Source: an uncultured Desulfobacter sp. (GTDB lineage Bacteria; Desulfobacterota; Desulfobacteria; Desulfobacterales; Desulfobacteraceae). From it: a DNA stretch of 64,000 bases. The DNA lies in contig NZ_OY762229.1 of NCBI RefSeq assembly GCF_963665355.1, forward strand, positions 4,030,001 through 4,094,000, written 5' to 3'. Positions 1 to 64,000 of the stretch are shown piece after piece. Positions within the stretch are counted from its first letter, which is position 1; every line of letters begins with the position of its first letter. The translations under genes were made by a program, and so were the position numbers. The notes under the pieces are model-generated. The model was given only the letters and a program-made list of their open reading frames with translations. It had not been told where the DNA came from and did no database searches.

Positions 1-917
1 AGATTGGTTGTCTGATCATGGGGGGAGACACCGATAACAATCAACTCACCTCCGATACTTGTGGACCAGTAGGCCTGGATGATTGCACCGGGATCACCTT
101 TTACTTCAAACACATACTCTGCGCCGCCGCCCATGATGCTGCCGTCCGCCATCTTTACGCCGCCGGTGAGCAGCTGAATGGCCGGGACCGGATCTTCTCT
201 GGAACTGTCGATGAAATGGGTGGCGCCGAATTCCATGGCCAGTTCCCGTTTGCTGCCTTCAATATCAACGGCAATTAACGGGTAGGCATGGCGCATGGCT
301 GCGGCCCGCAGAACATTGAGGCCGACACCGCCAAGACAGTAAACGGCCACAGAGGCCCCGGGAGTAAAGGCGGCCGTATTAAACACAGAGCCCCAGCCCG
401 TGGGAACGCAACATCCCATCAGCGCGGCCTGCTCCAGAGGGAACTCTTTGGGCATGGGAATGACCGCCCGTTCGGGAACCACCGAGTGTGTTGAAAAACA
501 GGAGACAAAATTTCCGTGCCGAACCACACCGCCATTGGCATCTCTCATGCGTGCGGTGCCGTCAAGCAGGAAACCTTCCAGAAAATAATTGAAACTGGTG
601 GTGCAGATATTGCCCTTGCCCCTGCGGCAATTGGGACAATGTCCACAGGGAACCATCCAGGTAACGCCCACATGATCGCCCTTTTTTACGGAAGTGACGC
701 CCGGACCGACGGCTTCAACAATACCTGCGCCTTCGTGACCTGCAACCAAAGGCATCTTGACGGGGACTTCACCTTTGAGCATATGCAAGTCGGAATGACA
801 GTATCCGGTATGGGTGTACTTGATCAGCACCTCATTTGCCTTGGGTGGATCCAATTCCAGAGTTTCAATGGAATATTTCATACCGGGTTCCCGTAAAACA
901 GCACCTTTGATCTTCAT
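1..917 (-). CDS. zinc-dependent alcohol dehydrogenase, copy 1 (3' end outside window)
   Basis: Medium-chain zinc alcohol dehydrogenase, expected to interconvert alcohols and aldehydes with NAD in the cytoplasm. The gene enters from the window start, so about 305 N-terminal residues are visible and the C-terminus is missing. Translation from the ATG at 917 (preceded by AAGGAG) begins MKIKGAVLREPG and shows the catalytic zinc motif GYCHSD, GHEGAG, a structural-zinc CX2CX2CX7C cluster (CGQCPNCRRGKGNIC) and the Rossmann segment CLGGVGLN. It is almost identical to the complete copy at 1221-2363, so the pair is a recent tandem duplication. The 303-bp gap to the neighbour contains that neighbour's terminator. 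Family assignment is firm; substrate is unknown, with ethanol or another primary alcohol plausible for a sulfate reducer. Confidence 0.9.
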   Translation of the reverse strand, partial: MKIKGAVLREPGMKYSIETLELDPPKANEVLIKYTHTGYCHSDLHMLKGEVPVKMPLVAGHEGAGIVEAVGPGVTSVKKGDHVGVTWMVPCGHCPNCRRGKGNICTTSFNYFLEGFLLDGTARMRDANGGVVRHGNFVSCFSTHSVVPERAVIPMPKEFPLEQAALMGCCVPTGWGSVFNTAAFTPGASVAVYCLGGVGLNVLRAAAMRHAYPLIAVDIEGSKRELAMEFGATHFIDSSREDPVPAIQLLTGGVKMADGSIMGGGAEYVFEVKGDPGAIIQAYWSTSIGGELIVIGVSPHDQTTN

Positions 918-1182
918 AGCGTCTCCTTGTGGACTTCAATATGGTTGTTGCATGGGTAAAACACGGGGGAATTGGGCGGGGTATCAAAACTGCCTGTTCT
1001 TCCTGGTTCATCTCCTTGCAGGTTCTATCATCCCTTAAACCGCCCGACTTTATCGCGGTCCGGGAACTCATCCGTTTGACTTTCAAACGGGTTGGGATAA
1101 TACCATGACAATAGAGGGTCGGCAACAGCCATGAATTTTAATTTGTCAAGGAAAAGCTTTACAACTTTAAAAAATAAAAAAA

Positions 1183-1208
1183 AGTTGGATGGGGTACCCC
1201 ATCCAACT
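1183..1208 (-). terminator. rho-independent terminator of alcohol dehydrogenase copy 2
   Basis: A perfect 26-bp palindrome (12-bp arms around TA). Read on the minus strand it is followed by a run of eight T, and it lies just past the stop codon of the upstream minus-strand gene. The rest of the 918-1182 gap shows no convincing gene. Confidence 0.85.
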
Positions 1209-1220
1209 CATTAATATTTT

Positions 1221-2363
1221 CTAATCTATTTCACAGACCCAACGACCTTTAATCTGACGTTTATCCATGGCCTCGGCCACATCATTGATATCTTCAAGTT
1301 TAAATCTATCCGTGATCAGCTTGTCCAGTTTCAGATCATGGTTCATTGCCATCTTGACCAGGCGGGGGATATCATCATGGGTGGAGATGGCACCGTAAAG
1401 ATTTCCCTTGATGGTTTTTTGATGCAGCGGCAGCAACATCAGGGATAAATCGGTTGTCTGATCGTGGGGGGTGATGCCCAGAACAATCAGTTCACCGCCG
1501 ATACTTGTGGACCAGTAGGCCTGGATGATCGAACCTGGATCGCCTTTTACCTCAAATACATACTCTGCACCACCGCCCATAATGGTGCCGTCATCCATTT
1601 TAACACCGCCGGTAAGCAGCTGGATGGCCGGTACCGGATCTTCCTTGGAGCTGTCGATAAAGTGGGTGGCGCCAAATTCCATGGCCAGTTCACGCTTACT
1701 GCCCTCAATATCAACGGCGATCAACGGATAGGCATGACGCATGGCTGCGGCCCGCAAAACATTAAGTCCGACGCCGCCAAGGCAGTAAACCGCCACAGGG
1801 GCTCCGGGAGGAAAGGCCGCGGTATTAAACACAGAACCCCATCCCGTGGGGACACAACACCCCATGAGCGCGGCCTGCTCCAGGGGGAATTCTTTGGGCA
1901 TGGGAATGACCGCCCGCTCGGGAACCACCGAATGCGTTGAAAAACATGAAACAAAATTACCATGCCGGACCATATCTCCCTTGGCATCCCTTATGCGTGA
2001 AGTGCCGTCGAGCAACATACCTTCCAAAAAGTAGCTAAAACTGGTGGTGCAGATATTGCCTTTACCCCTGCGACAATTAGGGCAGTGACCACAGGGGACC
2101 ATCCAGGTGACGCCGACATGGTCACCCTTTTGCACGGATGTGACGCCCGGGCCGACGGCTTCAACAATCCCCGCACCTTCGTGCCCTGCAACCAAAGGCA
2201 TCTTGATGGGAATCTCGCCTTTCAACAAATGCAAATCAGAGTGACAGTACCCGGTATGGGTGTATTTGATCAGCACCTCATTCTCCTTGGGCGGATCAAG
2301 CTCTAAAGTTTCGATGGAATATTTCATACCGGGTTCCCGTAAAACAGCGCCTTTGATCTTCAT
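1221..2363 (-). CDS. zinc-dependent alcohol dehydrogenase, copy 2
   Basis: Complete 380-residue medium-chain zinc alcohol dehydrogenase. Visible ligands are Cys40 (GYCHSD), His61-Glu62 (GHEGAG) and Cys169 (GCCVPTG) for the catalytic zinc, and Cys91, Cys94, Cys97 and Cys105 for the structural zinc. The nucleotide fold follows at about residues 194-220 (CLGGVG, then Asp218 after a beta strand, favouring NAD). I chose the ATG at 2363, which has AAAGGAG seven bases upstream, over an in-frame start 16 codons earlier that would add a poorly conserved tail. The copy in front (1-917) differs at only scattered positions. Function by family: reversible oxidation of a primary alcohol to the aldehyde. 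The physiological substrate cannot be told from sequence. Confidence 0.92.
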   Translation of the reverse strand: MKIKGAVLREPGMKYSIETLELDPPKENEVLIKYTHTGYCHSDLHLLKGEIPIKMPLVAGHEGAGIVEAVGPGVTSVQKGDHVGVTWMVPCGHCPNCRRGKGNICTTSFSYFLEGMLLDGTSRIRDAKGDMVRHGNFVSCFSTHSVVPERAVIPMPKEFPLEQAALMGCCVPTGWGSVFNTAAFPPGAPVAVYCLGGVGLNVLRAAAMRHAYPLIAVDIEGSKRELAMEFGATHFIDSSKEDPVPAIQLLTGGVKMDDGTIMGGGAEYVFEVKGDPGSIIQAYWSTSIGGELIVLGITPHDQTTDLSLMLLPLHQKTIKGNLYGAISTHDDIPRLVKMAMNHDLKLDKLITDRFKLEDINDVAEAMDKRQIKGRWVCEID

Positions 2364-2460
2364 AACATCTCCTTTAGCAATGGTGGGTCTTTCTTTGTTC
2401 TCTTTTTGCAATCAGGATTGGACCATAGCACGGCAAAATCTGAACGGCAACAGGTTTAAA

Positions 2461-2478
2461 TAGTTGATTTATCAACTA
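2461..2478. promoter_or_regulatory. 18-bp palindrome, candidate operator
   Basis: TAGTTGAT-TT-ATCAACTA is perfectly symmetric and lies between the divergent alcohol dehydrogenase (start 2363) and radical SAM gene (start 2666). Position and symmetry suggest a dimeric repressor or activator site. No regulator is encoded alongside. Confidence 0.45.
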
Positions 2479-2665
2479 AATTTATAGAACCCACTTCAAT
2501 ATTTTCCTATCATGTTGCATCTTTTTCAAAGGAGCTAATATTCATTTCATGCATAACTCTTTTGCATGACAGGCTTTTTTTAGAGGCGTCACTCCTTTGT
2601 TGCCCCCTGTGTTCTATTTTGGTAATGGAGATCGGCATATTTTATTTTTCAAGAGGAGGTGACAC

Positions 2666-3793
2666 ATGAATTCGGAACAGGCGCTTGACAGACTCACCCA
2701 GTGCGGTGTGGTTCCCGCAAACAGGCTTATCATTGCCGTTACCCGCCACTGCAATTTAAAATGCAATCACTGCTGGCTGACATCCGGCCCAAAGCCTTCT
2801 TTGAAACATGTGGATGCAACACTGTTAAAAGAGACCATCTCCCTCTGGGTTAATGCCGGGGTACAAACCATCTGTCTTTCAGGCGGAGAACCGCTCACTC
2901 ATCCCCGGTGGCAGGAAATTCTCACCCATTGCGCACAATTTCCTACGATCCACCATCTGCGGCTGCAGACCAATGGAACGCTGCTGACCCAAAAGATTGT
3001 GAACGACCTGACAGACCCTGTGTTTGCCAACCTTCATCTGCAAGTCAGTCTTGATGGTGCACAGCCCGTCGGCCACGACCGTGTGAGAGGTAAAGGAAGC
3101 TTTGCAAAAACCATGAATGGCCTGGAATTGCTTTCACGTGCAGGTTTAGGAGCACGCACAACGGTCTCGTTTACAGAAATGAGGCATAATTTCGAGGAAC
3201 TGCCGCAACTATTTGCCATGATGGAGAATCTGAACATTGGTCGTGTGGTGAGCGGCACCCTGATACAAGGCGGACGGGCATTGACCGGCACGCTGCGCCT
3301 TCCGTCTCCGGAACAATATGCAGCGCTGATCGAGCGATTCACACATGATGCACAGCTAAGAGCTACCTATAAAAGAATCGGTAACACATCCTGCCTGGAA
3401 TGGTACGCCTCCCGCCGTGAAATTTCAGAACACCATTGTGCCAACTGTATGGAATCCCCATATATTTCAGAGGAAGGCACTCTTTTTCCCTGCGGACTTT
3501 TATCTGTTACAAAGTACGGTATCGAAAAGGTGTGGAACTGCTCTGTGGAATCTATTGCAGAAAAAGCTGAGACCCGGTGGGCCGGTCTGAACGAGTTGAG
3601 CAGACAACGCCCCGACAAGATTCAAGCGTGTGTGGCCTGTACAGGGAGACTTCATTGTCAAAGCGGATGTATGGCAAGACTTTCACAGCCAACCGATGAT
3701 TTTTTTGAAGTGGAAGATCGGTGCCGACTGAGAAAGCAGGTTTACGCATTACCGGACCGGGATGATGTGCTCACCCCAATCCGGTTCAAGTAA
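2666..3793 (+). CDS. radical SAM protein with SPASM-like C-terminal cluster domain
   Basis: 375 residues. The N-terminal radical SAM motif CNLKCNHC (Cys29, Cys33, Cys36) binds the [4Fe-4S] cluster that cleaves S-adenosylmethionine, and SGGEP follows in the SAM-binding loop. The last 130 residues hold many cysteines (CANCMES, FPCG, CVACTGRLHCQSGC, DRC), the pattern of SPASM/Twitch auxiliary clusters found in peptide-modifying maturases and in heme-pathway enzymes such as NirJ/AhbC/AhbD. A strong GAGGAGGTG ribosome site precedes the ATG. No obvious precursor peptide is adjacent: the only open frame just upstream is a six-codon one. It stands alone, divergent from the alcohol dehydrogenases, so the substrate is unknown. 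Confidence 0.85.
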   Translation: MNSEQALDRLTQCGVVPANRLIIAVTRHCNLKCNHCWLTSGPKPSLKHVDATLLKETISLWVNAGVQTICLSGGEPLTHPRWQEILTHCAQFPTIHHLRLQTNGTLLTQKIVNDLTDPVFANLHLQVSLDGAQPVGHDRVRGKGSFAKTMNGLELLSRAGLGARTTVSFTEMRHNFEELPQLFAMMENLNIGRVVSGTLIQGGRALTGTLRLPSPEQYAALIERFTHDAQLRATYKRIGNTSCLEWYASRREISEHHCANCMESPYISEEGTLFPCGLLSVTKYGIEKVWNCSVESIAEKAETRWAGLNELSRQRPDKIQACVACTGRLHCQSGCMARLSQPTDDFFEVEDRCRLRKQVYALPDRDDVLTPIRFK

Positions 3794-3806
3794 AGAATAA
3801 GAAGCT

Positions 3807-4754
3807 TTAGAAGGCATACATGAATTTAATCCAGTATTTTTCGCCTTTAGGTCTGTTTTCAACGTTGGTATCAAACTGCACTTTTGCGTTTAAAAACATA
3901 TTTTTGTAATTGTACTGGAGGGCCGGCCCAACTGAAAATGCCCTGCCTTTGCTGTTGCTGATATCGTTTCCCGAAAGTTCGTCATCCGTGGTCTGAAGAT
4001 AGAGCATGCCGTTAAGGCCGAACATCCAGTTACCGACATGCTTTCCAACCAGGTAATCACATATAAATTCATTTCCTGTGGTGTAATCGGTGTCTGAATT
4101 CTCAGAGTTGATCAGATACTGCAATTTTGCCGAAAGTTCAAAACCCGAGTCACTGAGGTAGGTGAATACCGCAATAGGTGCCACTGTCCAGTAGTTTCGG
4201 CCGGGGCTGGCCGCATCATCAACATCATATTCTCCCACAGGAAGCCAAACGTCCAGTGAGCCGACAACATGAAAATTTTTGTTCAGGTGCCAGCCCAGAA
4301 CCAGTGCTGAGACTTCAATATCCCCAAGTCCGGCTGTGGATGCATCAATACCCGCCGAAGAAATATCAACCTGGGTATCAATAACAGGTATAATCGCGTG
4401 CCAGGCCACATCGGCTCCGAACAGTTTCATGTCGGAGACATAAATAAAGCGGAATGCCGCGCCCATGACATCAAGATCAAAATCCCCAGGCGTTTTGTTG
4501 CCGTTGCCGTCCCTATATTCGTCTGCTGTGTAATACAAAGCGTACACAATGGGATAAAACCCCGGTCCGGGCAAGGCCCCGCACATGAAATCCTCGTTAC
4601 CGCCCGGATAAGCAGACCCGCCGCCTTCAGCGGCAAATGTGCTGTAAAACGGAAAAAAAAACATAGCCAGTACAAGCATGAAACCCGCAACAGCCTTAAC
4701 CGATTTTGACGACTTTTGAGCATGCGCGTTCCCCGCGACGATAATTTTTTGCAT
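3807..4754 (-). CDS. Phenol_MetA_deg family outer-membrane protein
   Basis: 315 residues with an N-terminal signal peptide (basic start, hydrophobic segment about residues 22-41, cleavage near TFAAEGG). The mature start EGGGSAYPGGNEDFMCGALPGPG is the hallmark of the Phenol_MetA_deg/SphA family, predicted beta-barrel outer-membrane proteins often found near aromatic degradation genes. Alternating hydrophobic strands and a terminal aromatic (MYAF) support a barrel. GGAGGGGG precedes the ATG. It converges with the radical SAM gene (13-bp gap), so the two do not form an operon. Role in uptake of a hydrophobic substrate is inferred from the family; no catabolic genes lie next to it. Confidence 0.8.
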   Translation of the reverse strand: MQKIIVAGNAHAQKSSKSVKAVAGFMLVLAMFFFPFYSTFAAEGGGSAYPGGNEDFMCGALPGPGFYPIVYALYYTADEYRDGNGNKTPGDFDLDVMGAAFRFIYVSDMKLFGADVAWHAIIPVIDTQVDISSAGIDASTAGLGDIEVSALVLGWHLNKNFHVVGSLDVWLPVGEYDVDDAASPGRNYWTVAPIAVFTYLSDSGFELSAKLQYLINSENSDTDYTTGNEFICDYLVGKHVGNWMFGLNGMLYLQTTDDELSGNDISNSKGRAFSVGPALQYNYKNMFLNAKVQFDTNVENRPKGEKYWIKFMYAF

Positions 4755-4964
4755 TAAAGACCCCCTCCTGATGTTGTTTTGCTGCTTGTTATTGGTTCAT
4801 ATCAGAGCAGATGTTTAAATTTTAGAAAGAATATTGTCAAGCTTGTTGCTGTTTAGGACCTAAATTGATTATCATTTTCCGGGATGCTGTTTTGATGAAC
4901 AAATTTCAACCATGGAGAGGAATGAAATGACGGATTCACTATTTTAGTAATATCCATCCTGGTG

Positions 4965-5351
4965 TCAAAAATTGAAAAGGCGAAACGAGATCTTGCCAGA
5001 ATCCTGGGCCTTTCCCTGGCCATGGTCGTTCGGATCATCATGCTTTTTATACTCCTGCAGCTTGCGACCCTCACGACTCCTTTTTCCGATCACCATAATC
5101 TCACTTTGCGATGTTGGCCATTTGAAAGAATTCTTTTCCAGCCTCCTATACCATAAGCAGAAACCATTTCGGTCCCAGTACAGCGCCTTGATCATATTCT
5201 GTCTGCGATTGCAAAAAACAAACAAGTGGCCGGAGAAAGGGTTCAATGCCATATGCTCGCTAACCAGAATGGACAATCCGTTAATGGATTTACGCATGTC
5301 CGTATAGCCCAGAGCCAGGTAAACCTTGATGTTGTCCGAAGGCAAAAACAT
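4965..5351 (-). pseudogene. tnpB: IS66 family TnpB (Orf2), degenerate 3' end
   Basis: The first ~80 residues match the IS66 Orf2/TnpB accessory protein (DNIKVYLALGYTDMRKSINGL, LFVFCNRRQNMIKALYWDRNGFCLWYRRLEK, FKWP). After FKWP the family pattern is lost and the frame runs on into a low-similarity tail, so the 3' end is probably frameshifted or replaced. It follows the tnpA fragment directly. The large transposase (TnpC) normally next to it is absent, so this copy cannot move by itself. Confidence 0.8.
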
Positions 5352-5596
5352 TACAGCACCTGTAGAATTTGCAGGACTTTTGTCAGGGTGTCCTGGGAAA
5401 ACTGATCCGGAATCTCCAGGCTGAACCTGGAGTCCACCATGAGGCGAAGAGGGGAGGATATATTGTCTCGAATAAAAGGGGCACTTTGTTCCGAAAGGCT
5501 CACAGGGAGCACGGCAAATTCCACCTGTCCTTTGTTCAAAGGAACTTTATGCCGCAGCAAAACAAAACGGCCTGGGCCGCAAAGATTTTTCTGCAA
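5351..5596 (-). pseudogene. tnpA: IS66 family TnpA (Orf1) fragment
   Basis: 81 residues ending in FSQDTLTKVLQILQVL, the usual C-terminal pattern of the small IS66 Orf1 protein (a beta-rich stretch, then (F/D)xxTLxxLLxxL). The N-terminal helix-turn-helix half is missing and the only start is a TTG without a good ribosome site. It abuts tnpB as in complete IS66 elements. Part of a decayed insertion sequence. Confidence 0.65.
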
Positions 5597-5661
5597 TTCA
5601 TCCGTTCTTGAAAAACGGATTCTAAGGCAATGACGTCGAATACTGTATGATGATATAGAGG

Positions 5662-5697
5662 GGGTAGATCCTGCCAGGAGGAAACCAGGATCTACCC
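5662..5697. repeat. 12-bp perfect inverted repeat
   Basis: GGGTAGATCCTG and its exact complement are separated by 12 bases, just outside the IS66 remnant. Could be a terminator without a U-run or a mobile-element end. Confidence 0.6.
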
Positions 5698-5711
5698 GTT
5701 CTTGTTTGGCA

Positions 5712-5737
5712 ATGTCTCAGGATATATTCTGAGACAT
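5712..5737. repeat. 9-bp perfect inverted repeat
   Basis: ATGTCTCAG and CTGAGACAT around an 8-base loop, 14 bases beyond the previous hairpin. It lies just downstream of the small minus-strand open frame at 5753-5980. Confidence 0.5.
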
Positions 5738-5752
5738 CTTATCAGTTAGCTT

Positions 5753-5980
5753 TTAATGAAAGTAGGCCAGGCTTTCTTTGAACTCCTTGTCCAACGCAAG
5801 ACTTGAACGAACCAGGGGTTCGCACTTTATATCTTTTCCTTGGACACAGTGATAACGTTTGATGCCGTTGGCCCTTCCGAGTTTGCCCCATTTTTCAACC
5901 CAGTCTTTAATCTGGGATTCTAAAAAACGAATTTTCATGGCGATAACTCCTTTCGTGGCAAGATAAGTTTTCTTTGCCAT
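5753..5980 (-). CDS. small hypothetical protein
   Basis: Open frame of up to 75 residues; an internal ATG gives about 61 residues beginning MKIRFLESQIKDW and has AAAGGAG upstream. It is basic with several Trp and Lys and shows no motif I recognise. It sits between an IS66 remnant and a long gap, so it may be the leftover of a larger gene. Low confidence that it is functional. Confidence 0.35.
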   Translation of the reverse strand: MAKKTYLATKGVIAMKIRFLESQIKDWVEKWGKLGRANGIKRYHCVQGKDIKCEPLVRSSLALDKEFKESLAYFH

Positions 5981-6370
5981 GGTCTAAATATAACCACGAA
6001 ATTAGCATTCACCAGTTGTTTTATTCTGTTGAAAGGATACAATAACGCTATTTTTTCCCCTTTGCAGTTTGTATCATTTCAAGGCGGTATATTTTAAGTT
6101 AATGTGCGGGTGGGAGTGTAAATGCGGTACTGTATTTTTAGATGCAATAAACACCATGATTCCCCCAGATATCCTGTTTTGATCCTGGATTTTTGCTGTC
6201 TTCTCTTTGCCAAAATGCAAAGTTGCCCTCATTGTTGAACTGTTGTGTCTGTGTTAAATTTAAACAGTGTGTGGACGAAAATTAGTTCATCCGCGCCATG
6301 GGTATGGCCAACTTTTCGACCAAACACATGTTTGTGTTCAAGCACGAAATAAAAAAAGGAGAACGTCAAC
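5981..6370. other. intergenic region without recognisable gene
   Basis: 390 bases of AT-rich sequence upstream of the flavin oxidoreductase. I see no coding frame, no strong hairpin and no clear promoter. It presumably carries the promoter of the gene that follows. Confidence 0.5.
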
Positions 6371-7453
6371 ATGAAAACCTTATTCGATCCTGTTTCTATG
6401 GGAATCTATACTCTAAAGAATAGAATTGTACTGGCACCCATGACCCGGGGCCGTGCAGGGTCTGAGCGCATACCCAATGACATGATGGCCGAATATTACT
6501 TTCAGCGGGCATCGGCCGGGTTGCTGATTACCGAAGCAACCGTAGTCTCAGAACAAGGGATTGGCTGGATTGATTCACCGGGAATATATAGTAGCGCAAT
6601 GGTAGCGGGATGGCAGAAGGTCACTCGGAAATTAGCACCCACAGGGACTCCCATCTTCTTGCAACTCTGGCATTGCGGCAGGGCCTCGCACAGTGATTTT
6701 CACAATGGAGATCTACCGGTTTCGGCTTCGGCTGTCAGGCTGGAGGGTGACGGCATTCACACTCCTTTTGGGAAAAAAAAGTACGAAACGCCTCGTCCTC
6801 TGACCATTGATGAAATTAAAGCCACCGTAGATGATTTCCGGAAAGCAGCCATGAATGCAAAAGCGGCAGGGTTTTCCGGTGTAGAAGTGCATGCGGCCAA
6901 CGGATACCTGATCAATCAGTTCCTTGATTCAAAAACAAACTTGAGGAAAGATGAATACGGCGGAAGCCTTGAAAATAAATACAGATTTTTGAAAGAAGTG
7001 TTGGATGTTACCATGGAAGTCTGGTCCCCAATGCAGGTGGGTGTCCGGATATCTCCCAATGGAGTTTTTAACGATATGGGCAGTAATGACTACAAAGAGA
7101 CCTTCCTGTATGTCGTAGAAGAACTGAATAAATTGAACTTGGGTTATCTGCATATCATGGATGGCCTTGCTTTTGGCTTTCATGAAAAGGGAGACCCAAT
7201 GGTCTTGTCCGATTTCAGGAAAATATACAAGGGTTTCATTGTGGGCAATTGCGGCTATACGAAAGAAATGGCCGAAGAGCGAATCGCAGGTGGGGATGCG
7301 GACCTGATCGCTTTTGGCAGACCATATATAACCAATCCGGATTTGCCGGAACGGTTAAAGAATGGATGGCCCCTGAATCCTTCAGAAGATATGTCCTTAT
7401 GGTACACATCGGGGCCTGAAGGATACACGGATTATCAGCCCTATAACCATTAG
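6371..7453 (+). CDS. NADH:flavin oxidoreductase, old yellow enzyme family
   Basis: 360 residues forming an FMN-binding TIM barrel. Features seen: RIVLAPMTRGRA near the N-terminus, QLWHCGRASH (Gln98, His101), the substrate pair His174/Asn177 in VEVHAANGYLINQFL, then KTNLRKDEYGGSLENKYRF and the C-terminal phosphate site IAFGRPYITNPDLPERL. This matches soluble alkene reductases (OYE/NemA type) that reduce activated C=C bonds or nitro compounds with NAD(P)H. No Cys-rich cluster region is present, so it is the short single-domain class rather than the 2,4-dienoyl-CoA reductase class. AAAAAAGGAG precedes the ATG. It is monocistronic, with a strong terminator 57 bases after the stop. Confidence 0.93.
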   Translation: MKTLFDPVSMGIYTLKNRIVLAPMTRGRAGSERIPNDMMAEYYFQRASAGLLITEATVVSEQGIGWIDSPGIYSSAMVAGWQKVTRKLAPTGTPIFLQLWHCGRASHSDFHNGDLPVSASAVRLEGDGIHTPFGKKKYETPRPLTIDEIKATVDDFRKAAMNAKAAGFSGVEVHAANGYLINQFLDSKTNLRKDEYGGSLENKYRFLKEVLDVTMEVWSPMQVGVRISPNGVFNDMGSNDYKETFLYVVEELNKLNLGYLHIMDGLAFGFHEKGDPMVLSDFRKIYKGFIVGNCGYTKEMAEERIAGGDADLIAFGRPYITNPDLPERLKNGWPLNPSEDMSLWYTSGPEGYTDYQPYNH

Positions 7454-7509
7454 CCGGATCAAATTTAAATTATATGTGGTTGCGGGCTGTAAGTCAGCTT
7501 CTGAGTATC

Positions 7510-7540
7510 AACAAACCCTGTCATTTTGACAGGGTTTGTT
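7510..7540 (+). terminator. rho-independent terminator of the OYE gene
   Basis: Perfect 14-bp stem (AACAAACCCTGTCA) with a three-base loop, followed by a T-rich stretch. Confidence 0.9.
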
Positions 7541-7579
7541 ATTTCTACTTTTGTCCGGAAAAATAATGCAATTCAAATA

Positions 7580-7837
7580 TCAACCACCGGACACGACACG
7601 CATTTGGGGGACGGATTCCGGTTGCCGGTTTTCAATTGCGGCTGAGGTTATGGCATCCCAGTGCGTGGCAATCTGGTTATGCAACATTTTGAGCATATCT
7701 TGGCTTAACTGCTCGGCGTGGCGTGTATGCCGGGTTTTTAGCTCCTCAAGCCGCGCCAGGATAACCGGATCGGTTAGGGTTTTCAACGCAAGATCGTATG
7801 TCTGAATTGCTCTGGTATCCAAAGGGTATGCAGGCAA
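7580..7837 (-). CDS. small hypothetical protein
   Basis: 85-residue frame (TTG start, MPAYPLDTRAIQTYDLALKTL...). It is predicted helical with many Leu, His and Arg and no family I recognise. No convincing ribosome site. It lies in a scarred stretch between a terminator and gene fragments, so it may be a remnant. Confidence 0.3.
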   Translation of the reverse strand: MPAYPLDTRAIQTYDLALKTLTDPVILARLEELKTRHTRHAEQLSQDMLKMLHNQIATHWDAITSAAIENRQPESVPQMRVVSGG

Positions 7838-8034
7838 GTAAGTGTTTATTATTCCTGCCCGATTTGATGCGCTAAGATAACGACTGATGGCTTTAACTGT
7901 ATATTCGGGTTTTCACCCATTGCAGACTTTGTAACTATGTAATTGCAAATATACATAAATTCATTTCAATGTGTCGGTGTGGTCCGACCCTGTTTCCATT
8001 TTACTATAGTACCCTCGTTTATGCTGCCATGCCG

Positions 8035-8196
8035 TTAGCAACCAGTTTCTGGCTTATGTCCCACTTGTGTCCTCACCCAGTCCAAAAATGCGTTACTGCC
8101 ACCAGACACAGCCAAACCAACGATACAGGGGCAATCATAGCTATGCATCTCTTTTACAGCCGCTTCCAGTTCAGGTAAACAATCCGTATGCGTTTT
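8035..8196 (-). pseudogene. cutA: C-terminal fragment of a CutA-type divalent-ion tolerance protein
   Basis: The minus-strand frame reads KTHTDCLPELEAAVKEMHSYDCPCIV, then GLAVSGGSNAFLDWVRTQV and a stop. This is the pattern of the CutA1 C-terminal half (K-T..., ELHPYE/D-xPxIVALPV, YLDWL). The N-terminal half, including the first beta strands, is missing. Upstream the frame runs through the antisense of an IS200 fragment, so the gene was cut at about position 8190. Confidence 0.6.
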
Positions 8197-8264
8197 GGGA
8201 TTGTAAGTATCATGTTGTTTGGATACCCAAGTATCAAAGATACAAAAGTACCCATCGTCTGGTT
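8184..8264 (+). pseudogene. tnpA: IS200-type transposase (TnpA) N-terminal fragment
   Basis: The plus-strand frame contains YAFWDCKYHVVWIPKYQRY, the highly conserved N-terminus of IS200/IS605 Y1 transposases, which use the HUH and catalytic tyrosine further downstream. Only about 25 residues remain before the stop. It abuts the cutA fragment, pointing to insertion followed by deletion. Confidence 0.65.
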
Positions 8265-8294
8265 TAAGAATTCTACTTGAAGCCAGTTTTTTTA

Positions 8295-8323
8295 GGTCCA
8301 CCTCAATATGAAAGAGGTGGGCC
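8295..8323 (+). terminator. hairpin with U-rich tail
   Basis: GGTCCACCTC pairs with GAGGTGGGCC (one G-T pair) around a 9-base loop, followed by TTTTCTGTTT. It could be a terminator or the end hairpin of the decayed IS200 element. Confidence 0.6.
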
Positions 8324-8430
8324 TTTTCTGTTTAAAGATAGAGAGAAGATGTTTTGAAAATTGAAATATCTTAAACTCCTTTTGCATCTTGTTATGAAAA
8401 AGACAGATACGCTGGTGTTAAACAGATCTG

Positions 8431-9978
8431 TTAAAGGGAAGCTTGATCCTTGGGGGGATGCGCCTTCATGTATTCCAGTCGGTTAAGCCCGTTGATATAG
8501 GCCAGGGCCGATGCCGTGATAATGTCGGAATCAGCTCCCTTGCCCATGGCAATCATACCGTCTTCCTTGAGTCGTACTGTTACCTCGCCCTGGGCGTCCG
8601 TGCCTTCGGTGAGCGCTGAAATGGTAAAGCGCAGCAGCTCGGACTTGGTTCCTGTAAGCTTGGAAATGATGTTGTAAACAGCGTCAATGGGGCCCGAACC
8701 TTCGGTGGCACCCTGGACCGGCCGACCGTTGATTTTAAGCACAACTGACGCCGTGGGGTATACGGTATTGCCGGACAGGACATGGATGTATTCAAGGCTG
8801 AACACCTCGGAAGAGCGCAGCACCCCTTCGTTGATCAATGCTTCTATATCCTCGTCAAGAATTTTCTTTTTCTTGTCCGCGAGGTTTTTAAATTTTTTAA
8901 ATACAACATTAAGATCCTCATCCGTCAGATTATACCCCATCTCCTGGATGTGAGCCTGAAGGGCATGTCTGCCCGAGTGTTTGCCAAGTACCAGACTGTT
9001 TTTGGAAATACCTACGGTTTCAGGTTTCATGATTTCGTAGGTCATGGGGTTTTTGAGCACCCCGTCCTGGTGAATCCCGGCCTCATGGGCAAAGGCGTTG
9101 GCCCCAACAATGGCTTTATTGGGCTGAACCAGGATGCCTGTGATCATGGAGACAAGCTTTGAGGCGGGAAAGATACGTGTGGTGTCAATATCCGTAAAAA
9201 AGGGGAAGAAATTGGGCCTGGTATGCAGCGCCATGACCACCTCTTCCATGGAGGTGTTGCCGGCCCGTTCACCAATGCCGTTGATGGTAACTTCCACCTG
9301 GCGTGCCCCGCTTGTTATGGCGGCCAGGGTGTTGGAGGTGGCAAGGCCCAAATCGTTGTGGCAGTGCACGGATAAAACCGCCTTGTCAATGTTGGGCGTA
9401 TTTTCCATGACATATTTGACCAGCTGGGCAAACTCCTCGGGGATGGCATACCCGACGGTATCCGGCAGGTTAATTGTGGTGGCACCGGCATCTATGACGG
9501 CTTCAAATACCTTGCACAGAAAGTCTTTGTCTGACCGGGAACCGTCCTCTGCCGAAAATTCAACATTATCCGTAAATGAGGCGGCAAGCTTCACGGCCTC
9601 AATGGCCTTTTTTAACACCTGATCTGCTTCCATCTGAAGTTTGTACTTCATATGCAGTTCAGATGTGGCAATAAATGTGTGAATCCTTGGACGAACCGCG
9701 TCTTTTATCGCATCCCAGCCCCGCCTGATGTCTTCTTCACCGGCCCTGCACAATGCTGCAACCTGGGTCTTTTTAAGGGTTTGGGCAATGGCCTTGACCG
9801 CCTCAAAATCCCCAATAGATGCTGCAGGAAATCCTGCTTCAATGACATCGACCCCCAGAGCCTCAAGCTGGGTGGCGATCCGCAACTTCTCAGCCTGGTT
9901 CATACTGGCCCCAGGGGATTGCTCGCCGTCCCGCAAGGTGGTGTCAAAAACGATGATTCTCTGCTTATCCGTATTCAT
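8431..9978 (-). CDS. leuA: 2-isopropylmalate synthase
   Basis: Condenses acetyl-CoA with 2-oxoisovalerate to 2-isopropylmalate, the first step of leucine synthesis. 515 residues with the HMGL-like barrel: DTTLRDGEQSPG (residues 12-23), the metal-binding HxH in SVHCHNDLG (His205, His207) and NGIGERAGNTS. A linker and a C-terminal LeuA dimerisation/allosteric domain (SALTEGTDAQGEVTVRL, ASALAYINGLNRLE) give leucine feedback sensitivity by family. Last gene of the five-gene branched-chain operon, 17 bases after cimA. leuB and leuCD are not in the window. Confidence 0.96.
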   Translation of the reverse strand: MNTDKQRIIVFDTTLRDGEQSPGASMNQAEKLRIATQLEALGVDVIEAGFPAASIGDFEAVKAIAQTLKKTQVAALCRAGEEDIRRGWDAIKDAVRPRIHTFIATSELHMKYKLQMEADQVLKKAIEAVKLAASFTDNVEFSAEDGSRSDKDFLCKVFEAVIDAGATTINLPDTVGYAIPEEFAQLVKYVMENTPNIDKAVLSVHCHNDLGLATSNTLAAITSGARQVEVTINGIGERAGNTSMEEVVMALHTRPNFFPFFTDIDTTRIFPASKLVSMITGILVQPNKAIVGANAFAHEAGIHQDGVLKNPMTYEIMKPETVGISKNSLVLGKHSGRHALQAHIQEMGYNLTDEDLNVVFKKFKNLADKKKKILDEDIEALINEGVLRSSEVFSLEYIHVLSGNTVYPTASVVLKINGRPVQGATEGSGPIDAVYNIISKLTGTKSELLRFTISALTEGTDAQGEVTVRLKEDGMIAMGKGADSDIITASALAYINGLNRLEYMKAHPPKDQASL

Positions 9979-9995
9979 GGCTTTACCTTATAATT

Positions 9996-11651
9996 TTATG
10001 CTGATTTTTGATTTCTTTTTTCATTGTCATTTGATTGTGAATCATTTGTTGCGCCCCCTTTGTGGTCCAGGGACAGTTTATACTGAAAACTGTCTGCCAG
10101 AGCCTGCCAGGAAGCTTCGATGATATCCGTTGAAACCCCAACGGTTGAAAAGATATTGTCGGTATCCCGGGACTCGATCAGAACCCTGACCCGGGCCTCG
10201 GTGCCGTCGGAGCCGTCAATCACACGAACCTTGAAGTCCACCAGGTGCAGATCTTTTACACCCGGGTACATGGCTGCCAGGGCCTTTCTTAACGCATTAT
10301 CAAGGGCAGATACCGGACCGTCGCCTTCGGCGGAAGTGATTTCGGTTTCCTCCCCCACCCGGATCTTGATCATGGCATGGGAATAACAGGGCCGCTCCTT
10401 GTCCTTTTCCACCACCACCCTGAAGGATTCCAGGTCAAAATGGGACTGGTACTGCTCGGTGAGTCTTTCCATGATCAGTTTCAAGGACCCTTCCGCCGTA
10501 TCAAACTCATACCCTAAATTTTCCATCTCCTTGATGTTGTTGACAATCAAAGATTTTTTGGATTCGTCATCGCCCAGGTCAACCCCAAGCTCCTTGGCCT
10601 TGTAGGCGATGTTGCTTTTTCCGGACTGCTCTGACACCAGAACCCTGCGCCGGTTGCCCACTAGTTCCGGAATCATGTGTTCATAGGCTTTGGGGTTTTT
10701 CATGATGGCCGACACATGAACCCCGCCCTTATGGGTGAACGCTGATCGGCCCACAAAGGGTCTGCCGGCCACGGGCGGCATATTGGCTGTTTCAGATACA
10801 AACCTGGACAAAGTTCTAAGCTTGACCAGGTTCTCTTCACTGATACACTCCCTGTTCATCTTAAGGGCCAGGATGGGGATGATCGCTGTGAGATCGGCAT
10901 TACCGCAGCGTTCTCCATATCCGTTGATGGTGCCCTGGACCATGGTGGCCCCTGCATGCACCGCATTAATGGCGTTGGCAACGGCCATGGCACAGTCATT
11001 ATGGGTATGAACGCCAAAGATGATATCGTCATAATCCTTGAAATGGGCGATGGTTTCCCGGGTAATGGTATCGATGTCACAGGGAAGGCTGCCGCCGTTG
11101 GTGTCGCAAAGCACCAGGCAGCGGGTCCCTCCTTCCACGGCAGCCTCCAAGGTTTCCAGGGCAAAACTGGCATTGGCTTTGTATCCGTCGTAAAAGTGTT
11201 CGGCATCATAGAGCACTTCCCGGCCCCGGGCTTTAAGATAGGATACGCTTTGGGTAATCATGGCCAGGTTCTCTTCCCGGGTATTGTTCATGATGTCGGT
11301 GACATGCAGATCCCAGGATTTGCCGAAAATGGTCACCGCAGGCGCTCCGCTATCTATCAGGGCCTTGATGTTGGCGTCTTCTTCACATGTGGAGTTTTGT
11401 CTTCTCGTGGATCCGAATGCACATATTTTGGCCTGTTTGAACTTTTTGTTCCTGACCAGATTAAAAAAAGCCTGGGCCCCGGGATTGGAACCGGGCCAGC
11501 CCCCTTCAATGTAGTGGATCCCGGCATCATCCAGGCGCATGGCTATTTTAAGCTTATCTTCGGGGGAGAAAAATATATTTTCTCCCTGCATTCCGTCCCG
11601 CAAGGTCGTGTCGTAAAGCAAGGCTTTTTTCTTCAGTTTTACGGCATTCAT
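9996..11651 (-). CDS. cimA: (R)-citramalate synthase
   Basis: Condenses pyruvate and acetyl-CoA to citramalate, giving 2-oxobutyrate for isoleucine without threonine deaminase. 551 residues; begins with the distinctive LLYDTTLRDGMQGENIFFSPEDK and GIHYIEGGWPGSNP of the CimA clade, which separates it from LeuA in the same operon. VHTHNDCAMAVAN supplies the metal-binding His pair, NGYGERCGNADL follows, and a C-terminal regulatory domain ends in a Lys/Asn/Gln-rich tail. Its ATG overlaps the ilvN stop by four bases (ATGA), implying translational coupling. Typical of Geobacter- and Desulfobacter-like bacteria. Confidence 0.95.
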   Translation of the reverse strand: MNAVKLKKKALLYDTTLRDGMQGENIFFSPEDKLKIAMRLDDAGIHYIEGGWPGSNPGAQAFFNLVRNKKFKQAKICAFGSTRRQNSTCEEDANIKALIDSGAPAVTIFGKSWDLHVTDIMNNTREENLAMITQSVSYLKARGREVLYDAEHFYDGYKANASFALETLEAAVEGGTRCLVLCDTNGGSLPCDIDTITRETIAHFKDYDDIIFGVHTHNDCAMAVANAINAVHAGATMVQGTINGYGERCGNADLTAIIPILALKMNRECISEENLVKLRTLSRFVSETANMPPVAGRPFVGRSAFTHKGGVHVSAIMKNPKAYEHMIPELVGNRRRVLVSEQSGKSNIAYKAKELGVDLGDDESKKSLIVNNIKEMENLGYEFDTAEGSLKLIMERLTEQYQSHFDLESFRVVVEKDKERPCYSHAMIKIRVGEETEITSAEGDGPVSALDNALRKALAAMYPGVKDLHLVDFKVRVIDGSDGTEARVRVLIESRDTDNIFSTVGVSTDIIEASWQALADSFQYKLSLDHKGGATNDSQSNDNEKRNQKSA

Positions 11652-12139
11652 TTTCCGTTCTCCCTGCCAAGGGCGATGGTGCCGGTGGAGGCTATTTCAA
11701 TGATGCCCATGGGTTTCATCAGTTCGATGAACGCATTGATTTTACCGGAATCCCCAGATACTTCCACGATAAAGTGTGACACGCCCACATCAACGATCCT
11801 GGATCTGAAAATATCGACGATACGCATGATTTCAGCCCGTTTTTCGGTTTTGGCATGGACCTTGACCAGGACAAGTTCACGCTCCACATACTCTTTTTGC
11901 GTTAAATCATTCACCGTTATGACATTGATCAGCTTATGAAGCTGCTTTTTGATCTGTTCGATGATATGGGCGTCGCAGAAGGTGGCCAAGGTGACCACGG
12001 AGACCTGGGGTTCTGCTGTTCTTGCCACGCTCAAGGAATCAATGTTAAATCCGCGGCCGGAGAAAAGTCCTGCAATCCTGGACAGCACCCCCGGTTCATT
12101 GTCCACAAGAATTGATAAAATATGTCTGTTGGTTTCCAT
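11648..12139 (-). CDS. ilvN: acetolactate synthase small (regulatory) subunit
   Basis: 163 residues, the usual length for the long IlvH/IlvN type. N-terminal ACT domain (HILSILVDNEPGVLSRIAGLFSGRGFNIDSL) followed by a C-terminal regulatory domain (RELVLVKVHAKTEKRAEIMRIVDIFRSRIVDV). Binds valine and activates the catalytic subunit encoded just before it. Four-base overlap with cimA downstream; 14 bases after ilvB. Confidence 0.95.
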   Translation of the reverse strand: METNRHILSILVDNEPGVLSRIAGLFSGRGFNIDSLSVARTAEPQVSVVTLATFCDAHIIEQIKKQLHKLINVITVNDLTQKEYVERELVLVKVHAKTEKRAEIMRIVDIFRSRIVDVGVSHFIVEVSGDSGKINAFIELMKPMGIIEIASTGTIALGRENGK

Positions 12140-12153
12140 ATTAATTATCCTTT

Positions 12154-13845
12154 TTAAACCAGAAGCATGTCAGTGATGGCCCCGCCCGCCGGAACCATGG
12201 GATAGACCGATTCTTCACGTTCAACAACAAATTCCATGATCACAGTGCCGGGGGTATTCAAGCCTGTTTCAAGGGTCTGGATTACCTTGGCCGGATCATC
12301 GCACCGAAAGCCCTTTGCCCCATATGCATCGGCAAGTTTTACAAAATCAGGCTGGGCCTCCATATTGGTGTCGGCATATACCTTATTGTAGAAAAATTCC
12401 TGCCATTGGCGAACCATGCCCAGATACCGGTTGTTTAAAATGACGATTTTCACGTCCAGTTTTTCAGCCACGGCCGTCATCAGCTCCTGGGAATTCATCT
12501 GGATTGATCCGTCACCTGCAATACAGACAACGGTTTTGTCCGGGGCTGCGGCCTTGGCGCCAATGGCTGCGGGAAGGCCAAACCCCATAACACCAAGGCC
12601 GCCTGATGTTACGAAATGGTTCGGTTCTGCAAAATGATAGTACTGGGCCGCCCACATCTGGTTTTGCCCCACTTCAGTGGTGACAATGGCTTCGCCTTTG
12701 GTGATTTCATGCAGCTTTTCAACCACGTATTGCGGCTTGACCGTGTCAAAGGACTGGTCATACTTCAGGGGTGTCAGCCGTTTCCAGTCGTTGATGCGGG
12801 TAAGCCATGCATCCCGGTCTTTCATAAAATTTTCGGGAGCCTCTTTTTCCATGAGCTTGGCAATATCCCCCAGAGCCATTTTGCAGTCCCCCACAATGGG
12901 GCACTCCACCTCAACGTTTTTATGGATGGATGTGGGATCAATGTCGATCTGGATGATTTTGGCATCCGGTGCAAATTTTTCCAGGTTGCCTGTAACACGG
13001 TCGTCAAACCGGACACCGGCGGCAAAAATCAGGTCACTGTGGCCAATGCTCATATTGGCCCGGTAGGTACCGTGCATGCCCAGCATGCCCAGCCAGTTGT
13101 CATCAGTTCCGGGAAAGGCCCCAAGCCCCATCAAAGATGCCGTAACCGGAATATTGGCAAATTTTGCAATCCGGGTAAATTCTTTGCTTGCCCCGGATGA
13201 AATGATGCCGCCGCCGCCGAACATAACAGGCCGGCGGGCCTCTTTGAGCATTTTGACAGCCTTTGTCATCTGCTTTTTATTGGGCTTGTAATTGGGCTTG
13301 TAGGTGCGCATTTCCACCGGGTCCGGCATCTCAAAATCAATCTTGGCCTGGACAACATCCTTGGGAAGATCCACAAGAACAGGGCCGGGGCGGCCGGACC
13401 CGGCAATGAAAAAGGCTTCCTGGATGATCTGGGCAAGCATGTTGGGATCCTTGACCAGGTAGTTGTGTTTGGTGCAGGGACGGGTGATGCCCACGATGTC
13501 CACTTCCTGGAAAGCATCGTTGCCGATAAGGCCTGTGGGCACCTGGCCAGTAAAGACCACGATGGGAATGGAGTCGCAATGGGCTGACGCCAGTCCTGTG
13601 ACGGCGTTGGTGGCCCCCGGTCCCGAGGTTACCAGTGCAACACCTGTGGTCCGGTGTACCCTTGCATAGGCATCGGCCATGTGAACGGCGCCCTGTTCGT
13701 GGCGGACCAGAACGTGGCGCAGGTCATCGTGCTTGATAATTTCATCATGGATATCAATGGTGGCACCGCCGGGATATCCGAAAATCGTGTCAACGCCCTG
13801 TGCCTTTATCATCTTGATGAGGATTTGAGCCCCTGTAAGTTTCAT
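12154..13845 (-). CDS. ilvB: acetolactate synthase large (catalytic) subunit
   Basis: Thiamine-diphosphate enzyme condensing two pyruvates, or pyruvate and 2-oxobutyrate, the common step to valine, leucine and isoleucine. About 563 residues from the ATG at 13845, which has AAGGAG upstream; an in-frame start 11 codons earlier overlaps the ilvD stop and is less likely. Seen: catalytic-glutamate region VRHEQGAVHMADAYAR, GPGATNAVTGLA, and the ThDP motif GDGSIQMNSQELMTAVAEKL ending in ILNN. Located between ilvD and ilvN and expressed with them. Confidence 0.96.
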   Translation of the reverse strand: MKLTGAQILIKMIKAQGVDTIFGYPGGATIDIHDEIIKHDDLRHVLVRHEQGAVHMADAYARVHRTTGVALVTSGPGATNAVTGLASAHCDSIPIVVFTGQVPTGLIGNDAFQEVDIVGITRPCTKHNYLVKDPNMLAQIIQEAFFIAGSGRPGPVLVDLPKDVVQAKIDFEMPDPVEMRTYKPNYKPNKKQMTKAVKMLKEARRPVMFGGGGIISSGASKEFTRIAKFANIPVTASLMGLGAFPGTDDNWLGMLGMHGTYRANMSIGHSDLIFAAGVRFDDRVTGNLEKFAPDAKIIQIDIDPTSIHKNVEVECPIVGDCKMALGDIAKLMEKEAPENFMKDRDAWLTRINDWKRLTPLKYDQSFDTVKPQYVVEKLHEITKGEAIVTTEVGQNQMWAAQYYHFAEPNHFVTSGGLGVMGFGLPAAIGAKAAAPDKTVVCIAGDGSIQMNSQELMTAVAEKLDVKIVILNNRYLGMVRQWQEFFYNKVYADTNMEAQPDFVKLADAYGAKGFRCDDPAKVIQTLETGLNTPGTVIMEFVVEREESVYPMVPAGGAITDMLLV

Positions 13846-13861
13846 TTTAAGCGCTCCTTTT

Positions 13862-15532
13862 TTATTTAAATACGGCACCGTTGCCGGCAGATGTCACCAT
13901 CTTGGCATAACGGGCCATGTAACCTTTTTTGATTTTAGGTTCGGGTTCTTTCCAGCCGGCCTTTCTTCGCGCCAGTTCATCTTCAGGTACTGCCAGTTCA
14001 ATGGATTTATTGGGAATGTCAATGCGGATCTCATCGCCTTCATGAACAAAGGCAATCAGGCCGCCCTGGGCCGCTTCCGGGGATACATGGCCGATGCTGG
14101 CGCCTTTGGTGCCGCCGGAAAACCGGCCGTCCGTGATCAGGGCACACCGGTCATCCAGCCCCATGCCTGCAATGGCTGATGTGGGGGTAAGCATCTCGCG
14201 CATGCCGGGACCGCCGGCAGGACCTTCGTACCGGATCACGATGACATCGCCCGGATTGATCTGCCGCTCCATGATGGCATTGCTTGCATCTTCCTCACAA
14301 TCGAAAACCCTTGCAGGCCCCTGGTGTTTCATCATTTCAGGCAGAACCGCAGACTGCTTGACCACACAGCCTTCGGGGGCAAGGTTGCCGAATAGTACGG
14401 CAAGACCGCCTTCCTTATGATAAGGATTGTTTACAGGCCGGATCACATCTGCGTCTTTTACTTTCACTTTTTTCAGGTTTTCTTCAATGCTTTTGCCTGT
14501 GGCGGTCACAAGGGATGTGTCGATCATGTCGTTGTCGGCAAGTTCCTTCATCACGGCCTGGATACCCCCGGCTGCGTCAAGGTCCTCAATATGATCCTTT
14601 CCGCCGGGGCTTAGGGAACATAAATGGGGCGTTTTTTTACTCACTTCGTTGATCAGCTCCAAAGGGATATCCACGCCGGCCTCGGCAGCCACGGCCTTGA
14701 GATGAAGAACCGTATTGGTGGAACAGCCCAATGCCATATCCACGGCCAGAGCATTCATGAATGCCTGTCTGGTCATGATTTTGTCCGGGGTAATATTTTG
14801 TACCACCATGGACATGATCTGCATGCCTACCTGTTTGGCAAGGCGCAGTCTGCTGGACATGGGCGCCGGAATGGTACCGTTGCCGGGCAGTCCCATGCCG
14901 ATGGCCTCGGTGAGGCAGTTCATGGAATTGGCCGTAAACATGCCGGCACAGGAGCCGCAGGTGGGGCAGCCCGCATTTTCCAGCTCCAACAGCTCTTCTT
15001 CGCTCATTTTGCCGCTTTGTACTGCACCCACAGCTTCAAATATGGTGATCAAATCAACTTTTTTTGACCGGTCATGGGGGTGGCGCCCTGCCAGCATGGG
15101 GCCTCCGCTGACAAAAATGGCCGGAATGTTGAGCCGTGCTGCTGCCATGAGCATACCCGGTACAATTTTATCGCAATTGGGTACCATGACAATCCCGTCA
15201 AAGGGGTGGGCCGTGGCCGTCACTTCAATGCTGTCGGCGATCAGCTCCCTTGATGCCAGTGAATAGTGCATGCCGATATGATTCATGGCAATACCGTCAC
15301 AGACGCCGATGGTGGAAAATTCCATGGGGGTGCCGCCGGCCATGGAGATACCGGCCTTGACAGCCTTGACAATGCTGTCAAGGTGCATGTGGCCCGGTAT
15401 CAGTTCATTGGCGGAATTGGCAATCCCGATCAGGGGCCGGTCAAGCTCAAGATCGGTGTATCCCAAGGCTTTAAGCAGGCCCCGGTGGGGTGCCCGTGCC
15501 ACGCCCTGTGTTGCAATACGGCTTCTTCTCAT
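13862..15532 (-). CDS. ilvD: dihydroxy-acid dehydratase
   Basis: Iron-sulfur enzyme dehydrating 2,3-dihydroxy-isovalerate and -methylvalerate to the 2-oxo acids. 556 residues from the ATG at 15532 (AGGAG 11 bases upstream); an earlier in-frame TTG lies inside the attenuator hairpin and is rejected. Cluster and active-site motifs seen: [56 protein letters not shown] and [10 protein letters not shown]. First structural gene after the leader/attenuator. ilvC, the step before it, is not in the window. Confidence 0.96.
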
Positions 15533-15556
15533 TTTTTTTAAGTCTCCTAAAAGCAA

Positions 15557-15603
15557 AAAAGCCGTTACCTGCCCCCCTTCGGGGCTGGTAACGGCTTTTT
15601 TTC
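15557..15603 (-). terminator. attenuator terminator of the ilv-leu operon
   Basis: Between leader peptide and ilvD. GCCGTTACC (15561-15569) pairs with GGTAACGGC (15587-15595), flanked by A and T runs, and read on the minus strand it ends in TTTTTT. Position and structure fit the regulated terminator of a peptide-type attenuator. Confidence 0.88.
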
Positions 15604-15622
15604 ATTAATCTTATTTAAGCCA

Positions 15623-15712
15623 CTAATCGCCCCTTCGCCAGGAGGTGACAATAATCACCTCCACGATAATAAGGACCACTAGGCTGTTAATAATATTTAT
15701 ATTCATCATCAT
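15623..15712 (-). CDS. ilvL: branched-chain amino acid leader peptide
   Basis: A 29-residue frame reads MMMNINIINSLVVLIIVEV, then IIVTSWRRGD and stop. About half of the residues are Ile, Val or Leu, in clusters, as in known ilv leader peptides. The codons for the second cluster overlap a hairpin (15641-15662). When charged Ile/Val/Leu tRNAs are scarce the ribosome should stall here and prevent formation of the downstream terminator. Too short for normal gene calling. The ribosome site is weak. Inferred from composition and position; no experiment. Confidence 0.82.
   Translation of the reverse strand: MMMNINIINSLVVLIIVEVIIVTSWRRGD
15641..15662 (-). promoter_or_regulatory. pause/antiterminator-region hairpin in the ilv leader
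   Basis: Perfect 8-bp stem (GGAGGTGA / TCACCTCC) with a six-base loop, overlapping leader codons VEVIIVTS. Probably the pause hairpin of the attenuator. Confidence 0.65.
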
Positions 15713-15737
15713 AATTTACTCATATTTAAAAAGATTA

Positions 15738-15764
15738 ATTATATATTAACAACATTAATGTCAA
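15738..15764 (-). promoter_or_regulatory. sigma-70 type promoter of the ilv-leu operon
   Basis: On the minus strand TTGACA (15759-15764) and TATAAT (15738-15743) are separated by 15 bases; an overlapping TAATTA gives a 17-base spacer. It lies just upstream of the leader peptide start. Confidence 0.65.
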
Positions 15765-15936
15765 GAAAAAAATAAAACATTCACAAGATTAAAATATATA
15801 AGCAGCAAATAAGGTTAGGCAAAAAATAGGAATTCCGGATGGGGACCAATTAGGGTTTGACATTCAAACAGGCTGAAAGTTATATTGTTTCAAGTCCGCT
15901 CTTAATACCATTAAAGTTGAGTTGATACAAAATCAC

Positions 15937-18510
15937 ATGATGACTGACAAACATCGATCTCTTGGGCTGTCATCCGTTCTGACGGCTATCGTATTAAGTC
16001 TTTCAGGTCTTGGTCTGTACGCAAAAACCCTTGCCCTGATTGCGCCATCAATTGCTGCGGCCTGTCTGATATGGGCTGTATATCACTTGTTACGGCCCCA
16101 ATCCATGCTTCAGAAGCGCAGTCTTGTACTGATTTTCACAGCCTATATGGCCTGGTTTGCCTGTCTTAGCGGAGGCATTTTCAGCCCCGGGCTCTTTTTT
16201 TTGATCATTGCCATGGCAGGGTCTGTACTATTTGCCGACTTGTTCGGTTTGTTTATTACAGGTGGTCTTGGTGCCGCCTTGATTGCTTTTTTTTATTTTG
16301 GTCCTTCCTGGGGCCCCGGGGTATTAAATCCCAATGAATTTCGCCTGGCGTTCTTTGTCATTTTATTCTTTGGCATCGGGTCCATCCTTTTTATGATGGT
16401 CAAAAACCAGCAGGCCCTTGTTTCAGAAAGACAGGCTGCCGTTGAATATGGTAAAAAAGTTCAGGAAGAGGCCCAAAATGCCATCCAGGTGAAGGACAGA
16501 TTCCTGGCCAATCTGAGCCATGAAATACGAAACCCCATGAACGGTGTTTTAGGCATGATTCACGTCCTTCTTGACTCAGAGCTTGACGCCGAACAAAGGC
16601 ACCATGCCGACATTGCATATAACAGAGCCAAAGCGCTCCTAACCATTGTCAACGACATCCTGGATCTGTCTAAAATTGACGCGGGAAAAATTGAACTGGA
16701 TATCCGTCCCTTTGATCTTGAAATTGCGGTCAAGGATATTGTCTCTTTGCCCGAAGTGCAAGCCAGGCAAAAGGGACTTGAGTTTAGCTATAATATTGAC
16801 ACTGATGTTCCAAGACTGCTCAAAGGTGATATCAGCAGAATACGCCAGGTGATCTTAAATCTTACAGGTAATGCCATTAAATTTACCGAATCCGGGTCTG
16901 TTACCCTGAATGTGACACTCAAAGAAGACCGGGAAGACCACGCGCTGGTGCATTTCAGTGTGGATGATACGGGTATCGGTATCAGCGAGGACGTACTCAA
17001 AGGGCTTTTTTCACCCTTTGCCCAGGCCGATGTGTCCATAACAAAGAAATATGGCGGAACAGGCCTTGGTTTATCCATCTCAAAACTGTTCATTGAACTT
17101 ATGGGCGGCCGGGTGGATGCGGACAGCATTGAGATGATCGGTTCCACGTTCTGGTTTGAAGTGCCCTTTGAAAAACAGCAACCCGAAGAGATTGCCCAGG
17201 ACCTGTCTGCAATACCCATGAACAAAATCCGGGTGATTGCCACATCGGACGAACCGGAACCCAGTCTGCAGTTGACCAAGGCGCTTGACCGCATGGGGGG
17301 GATTTATAAAACGTGTGAACACAGACAGGTTCTTGATCTTGTCCGTCTTGCATCCTCAAGCGCAGACCCCTTTCATGTGGTTATTATGGAGGTCAGCGAA
17401 TCCGATCAGTATGCAAGAACTCTTGGCATGGAATTCAGCCGGGATCCCGAGTTGCATACCCTTGCCAGAGTTATTGTTTCGGCTGTGGGAAAAAAGGGTG
17501 ATGCCAGGGTCTTTGAAGACCTGGGGTTCTCAGCCTTTTTAAGTTATCCTTTGGACGGAATCATTCTTACGGATGCCCTGCGCACCGTGCTTTCGCCAAA
17601 CTACCAGAAAGACAGCATGGCTATTATTACCCGGTATGCCCTTGCAGAACGCAAAAAAAGAGCGTTTAAAATTTTAATCGTGGATGACGTTGAGACCAAT
17701 GTCATGACGGTAAAGGCAATTATCGGCAAACAGGGTTACCAGGCCGATTCAGCACTGAACGGCATTCAGGCTGTGGCGATGGTAAAGAACAACAAATACG
17801 ATTTAATTTTCATGGACTGTCAGATGCCCGAAATGGACGGTTATGAGGCTGCCCGTCTGATCCGGGAACATGAATCGAAGGAACATCTTAGCCCAACCCC
17901 CATCATTGCCATGACCGGGAACGCCTTTGACAGGGACTGGCAGACATGTAAAGAAGCCGGCATGAATGATTACATTTCCAAACCGGTCAATCCCCAGGGT
18001 TTAGTTGAACTTATCGATACGTATAAATCCGCCGCTGGGGATTTCATGGTCCATGACACCCACAGTTATGAGGTGCCGGATCCCAATATAACAGATCTTG
18101 ACCCAGGTCTTGACCCGTGTGGCGTTGATCCACAAGACCCCATGCCCGATACTATGGGTGACAAAAACCCTGTGGACGAACCTGTGTTTGACCGGGCCGG
18201 GTTTCTTGAACGCTTTGGCAACGACGAGGAACTTGCTGCAGATGTCCTTGAGTCATTTGCCCAGGAAGTGGAGGAGCTTGTTGACAATCTTGTCGCCGCT
18301 GTGGGAAACGAGCCCTTTGATCCTGAATATGTTATAGCCTGTGCCCATGCGTTAAAAGGCGGGGCCGCCAATGTCAATGCCGAACAGTTGCGACTTGCAG
18401 CCCTTGACATTGAAATCCAGGTCAAAAATGGTGTTCAGTTGGAAACATCAGCCATAAACGAAATGTTTAAGGAATATTTGAATCGGTTTATTGGAAAAGC
18501 TCTTTTATGA
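15937..18510 (+). CDS. membrane-bound hybrid histidine kinase (BarA-like), receiver and Hpt domains
   Basis: About 857 residues. Several hydrophobic segments cover the first ~160 residues (membrane sensor without an obvious periplasmic domain). Then HisKA with FLANLSHEIRNPMNG (phospho-His195), HATPase with the N box NLTGNAIKFTE and G boxes DDTGIGIS and GGTGLGLSI, a degenerate receiver-like stretch, a full receiver (KILIVDDVETN, phospho-Asp627 in FMDCQMPEMDG), and a C-terminal Hpt domain (His804 in CAHALKGGAAN). A complete phosphorelay within one protein. An in-frame TTG five codons earlier is possible. Its stop overlaps the next gene's start (ATGA), so the receiver-TPR protein is the likely partner. 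Confidence 0.9.
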   Translation: MMTDKHRSLGLSSVLTAIVLSLSGLGLYAKTLALIAPSIAAACLIWAVYHLLRPQSMLQKRSLVLIFTAYMAWFACLSGGIFSPGLFFLIIAMAGSVLFADLFGLFITGGLGAALIAFFYFGPSWGPGVLNPNEFRLAFFVILFFGIGSILFMMVKNQQALVSERQAAVEYGKKVQEEAQNAIQVKDRFLANLSHEIRNPMNGVLGMIHVLLDSELDAEQRHHADIAYNRAKALLTIVNDILDLSKIDAGKIELDIRPFDLEIAVKDIVSLPEVQARQKGLEFSYNIDTDVPRLLKGDISRIRQVILNLTGNAIKFTESGSVTLNVTLKEDREDHALVHFSVDDTGIGISEDVLKGLFSPFAQADVSITKKYGGTGLGLSISKLFIELMGGRVDADSIEMIGSTFWFEVPFEKQQPEEIAQDLSAIPMNKIRVIATSDEPEPSLQLTKALDRMGGIYKTCEHRQVLDLVRLASSSADPFHVVIMEVSESDQYARTLGMEFSRDPELHTLARVIVSAVGKKGDARVFEDLGFSAFLSYPLDGIILTDALRTVLSPNYQKDSMAIITRYALAERKKRAFKILIVDDVETNVMTVKAIIGKQGYQADSALNGIQAVAMVKNNKYDLIFMDCQMPEMDGYEAARLIREHESKEHLSPTPIIAMTGNAFDRDWQTCKEAGMNDYISKPVNPQGLVELIDTYKSAAGDFMVHDTHSYEVPDPNITDLDPGLDPCGVDPQDPMPDTMGDKNPVDEPVFDRAGFLERFGNDEELAADVLESFAQEVEELVDNLVAAVGNEPFDPEYVIACAHALKGGAANVNAEQLRLAALDIEIQVKNGVQLETSAINEMFKEYLNRFIGKALL

Positions 18511-19655
18511 TTGATATTAAAACCATGACCATACTGGTTGTGGATGACATGAAAAGCATGCGCCTGACCCTGCGCAAAATGCTGCGCAACCTTGAAATCG
18601 GCAAAGAGCTTTTGTTTGCGGATAGCGGGAAATCAGGTTTGAATGCACTGAAAAGCTCTTCCTGCGATCTGCTCATCGTTGACTGGAACATGCCGGAAAT
18701 GAACGGCAGCCAGATGTTGGCCCGCCTGCGCCAGGACAAGTCGGTCAGGGACATTCCTGTTATCATAGTCACAGCCGAAAATGAACGGGATATTGTGTCC
18801 GAAGCTGCGGAACACGAAGTGGATGGGTACCTTCTTAAACCCCTGACCCTGGCCGCTCTGGATACAAAAATAAAAAGCGTTGTCGAGGCTAACAATAGTC
18901 CGGAAAAGGCGAAAATTCATCTGGTTGAAGCAAGGGCGTGTGAGGAGGCCGGCAATATTGAAGCCGCCATTGACGAAACCAGAAAAGCACTTGGATTCAA
19001 ACCCAATGCATCACGGATTTTAAGAAAGCTTGGGCTGTTATACCTTGAAATTAAAAAAACGGACATCGGTGAAAAGTGTCTTCAAAAGGCCGTTGCCGTG
19101 AACCGCCAGGATACGATTTCCCGCAGTCATCTGGCCGCGCTGTACATCAACAGGCGCAATTTTAAACAGGCCGCCCAGATTTACATGGAGATTCTCACCT
19201 TAAGCACCCGGTATTTTGATTCAGCGGTAAACCTGGGAGAAACTCTTCTGGTAAACGGCTTCAGAAACGAGGGCAGGGTGCTTTTTTCACGTATAATGTC
19301 TAAAAGCCGCTCCAACAGGGTACTTCAGGAAAGAATCATTGACCTGTGCCTGGAGAACCAGGAATATGAGTTTGTGGCCGAAATTGTTACCCAGGCGATA
19401 AAAGAAAATCCTGCCAATATTGATCTTTTGTACAAAGCCGGCACCATTTACCTTGAAACCGGTGACCAGGGAAAAGCCCTGGAATGCTTTGTCAAAGTGG
19501 ATGACAACCGGCGCGGAGACGTGAGAACCAAACTTCAGATTGCCAAGATTCATTTGAACAATAAACGCATTCTCCAGGCAGATGACTATCTGAACCGAAT
19601 ATTAAGAGTCGAGCCTTCAAATAAGGAAGCCCTGGATCTGCGCCGGCAACTGTAG
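18507..19655 (+). CDS. response regulator receiver with TPR repeats
   Basis: 382 residues. N-terminal CheY-like receiver (TILVVDDMKSMRLTLRKML, phospho-Asp in LLIVDWNMPEMNG, TAENERD, Lys in YLLKPLT) followed by about 240 residues of helical TPR-like repeats (ARACEEAGNIEAAIDETRKALGFKPN, LGLLYLEIKKTDIGEKCLQKAVAVN, AGTIYLETGDQGKALECFVKV). No DNA-binding domain, so output is presumably by protein interaction. Overlaps the hybrid kinase gene by four bases. Confidence 0.88.
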   Translation: MIDIKTMTILVVDDMKSMRLTLRKMLRNLEIGKELLFADSGKSGLNALKSSSCDLLIVDWNMPEMNGSQMLARLRQDKSVRDIPVIIVTAENERDIVSEAAEHEVDGYLLKPLTLAALDTKIKSVVEANNSPEKAKIHLVEARACEEAGNIEAAIDETRKALGFKPNASRILRKLGLLYLEIKKTDIGEKCLQKAVAVNRQDTISRSHLAALYINRRNFKQAAQIYMEILTLSTRYFDSAVNLGETLLVNGFRNEGRVLFSRIMSKSRSNRVLQERIIDLCLENQEYEFVAEIVTQAIKENPANIDLLYKAGTIYLETGDQGKALECFVKVDDNRRGDVRTKLQIAKIHLNNKRILQADDYLNRILRVEPSNKEALDLRRQL

Positions 19656-19665
19656 GGCTTTAAAC

Positions 19666-20421
19666 TCAAACTCCTACATGATTGATGGTTGACGCCATAT
19701 AACCCGCCCCGAATCCATTGTCGATATTGACCACAGCAATGTTAGAACTGCAGGAGTTGAGCATGCCCAGAAGAGCGGTCAGGCCGTTGAAGCTTGTGCC
19801 GTATCCTACGCTTGTGGGCACAGCAATCACGGGCGCTTTGACAAGGCCGCCCACCACCGAGGGCAGCGCACCTTCCATGCCTGCGGCAACGATAATGACA
19901 GATGCCTGTTCAAGTTCTTTTTGGTGAGCGAAAAGGCGATGGATCCCTGCGACGCCTACATCAAACAGTGTTTTCACCTGGTTTCCCATGGCCGTTGCAG
20001 TTAAATAAGCCTCCATGACAACCGGAATATCCGAGGTTCCTGCACAGACGATGAGAATCGTTCCCCGGCCTGTAATGGCAGGGGGCTGTTTTTCTATTTT
20101 CAGCAGGTGTGCGTCATCGAAGTATTGTGCATGGGGAAACTGTGAAAGCACGTGATCGGCCTTTTCCCGGTCGATGCGTGTTACAAGCACGATATTTTCC
20201 GATTTTTCCAGTTTTCCAAGAATGGCAATAATCTGTTCCGATGTTTTACCCTGCCCGAAAATGACCTCGGGAAATCCTTTGCGAAGGGCTCTGTGGTGGT
20301 CCACATGGGCACAGCCGATATCTTCAAATGAAAGGTGTTTTAATTGATCTGCTGCCTGACCGACGGCAAGTTTACCGTCAGCCACCATGGAAAGAATGTT
20401 GCTTAATGTCTCGAAGTTCAT
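19666..20421 (-). CDS. larB: nickel-pincer cofactor biosynthesis protein LarB
   Basis: 251 residues. The C-terminal two-thirds is a PurE/AIR-carboxylase-like domain (ILIVCAGTSDIPVVMEAYLTATAMGNQVKTLFDVGVAGIHRL, VAAGMEGALPSVVGGLVKAPVIAVPTSVGYG, LNSCSSNIAVVNIDNGFGAGYMAS), with the LarB N-terminal region (FGQGKTSEQI). LarB carboxylates and hydrolyses nicotinic acid adenine dinucleotide in the first step to the nickel-pincer cofactor of lactate racemase and related enzymes. larC, larE and a LarA-like apoenzyme are not in the window. It follows the actin-like gene by seven bases and is probably co-transcribed with it, an unexpected pairing. Confidence 0.9.
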   Translation of the reverse strand: MNFETLSNILSMVADGKLAVGQAADQLKHLSFEDIGCAHVDHHRALRKGFPEVIFGQGKTSEQIIAILGKLEKSENIVLVTRIDREKADHVLSQFPHAQYFDDAHLLKIEKQPPAITGRGTILIVCAGTSDIPVVMEAYLTATAMGNQVKTLFDVGVAGIHRLFAHQKELEQASVIIVAAGMEGALPSVVGGLVKAPVIAVPTSVGYGTSFNGLTALLGMLNSCSSNIAVVNIDNGFGAGYMASTINHVGV

Positions 20422-20428
20422 ATAGCTT

Positions 20429-21568
20429 CTAACCGTTTTGCCTCCTCAACCAGGCAAGCCCTTTGCCTGCTTTGTCTGTGTCCTGGTCGGAAGGTGCCTC
20501 TTCCGGGGCTGGGGGCTCCTCCTTGGGAGCCGGTGCCTGCCGGGCCGGCATGTTTTTGTCTTTTCCCCATTTGTAATGGCCAAATTTACAATACCCCTGA
20601 ACATTGTTGAACCTGGCATCAATGCCCTTGGGAATGGAGATCACATTTCCTTCAATGGATGGTATCAGATATTCGGCCAAAGGTACAGACCCGCCGCCGG
20701 ATACGATGATTGAGTCTATATCCCAGTCATTTTCCCACAGACGGTTCAGATCCGAGGCAATGGTTGAGGCGGCATGGGTATATACCCGCTTTTTAAGGTT
20801 GAGTACATTGTATTCCTTGCCCCGGATTTTAATCACGTCGGATTCAATGTATTTGGAGATTTTGTAAAGTTCAATATTGATGCCGCTTTCCTGGCGCAGT
20901 TTATCCGAAATCACGGAAAAGCATCTGGACACACCTGTGTCCGTGGTGGCAGATCCCCTTTCAATGTATTGCAGATGGTCAAAAATAGAAAAATCCGTGG
21001 TTTTAAAACCAATATCCACCACCCCGAGCTTGGACGCCGCAAGGTCTCTGTCGCGGATCTTGCCGTTGTCGTCAAAAATCAGATTAAAGATGGAACCAAT
21101 GGGCTGGGGGATGACATGCACCTTGTCAATGAAAAGCTTTCTGCGTTCGTCAGGTGCGTCATGGTGATGATAGATAATTTCGTGCCTGCCCTGAATGATC
21201 TGTTTAAGGCGCTTGGTGTCGCGTCTCAGGTACCCCACAGGCAGGCCGGTGACCACATTGATGGGGCCGTTGCTCTGGGAGCATATGCCTGTTGCCGCCA
21301 GGGCGAGTATTTTGATGAACTCCTCCACCATTTTTTCCTGGTCAAGGGTATATTCGGTCAGGCTGGACTGCTGTTCGGCATAGGAGCCTAGAAAATAGGT
21401 TTTATCGTCCAGGGTGATATGCAGGTTGGCCGTTGATGCGAGATCGCCCATGGATGACATGAACTGGATTTCCGCAGCTTCGCCGATTAACGATTTGAAA
21501 ATTATGGAGTTTTGTCCGTTATATGCCTTTGTAAAACCGAATCCCACATCTATACCGATAATTTCCAT
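20429..21568 (-). CDS. ParM/Alp-like actin family ATPase
   Basis: 379 residues with actin-fold motifs: phosphate-1 IGIDVGFGFTKAY at the N-terminus, phosphate-2 LGVVDIGFKTTDFSIF, and the adenosine motif IIVSGGGSVPLAEYL. Intervening segments (VVTGLPVGYLRRDTKRLKQII, STIASDLNRLW) fit the ParM/StbA and archaeal-actin-like group rather than MreB or FtsA. The C-terminus has a Pro/Ala/Glu-rich linker ending GKGLAWLRRQNG, a possible interaction tail. Excellent ribosome site (AGGAGG). No plasmid genes surround it. Three 15-bp repeats lie 22 bases upstream of the start, reminiscent of a parC-like site. Function unknown; DNA or organelle positioning is a guess. Confidence 0.8.
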   Translation of the reverse strand: MEIIGIDVGFGFTKAYNGQNSIIFKSLIGEAAEIQFMSSMGDLASTANLHITLDDKTYFLGSYAEQQSSLTEYTLDQEKMVEEFIKILALAATGICSQSNGPINVVTGLPVGYLRRDTKRLKQIIQGRHEIIYHHHDAPDERRKLFIDKVHVIPQPIGSIFNLIFDDNGKIRDRDLAASKLGVVDIGFKTTDFSIFDHLQYIERGSATTDTGVSRCFSVISDKLRQESGINIELYKISKYIESDVIKIRGKEYNVLNLKKRVYTHAASTIASDLNRLWENDWDIDSIIVSGGGSVPLAEYLIPSIEGNVISIPKGIDARFNNVQGYCKFGHYKWGKDKNMPARQAPAPKEEPPAPEEAPSDQDTDKAGKGLAWLRRQNG

Positions 21569-21590
21569 ATATTACCTCCTGAAGTAATCT

Positions 21591-21635
21591 GACCCCATGT
21601 GATCCGACCTAATGTAATTCGACCAGTATAATTCA
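21591..21635. repeat. three degenerate 15-bp direct repeats upstream of the actin-like gene
   Basis: Units at 21591-21605, 21606-21620 and 21621-21635 follow GACCNNATGTNATYC, the third most diverged. Such iterons next to parM-type genes can be adaptor-binding or centromere sites. Confidence 0.55.
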
Positions 21636-22001
21636 ATTAGAATGATACGCTGTGAACAGTTTTAGAATTGTTTCATATGTTTCATGGTAAAGTACCATTG
21701 TCCTTGTGATCAGTCAAGGAATCAGGGCTATTTAACTTTAAATATGGGATGTTGGGGGGATCAGCAGGCGACTTCATTGCGCCCCGGTTATCTTTGTAAA
21801 ATTATTCCTGCCTTGACGCTTATAGGTTAATGGCGTATTTCTAAGTGTATAAGAATGTCTGTGTAACCTACGCAGATCTTACACCCTTCGTGGTTGATTG
21901 AGTATGGCAGGAGGCATGAAAAATCATGATATGCCTGATCAGCCCATGACTGTTAAAAAAAATAATCATTTCTACACTGTGCGAATAAAACAGGATTTTT
22001 C
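21636..22001. other. intergenic region between divergent actin-like and yvcK-like genes
   Basis: 366 bases with no coding frame or strong hairpin. Expected to hold both divergent promoters. Confidence 0.4.
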
Positions 22002-22985
22002 ATGGAAAAACCTATAAGACAGATTGTCACCATCGGCGGCGGCAGCGGTCAGTTTGTGCTGCTCTCCGGTTTGAGGGATTTAAAAAACTGCCACACCACA
22101 GCCATCGTCTCCATGGTGGACTCCGGGGGCAGCACCGGACGACTCAGGGATGAGCTTGGCATTCTTCCACCCGGGGATATTTTAAAGTGTATCCTGGCCC
22201 TGTCCCCCTACCAGGACACCAGTCGGGCGATCCTTCTGAAACGATTCAAAAAAGACCGGCGGCTGGCCGGCCATACAGCTGGCAACATGCTTTTGACCAT
22301 GCTGTCCCGGTATACAGGCAATTTCCCGGCAGGTGTGGCGGCCCTTGCGGAAATCCTTGAGGCCGAAGGGACCATTTTGCCTGTGACCATTGACCGGGCT
22401 ACTCTTGTGGCCGAATTGACCGACGGCAGCAGAATATACGGGGAAGAGGCCATTGACATTCCAAGGGGAACCCAGAGGGAACGGATCAAAGATGTTTTTC
22501 TGGTGCCCCACCACCATGACGCCATCTCTGTCTATCCCCCGGTACTTGAAGCCATTAAGGAGGCCGAGTATATTTTTATCGGTCCGGGGGATCTGTTTAC
22601 CAGTATTATTCCCAACCTGCTTGTGTCCGGGGTTAAGGAAGCCCTCCAGCAGGCCCGGGGACGGGTCTTTTACATTATCAATATCATGACCAAGTTCGGT
22701 GAAACCCATCATTTTACGGGCCGGGATTTCGTTGCCGGCCTTGAAGACCGTCTGGGCCGGCAGGTGGACGGCGTGATCGGGAATTTGACATGCCCGAGAC
22801 AGGAGATGCTGGATAGGTATGCCCAGCAGAAATCCGATTTTGTTTGTGTGGACCCCCAAGATCCCTTTTGGGGAAAACGCACCATCCTTATCAAAGATTT
22901 ACTGGAATCCAATGCAGCCATTGTGCGCCATGATCCATTGAAACTTGCCCGTGTCATCCAGGATATTATTGCCCATGGCATTTAA
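22002..22985 (+). CDS. yvcK: YvcK/CofD-like gluconeogenesis factor
   Basis: 327 residues. IVTIGGGSGQFVLLSGLRDL at the N-terminus, MVDSGGSTGRLRDELGILPPGD, GHTAGNMLLTMLSRYTGNF, and the C-terminal GPGDLFTSIIPNLLVSGVKEAL are the signatures of the YvcK/YbhK branch of the CofD fold, which binds UDP-sugars and influences carbon metabolism and cell-wall synthesis in Bacillus. The exact role in this lineage is unknown. The ribosome site is weak. Single-gene unit. Confidence 0.88.
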   Translation: MEKPIRQIVTIGGGSGQFVLLSGLRDLKNCHTTAIVSMVDSGGSTGRLRDELGILPPGDILKCILALSPYQDTSRAILLKRFKKDRRLAGHTAGNMLLTMLSRYTGNFPAGVAALAEILEAEGTILPVTIDRATLVAELTDGSRIYGEEAIDIPRGTQRERIKDVFLVPHHHDAISVYPPVLEAIKEAEYIFIGPGDLFTSIIPNLLVSGVKEALQQARGRVFYIINIMTKFGETHHFTGRDFVAGLEDRLGRQVDGVIGNLTCPRQEMLDRYAQQKSDFVCVDPQDPFWGKRTILIKDLLESNAAIVRHDPLKLARVIQDIIAHGI

Positions 22986-23042
22986 AAACTGTGGTTAATA
23001 TTCCAGGCCTCTTGAATACCCTTCAAACATGCTGAACCGCGT

Positions 23043-23198
23043 CGCTATCGCTATCGGGATCGCTATCGAAAACAGTTCCGGTGCCCAGCACTGAAACCGG
23101 CATATTCTCCTATGGTTCCCAGTTCGAACATGTAACACAAAAACCGAAATTGATTTCAAGATCGGTCGATAGCGATAGCGATTCCGATAGCGATGGCG
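23043..23198. repeat. REP/BIME-like inverted repeat of ATCGCT units
   Basis: Left arm 23043-23068 and right arm 23173-23198 are reverse complements over 26 bases with two mismatches. Each arm is itself built from tandem CGCTAT/CGATAG hexamers (the right array extends back to 23167). About 104 bases separate them. It lies in a gene-free gap. Confidence 0.7.
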
Positions 23199-23356
23199 AG
23201 TGGGTTGGGGATGCATTTATTGTCATCCGCAGCCAGTCTGCAGATGATCGTCCTGCGCTGCGGCAGTATCCCGGTTGACAATGCCGGAACCTTTGATATA
23301 GACAGGTATTTAAAAATTTTCTGTTAACGACACGACCTGTTCATGCAAAGGAGTCT

Positions 23357-26300
23357 GTGGTGTCCACGCTTTCCTGGCTGCACCTGTCCGATCTTCACTA
23401 CGGCAAACCCCAAGATGCCTGGGATGCCGAACCTATTTTGAAAGACCTTATAAACGACCTGAAACTTTTGGAAGAGGATCATGGGCTGTGTCCGGATCTC
23501 ATTTTTTTCAGCGGCGATCTGGCCTTCGGTCAAATGGGGCCTGAACCGGGAAAAAATTTAAAAGATCAGTATGAAGGCGTTGCTAAATTTTTGGAGCAGG
23601 TAAGAACCGTTTTTTCAAAGCCGGTTCCCAAAACGCATATCTTTCTTGTGCCGGGGAACCATGATGTGAATCAAAAACGTGTGGGTAAAATGTCCACTAT
23701 GTTTATTGACAGCCTGGACGATCCGGAGAGTATCTATAATTTCATGGCCGGTGGAGGAGATGACTGGAACCGGGTTATGGACCGCCTGGAAGACTATCGT
23801 AGTTTTTTGAAAAATTTCGGTAACTCTGTTCTGCTCCAGGATCCCGAGCGCTTGACCTACGGCACCACTGTGAAGATCAACCATATCCATGTGGGGATTG
23901 CCGGGTTCAACACGGTCTGGAGCAGCGGAAGAAGCAGCAAAGAGGAAAACGGTAAACTCCGGGTGGCCTGGAAATGGCAAAATACAAGGGTTCAAAAGGA
24001 AATGGAAAATGCTGATGTCAAGATCGCCTTGTTCCATCATCCTGTGTCTTGGGGCGTCGAAGCAGACAAAGCCTTTGCCGATGATAAACTGAGAAATGAG
24101 TTTCATTTCATTTTATCCGGCCATGAACACAAAACAGCAGTTACGTCTTATGCTAATGGCCGTTCCGTTATTTCCTCCTACGCCTGCTACCATCGTTCCC
24201 AGGGTAGCGGGTACAACATCTGCTGCCTGAATTTTGAAAATCAGACGGGTGAGGTTCATTTAAGGAAATACAGCGACGAGGACGGAGGCGGCTGGGTCCG
24301 CAGGATTACACCCAAGGCCCCGGATGGGCGGTATCATCTGGAACATCTGGACAAGTGGATGCCGAAGATCTCATTACCCAAAGCCTCAACTCCGGATACT
24401 GATGCGTCACCTGCACCTTCCACTCCGAACCCGGAGTTTGAAGGGCAACTGGCTCTCTATAAAAGCAGGGCAGTCTCCCTGTATGAAAAACTGCCCATGA
24501 TCGGGTTCGGTTCCCGGCTGCGGGTCTCCATTCGCATTGAGGATATTTACATGCCCCTGCATGCCATGGTGGATGATGCTGTCCAGTCCGGGGAGTGCTA
24601 TGCTGATGCCGATGATGCGGTCGAGTGCCTGGAAAAATTGGGGAGAAACACTCAGATTTCCATTCCCGACGCCTTTCAGGTCTGCCTGGAGAAAAATAGC
24701 CGGGGCGTTGTTATCTTAGGTGATCCGGGTTCCGGTAAAACCACCCATTTAAAGCGCCTGCTTTTGTGGGCGCTGTCCAAAAATTATGAAACCATCGGGT
24801 TGCCGGCAGGCATTCTCCCCGTGTTCCTGCCCCTGCGCGAACTTAAAGATTCAAACATCAAAAATTTTATTTATGGCCGTATGGCTGATGCCGGTCTTGA
24901 GATGACAAAGGAATTTACGGACCGGCTGCTGGATCATCATCCGGTACTTTTGCTGTTCGACGGCCTGGATGAAATCCAGAATACGAAACTGCGGGTTGAA
25001 GCGGCCCGCAATATTGCCCGGTTCATGAACGGCCGCAATCAGCTGTATGCCGCCGTGACCTGCCGTTTTGCGGGTTATACGGCCACGGCCCGGCTGGAGA
25101 ATGAGTTTATGGAGCTGCACCTGCGTCCTTTGTCACAGGATCAGGCCCACGACTTTATCCGCACCTGGTATCGGCTTGTGGAAACTGCAGACAACAGTGA
25201 TCAGCTTCAGGCCCGGGATATTGCCGGCAAGAAGGCAGACGACCTGATTGACAGCCTGTCATCCGATGATTTCAGATCCGGCCGGGTCTTTGAAATGACC
25301 CGCAATCCCCTGCTGTTAACCAATATCTGCCTGGTTCACCGGGACGGGGGGCGGCTGCCCAGAACCCGGGGCAAATTGTACAGGGCGGCCATGGATGTGC
25401 TGCTGGAATTCTGGCGGGGCTCCAGAGGCATGGAGGTCCGCATCGGTGCGGATCTGGGCCGGCGGGTCCTTCAGCCCGTGGCGCTTTGGATGCACCAGGA
25501 GGAGAACCGGATCCGGGCCTGTGCCGACGAGCTTGCGCCGGTGCTGGAAAAGGCTTTGGAAAAGGTTCGGTGGCCCCACGGATCTGGAAGGGATTTTCTG
25601 CGCATGGTCCGGGATGACACAGGGCTGCTGACGGGGTGGGGAAGCGACACCTACGGGTTTATGCACCTGGGATTCCAGGAGTACCTGGCCGCCTGCCAGA
25701 TCCGCAGCCTTTCCTTTGAAGATGAGAATGTCCTGGCCCAATTGGCGGAACACTGGGGCCAGTCCTGGTGGCAGGAGGTGATCCTGCTGCTGGTGGGCCT
25801 GGAGGAACCGTCAAGGTTCAAGGCCTTCATGGCACAGGTGGTCCAGCTGCCCTCATTTTCCGATAATCCTGAGATAGCTGAGCGCTGCCTGGAGGATGCT
25901 GCGGAAATTGACTGGACTCCGTTTTTGGACCTGCTGGCCGCAGAACCGGGTAAAGATTCTAAATTGTGGGACCGGCAACTGACGGCCCTGAAAATCCTTG
26001 ACCGGCATGCCAAAGAGAGGCTTAAACCTTTAACCGGTGACCTTGAAAATCATCCCATGCCGCAGATCCGTCAACGGTTCTCGGCAGAGCATCTCCGCCA
26101 GGACAATGAGGTACTAATTCACGGAGACATTCAATATGAGATGGTGAGAATTCCGGGGGGAAGGATCACCATAGAATCCTCCGAATTTACAATAGATCCT
26201 TTTTACATGGGGCGCTATCCTGTGACCAACCGCCAGTATGCCTTGTATTTAAAGGCCAACCTCAAGGCCAAAGAGCCGGAATACTGGGGGGATCGGGAAT

Positions 26301-26743
26301 ACAACGGGGAGAGTCAGCCCGTGGTGGGCGTCTCCTGGGATGAAACCCGTGATTTTGCCCAATGGGCCGGGCTTGCACTGCCTTCGGAAGCCCAGTGGGA
26401 ATTTGCCTGCAGGGCCGGGACCATGACCCGGTTTTATACCGGTGATACAGATGAGGATCTGGCACGGGCCGGATGGTATAGGGGGAATTCCGGTGACAAT
26501 TTGCATCCGGTGGGGGAAAAAGAACCTAATGCATACGGACTGTATGATATGCATGGAAATGTATGGGAGTGGACCACAGATAAAATTGGGGGCTCGCTCC
26601 GGGTGATCCGCGGCGGCTCGTTCCTCAATCCGGCTGTGAGCTGCCGGTCTGCTTCCCGCCGCTGCTTCCACCCGTCCGGCCGCGACCGCGACTGGGCGTT
26701 CCGGCTGGTTCTGCTCCCAGGCCGGCAGGACAAGGGCCGGTAG
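23357..26743 (+). CDS. metallophosphoesterase-NACHT-FGE fusion with DGR-like variable C-terminus
   Basis: 1128 residues, GTG start with AAGGAG. Domains: calcineurin-like metallophosphoesterase (residues 5-290: HLSDLHYG with Asp12/His14, FSGDLAFG, VPGNHDV, LSGHEHKT); NACHT NTPase (Walker A GDPGSGKTT at about 455, Walker B LLLFDGLDEIQ at about 530); a helical middle (MHLGFQEYLAACQI); and a C-terminal formylglycine-generating-enzyme/sulfatase-modifying fold (from YEMVRIPGG at about 926, YPVTNRQYALY, LPSEAQWEFACRAG, GLYDMHGNVWEWT, VIRGGSF). The last ~45 residues match the variable C-type-lectin face of diversity-generating retroelement targets. Architecture suggests an NLR-like sensor: phosphoesterase effector, NACHT switch, variable ligand-binding end. 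No reverse transcriptase is in the window. Confidence 0.88.
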   Translation: MVSTLSWLHLSDLHYGKPQDAWDAEPILKDLINDLKLLEEDHGLCPDLIFFSGDLAFGQMGPEPGKNLKDQYEGVAKFLEQVRTVFSKPVPKTHIFLVPGNHDVNQKRVGKMSTMFIDSLDDPESIYNFMAGGGDDWNRVMDRLEDYRSFLKNFGNSVLLQDPERLTYGTTVKINHIHVGIAGFNTVWSSGRSSKEENGKLRVAWKWQNTRVQKEMENADVKIALFHHPVSWGVEADKAFADDKLRNEFHFILSGHEHKTAVTSYANGRSVISSYACYHRSQGSGYNICCLNFENQTGEVHLRKYSDEDGGGWVRRITPKAPDGRYHLEHLDKWMPKISLPKASTPDTDASPAPSTPNPEFEGQLALYKSRAVSLYEKLPMIGFGSRLRVSIRIEDIYMPLHAMVDDAVQSGECYADADDAVECLEKLGRNTQISIPDAFQVCLEKNSRGVVILGDPGSGKTTHLKRLLLWALSKNYETIGLPAGILPVFLPLRELKDSNIKNFIYGRMADAGLEMTKEFTDRLLDHHPVLLLFDGLDEIQNTKLRVEAARNIARFMNGRNQLYAAVTCRFAGYTATARLENEFMELHLRPLSQDQAHDFIRTWYRLVETADNSDQLQARDIAGKKADDLIDSLSSDDFRSGRVFEMTRNPLLLTNICLVHRDGGRLPRTRGKLYRAAMDVLLEFWRGSRGMEVRIGADLGRRVLQPVALWMHQEENRIRACADELAPVLEKALEKVRWPHGSGRDFLRMVRDDTGLLTGWGSDTYGFMHLGFQEYLAACQIRSLSFEDENVLAQLAEHWGQSWWQEVILLLVGLEEPSRFKAFMAQVVQLPSFSDNPEIAERCLEDAAEIDWTPFLDLLAAEPGKDSKLWDRQLTALKILDRHAKERLKPLTGDLENHPMPQIRQRFSAEHLRQDNEVLIHGDIQYEMVRIPGGRITIESSEFTIDPFYMGRYPVTNRQYALYLKANLKAKEPEYWGDREYNGESQPVVGVSWDETRDFAQWAGLALPSEAQWEFACRAGTMTRFYTGDTDEDLARAGWYRGNSGDNLHPVGEKEPNAYGLYDMHGNVWEWTTDKIGGSLRVIRGGSFLNPAVSCRSASRRCFHPSGRDRDWAFRLVLLPGRQDKGR
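26611..26743 (+). other. candidate DGR variable region
   Basis: Codes for RGGSFLNPAVSCRSASRRC and the following FHPSGRDRDWAFRLVL. Codons at positions that are Asn (AAC) in many DGR templates are here NNC (TTC, CTC, AGC, TGC, TCC, CGC, CAC, GGC, GAC). Only six adenines occur in 26611-26700, as expected if template adenines were randomised. The template repeat itself is not in the window. Confidence 0.6.
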
Positions 26744-26752
26744 GCCAGGCAG

Positions 26753-26792
26753 GGGACGGCACTGCCTGCCGGAGGTCAGGCGGTGCCGTCCC
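26753..26792. repeat. 16-bp-stem hairpin immediately downstream of the variable region
   Basis: GGGACGGCAC-T-GCCTG pairs with CAGGC-G-GTGCCGTCCC (one T-G pair) around an eight-base loop, starting nine bases after the stop codon. No U-run follows, arguing against a plain terminator. DGR target sites characteristically carry a hairpin at this position. Confidence 0.7.
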
Positions 26793-26883
26793 GGAAAATA
26801 TAGAATATTCAGGAGAAGATTATGTCCGTTCAGCATACATTGACTGCATAAAAGTCATTATTGAAAAGGAAGGAATGAAGCCC

Positions 26884-26961
26884 ATGGCGAGCTTAACAAT
26901 AAGAAATATTGATGAGTCTCTCAAAGCAACTCTTAGAAGGTGGCCACCATCTCATCAATGA
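26884..26961 (+). pseudogene. truncated FitA/VapB-like ribbon-helix-helix antitoxin
   Basis: Begins MASLTIRNIDESLKATLRR, the DNA-binding N-terminus of FitA-type antitoxins, then switches to WPPSHQ and stops. The remaining ~60 residues and any PIN toxin are absent. AAGGAAGGA precedes the ATG. Confidence 0.6.
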
Positions 26962-27240
26962 GTTCTTCGGGCATGATGTTCAGTTTCCTGAAATTTTCCT
27001 GGGAGAAAAGGGCAAAATCCCCCTGGCTTGTGGTGCAAAGTTCTCCTTTTTCGTTTTTAACCTCGGCGCATACAACGGCGTTTCTCTTGTCGATGCGTTC
27101 TTTGATAAATCCGGTCACCGTGACTGTCTCACCAATGGTGACCGGATAAGGCACAATTTTTATGCGGCCGTTCCGGATCAGGCCAGGCCACGTAAAAGGT
27201 CATATCTTCTAAAAGCACCTTGTTCATCCAGGGGATTTTG
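26933..27240 (-). pseudogene. hotdog-fold thioesterase remnant
   Basis: The minus-strand frame to 26933 reads YPVTIGETVTVTGFIKERI, DKRNAVVCAEVKNEKGE, then FALFSQENFRKL, the second half of a PaaI/4HBT-like acyl-CoA thioesterase. Upstream, a second frame (WMNKVLLEDMTFYVAWPDPE) may be the preceding part after a frameshift. No complete N-terminus exists. It overlaps the antitoxin fragment head-on. Confidence 0.5.
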
Positions 27241-27289
27241 AGTATAGGTAACACCAGAATAAATCCAAAAATCCAGGCAGGTAATCATC

Positions 27290-27973
27290 ATGAAAAAAAT
27301 AAAGAACCGTCAAAGCCAGAATCTTAAAAAAGCCCAAAAGCAAAAAAAACGCCAGGAAAGGATCAGGAAACAAACCTTATCAAAACAAGAGACATCTCCG
27401 CAACATTTTGTGGAAGCTTACTATAACTTAGGCGTCACGTATCAAAAACAACTGAAAATTGCTGATATGATAGAAACATACCGGAAGGTCGTAAAGATTG
27501 GAGAGCCGGACAGTTATGCGGTTCATCACGCGCAGGACATGCTTAGCAGTCTTGAAAAACAGATGCTCAATGACGAGGGTGTGGATCTGGACGGTTTTTT
27601 AAAAGGGGAGCAGGCCTTTGAACAGGGTATGAAACATGCGGAGTCCAAGGATTGGGATGAGGCCATTGCCAAATTCAATGATGCTATCAAGATAAATCAA
27701 AATCGACCTCAAGTGTATGGAAATCTCGGTATTTGTTACGCAATCATTGGAGAAATTCAATCGGCACTTGAATGTTTTGACAGGGCTATTGAAATAGATC
27801 CGAATTATGAACCGGCATTGCTGAATCGTAAGATTGTGGAAGCTTTGAAAACAGGCGAACGCTTGAACCCCAAAATAGAAACCATTGAATATTACAAAGA
27901 TTATCCAATTAAAAATAGATCATACATTCAAGAGATTATAAAAGAACAAAACATTCTGCCTGAAAAAATATAA
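27290..27973 (+). CDS. TPR-repeat protein
   Basis: 227 residues. The N-terminus is very basic (MKKIKNRQSQNLKKAQKQKK), possibly nucleic-acid or ribosome associating. TPR units follow (AYYNLGVTYQKQLKIADMIETYRKVVKIG; GMKHAESKDWDEAIAKFNDAIKINQN; VYGNLGICYAIIGEIQSALECFDRAIEIDPNYEPAL). No signal peptide. 11 bases before a nitroreductase gene, so possibly co-transcribed. Specific role unknown. Confidence 0.8.
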   Translation: MKKIKNRQSQNLKKAQKQKKRQERIRKQTLSKQETSPQHFVEAYYNLGVTYQKQLKIADMIETYRKVVKIGEPDSYAVHHAQDMLSSLEKQMLNDEGVDLDGFLKGEQAFEQGMKHAESKDWDEAIAKFNDAIKINQNRPQVYGNLGICYAIIGEIQSALECFDRAIEIDPNYEPALLNRKIVEALKTGERLNPKIETIEYYKDYPIKNRSYIQEIIKEQNILPEKI

Positions 27974-27984
27974 GGGGGATAACC

Positions 27985-28518
27985 ATGTTTATTGAATTAT
28001 TGCGCAAAAGAAGAAGTATCCGGCAGTTTAAGGACAAACCCGTCAGTGCTGAACATTGCGATCTTCTGATCGAGGCTGCGTTGCGGTCCCCAAGTTCCCG
28101 GGGTTTTAATCCATGGCAGTTTGTGGTGGTCAAAGACAAAGCTTTGCTTGCGCAGTTGTCCCGGGCCAAAACCCATGGCGCCGCTTTTTTGAAAAATGCG
28201 CCTTTGGCCCTGGTCGTGTGTGCCGATACATCCAAAACCGACGTCTGGATCGAGGATGCCTCCATTGCCGCCGTTATTATTCATCTGGCTGCTGCGGATC
28301 TGGGCCTGGGCTCCTGCTGGGCGCAGATGCGTCTGCGCAGCCGCGACGACGGCACCAAGGCTTCTGATTATATTTCAAGTTTGCTTGATCTGCCCGGACA
28401 TGTCCAGGTGGAGGCGGTTATCGGCATCGGTCACCCCGCAGAGGAATTGGACGGCCATGATAGCAGTACCCTTTTATATGATCAGGTCAGTTACGAAAAA
28501 TTTGGCCAGAAAAGTTAA
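27985..28518 (+). CDS. nitroreductase family protein
   Basis: 177 residues, the length of small FMN-dependent nitroreductase-like proteins. Seen: RKRRSIRQFKDKPVS, ALRSPSSRGFNPWQFVVV (FMN phosphate contacts), an internal DASIAAVIIHLAAADLGLGSCWAQ, and VIGIGHPAEE near the end. Uses NAD(P)H to reduce nitroaromatics, quinones or similar; the natural substrate is unknown. AGGGGG precedes the ATG. Confidence 0.88.
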   Translation: MFIELLRKRRSIRQFKDKPVSAEHCDLLIEAALRSPSSRGFNPWQFVVVKDKALLAQLSRAKTHGAAFLKNAPLALVVCADTSKTDVWIEDASIAAVIIHLAAADLGLGSCWAQMRLRSRDDGTKASDYISSLLDLPGHVQVEAVIGIGHPAEELDGHDSSTLLYDQVSYEKFGQKS

Positions 28519-28548
28519 ACGTCCTTTCTTTTTTTTGAAGATACCCGG

Positions 28549-28586
28549 TTTTGCAGATGTGTTTTTTGGCAAGCGCATCTGCAAAA
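28549..28586 (+). terminator. probable terminator after the nitroreductase gene
   Basis: Perfect 11-bp inverted repeat (TTTTGCAGATG / CATCTGCAAAA) with a 16-base loop. The following tract is AT-rich but not a pure T-run. Confidence 0.55.
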
Positions 28587-28716
28587 TAAAAATAATTTCT
28601 CTTTTCTTTTTGTGATCCGTTAACCTCATCTTAACTCTTTGTCTGTTATACCTTTTCACACCATCATGATGAGTCTTTTATATTCGTGGTGAAAAAATGA
28701 CATGGAGAATAGCAAG

Positions 28717-30072
28717 ATGACGTTAAAACCGGCATGCAGACAATTTGTGGTGCTGCTCAGCCTGGTGACTCTTTCGGCCTGTGTTTCAAGTTCCAATCCC
28801 GATTATGGGAACATGGTCGGGCAGGAACAGGCGAAAATTGCTAAATGGCGCGACCTTGACGGCGCACGGAGCATCACCATCCTGGGGGATCTGATTCAAT
28901 CCCCGGAACTGGACACCCTGGTGGAAAAGAGCCTTGCCGCCAACCCCGGCCTGGCCCAGACTCTTTTAACCTTGAAAATTCGCCAGGCTGAGTATCGTAA
29001 GGCCCGGGGTGCGCAACTGCCCGAGGTGTCAGCAGGGTATTCGACGTTTAAGGAGAAGGACCAGGACGCGGTGTACACGGGAACAGCCTCGGTGAGCTGG
29101 GAGCTTGATCTGTGGCGCAAACTTGCCGACAGTTCAAAGGCCGCATCCAAGGATGTTGAAGAGCAGCAGATGCTCTTTCAGTCTGCCCGGGATACCCTGG
29201 CCGCCCAGATCATGACCGGATGGCTTGGGCTTACATCGGCAAAGAAAAATATCGTCATTGAACAGAAGCGCATTGATGTGCTTGAAAAAACCCAAGAGTA
29301 CACCCAACAGCGTTACCGCAGCGGGCTGGGCACCCTGGAGGATCTGGACACCGCCCGAAGCGCCGCGGCTTCAGCCCGAGCCATCCTGGAAGAGTACAAA
29401 GAGACCCTGGCCCGGCAGCGGCGAACCCTGGCCACCCTTTTGGGTGAGCCTGGTGTTAAGATTACCGTGCCCGAAGAGTACACCGATGTGATCCTGCCCC
29501 TGGCAGGCCTGCCTGCCCAGACCCTGCAGCGAAGACCCGACCTGAAAGCGGCCTTCCTGGCCATTGAATCCGCCGGGTTAAACGCGGATGTGGCATATAA
29601 AGATCTTTTGCCCAGCATCAGTCTTGAAGCATCCCTTGAGGACATCGCGTCAACCCCTGGATCAGCTCTGTTTTCAAATCCTGTGTGGTCCCTTCTGGGA
29701 CAGCTCACGGCCCCACTGTTCCAGGGCGGGCAGCTTAAAGCCCAAGCCCGGATCGCGGATCTGGAAACCGCCCAGGCCTTTGAGGCCTATCGCGAAACCC
29801 TGTATGCCGCTGTCCAGGAAATTGAAGACGCCATGGGTCTTGAACGGTCCCTGGGCAAGCAGCAGGACCACATTGAAACGGCGCTCGCCACAGCCGTGGA
29901 CACCCTGGTCCAGTATCAGAAAAGCTACCGCCAGGGCCTTTCAGGCATGCTGGATCTGCTTGTTGTCCAGGCCCAGACCTTCGATCTTGCCATCCAGCAG
30001 AACACCCTTAAATATGAACGCCTGGCCAACCGGGTAACCCTTGGGCTGGCCCTGGGCATTGGAGCAATATAA
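28717..30072 (+). CDS. RND efflux outer-membrane lipoprotein (TolC/NodT family)
   Basis: About 451 residues from the ATG at 28717, chosen because GGAG lies about nine bases upstream; an ATG 15 bases earlier is also possible. Signal peptide ends in the lipobox LSAC. Two OEP repeats are visible, each starting with long coiled helices (LVEKSLAANPGLAQTLLTLKIRQAEYRKARG; LQRRPDLKAAFLAIESAGLNADVAYKDLLPSISL). Forms the outer-membrane channel of the tripartite pump encoded downstream; its stop overlaps the next gene by one base. Confidence 0.92.
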   Translation: MTLKPACRQFVVLLSLVTLSACVSSSNPDYGNMVGQEQAKIAKWRDLDGARSITILGDLIQSPELDTLVEKSLAANPGLAQTLLTLKIRQAEYRKARGAQLPEVSAGYSTFKEKDQDAVYTGTASVSWELDLWRKLADSSKAASKDVEEQQMLFQSARDTLAAQIMTGWLGLTSAKKNIVIEQKRIDVLEKTQEYTQQRYRSGLGTLEDLDTARSAAASARAILEEYKETLARQRRTLATLLGEPGVKITVPEEYTDVILPLAGLPAQTLQRRPDLKAAFLAIESAGLNADVAYKDLLPSISLEASLEDIASTPGSALFSNPVWSLLGQLTAPLFQGGQLKAQARIADLETAQAFEAYRETLYAAVQEIEDAMGLERSLGKQQDHIETALATAVDTLVQYQKSYRQGLSGMLDLLVVQAQTFDLAIQQNTLKYERLANRVTLGLALGIGAI

Positions 30073-31244
30073 TGATCAGACGTACTTCCCAGATTGTGGT
30101 CTTACTGATTGCCGTTGGCCTGCTTACAGGGCTTGTCTTTTATATCCAGGGGGCCATCAAGGCCCAGGCCAGCCAGCCGGCCCCTGAAAAAGAACAGGTT
30201 GTCCTGCATCCTGAAGTATCCGTCATATCGGTATCCACCGGCAGTTACAATGCCCAGATTACAGGATACGGCAGTGCCTCTCCCCATTTTGAACTCACAC
30301 TTGCCGCCCGGGTGGCAGGTCAGGTCACAACACTTTCCAACACATTTGAAACCGGCAAACTGGTTAAAAAGGGCGAAGTGATTGTCCAGCTGGATACCAC
30401 CGAATACAAAGACGCCCTTGCCCAGGCCCAAAAAGATCTGTCCGATGCACAACTGGCCCTGCTCGAAGAGGAGCGGTCCGCCTTGCAGGCCAAGGCCGAA
30501 TGGCAATCCTCGGGACTGACCGGGGAACCTGCTTCGGATCTGGTCCTGCACGGTCCCCAGGTGGCGGCGGCCAAAGCGGCAGTTACCGCAGCCCGGGCTG
30601 CTGTGGAAACCGCTGAAGCGGATCTGTCCTACACCCGGATCACAGCACCCTTTGACGCCCTGGTGGTGGAACGTAGCGTGGCGCCCGGCAGCTTTGTCCA
30701 GGCCGGTTCCACCATTGCCGTCCTTTACAGCACAGACCGGGCTGAGATAACGGTCTCCCTGTCAGCAGCCCAGTGGTCCAGCCTGCCGGATATGGCAACC
30801 CTGAATGTCGGCACATGGCCGGTCACCCTTGTTCATGCCCAGACCGGCCGGCAATGGTCCGGCTACATTCTGCGGGCATCCCGGCAGGTGGATGACAAAT
30901 CGCGTCAGCAAAGTGTGATTGTGGCCCTGGATGAGCCGTTAGATTCCCAGAATCCCCTACTTTTCGGCACCTTTGTTTCCGTGAATATTGAAGGACAGCC
31001 CATGTCCGGCCTGTGGGAACTTCCGGCTTCCGCCTTCAGCCAGAAGGGTGAAATCTGGTATGTCAAAGCAGACAATACCCTGTCATCCTTTACCACACAG
31101 CCTGTGTTCAGCCACGGGGAGTCCATTTATGTGGCTCCGCCTGAAGACATCGCCGACTCACCCCGGAAGGTGCTGATTCATCCCTTAAACCATTACCTGG
31201 ATGACATGGCCGTCACCCCGGTTCAGGAGAGTAGCCATGAGTGA
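30072..31244 (+). CDS. RND efflux periplasmic adaptor (HlyD/MFP family)
   Basis: 390 residues with an N-terminal membrane anchor (TSQIVVLLIAVGLLTGLVFYIQG). Biotinyl-lipoyl-like halves (ELTLAARVAGQVTTLSNTFETGKLVKKGEVIVQLDTTEYKDAL; YTRITAPFDALVVERSVAPGSFVQAGSTIAVLYSTD) flank an alpha-helical hairpin, as in the membrane fusion family. Couples the inner-membrane pump to the outer-membrane channel. Overlaps the pump gene by eight bases. Confidence 0.93.
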   Translation: MIRRTSQIVVLLIAVGLLTGLVFYIQGAIKAQASQPAPEKEQVVLHPEVSVISVSTGSYNAQITGYGSASPHFELTLAARVAGQVTTLSNTFETGKLVKKGEVIVQLDTTEYKDALAQAQKDLSDAQLALLEEERSALQAKAEWQSSGLTGEPASDLVLHGPQVAAAKAAVTAARAAVETAEADLSYTRITAPFDALVVERSVAPGSFVQAGSTIAVLYSTDRAEITVSLSAAQWSSLPDMATLNVGTWPVTLVHAQTGRQWSGYILRASRQVDDKSRQQSVIVALDEPLDSQNPLLFGTFVSVNIEGQPMSGLWELPASAFSQKGEIWYVKADNTLSSFTTQPVFSHGESIYVAPPEDIADSPRKVLIHPLNHYLDDMAVTPVQESSHE

Positions 31245-34200
31245 AAGAATGCGGGGAATCATCTCCTGGTTTGCCACCAATCCTGTGGCCGCCAACCTGC
31301 TGTTGATCCTTATTATTTCCCTGGGATTGATGCAGATGGGTAAACTGAGGAAAGAGGCCTTTCCCAGCCTTTCCCCCAACAGCCTGACCGTGTCCGTCAC
31401 CTATGACTCCGGTTCTGCCCAGCAATCCGAGGAAGGGCTTGCCATAAAAATAGAGGATGCGCTTGAGGATGTGCTGGGGATAAAAACCATTACCAGCTCA
31501 TCCACCACCACGGGCACCACCGTCACCATAGAGATGAAAGACGATTATGACCTGGACACCCTGCTCCGGGATGTCAAATCAAAGGTGGATGCCATATCCA
31601 ATTTCCCCACCGATGCTGACAATCCGGTCATTGAAAAGGCCGAGCGCGAAGAACATGCCCTGTGGCTCCAGCTTTACGGGGAGGTGGACCGCCATACCCT
31701 GCAGACCCTGGCCGAAGAGCTTAAAGATGATCTGTTAACCAATGCCGAAGTGAACCGTGTGGAGATCTCCGGCAGCCTTGACCCCATGATCAGCGTTGAG
31801 ATTGACGAGGCCCAGCTCCAGTCCTACGGATTGTCCCTGTCCGATGTGGAAGATGCCGTCAACAATGAATCGGGAAGTTCGCGCACAGCAGTCCTGCGGG
31901 ATAAAAATCTGTACCTGCAGCTTAAAGCATCCCAACAGGCCTATCTGAAAGAAGAGTTTGCCGCCATACCCCTGGTCACCCTTGGGGATGGTTCCCGGAT
32001 TTATCTGGGTGATGTGGCAAAAATTGACGACACCTTTGATGACGAGACGCCAGTGCTTTCCCGTTTCAACGGCCATACCAGCATTGCCCTGCAGGTGATT
32101 ACCACGGGCCAGGATGATATCTCCAGGACCGTTGCCGGGGCCAAAAAGGTGATTCAAGAGTTTGAAAATAGCGGAAGCCTTCCTGACAATGTGAAGTTAA
32201 CTTCCTGGTACGACCGCTCCACAACGATCATCGAGCGCCTGGAACTTCTGGCAAAAAACGCCCTGGGCGGGTTTTTGATTGTCTTTATTCTTCTGGCCAT
32301 GTTTCTCAATCTTTCCGTGGCGTTCTGGGTGGCCATGGGCCTGCCGTTTATCTTTTTCGGCACGCTTTTTTTCATGGGAGACGGCTTTGCAGGACTCTCC
32401 TTAAACGAGTTCACCACCTTCGGGTTCATCATGGCTTTGGGTATTGTGGTGGATGATGCGGTTGTGATCGGGGAAAGTGTGTACACGTTACGTTCCAGGG
32501 ATGGCGACACCATTGAAAACACCATCCGGGGTACCCAGGCCGTGGCCGTCCCCACCCTGTTCGGTGTGTTGACCACGGTGGCGGCCTTTTACGCCATATC
32601 CCAGGTCAGCGGCCACATGGGAGAGCTTTACTCCCAGTTTGCCATTGTCGTCACCATCTGTCTTGTGCTGTCTGTGATTGAATCAAAGCTGATTCTGCCC
32701 TGCCATCTGGCCCATCTCAATACCCGCCAGAATCCCGGGAAAAACCCTATGGCCCGGGGCTGGGGCTGGGTGCAGAGAAATACCGACAACACCCTTAATT
32801 TTGTGAACGACCGTATTTACGGTCCCCTTATCAGAATAGCCCTTCACCATCGGTATAGCGTGCTGGTGGTGTTTTTCGGATTTTATATCTTTGTGACTTC
32901 CATGCCCCTGACCGGCATGGTGCGCATGAGTTTTTTCCCCGATATTCCAGGCGATACGGTGCGCGCGGAACTGACCATGAAAAATGATGCAAGTTATGGT
33001 CAGACCCATGGCGCTTTGGCCCTTCTGGAGTCCAGGGCCCACGAGGCGGACCGGGAGCTTCGTGGCGCCAAAGATGATGAAAAAAGCGCCATTGAATACC
33101 TGCAGGTGATGTCCGAAGCGGATCAGTCCGGGTCCGTGAAACTGCAGCTCACCAAGGATGCCCCCTATGATATTGACACCTTTACCCGCAAATGGCGGGA
33201 ATTGTCCGGAATGCCCGAAGGGGCCAAAACCTTAAGCGTACAAAATGCCCCGGCCATGGTGGATGCCTTGCGCATTGAGTTGCGGTCAGGTGATGATACT
33301 GTGCTCTCCCTGGCAGGGACCGCCCTGAAAAAACAACTGTCCGCCATAGCCGGGGTGAGCGGCATCGAAGACAATCTGGAACCGGGCCAGCCCCAGCTGT
33401 TCATGGAACTGACCCCCCAGGGAAGAGCCTTGGGATTTACCACGGATATGCTGGCCGAACAGATGCTCCAGGCCTTTTCCGGCCAGGTGGTCCAGCGGTT
33501 CCAGCGCTCCTCCGACGAGGTGGAGGTGAAGGTCCGCTATCCCCAGGGAGCCAGAAAAAGTGTCTCCGATGTCCTCAGTGCCGATGTCAGAACCTCCGAA
33601 GGTACGGTTGTACCGCTGCCCAGCGTGGCCCAAATTACTTACGGTTACACCCGGGACACCATCACGCGCATTGACGGCAAACGGGCCGTTTATGTTTCGG
33701 CAGACGTGGACAAGGATATCATGTCCTCCACGGAACTTGTGGCACAGCTTCAAAAGACCCTTATGCCCAAACTCAAACAGCAATACCCCAATCTTGACAT
33801 TGATTTTTCAGGCGAGGCCGAAGAACAGGCTGAGACAGAAACCTCAATGGTGGAGATGTTTATCATGGCCCTGTTTATGATCTATTTTCTATTGGCTATT
33901 CCGTTAAAGTCCTACATCCAGCCCTTTTTGATCATGACGGCCATTCCCTTCGGCATTGTGGGAGCGGTGCTGGGGCACTGGATCAACGATCTGTCATTGG
34001 GTATTTTATCTCTTAATGGTATTATTGCCCTGGCCGGTGTGGTGGTCAATGACAGTCTGCTTCTGGTTTCCACCTTTAACGACATGCAAAGGGGCAGCGA
34101 TACCCCGTTGTTTGAAGCGGTGGCCTGGGCAGGCAAAAGCCGTTTAAGGGCGGTTCTTCTGACGTCCTTCACCACGGTGGCAGGGCTTTTGCCCCTGCTG

Positions 34201-34392
34201 TATGAAACTTCGCACCAGGCCCAATTTCTGATTCCCGCCGCCGTATCCCTGGCCTATGGTATCATGTTTGCCACGGTGATCACCTTGATCCTGATACCGG
34301 TTCTTCTGGTGGTCCACCATGATGTCAGCCGGGTTTTAAGCTGGTTCAAGTGGTGGATAAATCCCTTTGCCGAAAGGAAGGATGTGTGTTGA
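31237..34392 (+). CDS. RND efflux transporter (AcrB-like)
   Basis: 1051 residues from the ATG at 31237 (CAGGAG upstream). Typical 12-TM proton/drug antiporter with two large periplasmic loops: first TM at SWFATNPVAANLLLILIISLGL, TM4 GFIMALGIVVDDAVVIGE with the proton-relay Asp pair, and a second half with LSLGILSLNGIIALAGVVVNDSLLLVSTFN and AVLLTSFTTVAGLLPLL. Sequence resembles the CzcA-like/HAE group of environmental bacteria; substrate unknown. Followed with overlap by a response regulator and kinase, suggesting the pump is controlled by its own two-component system. Confidence 0.94.
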   Translation: MSERMRGIISWFATNPVAANLLLILIISLGLMQMGKLRKEAFPSLSPNSLTVSVTYDSGSAQQSEEGLAIKIEDALEDVLGIKTITSSSTTTGTTVTIEMKDDYDLDTLLRDVKSKVDAISNFPTDADNPVIEKAEREEHALWLQLYGEVDRHTLQTLAEELKDDLLTNAEVNRVEISGSLDPMISVEIDEAQLQSYGLSLSDVEDAVNNESGSSRTAVLRDKNLYLQLKASQQAYLKEEFAAIPLVTLGDGSRIYLGDVAKIDDTFDDETPVLSRFNGHTSIALQVITTGQDDISRTVAGAKKVIQEFENSGSLPDNVKLTSWYDRSTTIIERLELLAKNALGGFLIVFILLAMFLNLSVAFWVAMGLPFIFFGTLFFMGDGFAGLSLNEFTTFGFIMALGIVVDDAVVIGESVYTLRSRDGDTIENTIRGTQAVAVPTLFGVLTTVAAFYAISQVSGHMGELYSQFAIVVTICLVLSVIESKLILPCHLAHLNTRQNPGKNPMARGWGWVQRNTDNTLNFVNDRIYGPLIRIALHHRYSVLVVFFGFYIFVTSMPLTGMVRMSFFPDIPGDTVRAELTMKNDASYGQTHGALALLESRAHEADRELRGAKDDEKSAIEYLQVMSEADQSGSVKLQLTKDAPYDIDTFTRKWRELSGMPEGAKTLSVQNAPAMVDALRIELRSGDDTVLSLAGTALKKQLSAIAGVSGIEDNLEPGQPQLFMELTPQGRALGFTTDMLAEQMLQAFSGQVVQRFQRSSDEVEVKVRYPQGARKSVSDVLSADVRTSEGTVVPLPSVAQITYGYTRDTITRIDGKRAVYVSADVDKDIMSSTELVAQLQKTLMPKLKQQYPNLDIDFSGEAEEQAETETSMVEMFIMALFMIYFLLAIPLKSYIQPFLIMTAIPFGIVGAVLGHWINDLSLGILSLNGIIALAGVVVNDSLLLVSTFNDMQRGSDTPLFEAVAWAGKSRLRAVLLTSFTTVAGLLPLLYETSHQAQFLIPAAVSLAYGIMFATVITLILIPVLLVVHHDVSRVLSWFKWWINPFAERKDVC

Positions 34393-35063
34393 ACGTACTT
34401 TTAGTGGAAGATGATTTTGATCTGGCCGAGACTGTTATTGACTATCTGTCCATTGAGTCCATCTCCTGCGACTACGCCAGTAACGGGGTGGCAGGCTTAA
34501 ACCTTTTAGAGGAGAAGAGCTATGATGTGGTTTTGCTGGATCTTAACCTGCCCCGGCTTGACGGCCTTAGCCTTTGCCGGGAGTTGCGTTCAAAAGGAAA
34601 TGACACTCCGGTGCTCATGCTCACGGCCCTGGGCCGGCTGGATGACAAGGTGGAGGGTTTTGATGCCGGCACAGACGATTATCTGGTCAAGCCCTTTGAG
34701 CTGCGGGAGCTTGTGGTCAGAATATATGCCCTGGCCCGGCGCAGATCCGGACAGGTTCAGCTTTTAACCTATGCCGATCTTGAAATGAATCTGAAGGAGG
34801 ATACGGTGAGCAGGGCAGGGCAGGCGATCAGACTGTCCCCCACGGCGCGCAAGATTCTGGAAACCCTGTTGCGGGCCGCTCCTGAAACCGTATCCAAACA
34901 AAAGCTGATCGATAGCGTGTGGGGGGATGATCCCCCGGACAGCAACAGTCTTAAGGTGCATATGCACCATTTGCGAAAAGCGGTGGACGAGTCCTTTGAT
35001 TGTCCCCTGATTCATACCATTCCCGGGCGCGGATTTTCCATTAAGGAGGGTGATCAAAAATGA
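34386..35063 (+). CDS. OmpR-family response regulator
   Basis: About 225 residues. The start is GTG 34386 or TTG 34389, overlapping the pump stop; AAGGA lies upstream. Receiver domain (NVLLVEDDFDLAETV, phospho-Asp in VVLLDLNLPRLDG, LTALGR, Lys in YLVKPFELREL) and a C-terminal winged-helix domain (SPTARKILETLLRAAPETVSKQKLIDSVWG, SNSLKVHMHHLRKAVD, TIPGRGFSI). Probably regulates the efflux operon it terminates. Confidence 0.92.
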   Translation: MLNVLLVEDDFDLAETVIDYLSIESISCDYASNGVAGLNLLEEKSYDVVLLDLNLPRLDGLSLCRELRSKGNDTPVLMLTALGRLDDKVEGFDAGTDDYLVKPFELRELVVRIYALARRRSGQVQLLTYADLEMNLKEDTVSRAGQAIRLSPTARKILETLLRAAPETVSKQKLIDSVWGDDPPDSNSLKVHMHHLRKAVDESFDCPLIHTIPGRGFSIKEGDQK

Positions 35064-36424
35064 AAAAGCCCATCAGTCTGAAGTGGTTTGTGGCTCTGTC
35101 TTTTTTAATCATGGCCGTGGTTCTGATTATTGGTTACTCCGTATTGAGTATAAAATTTTTCTACAAAGGCATGGACAACATTATTGCCGGGAACATGGTT
35201 CATGTTCTGGAAAGCTATATTAAAACCACACCCCAAGATCAACGGGGCGATCTGGCACGTTTCAGCGGTTTCATGATTGCAAAACAGTGGCGGCAGATGC
35301 CGGATAATATCAAGGAACTTATGGACGTTCCCGCAAGACCGGAAGAGCTTGAGATCTACAAGGAAAATGCATGGTTCGGAAAACCCAAGGGTGTTATTTT
35401 TGCCATGTCCGTGCAGATTGATAATGACACATATTATATTGTTCATCTGGCTCCTTCTGAAAAAGCCTCCCCGCTCATCGGGAATAAAGGCAGGGAAAAT
35501 CTGCGTATACTGATTGGCATCAGTTTGTCGACAGCCCTTGGTATTGCCGTGCTGATCCGGGTGCTGCTGATTCTGGTGGAGCGCCCGGTAAAGTCCCTGA
35601 AGCAGTGGGCCCATGGGCTGGATGCGGATCAGCTGAAACGGCCGGCCCCGGATTTTATTTATCCTGAACTTAATGAACTGGCCCGGCTCATCCAGAAAAG
35701 TCTGTCGTCTGTCCAGGAAAGCCTGGACAGGGAACACAAATTTCTGCGTCACGCCAGCCATGAACTTCGAACCCCCATCAGTGTGATCAGAAACAATGTT
35801 GAACTGCTTAAACTTAAAAAACTCAATGAAAGCGCCCTGGATATCGCTAAAACCGATCCGGATAAAATTGCACTTCGGGACCGGCACCAGGACAAAATTT
35901 TTGATCGGATAGACAGGGCCAGTCTGACCATGAAGTATCTGACCCAGACACTTCTGTGGCTGGGGCAGGATGACCAGGTCCAGCTGCCCGTTGCAGACAT
36001 CAATCTTGAAAATCTTGTCCGGGAACTGGCCGAAGAGTCAAAGTATCTGCTCAGAGACAAGGATGTTGAGGTGATTGTGCATACTGTGCCTGCCGTGATA
36101 ACCCTGGCCCAGGTGCCTGCCCGCATTGTAACGGGTAACCTGATCCGTAATGCGTTTCAGCATACCTGGCGCGGCAAGGTCCGGATTGTCCAGACCGAGA
36201 CCTGCGTTCAGATCATCAATGATATCCCCGGGGAAAAGAACGCAGGCAAGGATCTGGGGTTTGGACTGGGCCTGCAGTTGATCCGGCAGTTGTGCCACAG
36301 GCTTAACTGGTCCTATACAAGCCGGGAGGAGGACGGTCTGCACCGGGCCTGCATTGTTTTTTGTGAGACCGATGACCCAGGTGCCTGCCCGGTGAATGTC
36401 ACTGCCCGACAGATTATGACTTAA
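35060..36424 (+). CDS. sensor histidine kinase
   Basis: 454 residues; TM segments at about residues 9-32 and 147-170 enclose a ~115-residue periplasmic sensor. HisKA follows (EHKFLRHASHELRTPISVIRNNVE). The ATP-binding domain retains the N box (NLIRNAFQHT) and the GLGLQLI region, but the first G box reads NDIPGE in place of DxGxG, so nucleotide binding is somewhat atypical. Four-base overlap with the regulator gene. Cognate kinase of that regulator. Confidence 0.9.
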   Translation: MKKPISLKWFVALSFLIMAVVLIIGYSVLSIKFFYKGMDNIIAGNMVHVLESYIKTTPQDQRGDLARFSGFMIAKQWRQMPDNIKELMDVPARPEELEIYKENAWFGKPKGVIFAMSVQIDNDTYYIVHLAPSEKASPLIGNKGRENLRILIGISLSTALGIAVLIRVLLILVERPVKSLKQWAHGLDADQLKRPAPDFIYPELNELARLIQKSLSSVQESLDREHKFLRHASHELRTPISVIRNNVELLKLKKLNESALDIAKTDPDKIALRDRHQDKIFDRIDRASLTMKYLTQTLLWLGQDDQVQLPVADINLENLVRELAEESKYLLRDKDVEVIVHTVPAVITLAQVPARIVTGNLIRNAFQHTWRGKVRIVQTETCVQIINDIPGEKNAGKDLGFGLGLQLIRQLCHRLNWSYTSREEDGLHRACIVFCETDDPGACPVNVTARQIMT

Positions 36425-36471
36425 TGATCAATTGCAGATGTTTTGAAGCATGTATTCCGCTGATCATCCTT

Positions 36472-37107
36472 TTAATTATCAATCTGTTTGGGCCCAGGGG
36501 TAATGGAATAAAACAGCCGGTCCAGATAGTCATTTGCCTGGGCCGTCAGATCAAAGGCCCGGGGATCGGCAAGGGCATGCAGCCACAGACCGTCTATGAA
36601 AGCGATCATGTTAAAGGCGATACTCTGGGCGCTTTGTCTGGCTTCAGGCCGGAAGATGCCTTTATCCACACCTTCAATGATCATATTGTAAATGGCGGTT
36701 CGTGCACTTTGAAACATGCCGCGCAGCAATGCCGTATGTTCGGTGTCCTGACTGTCTGAAACCAGTTTTTTAAAAACAGCAAGCAGTACTCCCATGGTAT
36801 ATGGATCATTTTTTATTGCCTGAATAACCTCATGCAGATAGTTGCGAAGACGGGTTTTCGGGTTTGGAATACCGGCAATCAAAGAGGCCACCTTTTGTTC
36901 AATCTGTTCAACATAAAGGGTTAAAGAGAAATTGATCAGCTCCTCCTTGGAACTGAAATATTCATACATTGTGCCTTTTCCCACACCTGCCGCATTGGCA
37001 ATGCGGCTCATGGATGAAGCGGAAAAACCGTACTTGGCAAAATGTTTCAATGCGACAAAACCTATTTGTTTTCTTTTTTCATTTCGATCAACAATTTTAG
37101 GGGACAT
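36472..37107 (-). CDS. TetR/AcrR-family transcriptional regulator
   Basis: 211 residues. N-terminal TetR helix-turn-helix (GFVALKHFAKYGFSASSMSRIANAAGVGKGTMYEYFSSKEELINFSLTLY); the C-terminal ligand domain is not diagnostic. Encoded just after the membrane protein at 37110-37559 on the same strand, with only two bases between them. A perfect TetR-type operator lies upstream of that gene (37621-37652), so autoregulation of the two-gene operon is likely. Confidence 0.92.
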   Translation of the reverse strand: MSPKIVDRNEKRKQIGFVALKHFAKYGFSASSMSRIANAAGVGKGTMYEYFSSKEELINFSLTLYVEQIEQKVASLIAGIPNPKTRLRNYLHEVIQAIKNDPYTMGVLLAVFKKLVSDSQDTEHTALLRGMFQSARTAIYNMIIEGVDKGIFRPEARQSAQSIAFNMIAFIDGLWLHALADPRAFDLTAQANDYLDRLFYSITPGPKQIDN

Positions 37108-37109
37108 GA

Positions 37110-37559
37110 TTACAATCCTTTTTTTTCAAACCATTGCTTTTTACTGATGACCCCAGTGATAAAAAAACCGCCCACAAGCAATGATACCATTGAAAAGAAG
37201 ACAAACCTTGGCGCAATGGGTATGGACGTTTCAATCACGCCCATGACAACAAGAAATTCCGGAATCCCAATGAGTCCGCGAAGGATGAAGATGCCGCTTA
37301 TGAAAATAAGGACCTGGTTGAGCCGGGGAAGGGCTGGGATTCGGCCTGCACCGGACAATGCATACAGTCCAAAAATGCCAAGGATAAGTGAAACAAGAAA
37401 ACAGACACCGATCAGGGCATATTTGTTTTGAACCAATGCTTCAGGGGCACCGAAATAAAAACTAAGAGCTGGTGAAAATCCTATCACGGCATGGAACGTT
37501 GCTAACAAAAAACATAGTGCCCCTGCAAGATCCAGCATCTGTTGATTTGTTTTTTTCAT
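37110..37559 (-). CDS. small four-TM membrane protein
   Basis: 149 residues with four hydrophobic helices (LAGALCFLLATFHAVIGFSPAL; ALIGVCFLVSLILGIFGLYALSG; LNQVLIFISGIFILRGLIGIPEFLVVMGV; FVFFSMVSLLVGGFFITGVI). The Gly-Leu-Tyr-Ala-Leu-Ser-Gly-Ala-Gly-Arg segment recurs in small uncharacterised inner-membrane proteins. First gene of the tetR operon, directly behind the operator. Function unknown. Confidence 0.8.
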   Translation of the reverse strand: MKKTNQQMLDLAGALCFLLATFHAVIGFSPALSFYFGAPEALVQNKYALIGVCFLVSLILGIFGLYALSGAGRIPALPRLNQVLIFISGIFILRGLIGIPEFLVVMGVIETSIPIAPRFVFFSMVSLLVGGFFITGVISKKQWFEKKGL

Positions 37560-37620
37560 AAAATTTACCTCAATAGATGTGTGGAAAATTTTTTCTCAAC
37601 CCCAATTATTTTTTATTTTG

Positions 37621-37652
37621 TTTTTTATGACCGACTGGTCGGTCATAAAAAA
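37621..37652. promoter_or_regulatory. TetR-type operator
   Basis: ATGACCGAC-TG-GTCGGTCAT is flanked by six T on the left and six A on the right, so the whole 32 bp is symmetric except for the central TG. It matches the general GACCGAC..GTCGGTC form of AcrR/TetR operators and lies 61 bases upstream of the membrane protein-tetR operon. Confidence 0.85.
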
Positions 37653-37762
37653 TATATACTTATTTGCCGTTTTAAGTCAAAGGGTTTTAAGATTGAAACA
37701 TTAAATTTCGATCAGGACCGGAAGCGCAAGGCTGCAATCAATGGAACTTTTTCAGATTACAA

Positions 37763-38362
37763 ATGTATAAAGAAGAAAACACTGAATCTCAAGATTTTGG
37801 AGACAAATTGGAAAACGCTCTCGAACAAGTTGTTATTGAACAGGTAAAAAACGGAGACCATAAAAGGTTCCGCCTGCTGGTTGATTCCTATTCCCGGCCG
37901 CTGATGGTTTTTGTCTCCAACATGATGGGCAATGGATTTGATGCAGAAGATATGGTCCAGGAAACCTTCCTGTCCGCATACCGGCACATCAGATCCTATT
38001 CACCTGGAAAAGGAGCTTTTTCCACATGGCTTTTTACCATTGCCCGGAATAATTGCATCAACGAATTGAAGAAGATCAACAGGGCGCCAACAGTGGAATT
38101 GACGAATTTTCAGGGGCATGCCGGAACAAAGCCGGATATCGAAGAAAAGGAATTTTTTTGTCTGCTGGACCGGGCTCTGGGGCTGCTGCCTGTTGATGAG
38201 AAAACAATTTTTATCCTGGCTGAAATCCAGGAGCTCTCGTACGACGAGATCCGCCAGATCACGGGAATAAAAACAGGAACCATCAAGTCAAAACTTTCCA
38301 GAACAAAAGCTAAATTGAAAAAACTTCTGGAAGATACGATTGGAGAAAATAATGAAAAGTGA
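37763..38362 (+). CDS. ECF-type RNA polymerase sigma factor
   Basis: 199 residues. Region 2 (RFRLLVDSYSRPLMVFVSNMMGNGFDAEDMVQETFLSAYRHIRSYSPGKGAFSTWLFTIARNNCINELKK) and region 4 (ALGLLPVDEKTIFILAEIQELSYDEIRQITGIKTGTIKSKLSRTKAKLKKLL) are clear, with an acidic linker between them. Its stop overlaps the start of a small one-TM protein, probable anti-sigma partner. Confidence 0.92.
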   Translation: MYKEENTESQDFGDKLENALEQVVIEQVKNGDHKRFRLLVDSYSRPLMVFVSNMMGNGFDAEDMVQETFLSAYRHIRSYSPGKGAFSTWLFTIARNNCINELKKINRAPTVELTNFQGHAGTKPDIEEKEFFCLLDRALGLLPVDEKTIFILAEIQELSYDEIRQITGIKTGTIKSKLSRTKAKLKKLLEDTIGENNEK

Positions 38363-38603
38363 AGATGTGTTTAAAAAATGGAAAGAAAGTAAAACTCAAA
38401 TTACAGCTTCAGAAAATTTTTCCGGCCGGGTAATGGAACAGATTGACCATGAAAGCCAGAACCGCAGTGCTTCATGGCATAGTATCCTTTATAAAGTACC
38501 GGAGGATGTGAAAAAAATTCTTCAGGCACTGGCAGCCATAGGACTGTCAACAATAGGATTGTACCGGGCTGTTTACCAGGCCGTGATGATTTTAACCCCT
38601 TAA
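38352..38603 (+). CDS. small membrane protein, possible anti-sigma factor
   Basis: 83 residues from the ATG at 38352 (GGAG upstream). The soluble N-terminus MKSEDVFKKWKESKTQITASENFSGRVMEQI is followed by a single hydrophobic helix near the end (ILQALAAIGLSTIGLYRAVYQAVMIL). Gene order and membrane topology fit a short anti-sigma factor, but no zinc motif (HxxxCxxC) is present, so this is inference. Confidence 0.6.
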   Translation: MKSEDVFKKWKESKTQITASENFSGRVMEQIDHESQNRSASWHSILYKVPEDVKKILQALAAIGLSTIGLYRAVYQAVMILTP

Positions 38604-38622
38604 ATCAAGGAGTATAATAAGA

Positions 38623-39513
38623 ATGTACGACAATATAAATAGTTACAGGAAACCGTCTGCTGCGGTATTGTTATCTTTTGCTGCCACCGGTCTTGGTCAT
38701 ATTTATTGCGGCCGCCTGAATAAGGGCTTGATACTGTTTGGCCTCAATTTCATTTTAATTCCCATTGCGTTAAGCTTTTACCTGCCGGTTGACAGCCGGT
38801 ACCTTTATCCACTTTTGATCAGCGGCCTGGTGTTTAATTGCCTGCTTTTTGTCTACGCAGCCTTTGATGCCTGGCGCATTTCTTCTAAATTCAGTGCGCA
38901 TTACCAATTAAAACCATTTAATAACAGATATTTGTATATTGTTTTAATCCTTGTTTCCCTGGCATATCCCATGCTGCTTCCCCTATATGTGAAAAACCAT
39001 ATTGTAACGGCTTATAAGATACCCAGTTCATCCATGGCGCCAACCATACTGTCCGGGGATTTTCTGCTGGCAAACCGTGTCAGATATACAAGGCATAGCC
39101 CCCAGGCCGGGGACATCGTCGTGTTTCCCCACCCAAACCAGCGGCATATGGTTTATATGAAGCGAATTATCGGACTGCCCGGCGATTCCATCTGCATTAA
39201 GGACCGGATTCTATATATTCATCATAAGCCTGTGACTGTCTTCGGCACCGATGGTAAACGTGCCATTGAAACAATTCGAGGTAGATCCTATCAAATTCAA
39301 TGGCTGGGAAATGGTGAAGACAAAGAAGGCAAAAGGGATATGCCCGAAATCCTTATACCCAACGGTTATTGTTTTGTCCTTGGGGATAATCGGAACAACA
39401 GCCAGGATTCCAGGGTTTTCGGGCTGATTCCTTTGAGGGATCTGCTTGGTGTGGCTGAATATTTATATAAACCGGCTAAATCCTGGGATCGCTTTGGGCC
39501 CATCGAACAATAA
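38623..39513 (+). CDS. lepB: signal peptidase I with N-terminal membrane domain
   Basis: 296 residues. Up to four hydrophobic segments in the first ~125 residues (ATGLGHIYCGRLNKGLILFGL... through YIVLILVSLAYPMLLPLYV), then the S26 peptidase domain: catalytic Ser137 in IPSSSMAPTILSGD, Lys180 in MKRIIGLPGDSI, and LGDNRNNSQDSRVFG. Cleaves signal peptides at the outer face of the inner membrane. The extra N-terminal TM region and placement behind an ECF sigma factor suggest a specialised, regulated peptidase rather than the housekeeping copy. Confidence 0.9.
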   Translation: MYDNINSYRKPSAAVLLSFAATGLGHIYCGRLNKGLILFGLNFILIPIALSFYLPVDSRYLYPLLISGLVFNCLLFVYAAFDAWRISSKFSAHYQLKPFNNRYLYIVLILVSLAYPMLLPLYVKNHIVTAYKIPSSSMAPTILSGDFLLANRVRYTRHSPQAGDIVVFPHPNQRHMVYMKRIIGLPGDSICIKDRILYIHHKPVTVFGTDGKRAIETIRGRSYQIQWLGNGEDKEGKRDMPEILIPNGYCFVLGDNRNNSQDSRVFGLIPLRDLLGVAEYLYKPAKSWDRFGPIEQ

Positions 39514-39674
39514 TTTTTTTCCAATCATGCGGAAAACGCATTGATTTTATCTGGATGGAGGTAGTGAGACCACCCCTCAGCCATTTGACTGCGACAAGTA
39601 TTCATTTCACAAACAAAAAGTACATTTTGTTTTGACATGGTTACCTATTGCCTTTAACCAGAAAAATTATAATA

Positions 39675-39725
39675 CCATCAATCACCTACTATACCCGCAT
39701 AGCGGGTATAGTAGGTGATTGATGG
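39675..39725. repeat. 51-bp perfect palindrome
   Basis: 24-bp arms (CCATCAATCACCTACTATAC... on the left) around an ATA loop. It sits where the truncated hsdS loses homology. Read on the minus strand a short T-rich tract follows, so it could terminate the hsd operon, but the length and perfection also suit a miniature mobile element. Confidence 0.8.
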
Positions 39726-39969
39726 CCAATTCAGGTGAAACGAAAGATTTGGTTTCTGTTGTAGATAAACCATAATAAGTATAAATTTGACCATAGTGTA
39801 TGGCTGGCACACCGGTTTCGGTAAAGTCTTTTTTTTGCAAACCATTACCTCGAACTAATTCACCAATCTTCCCCAACGACTTCCATTCCACCTCAACCCC
39901 ATCCAGCAGCTTTTCCATAAAGGAATTCAATCTGTGTTTATCTGTGTCCATCTGTGGTTCCCTGCCCAT
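39682..39969 (-). pseudogene. hsdS: truncated type I restriction specificity subunit
   Basis: About 95 residues from the ATG at 39969 (GAGGAG upstream, directly after fic). LLDGVEVEWKSLGKIGELVR followed by GNGLQKKDFTETGVPAIHYGQIYTYYGL is the start of the first target-recognition domain of HsdS. After SPELA the frame enters the 51-bp palindrome and stops. A full HsdS has about 400 residues with two such domains, so this one cannot specify a bipartite site. Confidence 0.85.
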
Positions 39970-39970
39970 G

Positions 39971-40576
39971 CTACAGCTCCTCAGTCCTAAATTCGCTATA
40001 GCCTTCATAGAAATAGCTCACATCAATGCCTTTCATGAACAAAGCGCGGTCATCAATTTGATCTGTGAGGGCCTGTTTGAGCAGCACTTTGATTTCAATG
40101 TCCTTTACCACGCTGCGCTCCATGGCAGACAGATACTCTGCTTTATCCACCAGGTTCCAGTCGATCACCTGCCTGATCTCTTTTTTAAGGATCAAATCCA
40201 GCCAGATCCGGGTGGTGCGCCCGTTGCCTTCTCTAAAAGGATGGGCAATGTTCATCTCCACATATTTTTCGATAATCTGATCAAAACTGCCCTGGGGCAT
40301 GGCATCAATATAATCAAGGGATTGCTCCAGATACATCAGCGGGGCAAAACGGAAATTGCCTTTGGCAATATTCACGGTGCGAATTTTACCCGCAAACTCG
40401 TAAATATCCCCGAACAGATAGGCATGGATAAAAGAGAGGCCGGCAAAGGTGCCCACCTTTACCTTTTCAATATCGCCGGAGTCAAACAGCTGTATGGCTT
40501 TCTGCTTGCTGATTTTTTCTTCAGCCTTGGCCAATTCAACCTGGTTGGTGATGTTGAGTTTGTTTTCTAAAATCAT
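39971..40576 (-). CDS. Fic-domain AMP-transferase-like protein
   Basis: 201 residues. The active-site motif HPFREGNGR (residues 112-120) is canonical, with the catalytic His and nucleotide loop, predicting transfer of AMP or a related group to a hydroxyl side chain. Near the C-terminus SYFYEG (187-192) fits the inhibitory (S/T)xxxE(G/N) helix motif of self-inhibited class III Fic proteins. Start ATG at 40576 overlaps the hsdM stop by four bases. Fic genes between hsdM and hsdS are a recurring arrangement; the target is unknown. Confidence 0.88.
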
Positions 40577-42123
40577 ACGCAATCCCCTTCAATTTCAGCC
40601 ACAATGGCATCAATATCCGCACGCAGCCGGTCGATTTTTTCCACCGTGGTTTTGAGCTCTGCATTGAGCTGTGTAATATCGATTTTTTCTCTGGTATCGG
40701 GTGGTTCTACGTAGGAACTTACAGACAGATTATAATCGTTGCTAACAATAGCTTCAAAAGATATGGACTGGGCAAAGTGGTCCATCTCTTTTTTGCTGTC
40801 AAAGGCCTGCATGATCTGTTCGATGTGCTTATCGGTAAGAATATTGTTATTGGTCTCTTTTTTAAACAGGGCGCTGGCATCAATAAACTGGGTGAAGGTG
40901 TCTGTTTTGTGTTTGGACAGCACAAGGATGTTGACGGCAATGGTGGTGCCGAAAAACAGGTTGGGCGCAAGGGATATCACAGTTTCCACATAATTGTTGT
41001 CAATCAGGTACTTACGGATTTTCTGCTCTGCACCGCCCCGGTAAAATATCCCGGGAAAACAGACAATGGCTGCCCGCCCTTTGCTGGAGAGATAACTTAA
41101 ACTGTGCAAAACAAAGGCAAAATCGGCCTTGGATTTGGGGGCGAGTACCCCGGCCGGGGCAAAGCGGTCGTCATTGATCAGGGTGGGGTCATCGCTGCCT
41201 TTCCATTTCACCGAGTAAGGCGGGTTGGAGACGATGGCATCAAAGGGTTTTTCATCTGAAAAATACGGGTCGGTCAGGGTGTTTCCCAGCTGGATATTGA
41301 ACTTGTCGTAGTTGATATTGTGTAAAAACATGTTCATGCGTGCCAGGTTGTAGGTGGTGTGGTTGATCTCCTGACCAAAGAATCCCTCTTCAATAATATG
41401 GTCGTCAAAATGCTTTTTGGCCTGCAGCAGCAGGGAGCCGGAACCGGCAGCAGGATCATAGATTTTATTGACGCTCTCCTGCTTGTGCATGGCAAGCCGT
41501 GCAATCAGCCTGGACACATGCTGCGGGGTGAAAAATTCACCGCCGGATTTACCTGCATTGGCGGCATAGTTGGAGATAAGAAACTCGTAGGCATCGCCAA
41601 AAAGATCGATCTTGTTGCCTTGAAAATCACCAAAATCCAACCCGGCCACCCCCTTTAGAACTGAAGCCAGGCGGCTGTTTTTATCGGCAACGGTATTGCC
41701 GAGGCGGTTGCTGGTCGTATCAAAGTCAGCAAATAGTCCTTTAATGTCTCCTTCTGAAGGGTAGCCGCCGGCAGAAGATTCAATGGCGTCAAATATGGCG
41801 GCCAGATCGGTATTCAGGCTGTCGTTGGTGTTGGCACCTTTGGCAATGTTGGCAAAGAGCTGGCTGGGATAGATAAAATAACCCTTGGTTTTAATGGCAT
41901 CGTCTTTGATTTCCGGGGTAATGATCTCATCGGAAAGTTCTGCATAGTTAATGCTGTCATCACCGCCTTCAATATAGCTGGCAAAATTTTCACTGATAAA
42001 CCGATAAAACAGGGTGCCGAGCACATACTGTTTAAAATCCCAGCCATCTACCGCGCCCCGTACATCATTTGCGATTTGCCAGATCTGGCGTTGCAGTGCG
42101 GCGCGTTGTTGAGCGCTTGTCAT
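40573..42123 (-). CDS. hsdM: type I restriction-modification DNA methyltransferase subunit
   Basis: 516 residues. N-terminal HsdM helical domain ([32 protein letters not shown]) and N6-adenine methylase core with SAM motif DPAAGSGS (from residue 223) and catalytic NPPY (300-303). Methylates adenine in a bipartite target together with HsdS. The operon here is hsdM-fic-hsdS' with a truncated specificity gene and no hsdR in the window, so the system is probably inactive. Confidence 0.93.
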
Positions 42124-42144
42124 CTAATGAACTCCTGAGTTAAG

Positions 42145-42336
42145 CTATTTTCCTTTGGTTACTTCGCCGGCTTTTCCGTCCCGAACCCACGTATCAACCT
42201 CGTCTTTTTTGAATTTCCAAAGACGGCCGATTTTATGTGCGGGCATGTGCTTATCATTGATCCTACGGTAGATCGTATCCCGTCTGACACCAAGATATTC
42301 TGCCATTTCATCCACTGACAACCATCGGTCTTTCAT
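42145..42336 (-). CDS. excisionase-type helix-turn-helix protein
   Basis: 63 residues from the ATG at 42336 (GGAG upstream); upstream in-frame starts would add up to 27 poorly supported residues. WLSVDEMAEYLGVRRDTIYRRINDKHMPAHKIGRLWKFKKDEVDTWVRDG is the MerR-like HTH_17/AlpA fold found in phage excisionases and in regulators ahead of type I restriction operons. Lies 21 bases before hsdM on the same strand. Confidence 0.85.
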   Translation of the reverse strand: MKDRWLSVDEMAEYLGVRRDTIYRRINDKHMPAHKIGRLWKFKKDEVDTWVRDGKAGEVTKGK

Positions 42337-42721
42337 CTTTTTCTCCATGGTCGTTTTCAATCCTTTTTTATATTGTTCTAACGATATTGAACCTGTTTTC
42401 TCTGGACATGAGCACAAGGAGACAGACTAGTCAAATCACGAATCAGATTATAAAGATAGCATCAAAAAATCAATTCATTCTTTACGATTTTAACCTATTT
42501 TAATTTGTTTTTTTATAATCAAACTACGTTTTGAATATGGTAATCTATTTTGTGGGGTTATTAGGAGGATACGGAGGCCTTGTATCATTTTATTTGTCGT
42601 TCATATTTCCCAAAATATGATTCTCAAAGTGATTTGTGGTGCATTTGTTGACATCAACGGTCACATGTGACCAAAATGTGACCAAAACAAGAGAAAAAAA
42701 GGTAAAATGCGGTAAAAACTT
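42337..42721. other. intergenic region
   Basis: AT-rich, no gene. Two TGTGACCAAAA copies (near 42666 and 42678) form a short direct repeat. Presumably holds the hsd promoter on the left and that of the selenoprotein gene on the right. Confidence 0.4.
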
Positions 42722-43396
42722 ATGACAAAAACAGACACAAAAAAAAACCGAAACAACTGTCAGAAGCAACGTCCGGTAAGGCTGGAGATCTTCAGCGACT
42801 ATATCTGACCCTGGTGCTACTTCAGTACCGGGAGTATTGATAAATTAAGAACCAAGTATGATATCCAGGTCATGTGGCGGGCCTATCCGCTTCAGCCGGA
42901 TGTTCCCGAGCAGGGCTTGCCCATGGCCCGGCTTCTGGAAGAAAAAGGCCTTCTGGTGACCCCGGAACAGGTGATTGCCAATCTTAAATCCATGGCCCAA
43001 AGCTTTGGACTTCCCTTTGGGGAGGGGAAAACGATTTATAATTCCCGTCTGGCCCAGGAGATTGGCCTGTGGGCCCAGGAATGTGGCCGGGGCCACCAGT
43101 TTCATGATGCCGCTTTCAGGGCCTATTTTGTGGACGGCCGGAATCTGGGAAATACATCGGTGGTTCTGGAGTTAGCGTCCTCGGCCGGTCTTGATGTGGA
43201 CAAGGCTGAAAAGATCATTGCCTTAAGATCCTATTGCCATGCAGTGGACCGGGACTGGGCCAAGGCCCGGGAGCTTGAACTTGTTGCGGCCCCGACCTTT
43301 TTCATCAAAGGTCGGCGGCTTGTGGGTGCAAAACCTTACCATATTCTTGAAAAAATGGTGGAAGAAGCGGTTGATCAGGTGCAGGAAAGTCTTTAA
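42722..43396 (+). CDS. selenocysteine-containing DsbA/FrnE-like oxidoreductase
   Basis: 224 residues when the in-frame TGA at 42806-42808 is read as selenocysteine. The sequence runs RPVRLEIFSDYI-(TGA)-PWCYFSTGSI, so the redox motif of the FrnE/DsbA family (usually C-P-W-C) becomes U29-P-W-C32. Similarity continues on both sides without a frameshift (MWRAYPLQPDVPEQG; NTSVVLELASSAGLDVDKAEKI; and the cis-proline motif AAPTFFIKGRRLVG), which would not be expected of a decayed gene. A hairpin with a bulged T directly follows the TGA. ATG 42722 is the only sensible upstream start; its ribosome site is weak. Standard gene calling would start at 42872 and lose the active site. Confidence 0.82.
42809..42832 (+). 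promoter_or_regulatory. SECIS-like hairpin after the UGA codon
   Basis: CCC pairs with GGG, then a bulged T, then GGTGCT pairs with AGTACC (one G-T pair) around a five-base loop. It starts on the base after the TGA, as bacterial SECIS elements do. Confidence 0.6.
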
Positions 43397-44244
43397 CTTT
43401 TAAACTGATCTTTCAATATTTCAATATACCGGGCATATCCTTTTTTATTAAAATTTCGGGATTTTTCATTCATGAATCCATGAAAAAAGTCTGTTTTAAT
43501 ACAATTGACACTTCTGTTTGAGGATAAGCGGCTGATCACATCATCCACGTCATAGGTGTTTTCCCTGGCTGCAAAATAGATATCTGTTTTAATTTCAGGG
43601 GTTATATCAAGCAAATGTCGGATCTGGGAACTGTAAAAACATATGGCCCGGGTGTTTTTAAACGCTTTCATGTTCGGGGACACTGCCCAGACTGCTGATG
43701 CGCCTGCGCTGAATCCTATGATTATTTGGGACAAGTACTGTCTTCCCCAGAGCATGTCATTGACCTTGCGAATATAGCCGGTTAGCCCCATCTGTTTTTG
43801 AAAACCCGCATAGGCGTCATCCTCATTTTCAAAGTCCCGGGCTTCCCCGTCATAGGGATCAACAATTTCCACGGAAGTAAATTTACGGGACAGTTTTTTT
43901 ATCAGATTGTCAAAGGCCGTGGTTCTACCGAATATATCGGTAACTGCCAACAGGTGCTTTTGGTTGAAAAATTCTTTTCTTTCCCGAGTGTAGTGCCACC
44001 AGGGCTTGGGGACGTCTCCTGCCATGAACCTGATAATTGATATAAAAACATCAAACACACAAGGGTCATGTTGCGCCGATGATTGTCTGCACAGTTGCTG
44101 GTACAGGTCCTGGGCAGACCTGCCACAAAGCTGACCTGGCTCTGTGATCCCCAAGGACAGCAGGTCTGCTTCCATGGCTTTACCGATATTGGGCAGATCA
44201 GTCAGGGTTTTTACGTGTTCTCTGATGACTTTATCCGGATTCAT
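43393..44244 (-). CDS. Cdd1-like helix-hairpin-helix domain fused to an alpha/beta hydrolase
   Basis: 283 residues from the ATG at 44244 (GGAG upstream). Residues ~10-85 match the Cdd1/pathogenicity-locus helix-hairpin-helix domain (LTDLPNIGKAMEADLLSLGITEPGQL...). The remainder resembles a dienelactone-hydrolase-like fold: LLAVTDIFGRT, VEIVDPYDGEARDF, the nucleophile elbow IIGFSAGASAVWAV (GxSxG) and a late His in FFHGFMNEKS. The fusion is unusual; DNA-binding or interaction for the first half and a hydrolase for the second are inferred only. Converges on and overlaps the selenoprotein gene end by a few bases. Confidence 0.7.
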   Translation of the reverse strand: MNPDKVIREHVKTLTDLPNIGKAMEADLLSLGITEPGQLCGRSAQDLYQQLCRQSSAQHDPCVFDVFISIIRFMAGDVPKPWWHYTRERKEFFNQKHLLAVTDIFGRTTAFDNLIKKLSRKFTSVEIVDPYDGEARDFENEDDAYAGFQKQMGLTGYIRKVNDMLWGRQYLSQIIIGFSAGASAVWAVSPNMKAFKNTRAICFYSSQIRHLLDITPEIKTDIYFAARENTYDVDDVISRLSSNRSVNCIKTDFFHGFMNEKSRNFNKKGYARYIEILKDQFKS

Positions 44245-44465
44245 TTGCTTTACTCCCATTATAGTTAACGTTTACCTAAACCATCGATAGGGGGCTGGCA
44301 ATATAAAAATTTAATCCCATCAGAGATTGATTTCTTATGAAATCAGGCTTGACTGAATGCCGTCCAGGTGGTGAAATACGAAGTATGAACAGCCCAATAG
44401 CCCAAGGTTTGGGAATTTAATATAAACAAAAAACCAATGACCTGTCTGGGTATAGAGGTATTATT

Positions 44466-45023
44466 ATGGAAGACTATTCTCATCACCTGATTATGGGTGA
44501 GCTTGTTGATTTCTTAAGCGGAAAAATCCTGCCGGACACCCACGATGAGCGGTACCGCCAGCAAATCGCCCGGCATCTGGTAAACATCCTTGGATTTGAT
44601 AAAGCAGACATTGAGGCAAATCGGGAAGTCACCATTAACACCGCAGATCGCAGTGCCGAAGTAACGGTGGATTTTCTGGTTTACCGAAACCAGCGTGCTG
44701 TCATGGTGATCAAGTATGCTCCGGGCTCCCTTGTAACCCGGCGTTTGTCAACCCTGGCACTGTCGCGTCTGGTCTATGATTATCAGATCCCTTTTGTGGT
44801 GATCACCAATGGCGAGGATGCTGAACTGCTTTTGGGAAAAACCGGAAAGGTAATAGGGGAGGGGATCTCTGCCATTCCCGGGCCTGATCATCAATTAATC
44901 ACATCGTTACCTGATACGTTTGAGAAGGTGTCTGCCAAGATGGTCGGCCAGGCAGAAAAAATTGCTTTTGCATGCATGGTGGATGGGTCCTGTATGGTGG
45001 AAAACTACTGCGACGAATGTTAA
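44466..45023 (+). CDS. HsdR N-terminal-like (HSDR_N) domain protein
   Basis: 185 residues. HDERYRQQIARHLVNILGFDKADIEANREVTIN... and VDFLVYRNQRAVMVIKYAPG match the N-terminal nuclease-like domain of type I restriction R subunits, but no helicase follows. The catalytic D...ExK pattern is seen as VDF...VIK with Ile in place of Glu, so nuclease activity is doubtful. Ends in a Cys-rich tail (CMVDGSCMVENYCDEC), possibly metal-binding. A stand-alone protein not linked to the hsd locus 2 kb away. Confidence 0.75.
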   Translation: MEDYSHHLIMGELVDFLSGKILPDTHDERYRQQIARHLVNILGFDKADIEANREVTINTADRSAEVTVDFLVYRNQRAVMVIKYAPGSLVTRRLSTLALSRLVYDYQIPFVVITNGEDAELLLGKTGKVIGEGISAIPGPDHQLITSLPDTFEKVSAKMVGQAEKIAFACMVDGSCMVENYCDEC

Positions 45024-45032
45024 TCACTTTTT

Positions 45033-47852
45033 TTATAGAACCCGGTTCAGGTAAAATCCGGTGTGGGACAGAGTGGCGCCGGCCACCTGTTCCGGGGTGC
45101 CCTGGGCAATGATCCGGCCTCCCTGGTCTCCGCCTTCGGGGCCGAGATCAATGACATAATCAGCGCATTTGATGACATCAAGGTGGTGTTCAATGACCAC
45201 CACGGTGTTACCTGCATCCACAAGCTGGTCCAGGACTGCCAGCAGCCGTTTGATATCATCGGTATGCAGTCCTGTGGTGGGTTCGTCCAGAATGTAAATG
45301 GTTTTGCCCGTGCTTTTCTTGGACAGTTCCCGGGCAATTTTTATACGCTGGGCTTCTCCGCCGGACAGGGTTGTGGCGGCCTGGCCAAGTTTGATATATC
45401 CCAATCCTGTTTCCACCAAGGTGGAAAGGGTGTTACGGATGGCTGATATGTTGCTGAAAAACTCAAGAGCCTGGTTGATGGTCATGTCCAGAACTTCGGC
45501 AATATTTTTGCCTTTATACTTTATTTCAAGGGTTTCCCGGTTGAATTGCTTTCCTTTGCATACATCGCAGGTGACATAAACATCAGGCAGAAAATGCATT
45601 TCGATTTTGACGATGCCGTCTCCGGTGCAGGACTCACACCTGCCGCCCTTGATATTGAAGCTGAACCGTCCGGATTTGTACCCCCGGGCCTTTGCTTCGG
45701 GTGTCTGGGCAAACAACTCCCTTATGGGGGTGAGAACACCTGTGTAGGTGCCGGGATTGGATCTTGGGTTTTTGCCGATGGGGGACTGGTCAATATGAAT
45801 CACCCTGTCAATATATTCCATGCCTGAGATGGCCGCATGTTTTCCCACAGGTTTTTCAGATCTGTTAATACTGCTTGCCAGGGCCTGGTACAGGATGGAC
45901 AGAACCAGGGTTGATTTGCCTGATCCTGATACCCCTGTTACACAGGTCAGGCACCCCAAGGGAAAAGAGACATCAATGTCTTTAAGGTTGTGTTCGCCTG
46001 CCTTTTGGACTGTTAGGAAATTGCCTGTGCCGGTACGCCGGGTTTCAGGCACAGGGATTTTGCGTTTTCCGGACAGATAGAGCCCGGTGAGACAGGTCGC
46101 CTTGAGCAGATCTTCGGGGGGGCCTGAAAACACAATCTGTCCGCCGTTTACACCGGCCTGGGGACCCACATCAATGATATGGTCTGCGGCCAGCATGGTC
46201 TCTTCATCATGTTCCACTACCAATACAGTGTTACCCAGGTTTTTCAGGTGCATCAGGGTATTGAGCAGACGTGTGTTGTCCCGCTGGTGAAGGCCGATGC
46301 TGGGCTCATCCAGCACGTAAAGAACCCCGCAAAGTTTTGAACCGATCTGGGTGGCCAGCCGGATGCGCTGGCTCTCTCCCCCCGAAAGGGTGGCTGCGGA
46401 CCGGTCAAGGGTCAGGTAACCAAGGCCCACGTCCTGAAGAAAGGAGAGCCGTTGGGACAGTTCCGTAAGAATGGATTTGGACACAGCTTTGTCCCTGCCG
46501 GTCAAATCAAGGGTGGTGAAAAAATCAATGGCCTGTTTGACAGACATGGCTGTGATTTGCCCGATGGTTTTATCTGCCACCTTAACTGCAGACGCTGCAG
46601 GATTCAGGCGGGAACCGTTACAGTGGGAGCAGACTTTATATCCCATGTATTTGCCAATATCCTGTTTGACAGATGATGATTTTGTATCCCGCAAACGCCG
46701 GGAAAGTTGTTCAACCACCCCTTCAAATGTTTTTTCATACACGATTTTCTTTTCGGCCTGTTCAACATAAAAGGCAATTTTATGGGCACCGGAACCAAAG
46801 AGGATAACTTTTTGGAAATCCGGGGAAAGATCTTTAAACGGGGTATAGATATCTGCATTATAATGGGTCACCAGGGCATCCAGAAACTCCATGTGGCGCA
46901 CGGAATCCTTGTTGGCCCATGGCAGTACCGCCCCCTGGCGCAGGGACAGATGGGGGTTGGGGATAATTTTTTCAGGATCAAACTGCGTCAGGTGGCCAAG
47001 GCCGTCACAGTGGGGGCATGCGCCCTGGGGGGAGTTAAAGGAAAAACCGGCCGGGGTAAACTCCGGGTAAGAGATCCCACAGGTGTGGCAGGTGGCTTTT
47101 TCACTGAAAAGTGTCTGGGTTTTCAGGTCCAGATTGTCAATGACCACCTGGCCCTGGGCAAGGGCGAGTGCGGTTTCAACGGAATCTGTCAGCCTTTGTT
47201 CTATACCCTGTTTTAAAATGAGCCGATCCACCACAACGTCTATGGCATGCGCTTTTCTTTTGTCAAGGGCCGGAACGTCCTCGATCAAGGTCAGATGCCC
47301 ATCGATTTTAAGCCGGGCAAACCCTTCCTTTTTCAGGTGATGGATCAGCTTTTCGTGTCCGCCTTTTTTATTGGACACCACAGGGGCCAGCACCATAATT
47401 TTATGGGGCTTTTCAGGCAGAGGAGAAAGAATGCTTTGTATGATCTGGTCAATGGAGGCCCCTTGAATGGGCTTGCCGCAGATATGGCAGTGGGGTCTGC
47501 CGGCCCTGGCAAAAAGCAGGCGCAGGTAATCATAAATCTCCGTGACGGTGCCCACCGTGGATCTCGGGTTGTGGGAGGCAGTTTTCTGTTCAATGGCAAT
47601 GGCGGGGGACAGGCCTTCTATGGCATCCACATCCGGTTTGTCCATCTGGCCTAAGAACTGGCGGGCATAGGTGGATAAGGACTCCACATAACGCCTTTGG
47701 CCTTCGGCATAAAGGGTGTCAAAGGCCAGGGTAGATTTTCCGGATCCGGAAAGGCCGGTGACCACAGTCAGGCTGTTTTTGGGGATGCTGACATCAATAT
47801 TTTTTAAATTATGGGTTCTGGCCCCTTTGATAATGATGTGATCACTTGCCAT
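45033..47852 (-). CDS. uvrA: excinuclease ABC subunit A
   Basis: 939 residues, full length. Two ABC ATPase modules: GLSGSGKSTLAFDTLYAEGQRRYVESLSTYARQFLGQ at the start and GVSGSGKSTL in the second half, with LSGGESQRIRLATQIGS and LSGGEAQRIKIARELSK signatures and Walker B VLYVLDEPSIGLHQRD / TIYILDEPTTGLHTDD. Zinc-finger cysteines CHTCGISYPEFTPAGFSFNSPQGACPHCDG and CESCTGDGIVKIEMHFLPDVYVTCDVCKG. Damage recognition in nucleotide excision repair. Five bases after pdxA. Confidence 0.97.
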   Translation of the reverse strand: MASDHIIIKGARTHNLKNIDVSIPKNSLTVVTGLSGSGKSTLAFDTLYAEGQRRYVESLSTYARQFLGQMDKPDVDAIEGLSPAIAIEQKTASHNPRSTVGTVTEIYDYLRLLFARAGRPHCHICGKPIQGASIDQIIQSILSPLPEKPHKIMVLAPVVSNKKGGHEKLIHHLKKEGFARLKIDGHLTLIEDVPALDKRKAHAIDVVVDRLILKQGIEQRLTDSVETALALAQGQVVIDNLDLKTQTLFSEKATCHTCGISYPEFTPAGFSFNSPQGACPHCDGLGHLTQFDPEKIIPNPHLSLRQGAVLPWANKDSVRHMEFLDALVTHYNADIYTPFKDLSPDFQKVILFGSGAHKIAFYVEQAEKKIVYEKTFEGVVEQLSRRLRDTKSSSVKQDIGKYMGYKVCSHCNGSRLNPAASAVKVADKTIGQITAMSVKQAIDFFTTLDLTGRDKAVSKSILTELSQRLSFLQDVGLGYLTLDRSAATLSGGESQRIRLATQIGSKLCGVLYVLDEPSIGLHQRDNTRLLNTLMHLKNLGNTVLVVEHDEETMLAADHIIDVGPQAGVNGGQIVFSGPPEDLLKATCLTGLYLSGKRKIPVPETRRTGTGNFLTVQKAGEHNLKDIDVSFPLGCLTCVTGVSGSGKSTLVLSILYQALASSINRSEKPVGKHAAISGMEYIDRVIHIDQSPIGKNPRSNPGTYTGVLTPIRELFAQTPEAKARGYKSGRFSFNIKGGRCESCTGDGIVKIEMHFLPDVYVTCDVCKGKQFNRETLEIKYKGKNIAEVLDMTINQALEFFSNISAIRNTLSTLVETGLGYIKLGQAATTLSGGEAQRIKIARELSKKSTGKTIYILDEPTTGLHTDDIKRLLAVLDQLVDAGNTVVVIEHHLDVIKCADYVIDLGPEGGDQGGRIIAQGTPEQVAGATLSHTGFYLNRVL

Positions 47853-47857
47853 TTCTG

Positions 47858-48886
47858 TTACCTGCCATGGCCATGCCTTTTTTGGTTCACAGCCTGGACT
47901 GCGGCCATTTTAATGGCCTCTTTCATGCTTGAGGGATCTGCAATCCCTTTCCAGGCAATGTCATAGGCTGTACCGTGGTCCACGGATGTGCGTATGATGG
48001 GAAGGCCTATGGTGGTGTTTACCCCGTCTCTGAAATGAATCAGTTTGAAGGGAATCAGACCCTGGTCATGGTACATGCATACCACTGCGTCAAACGCTCC
48101 TTCCACCGCGTTGAAAAATACGGTATCCGGCGGGTAGGGTCCTGTAACATCAAACCCTTTTTCCCGGGCCTTTTGCACTGCAGGTTTAATGATCTCTTCT
48201 TCTTCGCTGCCGAACATGCCCTGTTCACCGGCATGGGGATTTAGGCCTGCCACGGCAAGCCTGGGGTTGGGGATGCCGAATCTTGTGATCAGGGTGTCCC
48301 GGGTCAGGTTGATGATTCTTGTTATTTCCTGGCAGGTCACCTGCTCCGGCACCTTTGAGAGGGGAATGTGAATGGTGGTCAAAACCACTTTCAGACGCGG
48401 TCCTGCCATCATCATGGCAAAATTGTCGGTGCCTGTCCTATGTGCGATCAGCTCTGTATGGCCATGAAATGATGACCCGGCCATCTTCAGACCTGTTTTG
48501 GTGATGGGACCTGTAACTATTGCATCTATGGCACCGGACAGAGCAAGATCCACCCCGGTATTGATATAGGTTTCCATGGCTTTTCCAGTTTCCGGGGTAG
48601 GGTGCCCAAGCCCTGTGACTTCCGGATTCAGGGTGGAAAGGCAGGCTATAACCCCTTGAGGACAATTGGAGAAATCGCAATTTAAATCGTCTGCGATGAC
48701 TAGCTTATTTGGTGTTTTTAAATCAAGTCCAGCCTTTTTAAGTATTTCATAATCTCCTAAAATAACAGGGGTGCATAAATTTTGGATTTCAGGGTCGGCA
48801 AGGCTTTTAATGATTATTTCAGGGCCGACACCTGCCGGGTCACCCATGGTTATCCCAAGGACAGGTCGGTCTGAATGGATGTTCAT
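47858..48886 (-). CDS. pdxA: 4-hydroxythreonine-4-phosphate dehydrogenase
   Basis: 342 residues. ITMGDPAGVGPEIIIKSL at the N-terminus, FHGHTELIAHRTGTDNFAMMM, GLNPHAGEQGMFGSEEEEIIKPA and MYHDQGLIPFKLIHF give the family and its metal ligands. Oxidises 4-phosphohydroxy-threonine in pyridoxal phosphate synthesis. Operon with uvrA. The gap upstream begins the dnaA-like repeat region. Confidence 0.94.
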   Translation of the reverse strand: MNIHSDRPVLGITMGDPAGVGPEIIIKSLADPEIQNLCTPVILGDYEILKKAGLDLKTPNKLVIADDLNCDFSNCPQGVIACLSTLNPEVTGLGHPTPETGKAMETYINTGVDLALSGAIDAIVTGPITKTGLKMAGSSFHGHTELIAHRTGTDNFAMMMAGPRLKVVLTTIHIPLSKVPEQVTCQEITRIINLTRDTLITRFGIPNPRLAVAGLNPHAGEQGMFGSEEEEIIKPAVQKAREKGFDVTGPYPPDTVFFNAVEGAFDAVVCMYHDQGLIPFKLIHFRDGVNTTIGLPIIRTSVDHGTAYDIAWKGIADPSSMKEAIKMAAVQAVNQKRHGHGR

Positions 48887-49249
48887 AATTAGATATTACC
48901 TTTATTTAGATGTTAAATTTTCAAGATATACTCTTGACTTTATACAGTGTAAATACAATTCCAAAGCGAATTTTAAAACCCTTATATTTTTTCTGGATTG
49001 TCAGTTTTTTTATATTTTGTTTGATATGGAGCAATTCAAAGAAAATCGTTGAAAATCGAAGAAAAATAAATAATGCTTTTTTAATAAAAAATAAAATTAA
49101 TAAAAATTTTTATTAAAAACAGTTGGTTGTAGAACTCGTTGGAATCAGATAGTATTTTTTTGTTTCATAAAAAATATCATATAAAAACATATTCTTGAAA
49201 AAATATGCCACATATTCGTCTAACCCGGCACCAACTATCTTTATTCAAT
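48887..49249. other. AT-rich block upstream of dnaA-like copy 1
   Basis: No gene. From about 49029 the sequence is related to the blocks before copies 2 (from 51384) and 3 (from 53924): a GAA-rich element with ATCGTTGAAAATCGAAGA, then GTTGTAGAAC..GTTGGAATCAGA, then TTGTTTCATAAAAAATAT. No TTATNCACA DnaA box was found. Confidence 0.6.
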
Positions 49250-49278
49250 TTGACCGGGAAACCAGATTCACATAAAAG
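49250..49278 (+). promoter_or_regulatory. promoter of dnaA-like copy 1
   Basis: TTGACC (49250-49255), 17-base spacer, TAAAAG (49273-49278). The same layout, spacer and spacing to the gene recur before copies 2 and 3, which supports function. Confidence 0.6.
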
Positions 49279-49396
49279 GTACCTCAACATGCTTAAGACC
49301 ACTAGCCAGTAGTACTTGTTAGTACTGTCAAGTTGTAATATCAAATTTATTAGCCATTTATTGTGTTGTGTTGTTTGGAAGGCTGTGTATTGTCAA

Positions 49397-50800
49397 ATGG
49401 ATTCGGTTTTAAAACAAGTCAAATTACATATTAAAGAGTCAGTCCCGGACCATTGTTACCGCATGTGGATTGAACCTGTCACGTTATCTGCCCAGGATGC
49501 TGAAAAAATTGTCCTGGCCGTGCCCAATGAATACTATGTTAAACGGCTCAAGGAAAACTATCTGGGCTATTTTGAAGAGGGTTTTTTAAGTCAGGGCCAA
49601 AAAGTCAGCATTGAATTCAAGGTATACAAAAAAATAAGAAGTTCAGATGAGATTAATTTTGATTTCATGCCGGCTCAAAATACAACCAGTGCAATGCCTG
49701 CCATTCCGGCCGCCTTTGGCATGCCCTCACAATATCATCCGCATCTGCCGGGCATGACACCGGCATTTCATTGCGGACGCATGCTTAAAAAGAATTTTAC
49801 ATTTGATGATTTTGTTGTGGGGGATAACTCCAGCTTTGCATATAAGGCATCTTTATGTCTGGCCCAGGGTACACTCAACGGGACAGGTGTCCTTTTTCTT
49901 CAAGGCAAAACAGGCCTTGGTAAAAGTCATTTATCCCAGGCCGTGGGGCATCATATGCTGGCCCACAACGTAAACCAGCGTGTTTTTTATGTTACAGCCG
50001 AAGATTTTACCAATGAAATGATCTATTCCTTGAAAAGCAACAGCATTGCCCAGTTCAAGGAGAAATACCGTCTTAAATGTGATGTGCTGATCCTGGAAGA
50101 TGTCCATTTCTTAACTGGCAAGACCGCCACCCAGAAAGAGCTTGCCATGACCCTGGACTATCTGATTGATGCGGATAAGAAAATTATATTTTCAGGCTGT
50201 GAACGGCCTGATGAAATCCCAAAGCTGAATGAAAACTTGAAATCCAGGTTGAATATGGGGATTGTCACGGAGATCAAATCACCTGATTTCGGCACCCGGG
50301 TTAAAATTTTAAATCGGAAAGCCAAGGGCATTCAGTGTATTTTACCCACCCCTGTGACCGAATATATTGCCCAGGAAGCGTGTGACGATGTCCGCCAGCT
50401 TGAAAGTGCGCTTCTGGGGGTTGTTACCAGGGGCCGGCTTATGGACCGGAAGATTGATATTGAGCTTGCCAGGCAGGTACTCGAAAAAATGAGCGGGGCA
50501 CGCAAGCAGGTAACCATTGATCTGATCAAAAAACTGGTATGTGAAGCATTTGATGTCTCCGAACAGGAGTTGGTGTCTAAATCCAGGCAACACCGCATTG
50601 TCAAGCCCCGACAGGTGGCGATTTTTTTATCAAAACAGTATACGGACCAGCCCATTAAGACCATTGGTGCCAGTTTCAAGCGTTACCATGCCACTGCTAT
50701 CTATTCTATCAATGCCGTTGAAAAGCAAATGAAGCAAAAAGGGCAGATTTACGAGCAGGTCAGGTATCTGACTAGTAAGCTTGAATCCGGTAGTTTTTAA
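49397..50800 (+). CDS. divergent DnaA-like initiator ATPase, copy 1
   Basis: 467 residues from ATG 49397. Domain I (VKLHIKESVPDHCYRMWIEPV) and a short variable linker (about 80-120) lead to a conserved LPGMTPAFHCGRMLKKNFTFDDF. The AAA+ core has Walker A GKTGLGKSH, Walker B VLILEDVHF (Glu where DnaA has Asp of LIDD), Arg finger LKSRLNMG and sensor II DVRQLES. The domain IV helix reads KRYHATAIYS in place of the usual GRDHTTVLHA. The start is uncertain: codons just upstream (WKAVYCQ) are conserved among copies. Three such genes lie in tandem. It may initiate replication with altered site preference, or regulate. Confidence 0.85.
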   Translation: MDSVLKQVKLHIKESVPDHCYRMWIEPVTLSAQDAEKIVLAVPNEYYVKRLKENYLGYFEEGFLSQGQKVSIEFKVYKKIRSSDEINFDFMPAQNTTSAMPAIPAAFGMPSQYHPHLPGMTPAFHCGRMLKKNFTFDDFVVGDNSSFAYKASLCLAQGTLNGTGVLFLQGKTGLGKSHLSQAVGHHMLAHNVNQRVFYVTAEDFTNEMIYSLKSNSIAQFKEKYRLKCDVLILEDVHFLTGKTATQKELAMTLDYLIDADKKIIFSGCERPDEIPKLNENLKSRLNMGIVTEIKSPDFGTRVKILNRKAKGIQCILPTPVTEYIAQEACDDVRQLESALLGVVTRGRLMDRKIDIELARQVLEKMSGARKQVTIDLIKKLVCEAFDVSEQELVSKSRQHRIVKPRQVAIFLSKQYTDQPIKTIGASFKRYHATAIYSINAVEKQMKQKGQIYEQVRYLTSKLESGSF

Positions 50801-50824
50801 GCTTAGAACAAAGGGTACCTCTAA

Positions 50825-50883
50825 TAATTAATACGGGTCAAAATCCTCCACCTCTGGTGGAGGATTTTGACCCGTATTAATTA
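50825..50883. repeat. 59-bp perfect palindrome after dnaA-like copy 1
   Basis: 28-bp arms (TAATTAATACGGGTCAAAAT... on the left) with a TCT loop, 25 bases past the stop. Acts plausibly as a strong bidirectional terminator. Same long-arm, three-base-loop architecture as the palindrome at 39675-39725. Confidence 0.85.
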
Positions 50884-51607
50884 GAATTTTGGTTTGAGGT
50901 GGCCTATAAAGTCATATTGGGATGGGTGCATTATACCCTCATTATTAAATGGTGCCTCAGCTTCAGCTGAAACGTTGAATGGGCAGTGTCCTGGGGAAAT
51001 CAGATAAATCGTAAAAGAAATCGTCTGATATGGTTGTTTCAGGAAACAGTTTTTCATTAAGATTTACATTAAAATCGAAATTTTAAAATGTTTTACATTT
51101 GCCCCATGCAACAGTGATGTACGAATATGTAATTTCTGTATTGGCAAGTCTTTCAAAGCTGAATAAAGCTACGGCAAAATAGATGCCAGCTAAATATTTA
51201 ATGGTGAAGTTACAAATATGTAGGCAGTGAATTGATATTCATCTTTTGATATTATTCTCATTTACACTTAATTTTTGAAGATGTGCCAGTGCCCCGGCAG
51301 GGTGAATATGTTGTGTTTGGACGAATTTTGTGAAACTCTTATAAATTTAAGGGTGGAAAGGTTTTTAGTGTTTTTGTTTAATTTGAAGAAATTCAGAGAT
51401 AATCGTTAAAAATCGAAGGAAAAAAATACAAAAAACATTACGAAAAGTTAATTTTTCAAAAAATTCCTTTTGAAAATAGGGCGTTGTCGAACTTATTGTA
51501 ATCTGGGGTCATTTCCTTTGTTTCACAGAAAATATTGCATAAAAACAATATGTTGAAAAAATATACCATGCAGTATCCTAACTCTGACCTAAGGACCCTT
51601 ATTCCAG
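50884..51607. other. gap between dnaA-like copies 1 and 2
   Basis: No gene visible. The last ~300 bases (from about 51310) are the repeated upstream block; a stretch starting near 51318 (GACGAATTTTGTGAAACTC) also recurs before copy 3 near 53862. Confidence 0.55.
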
Positions 51608-51636
51608 TTGACCAATAACTCAGATTCACATAAATA
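51608..51636 (+). promoter_or_regulatory. promoter of dnaA-like copy 2
   Basis: TTGACC (51608-51613), 17-base spacer ending ATTCACA, TAAATA (51631-51636); matches the promoters of the other copies. Confidence 0.6.
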
Positions 51637-51774
51637 TAGGCCACCATGCTGAACGTGTATACTAACATACTGAAATCATTATAACCAATTAATTACAAAA
51701 TCAAACCTCTTAAGCCGTGTTCCTTTGTCTTGGACGCTTTGCTTTGTGTTGTTTGGGAAGCTGTGTATTGTTTG

Positions 51775-53163
51775 ATGGATTCTATTTTAAAAGAAGTCAA
51801 GTTGCATATTAAAGACTGTGTGCCGGACCATTTCTACCGCATGTGGATTGAACCTGTTACATTCTCTGTCCATGATGGTGGACGTGTTGTCCTGGCTGTG
51901 CCCAATGAATTTTATGTCAGGCGGCTCAAAGAAAACTATCTGGTGTATTTTGAAGAGGGGTTTTTGCGTCTGGGGCAAAAAGTCAGTGTTGAATTCAAAA
52001 CATACAATAAAAAAATGAATTTAAGGTCTTTAAATGCACAAATCCCAAACGGCGCACCGATTGCCATTCCGGTACCCATTCGTGTGTCATCTGACTTTCA
52101 TCCACAACTGCCCGGTATGACACCTGCATTTAATTGCGGGCGTATGCTTAAAAAGAATTTTACATTTGATGATTTTGTTGTGGGGGATAACTCCAGCTTT
52201 GCATATACGGCCTCTCTATGTCTGGCCCAGGGCAATCTCAATGGGGCTGGTGTACTATTTCTTCTGGGTAAAACAGGTCTTGGCAAAAGCCATCTGTCCC
52301 AGGCTGTGGGCCACCATATGCTGTCCCATGACGTGGCTCAGCAGGTTTTTTACGTCACGGCTGAAGATTTTACCAATGAAATGATCTACTCTCTGAGGAA
52401 TAAGAACATTGATCAGTTTAAAGAAAAATACCGGCGCAAATGTGATGTTCTGATCCTGGAGGATGTCCATTTTCTGGCCGGCAAGACCGCCACCCAGAAA
52501 GAGCTTGCCATGACCCTGGATTATTTGATTGATGCAGACAAGAAAATTATATTTTCAGGCTGCGAGCGGCCTGATGAAATCCCTCATTTAAATGAAAGCC
52601 TGAAATCCAGACTGAATATGGGGATTGTTACGGAGATCAAGGCTCCTGATTTTGCTACCCGGATTAAAATCTTAAATAAAAAGTCCAAATCCATGCAGTG
52701 CATTTTACCCACCCCTGTGACCGAATATATTGCCCAGGAAGCGTGTGATGATGTCCGGCAGCTTGAAAGTGCTCTTTTAGGAGTTGTGACCCGGGGGCGG
52801 CTCATGAACCGGAATATCGACATGGAGCTAGCCCAAAGCGTTTTGGAAAAAATGATTGGGACACGCAAACACATTACCATTGATCTGATCAAAAAATTGG
52901 TTTGTGAAACCTTTGGCGTTTCCGAACAGGAACTTGTGTCCAAGTCCAGGAAACACAATATTGTCAAACCCCGCCAGATTGCCATTTTTCTGTCAAAACA
53001 GTATACAGACCAGCCCATAAAGAAAATTGGTGCAAGTTTTAAACGCTACCATGCCACAGCCATCTATTCGGTAAATGAGGTTGAAAAGGCCATGAAGGAA
53101 AAAGGCCAGCTTTACGAACAGGTCCGGTATTTGTCCAACAAACTTGAATCAGGCAGATTTTAA
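51775..53163 (+). CDS. divergent DnaA-like initiator ATPase, copy 2
   Basis: 462 residues from ATG 51775, colinear with copies 1 and 3 and very similar except in the linker (GAPIAIPVPIRVSSDFHPQ). Shares every departure from ordinary DnaA: LILEDVHF Walker B, SGCERPDEIP sensor I region, and recognition helix KRYHATAIYS. Nucleotide-binding GKTGLGKSH is intact, so ATPase activity is expected. The upstream in-frame codons WEAVYCL are again conserved. Copies 2 and 3 resemble each other more in their leaders than either does copy 1, suggesting two successive duplications. Confidence 0.85.
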   Translation: MDSILKEVKLHIKDCVPDHFYRMWIEPVTFSVHDGGRVVLAVPNEFYVRRLKENYLVYFEEGFLRLGQKVSVEFKTYNKKMNLRSLNAQIPNGAPIAIPVPIRVSSDFHPQLPGMTPAFNCGRMLKKNFTFDDFVVGDNSSFAYTASLCLAQGNLNGAGVLFLLGKTGLGKSHLSQAVGHHMLSHDVAQQVFYVTAEDFTNEMIYSLRNKNIDQFKEKYRRKCDVLILEDVHFLAGKTATQKELAMTLDYLIDADKKIIFSGCERPDEIPHLNESLKSRLNMGIVTEIKAPDFATRIKILNKKSKSMQCILPTPVTEYIAQEACDDVRQLESALLGVVTRGRLMNRNIDMELAQSVLEKMIGTRKHITIDLIKKLVCETFGVSEQELVSKSRKHNIVKPRQIAIFLSKQYTDQPIKKIGASFKRYHATAIYSVNEVEKAMKEKGQLYEQVRYLSNKLESGRF

Positions 53164-54144
53164 ATCACGCGTTCTGCCTGCAGGACGCATGTTATACTCT
53201 TCCTCGAACTTTACAGTCATTCCAGAATTTCATTCTCTGAAACAGTAAACAAGGAGTCCTCTGCATTTTCCCGCCTGAAATTGACTTATGATTCAAAATG
53301 AAAAAGATCAGGGTTTCAGGCGGGTCTCAGAAGTCCGTTATAATCATAAATATTCAGTTATCCCCGGTGAGGAGTAATTAAAGGCAGTTTAAAACATGAA
53401 AATAGACCCAATTCATGTAAAATTTTCCTGTTTTTTAATTTAAATAGCTGTTGCGAAATAAAACACTTTTTAAAATTCTAAATAAAATAAAGAGGGTCTG
53501 AAGGAAAAGCCTTAATTGAAGGCAAAGTAGCCACATGCAATATCGTCAATGAGCGCTCAAAAGGCGCCCCTGAAAACCCTTTGTAGATTGGGAAATTCGT
53601 AAGGTGTGTCGTCTCTATAGGCTGACTGGTTAGGTGTTTGCGAAATCAAATATGAATTGAAACTAAAACAGAGAGTTTCTATTTGTATCACATTGATAAT
53701 AAAATAATTTTATTTGTATGTCCGGAGATTTTGTGGGGGGCTTGTATGATTTTTCCCTCCTAAATCCCTTCTGAATTGATGTTCATAATCAGGTTTTATT
53801 TTTTTTAGATGGTAATAAAAACAAAGAATCATTGAGTAAACAGATGGGATAGTGTTTGTGTACGAATTCGTGAAACTCCTATGAATTTTAGATGGGATTA
53901 TTTTTATCATTTTTATTTAATTAGAAGCAATTCGAAGTAAATCTTTAAAAATAGAAGAAAAAAAAATAAGGCCTCTTTGCGAAAACATATAATTTTTAAA
54001 AATCCCTTTTATGAATAGTGAGTTGTAGAACCTATTGTAATCAGAACTTTTTTTTTCTGTTTCACAAAAAAAACATATAAAAACAGGATATTAAAAAACA
54101 TACCACACATTATTCAAATCCTGGTCTAACAATCGTGATTCCAT
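53164..54144. other. gap between dnaA-like copies 2 and 3
   Basis: No gene visible. It contains an 11-bp inverted repeat with a long loop (CCCGCCTGAAA 53270-53280 and TTTCAGGCGGG 53314-53324); a GC-richer stretch at about 53490-53640 with short hairpins (GCCTT/AAGGC, GAGCGCTC) that looks RNA-like; and, from about 53855, the repeated dnaA upstream block. Confidence 0.5.
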
Positions 54145-54173
54145 TTGACCAGGAAATTCAAATCCAATAAAAA
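54145..54173 (+). promoter_or_regulatory. promoter of dnaA-like copy 3
   Basis: TTGACC (54145-54150), 17-base spacer, TAAAAA (54168-54173). Confidence 0.6.
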
Positions 54174-54286
54174 AATACCAACAAATTTAACTCACAATAA
54201 TCATTAATAATGTCAAACCTCTTAGCCGCGTTGCTTTGTCTTGGCCGCTTAGCTTAAGTACCGTTTGGAAAGCAGTGTATTATTCA

Positions 54287-55690
54287 ATGGATTTGTTTTT
54301 AGAAAAAGTCAAATTTCATATTAAAGAATCGGTGCCGGACCATTGTTATAGAATGTGGATTGAACCTGTCAAATTATCTGCCCATGATTCTGAACATGTT
54401 GTCCTGGAAGTGCCTAATGAGTTCTATGTGAAACGGCTCAAAGAGCATTATCTGGCCTATTTTGAAGCAGGTTTTCTGCGTTTTGGGAAAAAAGTCAGTA
54501 TAGAATTCAAGGTACATAATAAAACAATAGGTTCAAATCCTGTGCAGACGCAAAAAAAACAGGCCCAGCAACCAATCGCAGTTACACCTGCCATACCTGC
54601 TGCCGTCAGTGTGCCATCAGAATTTCATATACAGCTGCCTGGTATGACACCGGCATTTAATTGCGGGCGTATGCTTAAAAAAAATTTTACATTTGATGAT
54701 TTTGTTGTGGGGGATAATTCCAGCTTTGCATATACGGCCTCTTTATGCCTGGCCCAGGGCGACCTTAACGGGGCAGGCATTCTCTTTCTTATAGGTAAAA
54801 CCGGTCTTGGCAAAAGCCATCTGTCCCAGGCCGTTGGCCACCATATGCTGGCAAACGACCTGACGCAGCAGGTTCTTTATGTGACGGCTGAAGATTTTAC
54901 CAATGAAATGATCTACGCCCTGAAAAATAACAGGATTGATCAGTTCAAGGAAAAATACCGGCGCAAATGTGATGTACTGATCCTGGAAGATGTTCATTTT
55001 CTGGCCGGCAAAACGGCAACCCAGAAAGAGCTTGCCATGACCCTGGACTATCTGATCGATGCAGATAAAAAAATCATTTTTTCAGGTTGTGAACGGCCTG
55101 ATGAGATTCCTAAATTAAATGAAAGTCTGAAATCCAGGCTGAACATGGGGATTGTTACGGAGATTAAGGCCCCTGATTTTAATACCAGGGTAAAAATTTT
55201 AGAAAAAAAGGCCGGGATAATGCAATGTATTTTGCCCGAACTCGTAACCGAATACATTGCCCAGGAAGCCTGTGATGATGTCCGCCAGCTTGAGAGTGCG
55301 CTTTTAGGGGTTGTGACCAGGGGGCGGTTAATGAATCGGAAAATAGACATTGAGCTTGCCCAGCGTGTACTGGAAAAGATGACGGGAACACGCAAGCTTA
55401 TCACCATTGACCTGATCAAAAAACTGGTCTGTGAGCAGTTTGGTGTCTCCGAGCAGGAGCTTGTCTCTAAATCCAGGAAACACAGCATCGTCAAACCCCG
55501 TCAGGTTGCCATTTTTCTGTCAAAGCAGTATACAGCCCAGCCCATAAAGAAAATAGGCGCAAGTTTCAAGCGTTACCATGCAACAGCCATATATTCAGTT
55601 AATGAGATCGAAAAAGAAATGAAGCACAAAGGCCAGATTTACGAACAGGTCCGGTATCTGTCCAACAAACTTGAAACAGGCAGGTTTTAA
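54287..55690 (+). CDS. divergent DnaA-like initiator ATPase, copy 3
   Basis: 467 residues from ATG 54287. Same domain order as the other copies; the linker is longer and Gln/Lys-rich (VQTQKKQAQQPIAVTPAIPAAV). Walker A GKTGLGKSH, Walker B LILEDVHF, Arg finger LKSRLNMG, sensor II DVRQLES and recognition helix KRYHATAIYS are all conserved, so all three proteins are under purifying selection and none looks like a pseudogene. Next to the core replication gene dnaB only 2 kb away, though on the opposite strand. Either one of them is the cell's DnaA, or they are accessory paralogs of a DnaA encoded elsewhere. Confidence 0.85.
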   Translation: MDLFLEKVKFHIKESVPDHCYRMWIEPVKLSAHDSEHVVLEVPNEFYVKRLKEHYLAYFEAGFLRFGKKVSIEFKVHNKTIGSNPVQTQKKQAQQPIAVTPAIPAAVSVPSEFHIQLPGMTPAFNCGRMLKKNFTFDDFVVGDNSSFAYTASLCLAQGDLNGAGILFLIGKTGLGKSHLSQAVGHHMLANDLTQQVLYVTAEDFTNEMIYALKNNRIDQFKEKYRRKCDVLILEDVHFLAGKTATQKELAMTLDYLIDADKKIIFSGCERPDEIPKLNESLKSRLNMGIVTEIKAPDFNTRVKILEKKAGIMQCILPELVTEYIAQEACDDVRQLESALLGVVTRGRLMNRKIDIELAQRVLEKMTGTRKLITIDLIKKLVCEQFGVSEQELVSKSRKHSIVKPRQVAIFLSKQYTAQPIKKIGASFKRYHATAIYSVNEIEKEMKHKGQIYEQVRYLSNKLETGRF

Positions 55691-55708
55691 AATCACAAGT
55701 ACAGATTA

Positions 55709-55740
55709 TTTGTCTTGATCTTTGTCTTGATCTTTGTCTT
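55709..55740. repeat. 12-bp tandem repeat
   Basis: TTTGTCTTGATC occurs twice plus eight bases of a third copy, just after dnaA-like copy 3. Confidence 0.8.
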
Positions 55741-55763
55741 AGGGCCGCAGTGAAAACAAATAA

Positions 55764-55982
55764 TCAGTTGGGTTTTATAGCGTAATCATTGTAGATCAGC
55801 AATTTTTCCAAAATATCAATTTTGGGGTGGCGCGTGTGCATAATGCAGCATTTTATGGAGATTGCGCAATATTCAAAACAGAGTCGGCAGTTTTTATCAA
55901 ATTCTCCAAAACACTCCGGAATATCCAGTGAGTCTTCTTTGACGATATCTTCTTCCAGTAACCGGTCTAATTTTATTTCCAT
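55764..55982 (-). CDS. small cysteine-rich protein
   Basis: 72 residues: acidic N-terminus, then IPECFGEFDKNCRLCFEYCAISIKCCIMHTRHPK. The spacing of seven Cys (plus a His) suggests metal binding, as in small zinc-ribbon-like proteins. The ribosome site is poor. Coding character is inferred from the clustered cysteines; function unknown. Confidence 0.5.
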   Translation of the reverse strand: MEIKLDRLLEEDIVKEDSLDIPECFGEFDKNCRLCFEYCAISIKCCIMHTRHPKIDILEKLLIYNDYAIKPN

Positions 55983-56085
55983 GTGAAATTCCAGGGCAAG
56001 TGGTTTTTTAAAATAAAAATAAAGTATACAGCTCTTTTTTTCAACCAGGTTTTTCTAAAAAATAACCATGCACCCAAGGCCGTAT

Positions 56086-57702
56086 TTACACCATGGCTTC
56101 AAGTTTTTCCACCAGCGGGGCAAGGCTTGCCTTTTCAAGGGCTGAAACCAGAATCCCCTGATTTAATAGCCAGGGTGAATCAAAATTGTTTAAATCGGCC
56201 TGGTCCATTTTATTGAACACATACAGAGTGGGGATTTTATTTAAGTTCAAGGATTTCAGAAGCTGGTCCACAGTCTCTTTCTGCTGCATATACCTGGGGT
56301 TTGAAATGTCAATGACATGAAGAATGACATCGGCCTGTTCAAGCTCCTCTAAGGTCGCGTGAAAGGCTTCTAAAAGTTCCTTGGGCAGGTTCTGGATAAA
56401 GCCAACGGTATCTGTGATGATCACTTCCTTGTCCCGGGGAAATCTCAGCCTTCGGGAGGAGGGGTCCAGGGTAGCAAACAGCCGGTTTGCAGCAATGATG
56501 CTGCTCTGGGTCAGGGTATTGAGCAATGTTGACTTGCCGGCATTTGTATACCCTACAATGGAGATCACTGGCAGTTCCCTTCTTTTTCGTTTTGCTTTCT
56601 GCTGCCTGCGCTGTTTACGGATTTTTTCAATCTCTTGCTTGAGCCGGGTGATACGCTCCCTTGCACGACGCCGGTTGACTTCAAGTTTTGTTTCACCAGG
56701 TCCCCTGCCGCCGATTCCGCCGGTCAGCCTGGACATGGCCGTATTTTTGGTAATCAGGCGGGGCAGCATGTATTCAAGCTGGGCCAGTTCAACCTGGTAT
56801 TTACCTTCACTGGATTTGGCTTGTTTGGCAAAAATATCCAGTATAAGCTGGGTGCGGTCAATGACCTTCATCTCCACAAAGTCAGTGATGGAACGTATCT
56901 GGGAGGGACTGAGCTCCCGGTCAAAGATAAGTAATGTGGCATAATTTTGAATAGCCTTGATAATCAGCTCAGATAATTTGCCTTTGCCCACCACAAATTT
57001 GGGATCAATTTGCTTTCTTTGCTGGATGGCCGTACCCACCACATTGATCCGGCTTGTCTTGCACAGCTCCTTGAGTTCTTCCATTGAAATCTGGGCGGAA
57101 CTGGAATTCTGCGTTGCCGCATTAATGAGAAAGGCGTTTTCCTGACCGGTTTCAGGACTGTACTGGCGGTTATGCCGGGAAAGTTCTGATTCAAGTTCAA
57201 GAATCTGGGTCTGGCAGTCATTGTTCAGAAACTCAATGGATGTACCGGGCAAAATTCTATACGGATCTGCGTCGGGATCGGGCAGAATATGCGCGGAGTA
57301 TACAGGCCCGGGTGATCCGTCGGCATTCAGGCAGATGGCTGTTATATAATCCAGTCGCAAAAGGGCAAGGTCGGTGAGGTCATCCCTGGTCAGTGTCTCG
57401 TGGGACAGATGCGTATGAATGCAACGCAATCCCTTGAGGCGGCCGGGACCAGGCCGGAAATCCGGGGTTACCGGAATAACAATGCGCTGGGGCTCTCCTG
57501 CAATGACACAGATGACTTTCCCGTTGCGGTCCAGAAGAAGGCCGACCTGGCGGCGGATATCCTGGCTGATGGCAACAAGTTCAATGGCGGCCTGGCCGGA
57601 AAGGATATATTCCGGAGACGTTTTGAAATTGTAAAGATTTTCGATTCGATTTAACTGGGCTTTGCTAAGCCCGTCAAGGGTGCCGTAGACAACGCGTTTC
57701 AT
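56086..57702 (-). CDS. hflX: GTPase HflX
   Basis: 538 residues, longer than E. coli HflX because of an extra N-terminal region of about 180 residues (DGLSKAQLNRIENLYNFKTSPEYILSGQAAIELVAIS...), a variant common in deltaproteobacteria. Then the HflX-specific domain (VVGTAIQQRKQIDPKFVVGKGKLSEL, LIFDRELSPSQIRSI, GGIGGRGPGETKLEVNRRRARERI) and the G domain (GYTNAGKSTLLNTLT, DTVGFIQNLP, NKMD). Ribosome-splitting GTPase. Four-base overlap with dnaB. Confidence 0.95.
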   Translation of the reverse strand: MKRVVYGTLDGLSKAQLNRIENLYNFKTSPEYILSGQAAIELVAISQDIRRQVGLLLDRNGKVICVIAGEPQRIVIPVTPDFRPGPGRLKGLRCIHTHLSHETLTRDDLTDLALLRLDYITAICLNADGSPGPVYSAHILPDPDADPYRILPGTSIEFLNNDCQTQILELESELSRHNRQYSPETGQENAFLINAATQNSSSAQISMEELKELCKTSRINVVGTAIQQRKQIDPKFVVGKGKLSELIIKAIQNYATLLIFDRELSPSQIRSITDFVEMKVIDRTQLILDIFAKQAKSSEGKYQVELAQLEYMLPRLITKNTAMSRLTGGIGGRGPGETKLEVNRRRARERITRLKQEIEKIRKQRRQQKAKRKRRELPVISIVGYTNAGKSTLLNTLTQSSIIAANRLFATLDPSSRRLRFPRDKEVIITDTVGFIQNLPKELLEAFHATLEELEQADVILHVIDISNPRYMQQKETVDQLLKSLNLNKIPTLYVFNKMDQADLNNFDSPWLLNQGILVSALEKASLAPLVEKLEAMV

Positions 57703-59078
57703 TTAAAACCCTGGTAGGCCTCCGGTGCCAGTTCCTCAAAGCGGGTGTACTGGCCGTTAAATACCATATGTGCTGTGCCAATGCTGCCGTTACGGTTTTT
57801 GGCAACAATGATTTCTGCCGTTCCCTTTTTGGGATTGTCCGGCTCTTTATTATAAACTTCGTCCCGGTAAATAAAAGAGATAATGTCCGCATCCTGTTCA
57901 ATGGCACCGGATTCGCGTAAATCAGACATCATGGGGCGTTTGTCCGAGCGCTGTTCAAGGGCACGGTTAAGCTGGGACAATGCAAGAACCGGGACCTTAA
58001 GTTCCTTGGCAAGGGATTTTAGCGCCCTTGAGATATCGGCAATTTCAAGGTCCCTTCGATCGGAATGGATGGATGATTTCATCAACTGCAGATAATCGAT
58101 GACCACAAGGCCGATCTCTTTGTTCGCCTGGAACAGTTTTCTGGTCTTGGCCCGAAGATCCATAACCGATATGGAGGGCGTATCATCTATAAATATAGGT
58201 ATTTCATTGAGAATACCTGCTGCGTCTGTGAAATTCTGCCAGTCTTCCGGGCTGAACACCCCGCTGCGCAGCCGATTGGCATCCACCCGGGCCTCGGATG
58301 TCAACAGTCTCATGGATAACTGTTCTTTGGACATCTCAAGGGAAAAGACAGCCACGGGTTTGCGGTAGTGAAAGGCGACATTTCTGGCAATATTCAGGGC
58401 AAATGCGGTTTTTCCCATGGAGGGACGCGCTGCCAGGATAATAAGGTCCGAGCGCTGCAATCCTGATGTGATTCTGTCAAGCCTTGGGTACCCGGATGAA
58501 AGTCCGGCAAGTCCGCCTTCCCTTCCCTGCAGTTCTTCCAACTGGTCAATGTTCAGGTTGATGAGCTCTGCCAGGGGCCTAAAGGAACTGCCTGACTGGC
58601 GGTCGGCAATTTTAAGCACAGAGGCCTGGGACTCATCAAGGATATCTTTAAAATCACCTTTGTCTTCAAGGCAGCGTTCAATGGTCGCTGAACATGCATT
58701 GATAAGTTGACGCAATGTGGATTTTTCACGGATGATTCTGGCATAGTGAACGGCATTGACCGCCACAGGTGCTGCATCGGAAATTGCTGCCAGGAAAGCA
58801 GGGCCGCCTACTCCTTCCAACTCATCTTTTTCGTTCAGGTGATTGGCAACTGTTACAAGGTCTGCGGGTTCCTCTTTGCCGGCAAGTTCTGTGATGGCCC
58901 TGAATATTTTTTTATGGGCCCCTTTGTAAAAATCATCAGGTTTAAGTATCTCAACTATATCAAGCAGGCTGTCATTATTAATGAAGATGGCGGACAAAAG
59001 TGAGGCTTCGGCATCTGTATCATGGGGCGGCGTACGATTTAGAAGATGATCTGATTTAACGAATTCTTTTTTTGCCAT
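57699..59078 (-). CDS. dnaB: replicative DNA helicase DnaB
   Basis: 459 residues. N-terminal DnaB domain (PPHDTDAEASLLSAIFINNDSL) and RecA-like core (LIILAARPSMGKTAFALNIARN, VFSLEMSKEQLSMRLL, IGLVVIDYLQLM, LALSQLNRALEQR). Unwinds the fork in complex with primase. Between rplI and hflX on the minus strand, the common rpsF-rpsR-rplI-dnaB order with a DUF2232 gene inserted. Confidence 0.96.
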   Translation of the reverse strand: MAKKEFVKSDHLLNRTPPHDTDAEASLLSAIFINNDSLLDIVEILKPDDFYKGAHKKIFRAITELAGKEEPADLVTVANHLNEKDELEGVGGPAFLAAISDAAPVAVNAVHYARIIREKSTLRQLINACSATIERCLEDKGDFKDILDESQASVLKIADRQSGSSFRPLAELINLNIDQLEELQGREGGLAGLSSGYPRLDRITSGLQRSDLIILAARPSMGKTAFALNIARNVAFHYRKPVAVFSLEMSKEQLSMRLLTSEARVDANRLRSGVFSPEDWQNFTDAAGILNEIPIFIDDTPSISVMDLRAKTRKLFQANKEIGLVVIDYLQLMKSSIHSDRRDLEIADISRALKSLAKELKVPVLALSQLNRALEQRSDKRPMMSDLRESGAIEQDADIISFIYRDEVYNKEPDNPKKGTAEIIVAKNRNGSIGTAHMVFNGQYTRFEELAPEAYQGFK

Positions 59079-59145
59079 CACAAACCTTTAAAGAAAATGC
59101 CTGCAGACCCCTGGAATTCCAAAGGTCTGCAGGCATGTATCGGAA

Positions 59146-59604
59146 CTAATTGTCTTGTTTTTCTTCGGCAAGAACCGTCACGGTGATTTCAGGTTCCACA
59201 TCCTTATATAAACGGATGGGTACTTTGTATTCACCGGTTTCCTTGATGGGTTCTGCCAGCAGAATGGATCTTCGTTCAACATCAACATTCTGTGCATCCA
59301 GGGCTTCTTTGATATCATGGGTGGTTACGGAGCCGTAAAGATAAATTTCTTCGCGGACCTTGGCCTTGATTGTGATGGCAACCTGTTTGACTTTTGCTGC
59401 CATCTCTTCGGCAATCTTTCTTTCTTTGGCGATCTGAAGCTCAAGTTTTGTCCGGGCCTGTTCCATAACCTTGCGGTTGGCAGGGGTCGCAAGAATCGCT
59501 TTACCCTGGGGCAGCAGGTAATTGCGTCCATAGCCTTCTGCCACCTTGCACTCGGTACCTGCGATACCCAATGTGTCGATGGTTTCTTTTAGTATTACTC
59601 TCAT
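59146..59604 (-). CDS. rplI: 50S ribosomal protein L9
   Basis: 152 residues. MRVILKETIDTLGIAGTECKVAEGYGRNYLLPQGKAI matches the L9 N-terminal domain; a long connecting helix and C-terminal domain follow. Preceded by GGAGG. Part of the S6-S18-DUF2232-L9 ribosomal cluster. Confidence 0.97.
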   Translation of the reverse strand: MRVILKETIDTLGIAGTECKVAEGYGRNYLLPQGKAILATPANRKVMEQARTKLELQIAKERKIAEEMAAKVKQVAITIKAKVREEIYLYGSVTTHDIKEALDAQNVDVERRSILLAEPIKETGEYKVPIRLYKDVEPEITVTVLAEEKQDN

Positions 59605-59651
59605 TGTAAACCTCCAATCCGGCCGTTGTCTTTTTACGGTCCGGCATAGTT

Positions 59652-60584
59652 TTATTTTGGTGATGCAGAAAGTTTCCTGAAATCAATCCAATTGTCAAAA
59701 AAGCCAAGTCCAATGACAAGGATTAAAACATACACCTGTATGGCAATCATAAAATAAAATAATCCTTTCAGCGCCATGGGTGTATTTTTTTGCTGAAAAA
59801 AAAAGGAGACAACTGCAATTCCTTGAAAAAAATAAACAAGCATTAAAACAAGTAGGCCATTGATGCCAACTATTCTCACAGGGCTTGAGGGGATCATCAA
59901 TGTCACTGCACATCCGATAACCACCCAGACCAGCATGTCCGGTGCCTTATAATGATTCAGGTGCTCAATGCTTTTAATTATAACACCCTTGCGTTTTAAT
60001 AACTTCCTGATAATCATGATATTCAGCCACAGGGTGGTCGTAAAGGAGATCATGAACATGGCTGGCGTAACGATCATCATGGATGATATCAGCCTTTGGG
60101 TCTTGTCCTGATCCATCCCGAGTTCGGTAGACAGTTGCTTGGCGATGCTCAGGGATTGATTCATGTAATCCGTCATTATGGCGGATAAGCTCCTTCCCTG
60201 GCTGGTGGTGTAAACCATAAGAGCCGCGAAAACAGCGCATGTTGCCATTAAGGCGGTCAGTCCCATGGTTTTTTGAATACTCATATGTCGCTCAAGGCAT
60301 TCACCTAGGATCAGGCCGGTTGCCAGAAGCAATCCGAAGTAAAGCGTGTCAAAAGCCAGTCCTTTGGCCATGAGAACCAGTATCAAAAAACTTGCCGCAG
60401 CAATCACAGCACCGCTGTTTCTGCCAAGTTTAAGACGGTAAAAAAGCACCGGCAAAGGTAGAAACAGAAGAACAAAAACACCAAGCAGGGGAAATGCAAA
60501 CACCACACCATAAATCAACAGACAGAAAATAATGCCTGTCAAAGTTTCCCTGATGAAAACCGGGTGTGTGATGGATAACGGCAT
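59652..60584 (-). CDS. DUF2232 (YybS-like) membrane protein
   Basis: 310 residues with about eight hydrophobic helices (IIFCLLIYGVVFAFPLLGVFVLLFLPLPVLFYRL; SSMMIVTPAMFMISFTTTLWLNIMII; GINGLLVLMLVYFFQGIAVVSFFF...). Position between rpsR and rplI is the usual one for YybS/DUF2232 proteins in deltaproteobacteria. Inner-membrane, function unknown. Confidence 0.85.
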   Translation of the reverse strand: MPLSITHPVFIRETLTGIIFCLLIYGVVFAFPLLGVFVLLFLPLPVLFYRLKLGRNSGAVIAAASFLILVLMAKGLAFDTLYFGLLLATGLILGECLERHMSIQKTMGLTALMATCAVFAALMVYTTSQGRSLSAIMTDYMNQSLSIAKQLSTELGMDQDKTQRLISSMMIVTPAMFMISFTTTLWLNIMIIRKLLKRKGVIIKSIEHLNHYKAPDMLVWVVIGCAVTLMIPSSPVRIVGINGLLVLMLVYFFQGIAVVSFFFQQKNTPMALKGLFYFMIAIQVYVLILVIGLGFFDNWIDFRKLSASPK

Positions 60585-60615
60585 AACCCAAAAACCTGTG
60601 AGTAGCTTTTTTGTC

Positions 60616-60873
60616 TTAATTTAAGGGGCGTCCAACAAACGGCAGAAGTGCAATCTGCCGGGCCTGTTTGATGGCTGTTGTCAGCTTGCGCTGATGTTTG
60701 GCACAGGTCCCGGTAATACGGCGGGGAATTATTTTACCCCGTTCGGTAATGAACTGCTTGAGTGCTTTGGGATTTTTATAATCGATTTCCATGGTGCTGT
60801 CCACGCAGAACCTGCAGATTTTGCGGCGCTGATAGAATCTGTTTTTTCCGCCGCCTTTTTGACCTTTAAACAT
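60616..60873 (-). CDS. rpsR: 30S ribosomal protein S18
   Basis: 85 residues. [64 protein letters not shown] is the complete S18 pattern. The two Cys near the N-terminus make this the zinc-binding (C+) type. Good ribosome site (GGAG). Confidence 0.97.
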
Positions 60874-60908
60874 ACTTGATCTCCTTTGTGCTTGAATTGT
60901 TCCTTGAA

Positions 60909-61355
60909 TTATTCGGCAGTTTCAGATGTCTCTTCAGAATCGGTGTCTTGATCATCATCCTTATCGTTTTCCTCTTGGGTGTCTTCTTCCTGGGATACGG
61001 ATTCGGCAGCTTGCTTGGCAGCTTCTTTGAGCTGTTCAGCTTCTTCCTTAAGAGACTCTTCAGTGGCATGTTCCGTGATAAGGATAGTCATGAACTTCAT
61101 GATAAAATCACTTAGACGGAAGTTTCTTTCAAGCTCGGTGACCAGTGCTCCGGTTCCGCCGTAAGTCAGGCAGACGTAATACCCGCGCAGTTTCTTTCTA
61201 ATCTCATAGGACAGCTTTTTTAAGCCCCATTCATCAAAGTTCAGAATTATACCATTTTCCCTGTCAATGATGCTTCTGACTCTTTCGAACAGCTCTTCAC
61301 GGGCCTGATCCGACATGTCAGGATCAGAAATGAATACGGTTTCGTACTTCCTCAT
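60909..61355 (-). CDS. rpsF: 30S ribosomal protein S6
   Basis: 148 residues. [70 protein letters not shown] is the S6 fold. Unlike most S6 it carries a ~45-residue, strongly acidic C-terminal tail ([22 protein letters not shown]), a known variable feature of the protein. AAGGAGG precedes the ATG. First gene of the ribosomal cluster. Confidence 0.97.
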
Positions 61356-61628
61356 TTTTCCTCCTTGTGGATATGAAGCCCCGGATCAACCTTATTTTAT
61401 AACCCGGAGCAAGGATAAAGTAATTATGCATATTGTCCACGTAAGACAATAAAACCACTTCCTATATCATCTTGGATTTGCGTGGTCAATATAAATATTT
61501 TATATTTTGGGCCATACTGCCATTGACCTCCCCGTGGTCCAAAAAATACCTTTGCTATTTCACCTGTCTTATGGCATCTAAAAAGTTTCAACAACGAATA
61601 TAGATGTTTTTCGAAAGGAATTAAAATA

Positions 61629-64000
61629 ATGGAGGAACGGTACATCCCTTCCCAGGTCGAGCCCAAGTGGCAGGAATACTGGAAAAATACCCAGCTGTTC
61701 AAAGTAAAAGAAGATCCGTCCCGGGAAAAATACTATCTGCTTGAAATGTTTCCATATCCTTCGGGAAAAATTCATATGGGACATGTGCGCAACTACACCA
61801 TAGGTGATGTGGTGGTCCGTTACAAGCGCATGAGGGGCTTTAATGTCATTCATCCCATGGGCTGGGATGCCTTTGGTATGCCTGCAGAAAACGCTGCCAT
61901 TGACAATAATACCCATCCGGCTGCCTGGACCTATGACAATATCCGGGCCATGCGGGCCCAGCTTAAAAAAATGGGGTTTTCCTATGACTGGGACAGGGAG
62001 ATCGCCACCTGTCGGCCGGAATACTACCGTTGGGAACAGTGGCTGTTTTTGAAAATGCTTGAAAAGGGGATGGCCTATCGTAAGGAGTCTTATGTCAACT
62101 GGTGTGAAAAATGCCAGACTGTTCTGGCCAATGAGCAGGTTGAACAGGACAAGTGCTGGCGGTGTTCCCAGGTGGTTCAGCAGAAAAAGTTGTGGCAGTG
62201 GTTTTTCAAGATCACCGACTACTCTGAAGACCTTTTGCTCCATTGCGATAAGCTTCCCGGCTGGCCTGATAATGTCACCACCATGCAGAAAAACTGGATC
62301 GGTAAAAGCGTCGGCGCAGAGCTTAATTTTAAAGTAGATGGCAGTAATGAGGTCATCACTGTCTTCACCACCCGACCAGACACCATTTTCGGCGCCACCT
62401 TCATGTGTCTTGCCCCGGAACATCCCCTGGTGGAGACCCTGTCCAGGGGTACTGACCAGGAAACGGCCGTGGCTCAGTTTGTGGATAAGGTGTCCAGGCA
62501 GGAGCGCTCTGCCGAAGGTATTGAGAAGTATGAGAAAGAAGGGATGTTCACCGGCGCTTACTGCATTAATCCGGCCACGGGTGAAAAGATTCCTGTATAC
62601 ACGGCCAATTTTGTTTTAATGGGGTATGGTACAGGTGCGATCATGTCCGTGCCTTCCGGTGACCAGCGGGACTTTGATTTTGCCAGAAAGTACGGACTTG
62701 AGGTTCGGGTGGTGGTGCAGCCCGAAGGAGAAACCCTTGATGGTGCCACCATGACCGAGGCCTATGCCGGTCGCGGTGTTATGGCCAATTCCGGACAATT
62801 TAACGGCATGGACAGTAAGGACGCCATTGAAAAAATGGCGGACTGGCTTGAAGAGTCGGGTATTGGTAAGCGTGCGGTCTCTTTTCGTCTGCGTGACTGG
62901 GGAATTTCCCGTCAGCGGTACTGGGGTGCGCCCATTCCCGTGATCCACTGTCTCTCTTGCGGGGTGGTTCCGGTTCCGGAAGCTGACCTGCCCATTACCC
63001 TGCCCGAAGATGCCAATCTGCTGGAAAAAGGCGGATCACCTCTGCCGACTCTGGATTATTTTGCCAAGACCACCTGTCCTGCCTGCGGCAGGGAAGATGC
63101 AAGGCGGGATACCGATACCATGGATACCTTTGTTGAGTCTTCCTGGTATTACTTGCGCTACTGTTCTCCCCGGTATGACAAAGGCATGTTTGATCCCAAA
63201 GCGGTGGAATATTGGATGCCTGTTGATCAGTATATCGGTGGGGTGGAGCATGCGGTGCTGCATCTTCTCTATTCCCGGTATTTTTTACGGGTTCTCAATA
63301 CCCTGGGTCTTGTTCCCTATAAAGAACCCTTTACACGGCTTTTAACCCAGGGGATGGTGTGCAAGGAGACCATGACCTGTCCCGATCACGGGTATCTGTT
63401 CCCGGAGCAGGGCCAGAAAGATGGCGGGAAACTTGTCTGTACCATGTGCGGCAAGGATGTGGATGTCGGGCGTGTGATCAAGATGTCCAAATCCAAGAAA
63501 AATGTGGTCAATCCAAATGAGCTTCTGGAAAAATACGGCGCTGATGTGACCCGGTTGTTCTGTCTGTTTGCCGCTCCTCCCGAGAGGGATCTGGAATGGA
63601 GCGAAGACGGGGTTGAAGGCAGCAACCGATTTGTCAACCGCGTCTGGCGTCTGGCGTTGACCTGTATGGAAATCATCCAGGGTGTTGATGCCTACAAAGG
63701 GCCGGCTGATTTGCTGAAATCGGATCAGGCAAAGGAGCTGTATATCAAGGCCAATCAGACGATCCAGAAGGTGACGGCGGATATAGAGACCAATTTCCAT
63801 TTCAATACGGCCATTGCCGCTGTCATGGAGCTGGTCAATGCCCTTTATGCGGTTGATCTTGAAAAGACTGATGATGAGCTTAAATCTGTGGTCTGGTTCT
63901 GTCTTGAAAATGTGCTGCTTCTGCTCAGTCCCATCATTCCCCACTTCTGCGAGGAGCTGTTTGCATTGATGGGGAACAAGGGTTCTATTCTTGAACAGCC
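61629..64000 (+). CDS. leuS: leucyl-tRNA synthetase (3' end outside window)
   Basis: Starts ATG 61629 (AAAGGA upstream); about 790 residues are visible before the window ends. [22 protein letters not shown]-type motif HMGH (in [20 protein letters not shown]), the CP1 editing domain ([22 protein letters not shown]), and [12 protein letters not shown] from about residue 618 identify bacterial class I LeuRS. A zinc-binding pair CPACGR and CPDH..CTMCG are seen in insertions. Divergent from rpsF with a 273-bp gap. Confidence 0.97.

Follow-up and report, generated by a model that had tools for sequence, protein, structure and literature searches.

A probable orphan target of a diversity-generating retroelement in a metallophosphoesterase-NACHT-FGE gene of an uncultured Desulfobacter sp.

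Main finding

A gene of the window (the whole 64-kb stretch analysed, positions 4030001-4094000 of contig NZ_OY762229.1) encodes a metallophosphoesterase-NACHT-FGE protein with an NLR-like make-up. On the comparison of its sequence with those of relatives, the last ~35 codons of the FGE part form a genuine variable region (VR) of a diversity-generating retroelement (DGR). The protein is very probably an NLR-like receptor with an orphan DGR-diversified sensor, the VR having been written by a DGR which has since been lost or left behind. In this genome the sensor tip has the look of a frozen remnant and not of a segment under continued rewriting. An anti-phage role of the protein is probable.

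In the mechanism proposed, the NACHT domain would act as an oligomerisation switch holding the metallophosphoesterase effector, and the C-terminal FGE/C-type-lectin sensor would trigger the receptor, this order of signalling being the presumed one. The ligand-binding loop of the sensor would correspond to the VR, and mutagenic retrohoming would have written it by converting template adenines to random bases in the VR codons. The DGR would later have been lost, or left behind as the gene moved, and the tip would therefore now have a fixed, inherited specificity. Phages are the presumed source of the sensed ligand.

Gene and protein architecture

The open reading frame is intact and begins with GTG (Table 1). 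Its product contains Metallophos, NACHT and FGE-sulfatase domains, each scoring above the Pfam cut-off; Pfam reported no vWA domain. The elements DLH, GDLA, GNHD and GHEH, which we take to be metallophosphoesterase motifs, were found in the first domain, and the Walker A (GDPGSGKT) and Walker B (LLLFDGLDE) motifs in the second. The protein has the NLR-type layout of an N-terminal domain, a NACHT domain with both Walker motifs and a C-terminal FGE domain, the outer two being the putative effector and sensor, respectively. Rfam at gathering thresholds gave no matches over the window.

Table 1. Features of the receptor gene and its 3' flank, in window positions
Feature	Position	Strand	Basis
Metallophosphoesterase-NACHT-FGE receptor gene, probable orphan DGR target	23357..26743	+	1128 aa; ORF and Pfam domains; congener orthologs
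Calcineurin-like metallophosphoesterase domain (putative effector), aa 8-259	23378..24133	+	Pfam Metallophos, E 5e-12
NACHT NTPase domain, aa 451-605	24707..25171	+	Pfam, E 1e-12; Walker motifs
FGE/C-type-lectin-fold domain (putative sensor), aa 941-1118	26177..26710	+	Pfam FGE-sulfatase, E 6.5e-40; AlphaFold2; Foldseek
DGR variable region (VR), from comparison	26600..26719	+	column-by-column match to L230 template adenines; variable codons mainly 26624-26695
VR conserved 3' end (putative initiation-of-mutagenic-homing-like segment)	26696..26722	+	conserved among genes with other FGE parts ~35% identical (protein)
GC-rich inverted repeat 3' of VR	26753..26792	+	10-bp stem, 20-nt loop; 1/100 shuffles reaches stem

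The FGE/C-type-lectin fold which the initial annotation had placed at the C-terminus was confirmed by the agreement of Pfam, PDB sequence match, AlphaFold2 and Foldseek. The AlphaFold2 model of the FGE domain (aa 930-1128) had a mean pLDDT of 95, and in the Foldseek search with this model FGEs ranked first and the DGR variable protein TvpA (2y3c) ranked 14th; 2y3c was also the best PDB sequence match of the domain, by a margin of 0.1 bit. Orthologs in three congeners are 80-82% identical to the window gene. One of them (G016) is covered only from about aa 295, where its contig starts, and the comparison of the N-terminal part rests on the other three genes.

The variable region

The adenine content of positions 26611-26700 is exactly the six claimed in the initial annotation, compared with 23% adenine gene-wide. 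Overlapping 90-nt segments with at most six adenines number 53 of 3298 in the gene and make up 0.15% of all those on the + strand of the window. The claim that the variable codons are almost all NNC proved overstated: 17 codons contain adenine in the template of L230 (see below), and 12 of these 17 end in C in the window gene.

Among the four orthologs (six pairs), residues in the VR differ by 42-52%, compared with 13-15% in the preceding FGE part, and the differences are in excess at codon positions 1 and 2. Adenine was found in none of the 53 invariant columns of the VR but in 77 of 328 in the preceding FGE part; when seven genus VRs were compared over 120 nt, it occurred in one of 66 invariant columns (the last base). 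Double changes at positions 1 and 2 with position 3 unchanged are enriched in the VR in five of six ortholog pairs. Some observations count against a DGR reading, namely the absence of double changes in the G012-G028 pair (0/33), the third positions of the VR, which are not spared in the G012 pairs (0.27-0.33), and the last 12 codons past the VR, which in these pairs also differ by half.

The control was an ordinary FGE gene from this genome. Its equivalent 33 codons differ by 0.015 in four species, compared with 0.119 in the preceding FGE part, and adenine is present in 23 of its 78 invariant columns. With 15 sequences the values were 0.059 and 0.152, two of the 17 control orthologs (L276, L277) being excluded because their match begins one residue later. 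Judged against relatives and this control, the variation pattern of the VR is far beyond chance.

An order-level relative, L230, carries a metallophosphoesterase-NACHT-FGE ortholog together with an HRDC accessory gene, a DGR reverse transcriptase (RT) and a template (TR) in cis. All 16 mismatches between its TR and VR in 120 nt lie at TR adenines. Of the TR columns aligned with six genus VRs, 23 of the 26 with adenine and 28 of the 79 without it are variable (p=1.7e-6); restricted to codon positions 1 and 2, the counts are 23/26 and 10/44 (p=7e-8). The G028b VR, a near-duplicate of that of G023, was excluded from this column test and kept in the count of invariant columns in seven VRs. In the FGE part before the VR, columns holding adenine are also more often variable (25/90) than others (19/196), and the adenine effect is thus partly general, though much weaker there. 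The window VR was also compared with six template-like sequences of other genera, of which one (G005) has a TR/VR pair as proof; mismatches fell on 18-23 of 24-29 adenine sites and on 12-14 of 53-58 others.

The full architecture with a cis DGR was seen in only one of 20 order-level loci examined, many of them on short contigs. Of 28 VR-like segments, among which one is itself a template and two appear twice owing to overlapping loci, four have a template with no non-adenine mismatches, and the others have none among the loci examined per genome. The finder also flagged pairs in L231, L238 and L248; tandem paralogs, simple repeats and a partially copied gene were taken to account for these, and none was accepted as a template.

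The VR DNA is 80-81% identical to VRs of genes whose FGE domains are only ~35% identical in protein; this comparison drew on 148 FGE matches, listed after partial or stop-containing ones had been dropped, from which 37 viral-contig stretches were picked for further examination. The identification of the C-terminal FGE segment as a DGR VR is upheld by the ortholog variation, the L230 TR columns and the control FGE gene. The DGR origin of the VR, against which the failure to find a resident template or cognate RT counts, rests on comparison with relatives, and its status as a DGR target was judged only against their templates.

Search for a reverse transcriptase and template

None of the genome's 23 RVT_1 hits lies in the window. 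Examined in overlapping 20-kb pieces, the window yielded no TR/VR pair, and an adenine-tolerant scan of it for a second copy of the VR gave at best a match with 24 non-adenine mismatches in 100. The RVT_1 profile, the TR/VR finder and the adenine-tolerant scan accordingly agree with the earlier statement that the window holds no RT or template. A search of the window and of L078-L082 for remains of an RT had a best E value of 1.5.

The genome search which had been recommended gave one DGR-kind RT, at ~3.676 Mb on the same chromosome, with YMDD and LGNLTSQ motifs, an HRDC gene and a TR, and no repeat matching the window VR. The resident TR pairs with the neighbouring FGE gene (L025) over 70 nt with 17 adenine mismatches and no others, this being the only TR/VR pair found in the genome; against the window VR its best alignment has 31 non-adenine mismatches of 100, no better than background. 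No cognate template was found in the genome by VR BLAST, by FGE profile or by BLAST with an inferred template, nor by adenine-tolerant scans around all 23 RVT_1 hits. The inferred-template query likewise gave no cognate TR in five VR-bearing genomes of the genus (its own and four congeners). Neither a cognate template nor an RT serving the window VR was thus found, and the lack of an adenine-biased near-repeat within reach of these searches speaks against current service in trans.

As to mobile sources of a template, nothing cognate was found in viral contigs (scanned with exact backbone patterns), phages or plasmids; among plasmids the sole match, at 73%, lay on one of Acaryochloris. A pattern scan of a genome collection had one hit, on a Muribaculaceae contig, which from its sequence was read as chance. 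On a plasmid of Desulfosarcina ovata there is a short FGE gene whose tail is similar, and the part of the plasmid inspected has no RT annotated.

Alternative explanations

It is conceivable, though unlikely, that a travelling DGR on a plasmid, phage or integrative element occasionally brings RT and template, and that the orphan VRs of the genus are its landing sites. The inferred-template query gave no cognate TR in the five VR-bearing genomes, yet their orthologous VRs differ in DGR style, retain much of the backbone and mostly have the 3' inverted repeat. That they differ at many codons despite a partly shared locus (G028 retains the downstream nitroreductase) counts against the orphan reading, as it requires either that a DGR acted since the split or that the VRs were acquired independently. 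Against such visits stand the viral, phage and plasmid collections, which contained no such TR, the viral scans having demanded exact backbone matches; moreover, the related VR of G023 and G028 differs at one of 120 bases within 97.5%-identical DNA, and was therefore not rewritten recently. It is tempting to speculate, if with little confidence, that a set of NLR-like receptors in the genus carries landing-pad VRs, of conserved backbone and mostly with the 3' inverted repeat, for which there is no resident template, their specificity being reset only by a visiting DGR; immune-receptor repertoires would then be rewritten by visiting retroelements and not by their own machinery.

Continued rewriting of the VR in trans, whether by the resident DGR or by some other DGR of this genome, is very improbable. 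A DGR with RT, HRDC gene and TR is indeed present on the chromosome, and trans action has been proposed in other systems described by Dore et al. (2024, PMC10907252). The resident TR, however, fits its own neighbour and not the window VR, and current service by this DGR was rejected on that mismatch; BLAST, the FGE profile and the surroundings of the RVT_1 hits offer no other template. The initial annotation's proposal that the gene is served in trans therefore does not hold for the sole DGR RT found, whose TR belongs to L025.

Ordinary positive selection on the ligand-binding loop, with no retroelement involved, has very little to commend it. Change is tolerated in loops of the C-type-lectin fold and might be favoured in an arms race; selection nevertheless leaves unexplained the lack of adenine at 53 invariant columns, the match of variable columns to the real template adenines of L230 and the near-identical VR DNA in otherwise dissimilar genes. 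The control FGE gene has no such tendency, and the cis DGR on the ortholog L230 speaks directly against it. Scarcely credible is the reading of the protein as an FGE-type enzyme instead of a sensor, its GC-rich tail being a composition artefact: the VR has 72% GC compared with 54% for the gene and the FGE profile match is strong, but composition does not explain position-specific variation or the TR match, and the FGE catalytic-cysteine pattern, as we presume it to be, does not seem present. Composition and ordinary divergence were both rejected on the ortholog variation, the L230 template columns and the control gene.

Relation to known systems

DGR-diversified sensors of the NACHT-CLec kind, and DGR targets without RT or TR, are both already known. 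NACHT/STAND-CLec (FGE) putative antigen sensors described by Dore et al. (2024, PMC10907252) share with the window protein the central NACHT and the C-terminal FGE/CLec fold with a VR; DGR cassettes and paired targets are a further likeness, and the target of their DGR 7 joins a cAMP-phosphodiesterase domain and NACHT to a variable CLec. Unlike the sensors described in that source, the window protein has a DS-8-like metallophosphoesterase as N-terminal domain and no Pfam-reported vWA, and its genome yielded no cognate RT or TR.

DS-8 is described as a DefensePredictor system, validated against phages, in which metallophosphatase and NACHT form one protein and both domains are needed for defence (PMC13092281); the window protein resembles it in this combination. 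It is not a DS-8 member, as the NCBIfam profile DS8_antiphage (NF053861) matches best at aa 9-306 with E 4e-39 and 134 bits, far below the cut-off of 790. PADLOC PDC-S60 matches the metallophosphoesterase region with E 3e-45. The earlier suggestion of an NLR-like system with rewritable specificity is retained for its NLR-like make-up with a phosphoesterase, partly resembling DS-8, and is given up for rewriting in trans; sensing of phages is presumed.

In Treponema denticola, target genes in isolates without RT and TR were interpreted as remnants (PMC4891356). The DGR of this species and its TvpA (2y3c) resemble the present case in the FGE-fold variable protein, the HRDC accessory gene and the targets lacking RT and TR; in the account drawn on here, NACHT and phosphoesterase are unmentioned and the orphan state lies within one species (PMC4891356).

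The preferred reading, an orphan DGR-diversified sensor, would link retroelement-driven diversification of the sensor to a phosphoesterase-NACHT architecture that has a validated anti-phage relative in DS-8, in a bacterial relative of animal immune receptors. Several species would retain DGR-written sensors for which no template is detectable, a point of relevance to the question whether such receptors, like germline-encoded ones, keep a fixed specificity that is of use. L230, an ortholog of the same architecture with a whole DGR in cis, offers a ready test system.

The inverted repeat 3' of the variable region

The repeat following the VR is placed like the hairpin/cruciform needed by the Bordetella BPP-1 DGR target, whose VR also has a GC-rich inverted repeat behind its 3' end (PMC3240598); the two repeats differ in stem, loop and distance, and a function of the window repeat is putative. 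Alternatively, it may form a hairpin at the end of a transcript, although it is not followed by a T run. When loops up to 60 were allowed, at most three of 100 shuffles were as good in nine of 11 VR loci, compared with 21/100 in G012 and 6/100 in G028, where the repeat is not convincing. With loops up to 25, fewer VR loci stand out; L242b, with 68 nt left on its contig, was included in this test and omitted from the former. The central 16-mer of the window repeat occurs in four of the seven genus VR loci compared (that of the window gene, those of both G016 genes and G028) but not in G012, in G023 or in the second gene of G028.

Architecture of the window gene

The three domains encoded by the metallophosphoesterase-NACHT-FGE gene all score above the Pfam cut-offs (see table). 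The protein contains the phosphoesterase motifs DLH, GDLA, GNHD and GHEH, together with GDPGSGKT as Walker A and LLLFDGLDE as Walker B. The anti-phage DS-8 family (NCBIfam) was matched best over aa 9-306 (E 4e-39), but at a score of 134 bits where the family cut-off is 790, and the PADLOC candidate PDC-S60 was also matched. The predicted model of the FGE domain had a mean pLDDT of 95; its structure matches were solved FGEs, with the Treponema variable protein TvpA (2y3c) of a diversity-generating retroelement (DGR) at rank 14, and by sequence 2y3c was the top PDB match by a margin of 0.1 bit.

Coordinates of the window gene, its surroundings and related loci
Feature	Location	Remark
Window gene	window 23357-26743 (+)	single intact frame, 1128 aa
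Calcineurin-like metallophosphoesterase	aa 8-259	
NACHT	aa 451-605	
FGE-sulfatase	aa 941-1118	
Inverted repeat	window 26753-26792	3' of stop codon
Truncated frame	window 26875-26961	28 codons
DnaA-family genes	window 49316-50800, 51730-53163	same strand
Ortholog of the same architecture	L230:148-3651	
HRDC gene	L230:3852-4337	
Reverse transcriptase (RT)	L230:4334-5344	
Template	L230, from 5348	
Resident DGR	L025:4447 to about 8930	own chromosome, near 3.672-3.677 Mb
Second NACHT/FGE pair	L078:2750-5805	G016
Tandem relatives	L231:4452-17649	G268, single-contig genome
Short FGE gene	L262:6074-6508	plasmid Do28_1

Variation in the C-terminal segment

Orthologs were sought in 86 genomes of the family and found in three congeners at 80-82% identity, one of them covered only from aa 295. 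Among the four genes (six pairs) the residues at aa 1084-1116 differed by 42-52%, versus 13-15% in the preceding FGE part, and the differences within the variable region (VR) were skewed to codon positions 1 and 2. Adenine occupied 0 of 53 invariant VR columns versus 77 of 328 in the preceding part. Codons altered at both positions 1 and 2 but unchanged at position 3 were enriched in five of the six pairs and absent in the pair G012-G028. As counter-evidence, third positions of the VR were not spared in the pairs with G012, and the G012 gene was divergent also in the final 12 codons past the VR. An FGE gene of the ordinary kind, taken from the window genome and present in 17 of the 19 genus genomes, served as control. 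Across four species the corresponding 33 codons of this control differed by 1.5% of residues, with adenine in 23 of 78 invariant columns, and for 15 of the 17 sequences the figure was 5.9% in these codons versus 15.2% before them; high loop turnover is therefore not general among FGE proteins.

In a class sample of 389 genomes, relatives of the window protein (E 1e-60 or better) occurred in 22, 18 of them outside the genus, from which 20 loci were taken. A cis DGR RT and a template/VR pair with no non-adenine mismatches were found in three (L230, L241 and L242); no RT was seen in the remaining 17, many of which lie on short contigs. The L241 and L242 targets match the window protein only from about aa 356-364. 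The L230 locus, from an order-level relative, is a useful by-product of the study: of 120 sites, 16 are mismatched between its template and its VR, every one a template adenine. When this template was aligned gap-free to six VRs of the window genus, its adenine columns at codon positions 1 and 2 were variable in 23 of 26 cases versus 10 of 44 others (p=7e-8), and non-adenine columns at all codon positions in 28 of 79 (p=1.7e-6 against the same 23/26). Since adenine-holding columns vary more in the preceding FGE part too (25/90 versus 19/196), a small part of this effect is general. Compared with six template-like sequences from other genera, of which one (G005, another genus of the family) is proven by a template/VR pair, the window VR was mismatched at 18-23 of their 24-29 adenines, and at 12-14 of the remaining 53-58 sites.

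The initial annotation took the C-terminal FGE segment for a probable DGR target, and the ortholog variation, the adenine-free invariant columns and the L230 template comparison agree in this; its count of six adenines in 26611-26700 was reproduced exactly. The tail of the window gene is almost certainly of DGR origin.

Search for a cognate template

The same annotation supposed that the gene is served in trans. Among 23 RVT_1 matches in the genome, one is DGR-RT-like at the thresholds used and carries YMDD and LGNLTSQ, the latter being the DGR form of that motif. The resident template pairs with the adjoining FGE gene (70 nt, 17 adenine mismatches, no others), and does not pair with the window VR (31 non-adenine mismatches of 100). 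No cognate template was found by adenine-tolerant scans around all 23 RT matches, nor in the whole genome by BLAST with the VR, BLAST with the inferred template or an FGE profile. The genome holds one DGR-like RT, these searches did not find a near-repeat of the tail, and service in trans was not borne out. The inferred-template query detected the genuine foreign template of G005 (E 2e-15), which indicates fair sensitivity.

In the congeners G012, G016, G023 and G028 the same query returned VRs only. No DGR-type RT was found in the last three at E 1e-25; with a more permissive threshold G028 yielded a weak match (27%), whose 16 kb held no template/VR pair, and in G012 the RT goes with a different template. 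With a generic template/VR finder, 8 of 17 loci gave pairs, namely that of the resident DGR plus seven more from the genus or family. The five VR-bearing congener loci L078-L082 gave none. The tail is very probably an orphan in its own genome.

The resident DGR is a separate cis unit of FGE target, HRDC gene, RT and template. Its template and VR show a one-base length difference near the 5' side, where the target frame departs from the FGE consensus, which suggests that the target may be out of frame. The seven other pairs lie in L096, L131, L133, L134, L135, L097 and L098, with two or three VRs per template in four (L133, L134, L135 and L098).

Possible origins of the probable orphan tail

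The VR of a related FGE protein differs between G023 and G028 at 1 of 120 bases, inside 97.5%-identical DNA, so it has not been rewritten recently. By contrast, the window VR and its ortholog in G028, which have the downstream nitroreductase in common, differ in DGR style; the other flanking genes tested had no match in congener loci. Such differences would follow if each lineage used the DGR and then lost it, if the gene arrived already rewritten, or if a visiting DGR acted on it. Loss or transfer is most likely. A visiting DGR is less likely; its mobile template was not found in the viral, phage and plasmid collections searched, which yielded nothing beyond a 73% match on a plasmid. DGR targets in Treponema denticola isolates lacking RT and template are read as leftovers in the account of PMC4891356.

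Two further features point to a DGR. When the 19 genus genomes were queried with the VR DNA alone, the matches comprised, besides the orthologs, a second gene in G016, a gene in G023 and a second gene in G028 at 80-81%, although the FGE domains of these genes are only about 35% identical in protein. The GC-rich inverted repeat behind the window gene, the other feature, has a 10-bp stem equalled by 1 of 100 shuffles, and its central 16-mer occurs in four of seven genus loci. With loops up to 60 a repeat stands out (at most 3/100 shuffles) behind 9 of the 11 VRs tested, the exceptions being G012 (21) and G028 (6); with loops up to 25 it does so behind fewer. Target recognition in BPP-1 is described as requiring such a repeat (PMC3240598); the candidate counterpart at the window gene differs in position and loop.

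Proposed function and side observations

The window protein is more likely than not a phage-sensing receptor. If it works as NACHT defence proteins do, its FGE tip would bind a phage or some other ligand, NACHT would oligomerise, and the phosphoesterase might then act on a nucleotide or other phosphoester. The metallophosphatase-NACHT protein DS-8 is reported to defend against phage with both activities required (PMC13092281), Dore et al. proposed DGR-diversified NACHT-CLec targets as antigen sensors (PMC10907252), and calcineurin-type phosphoesterases and DGRs have been placed in related conflict systems (PMC7159879).

Directly downstream of the receptor gene lies a frame cut short, starting MKPMASLTIRNIDESLKATL, which resembles the start of a small antitoxin. 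After the receptor of G016 the second NACHT/FGE pair is split into two overlapping frames, the FGE frame having its own VR; in G012 (L082) the DNA directly 3' of the target resembles the start of the same gene. The four tandem relatives of G268 (NACHT/FGE parts) have VR-like tails; no template was recognised in 18 kb, and the DGR RT, about 1.8 Mb away, has no cognate template in its 1.5-kb flanks. The short FGE gene of the Desulfosarcina ovata plasmid, typed mobilizable, also has a VR-like tail, with no annotated reverse transcriptase in the 9.7-kb stretch. Elsewhere in the window, two neighbouring DnaA-family genes each encode all three of the DnaA domains.
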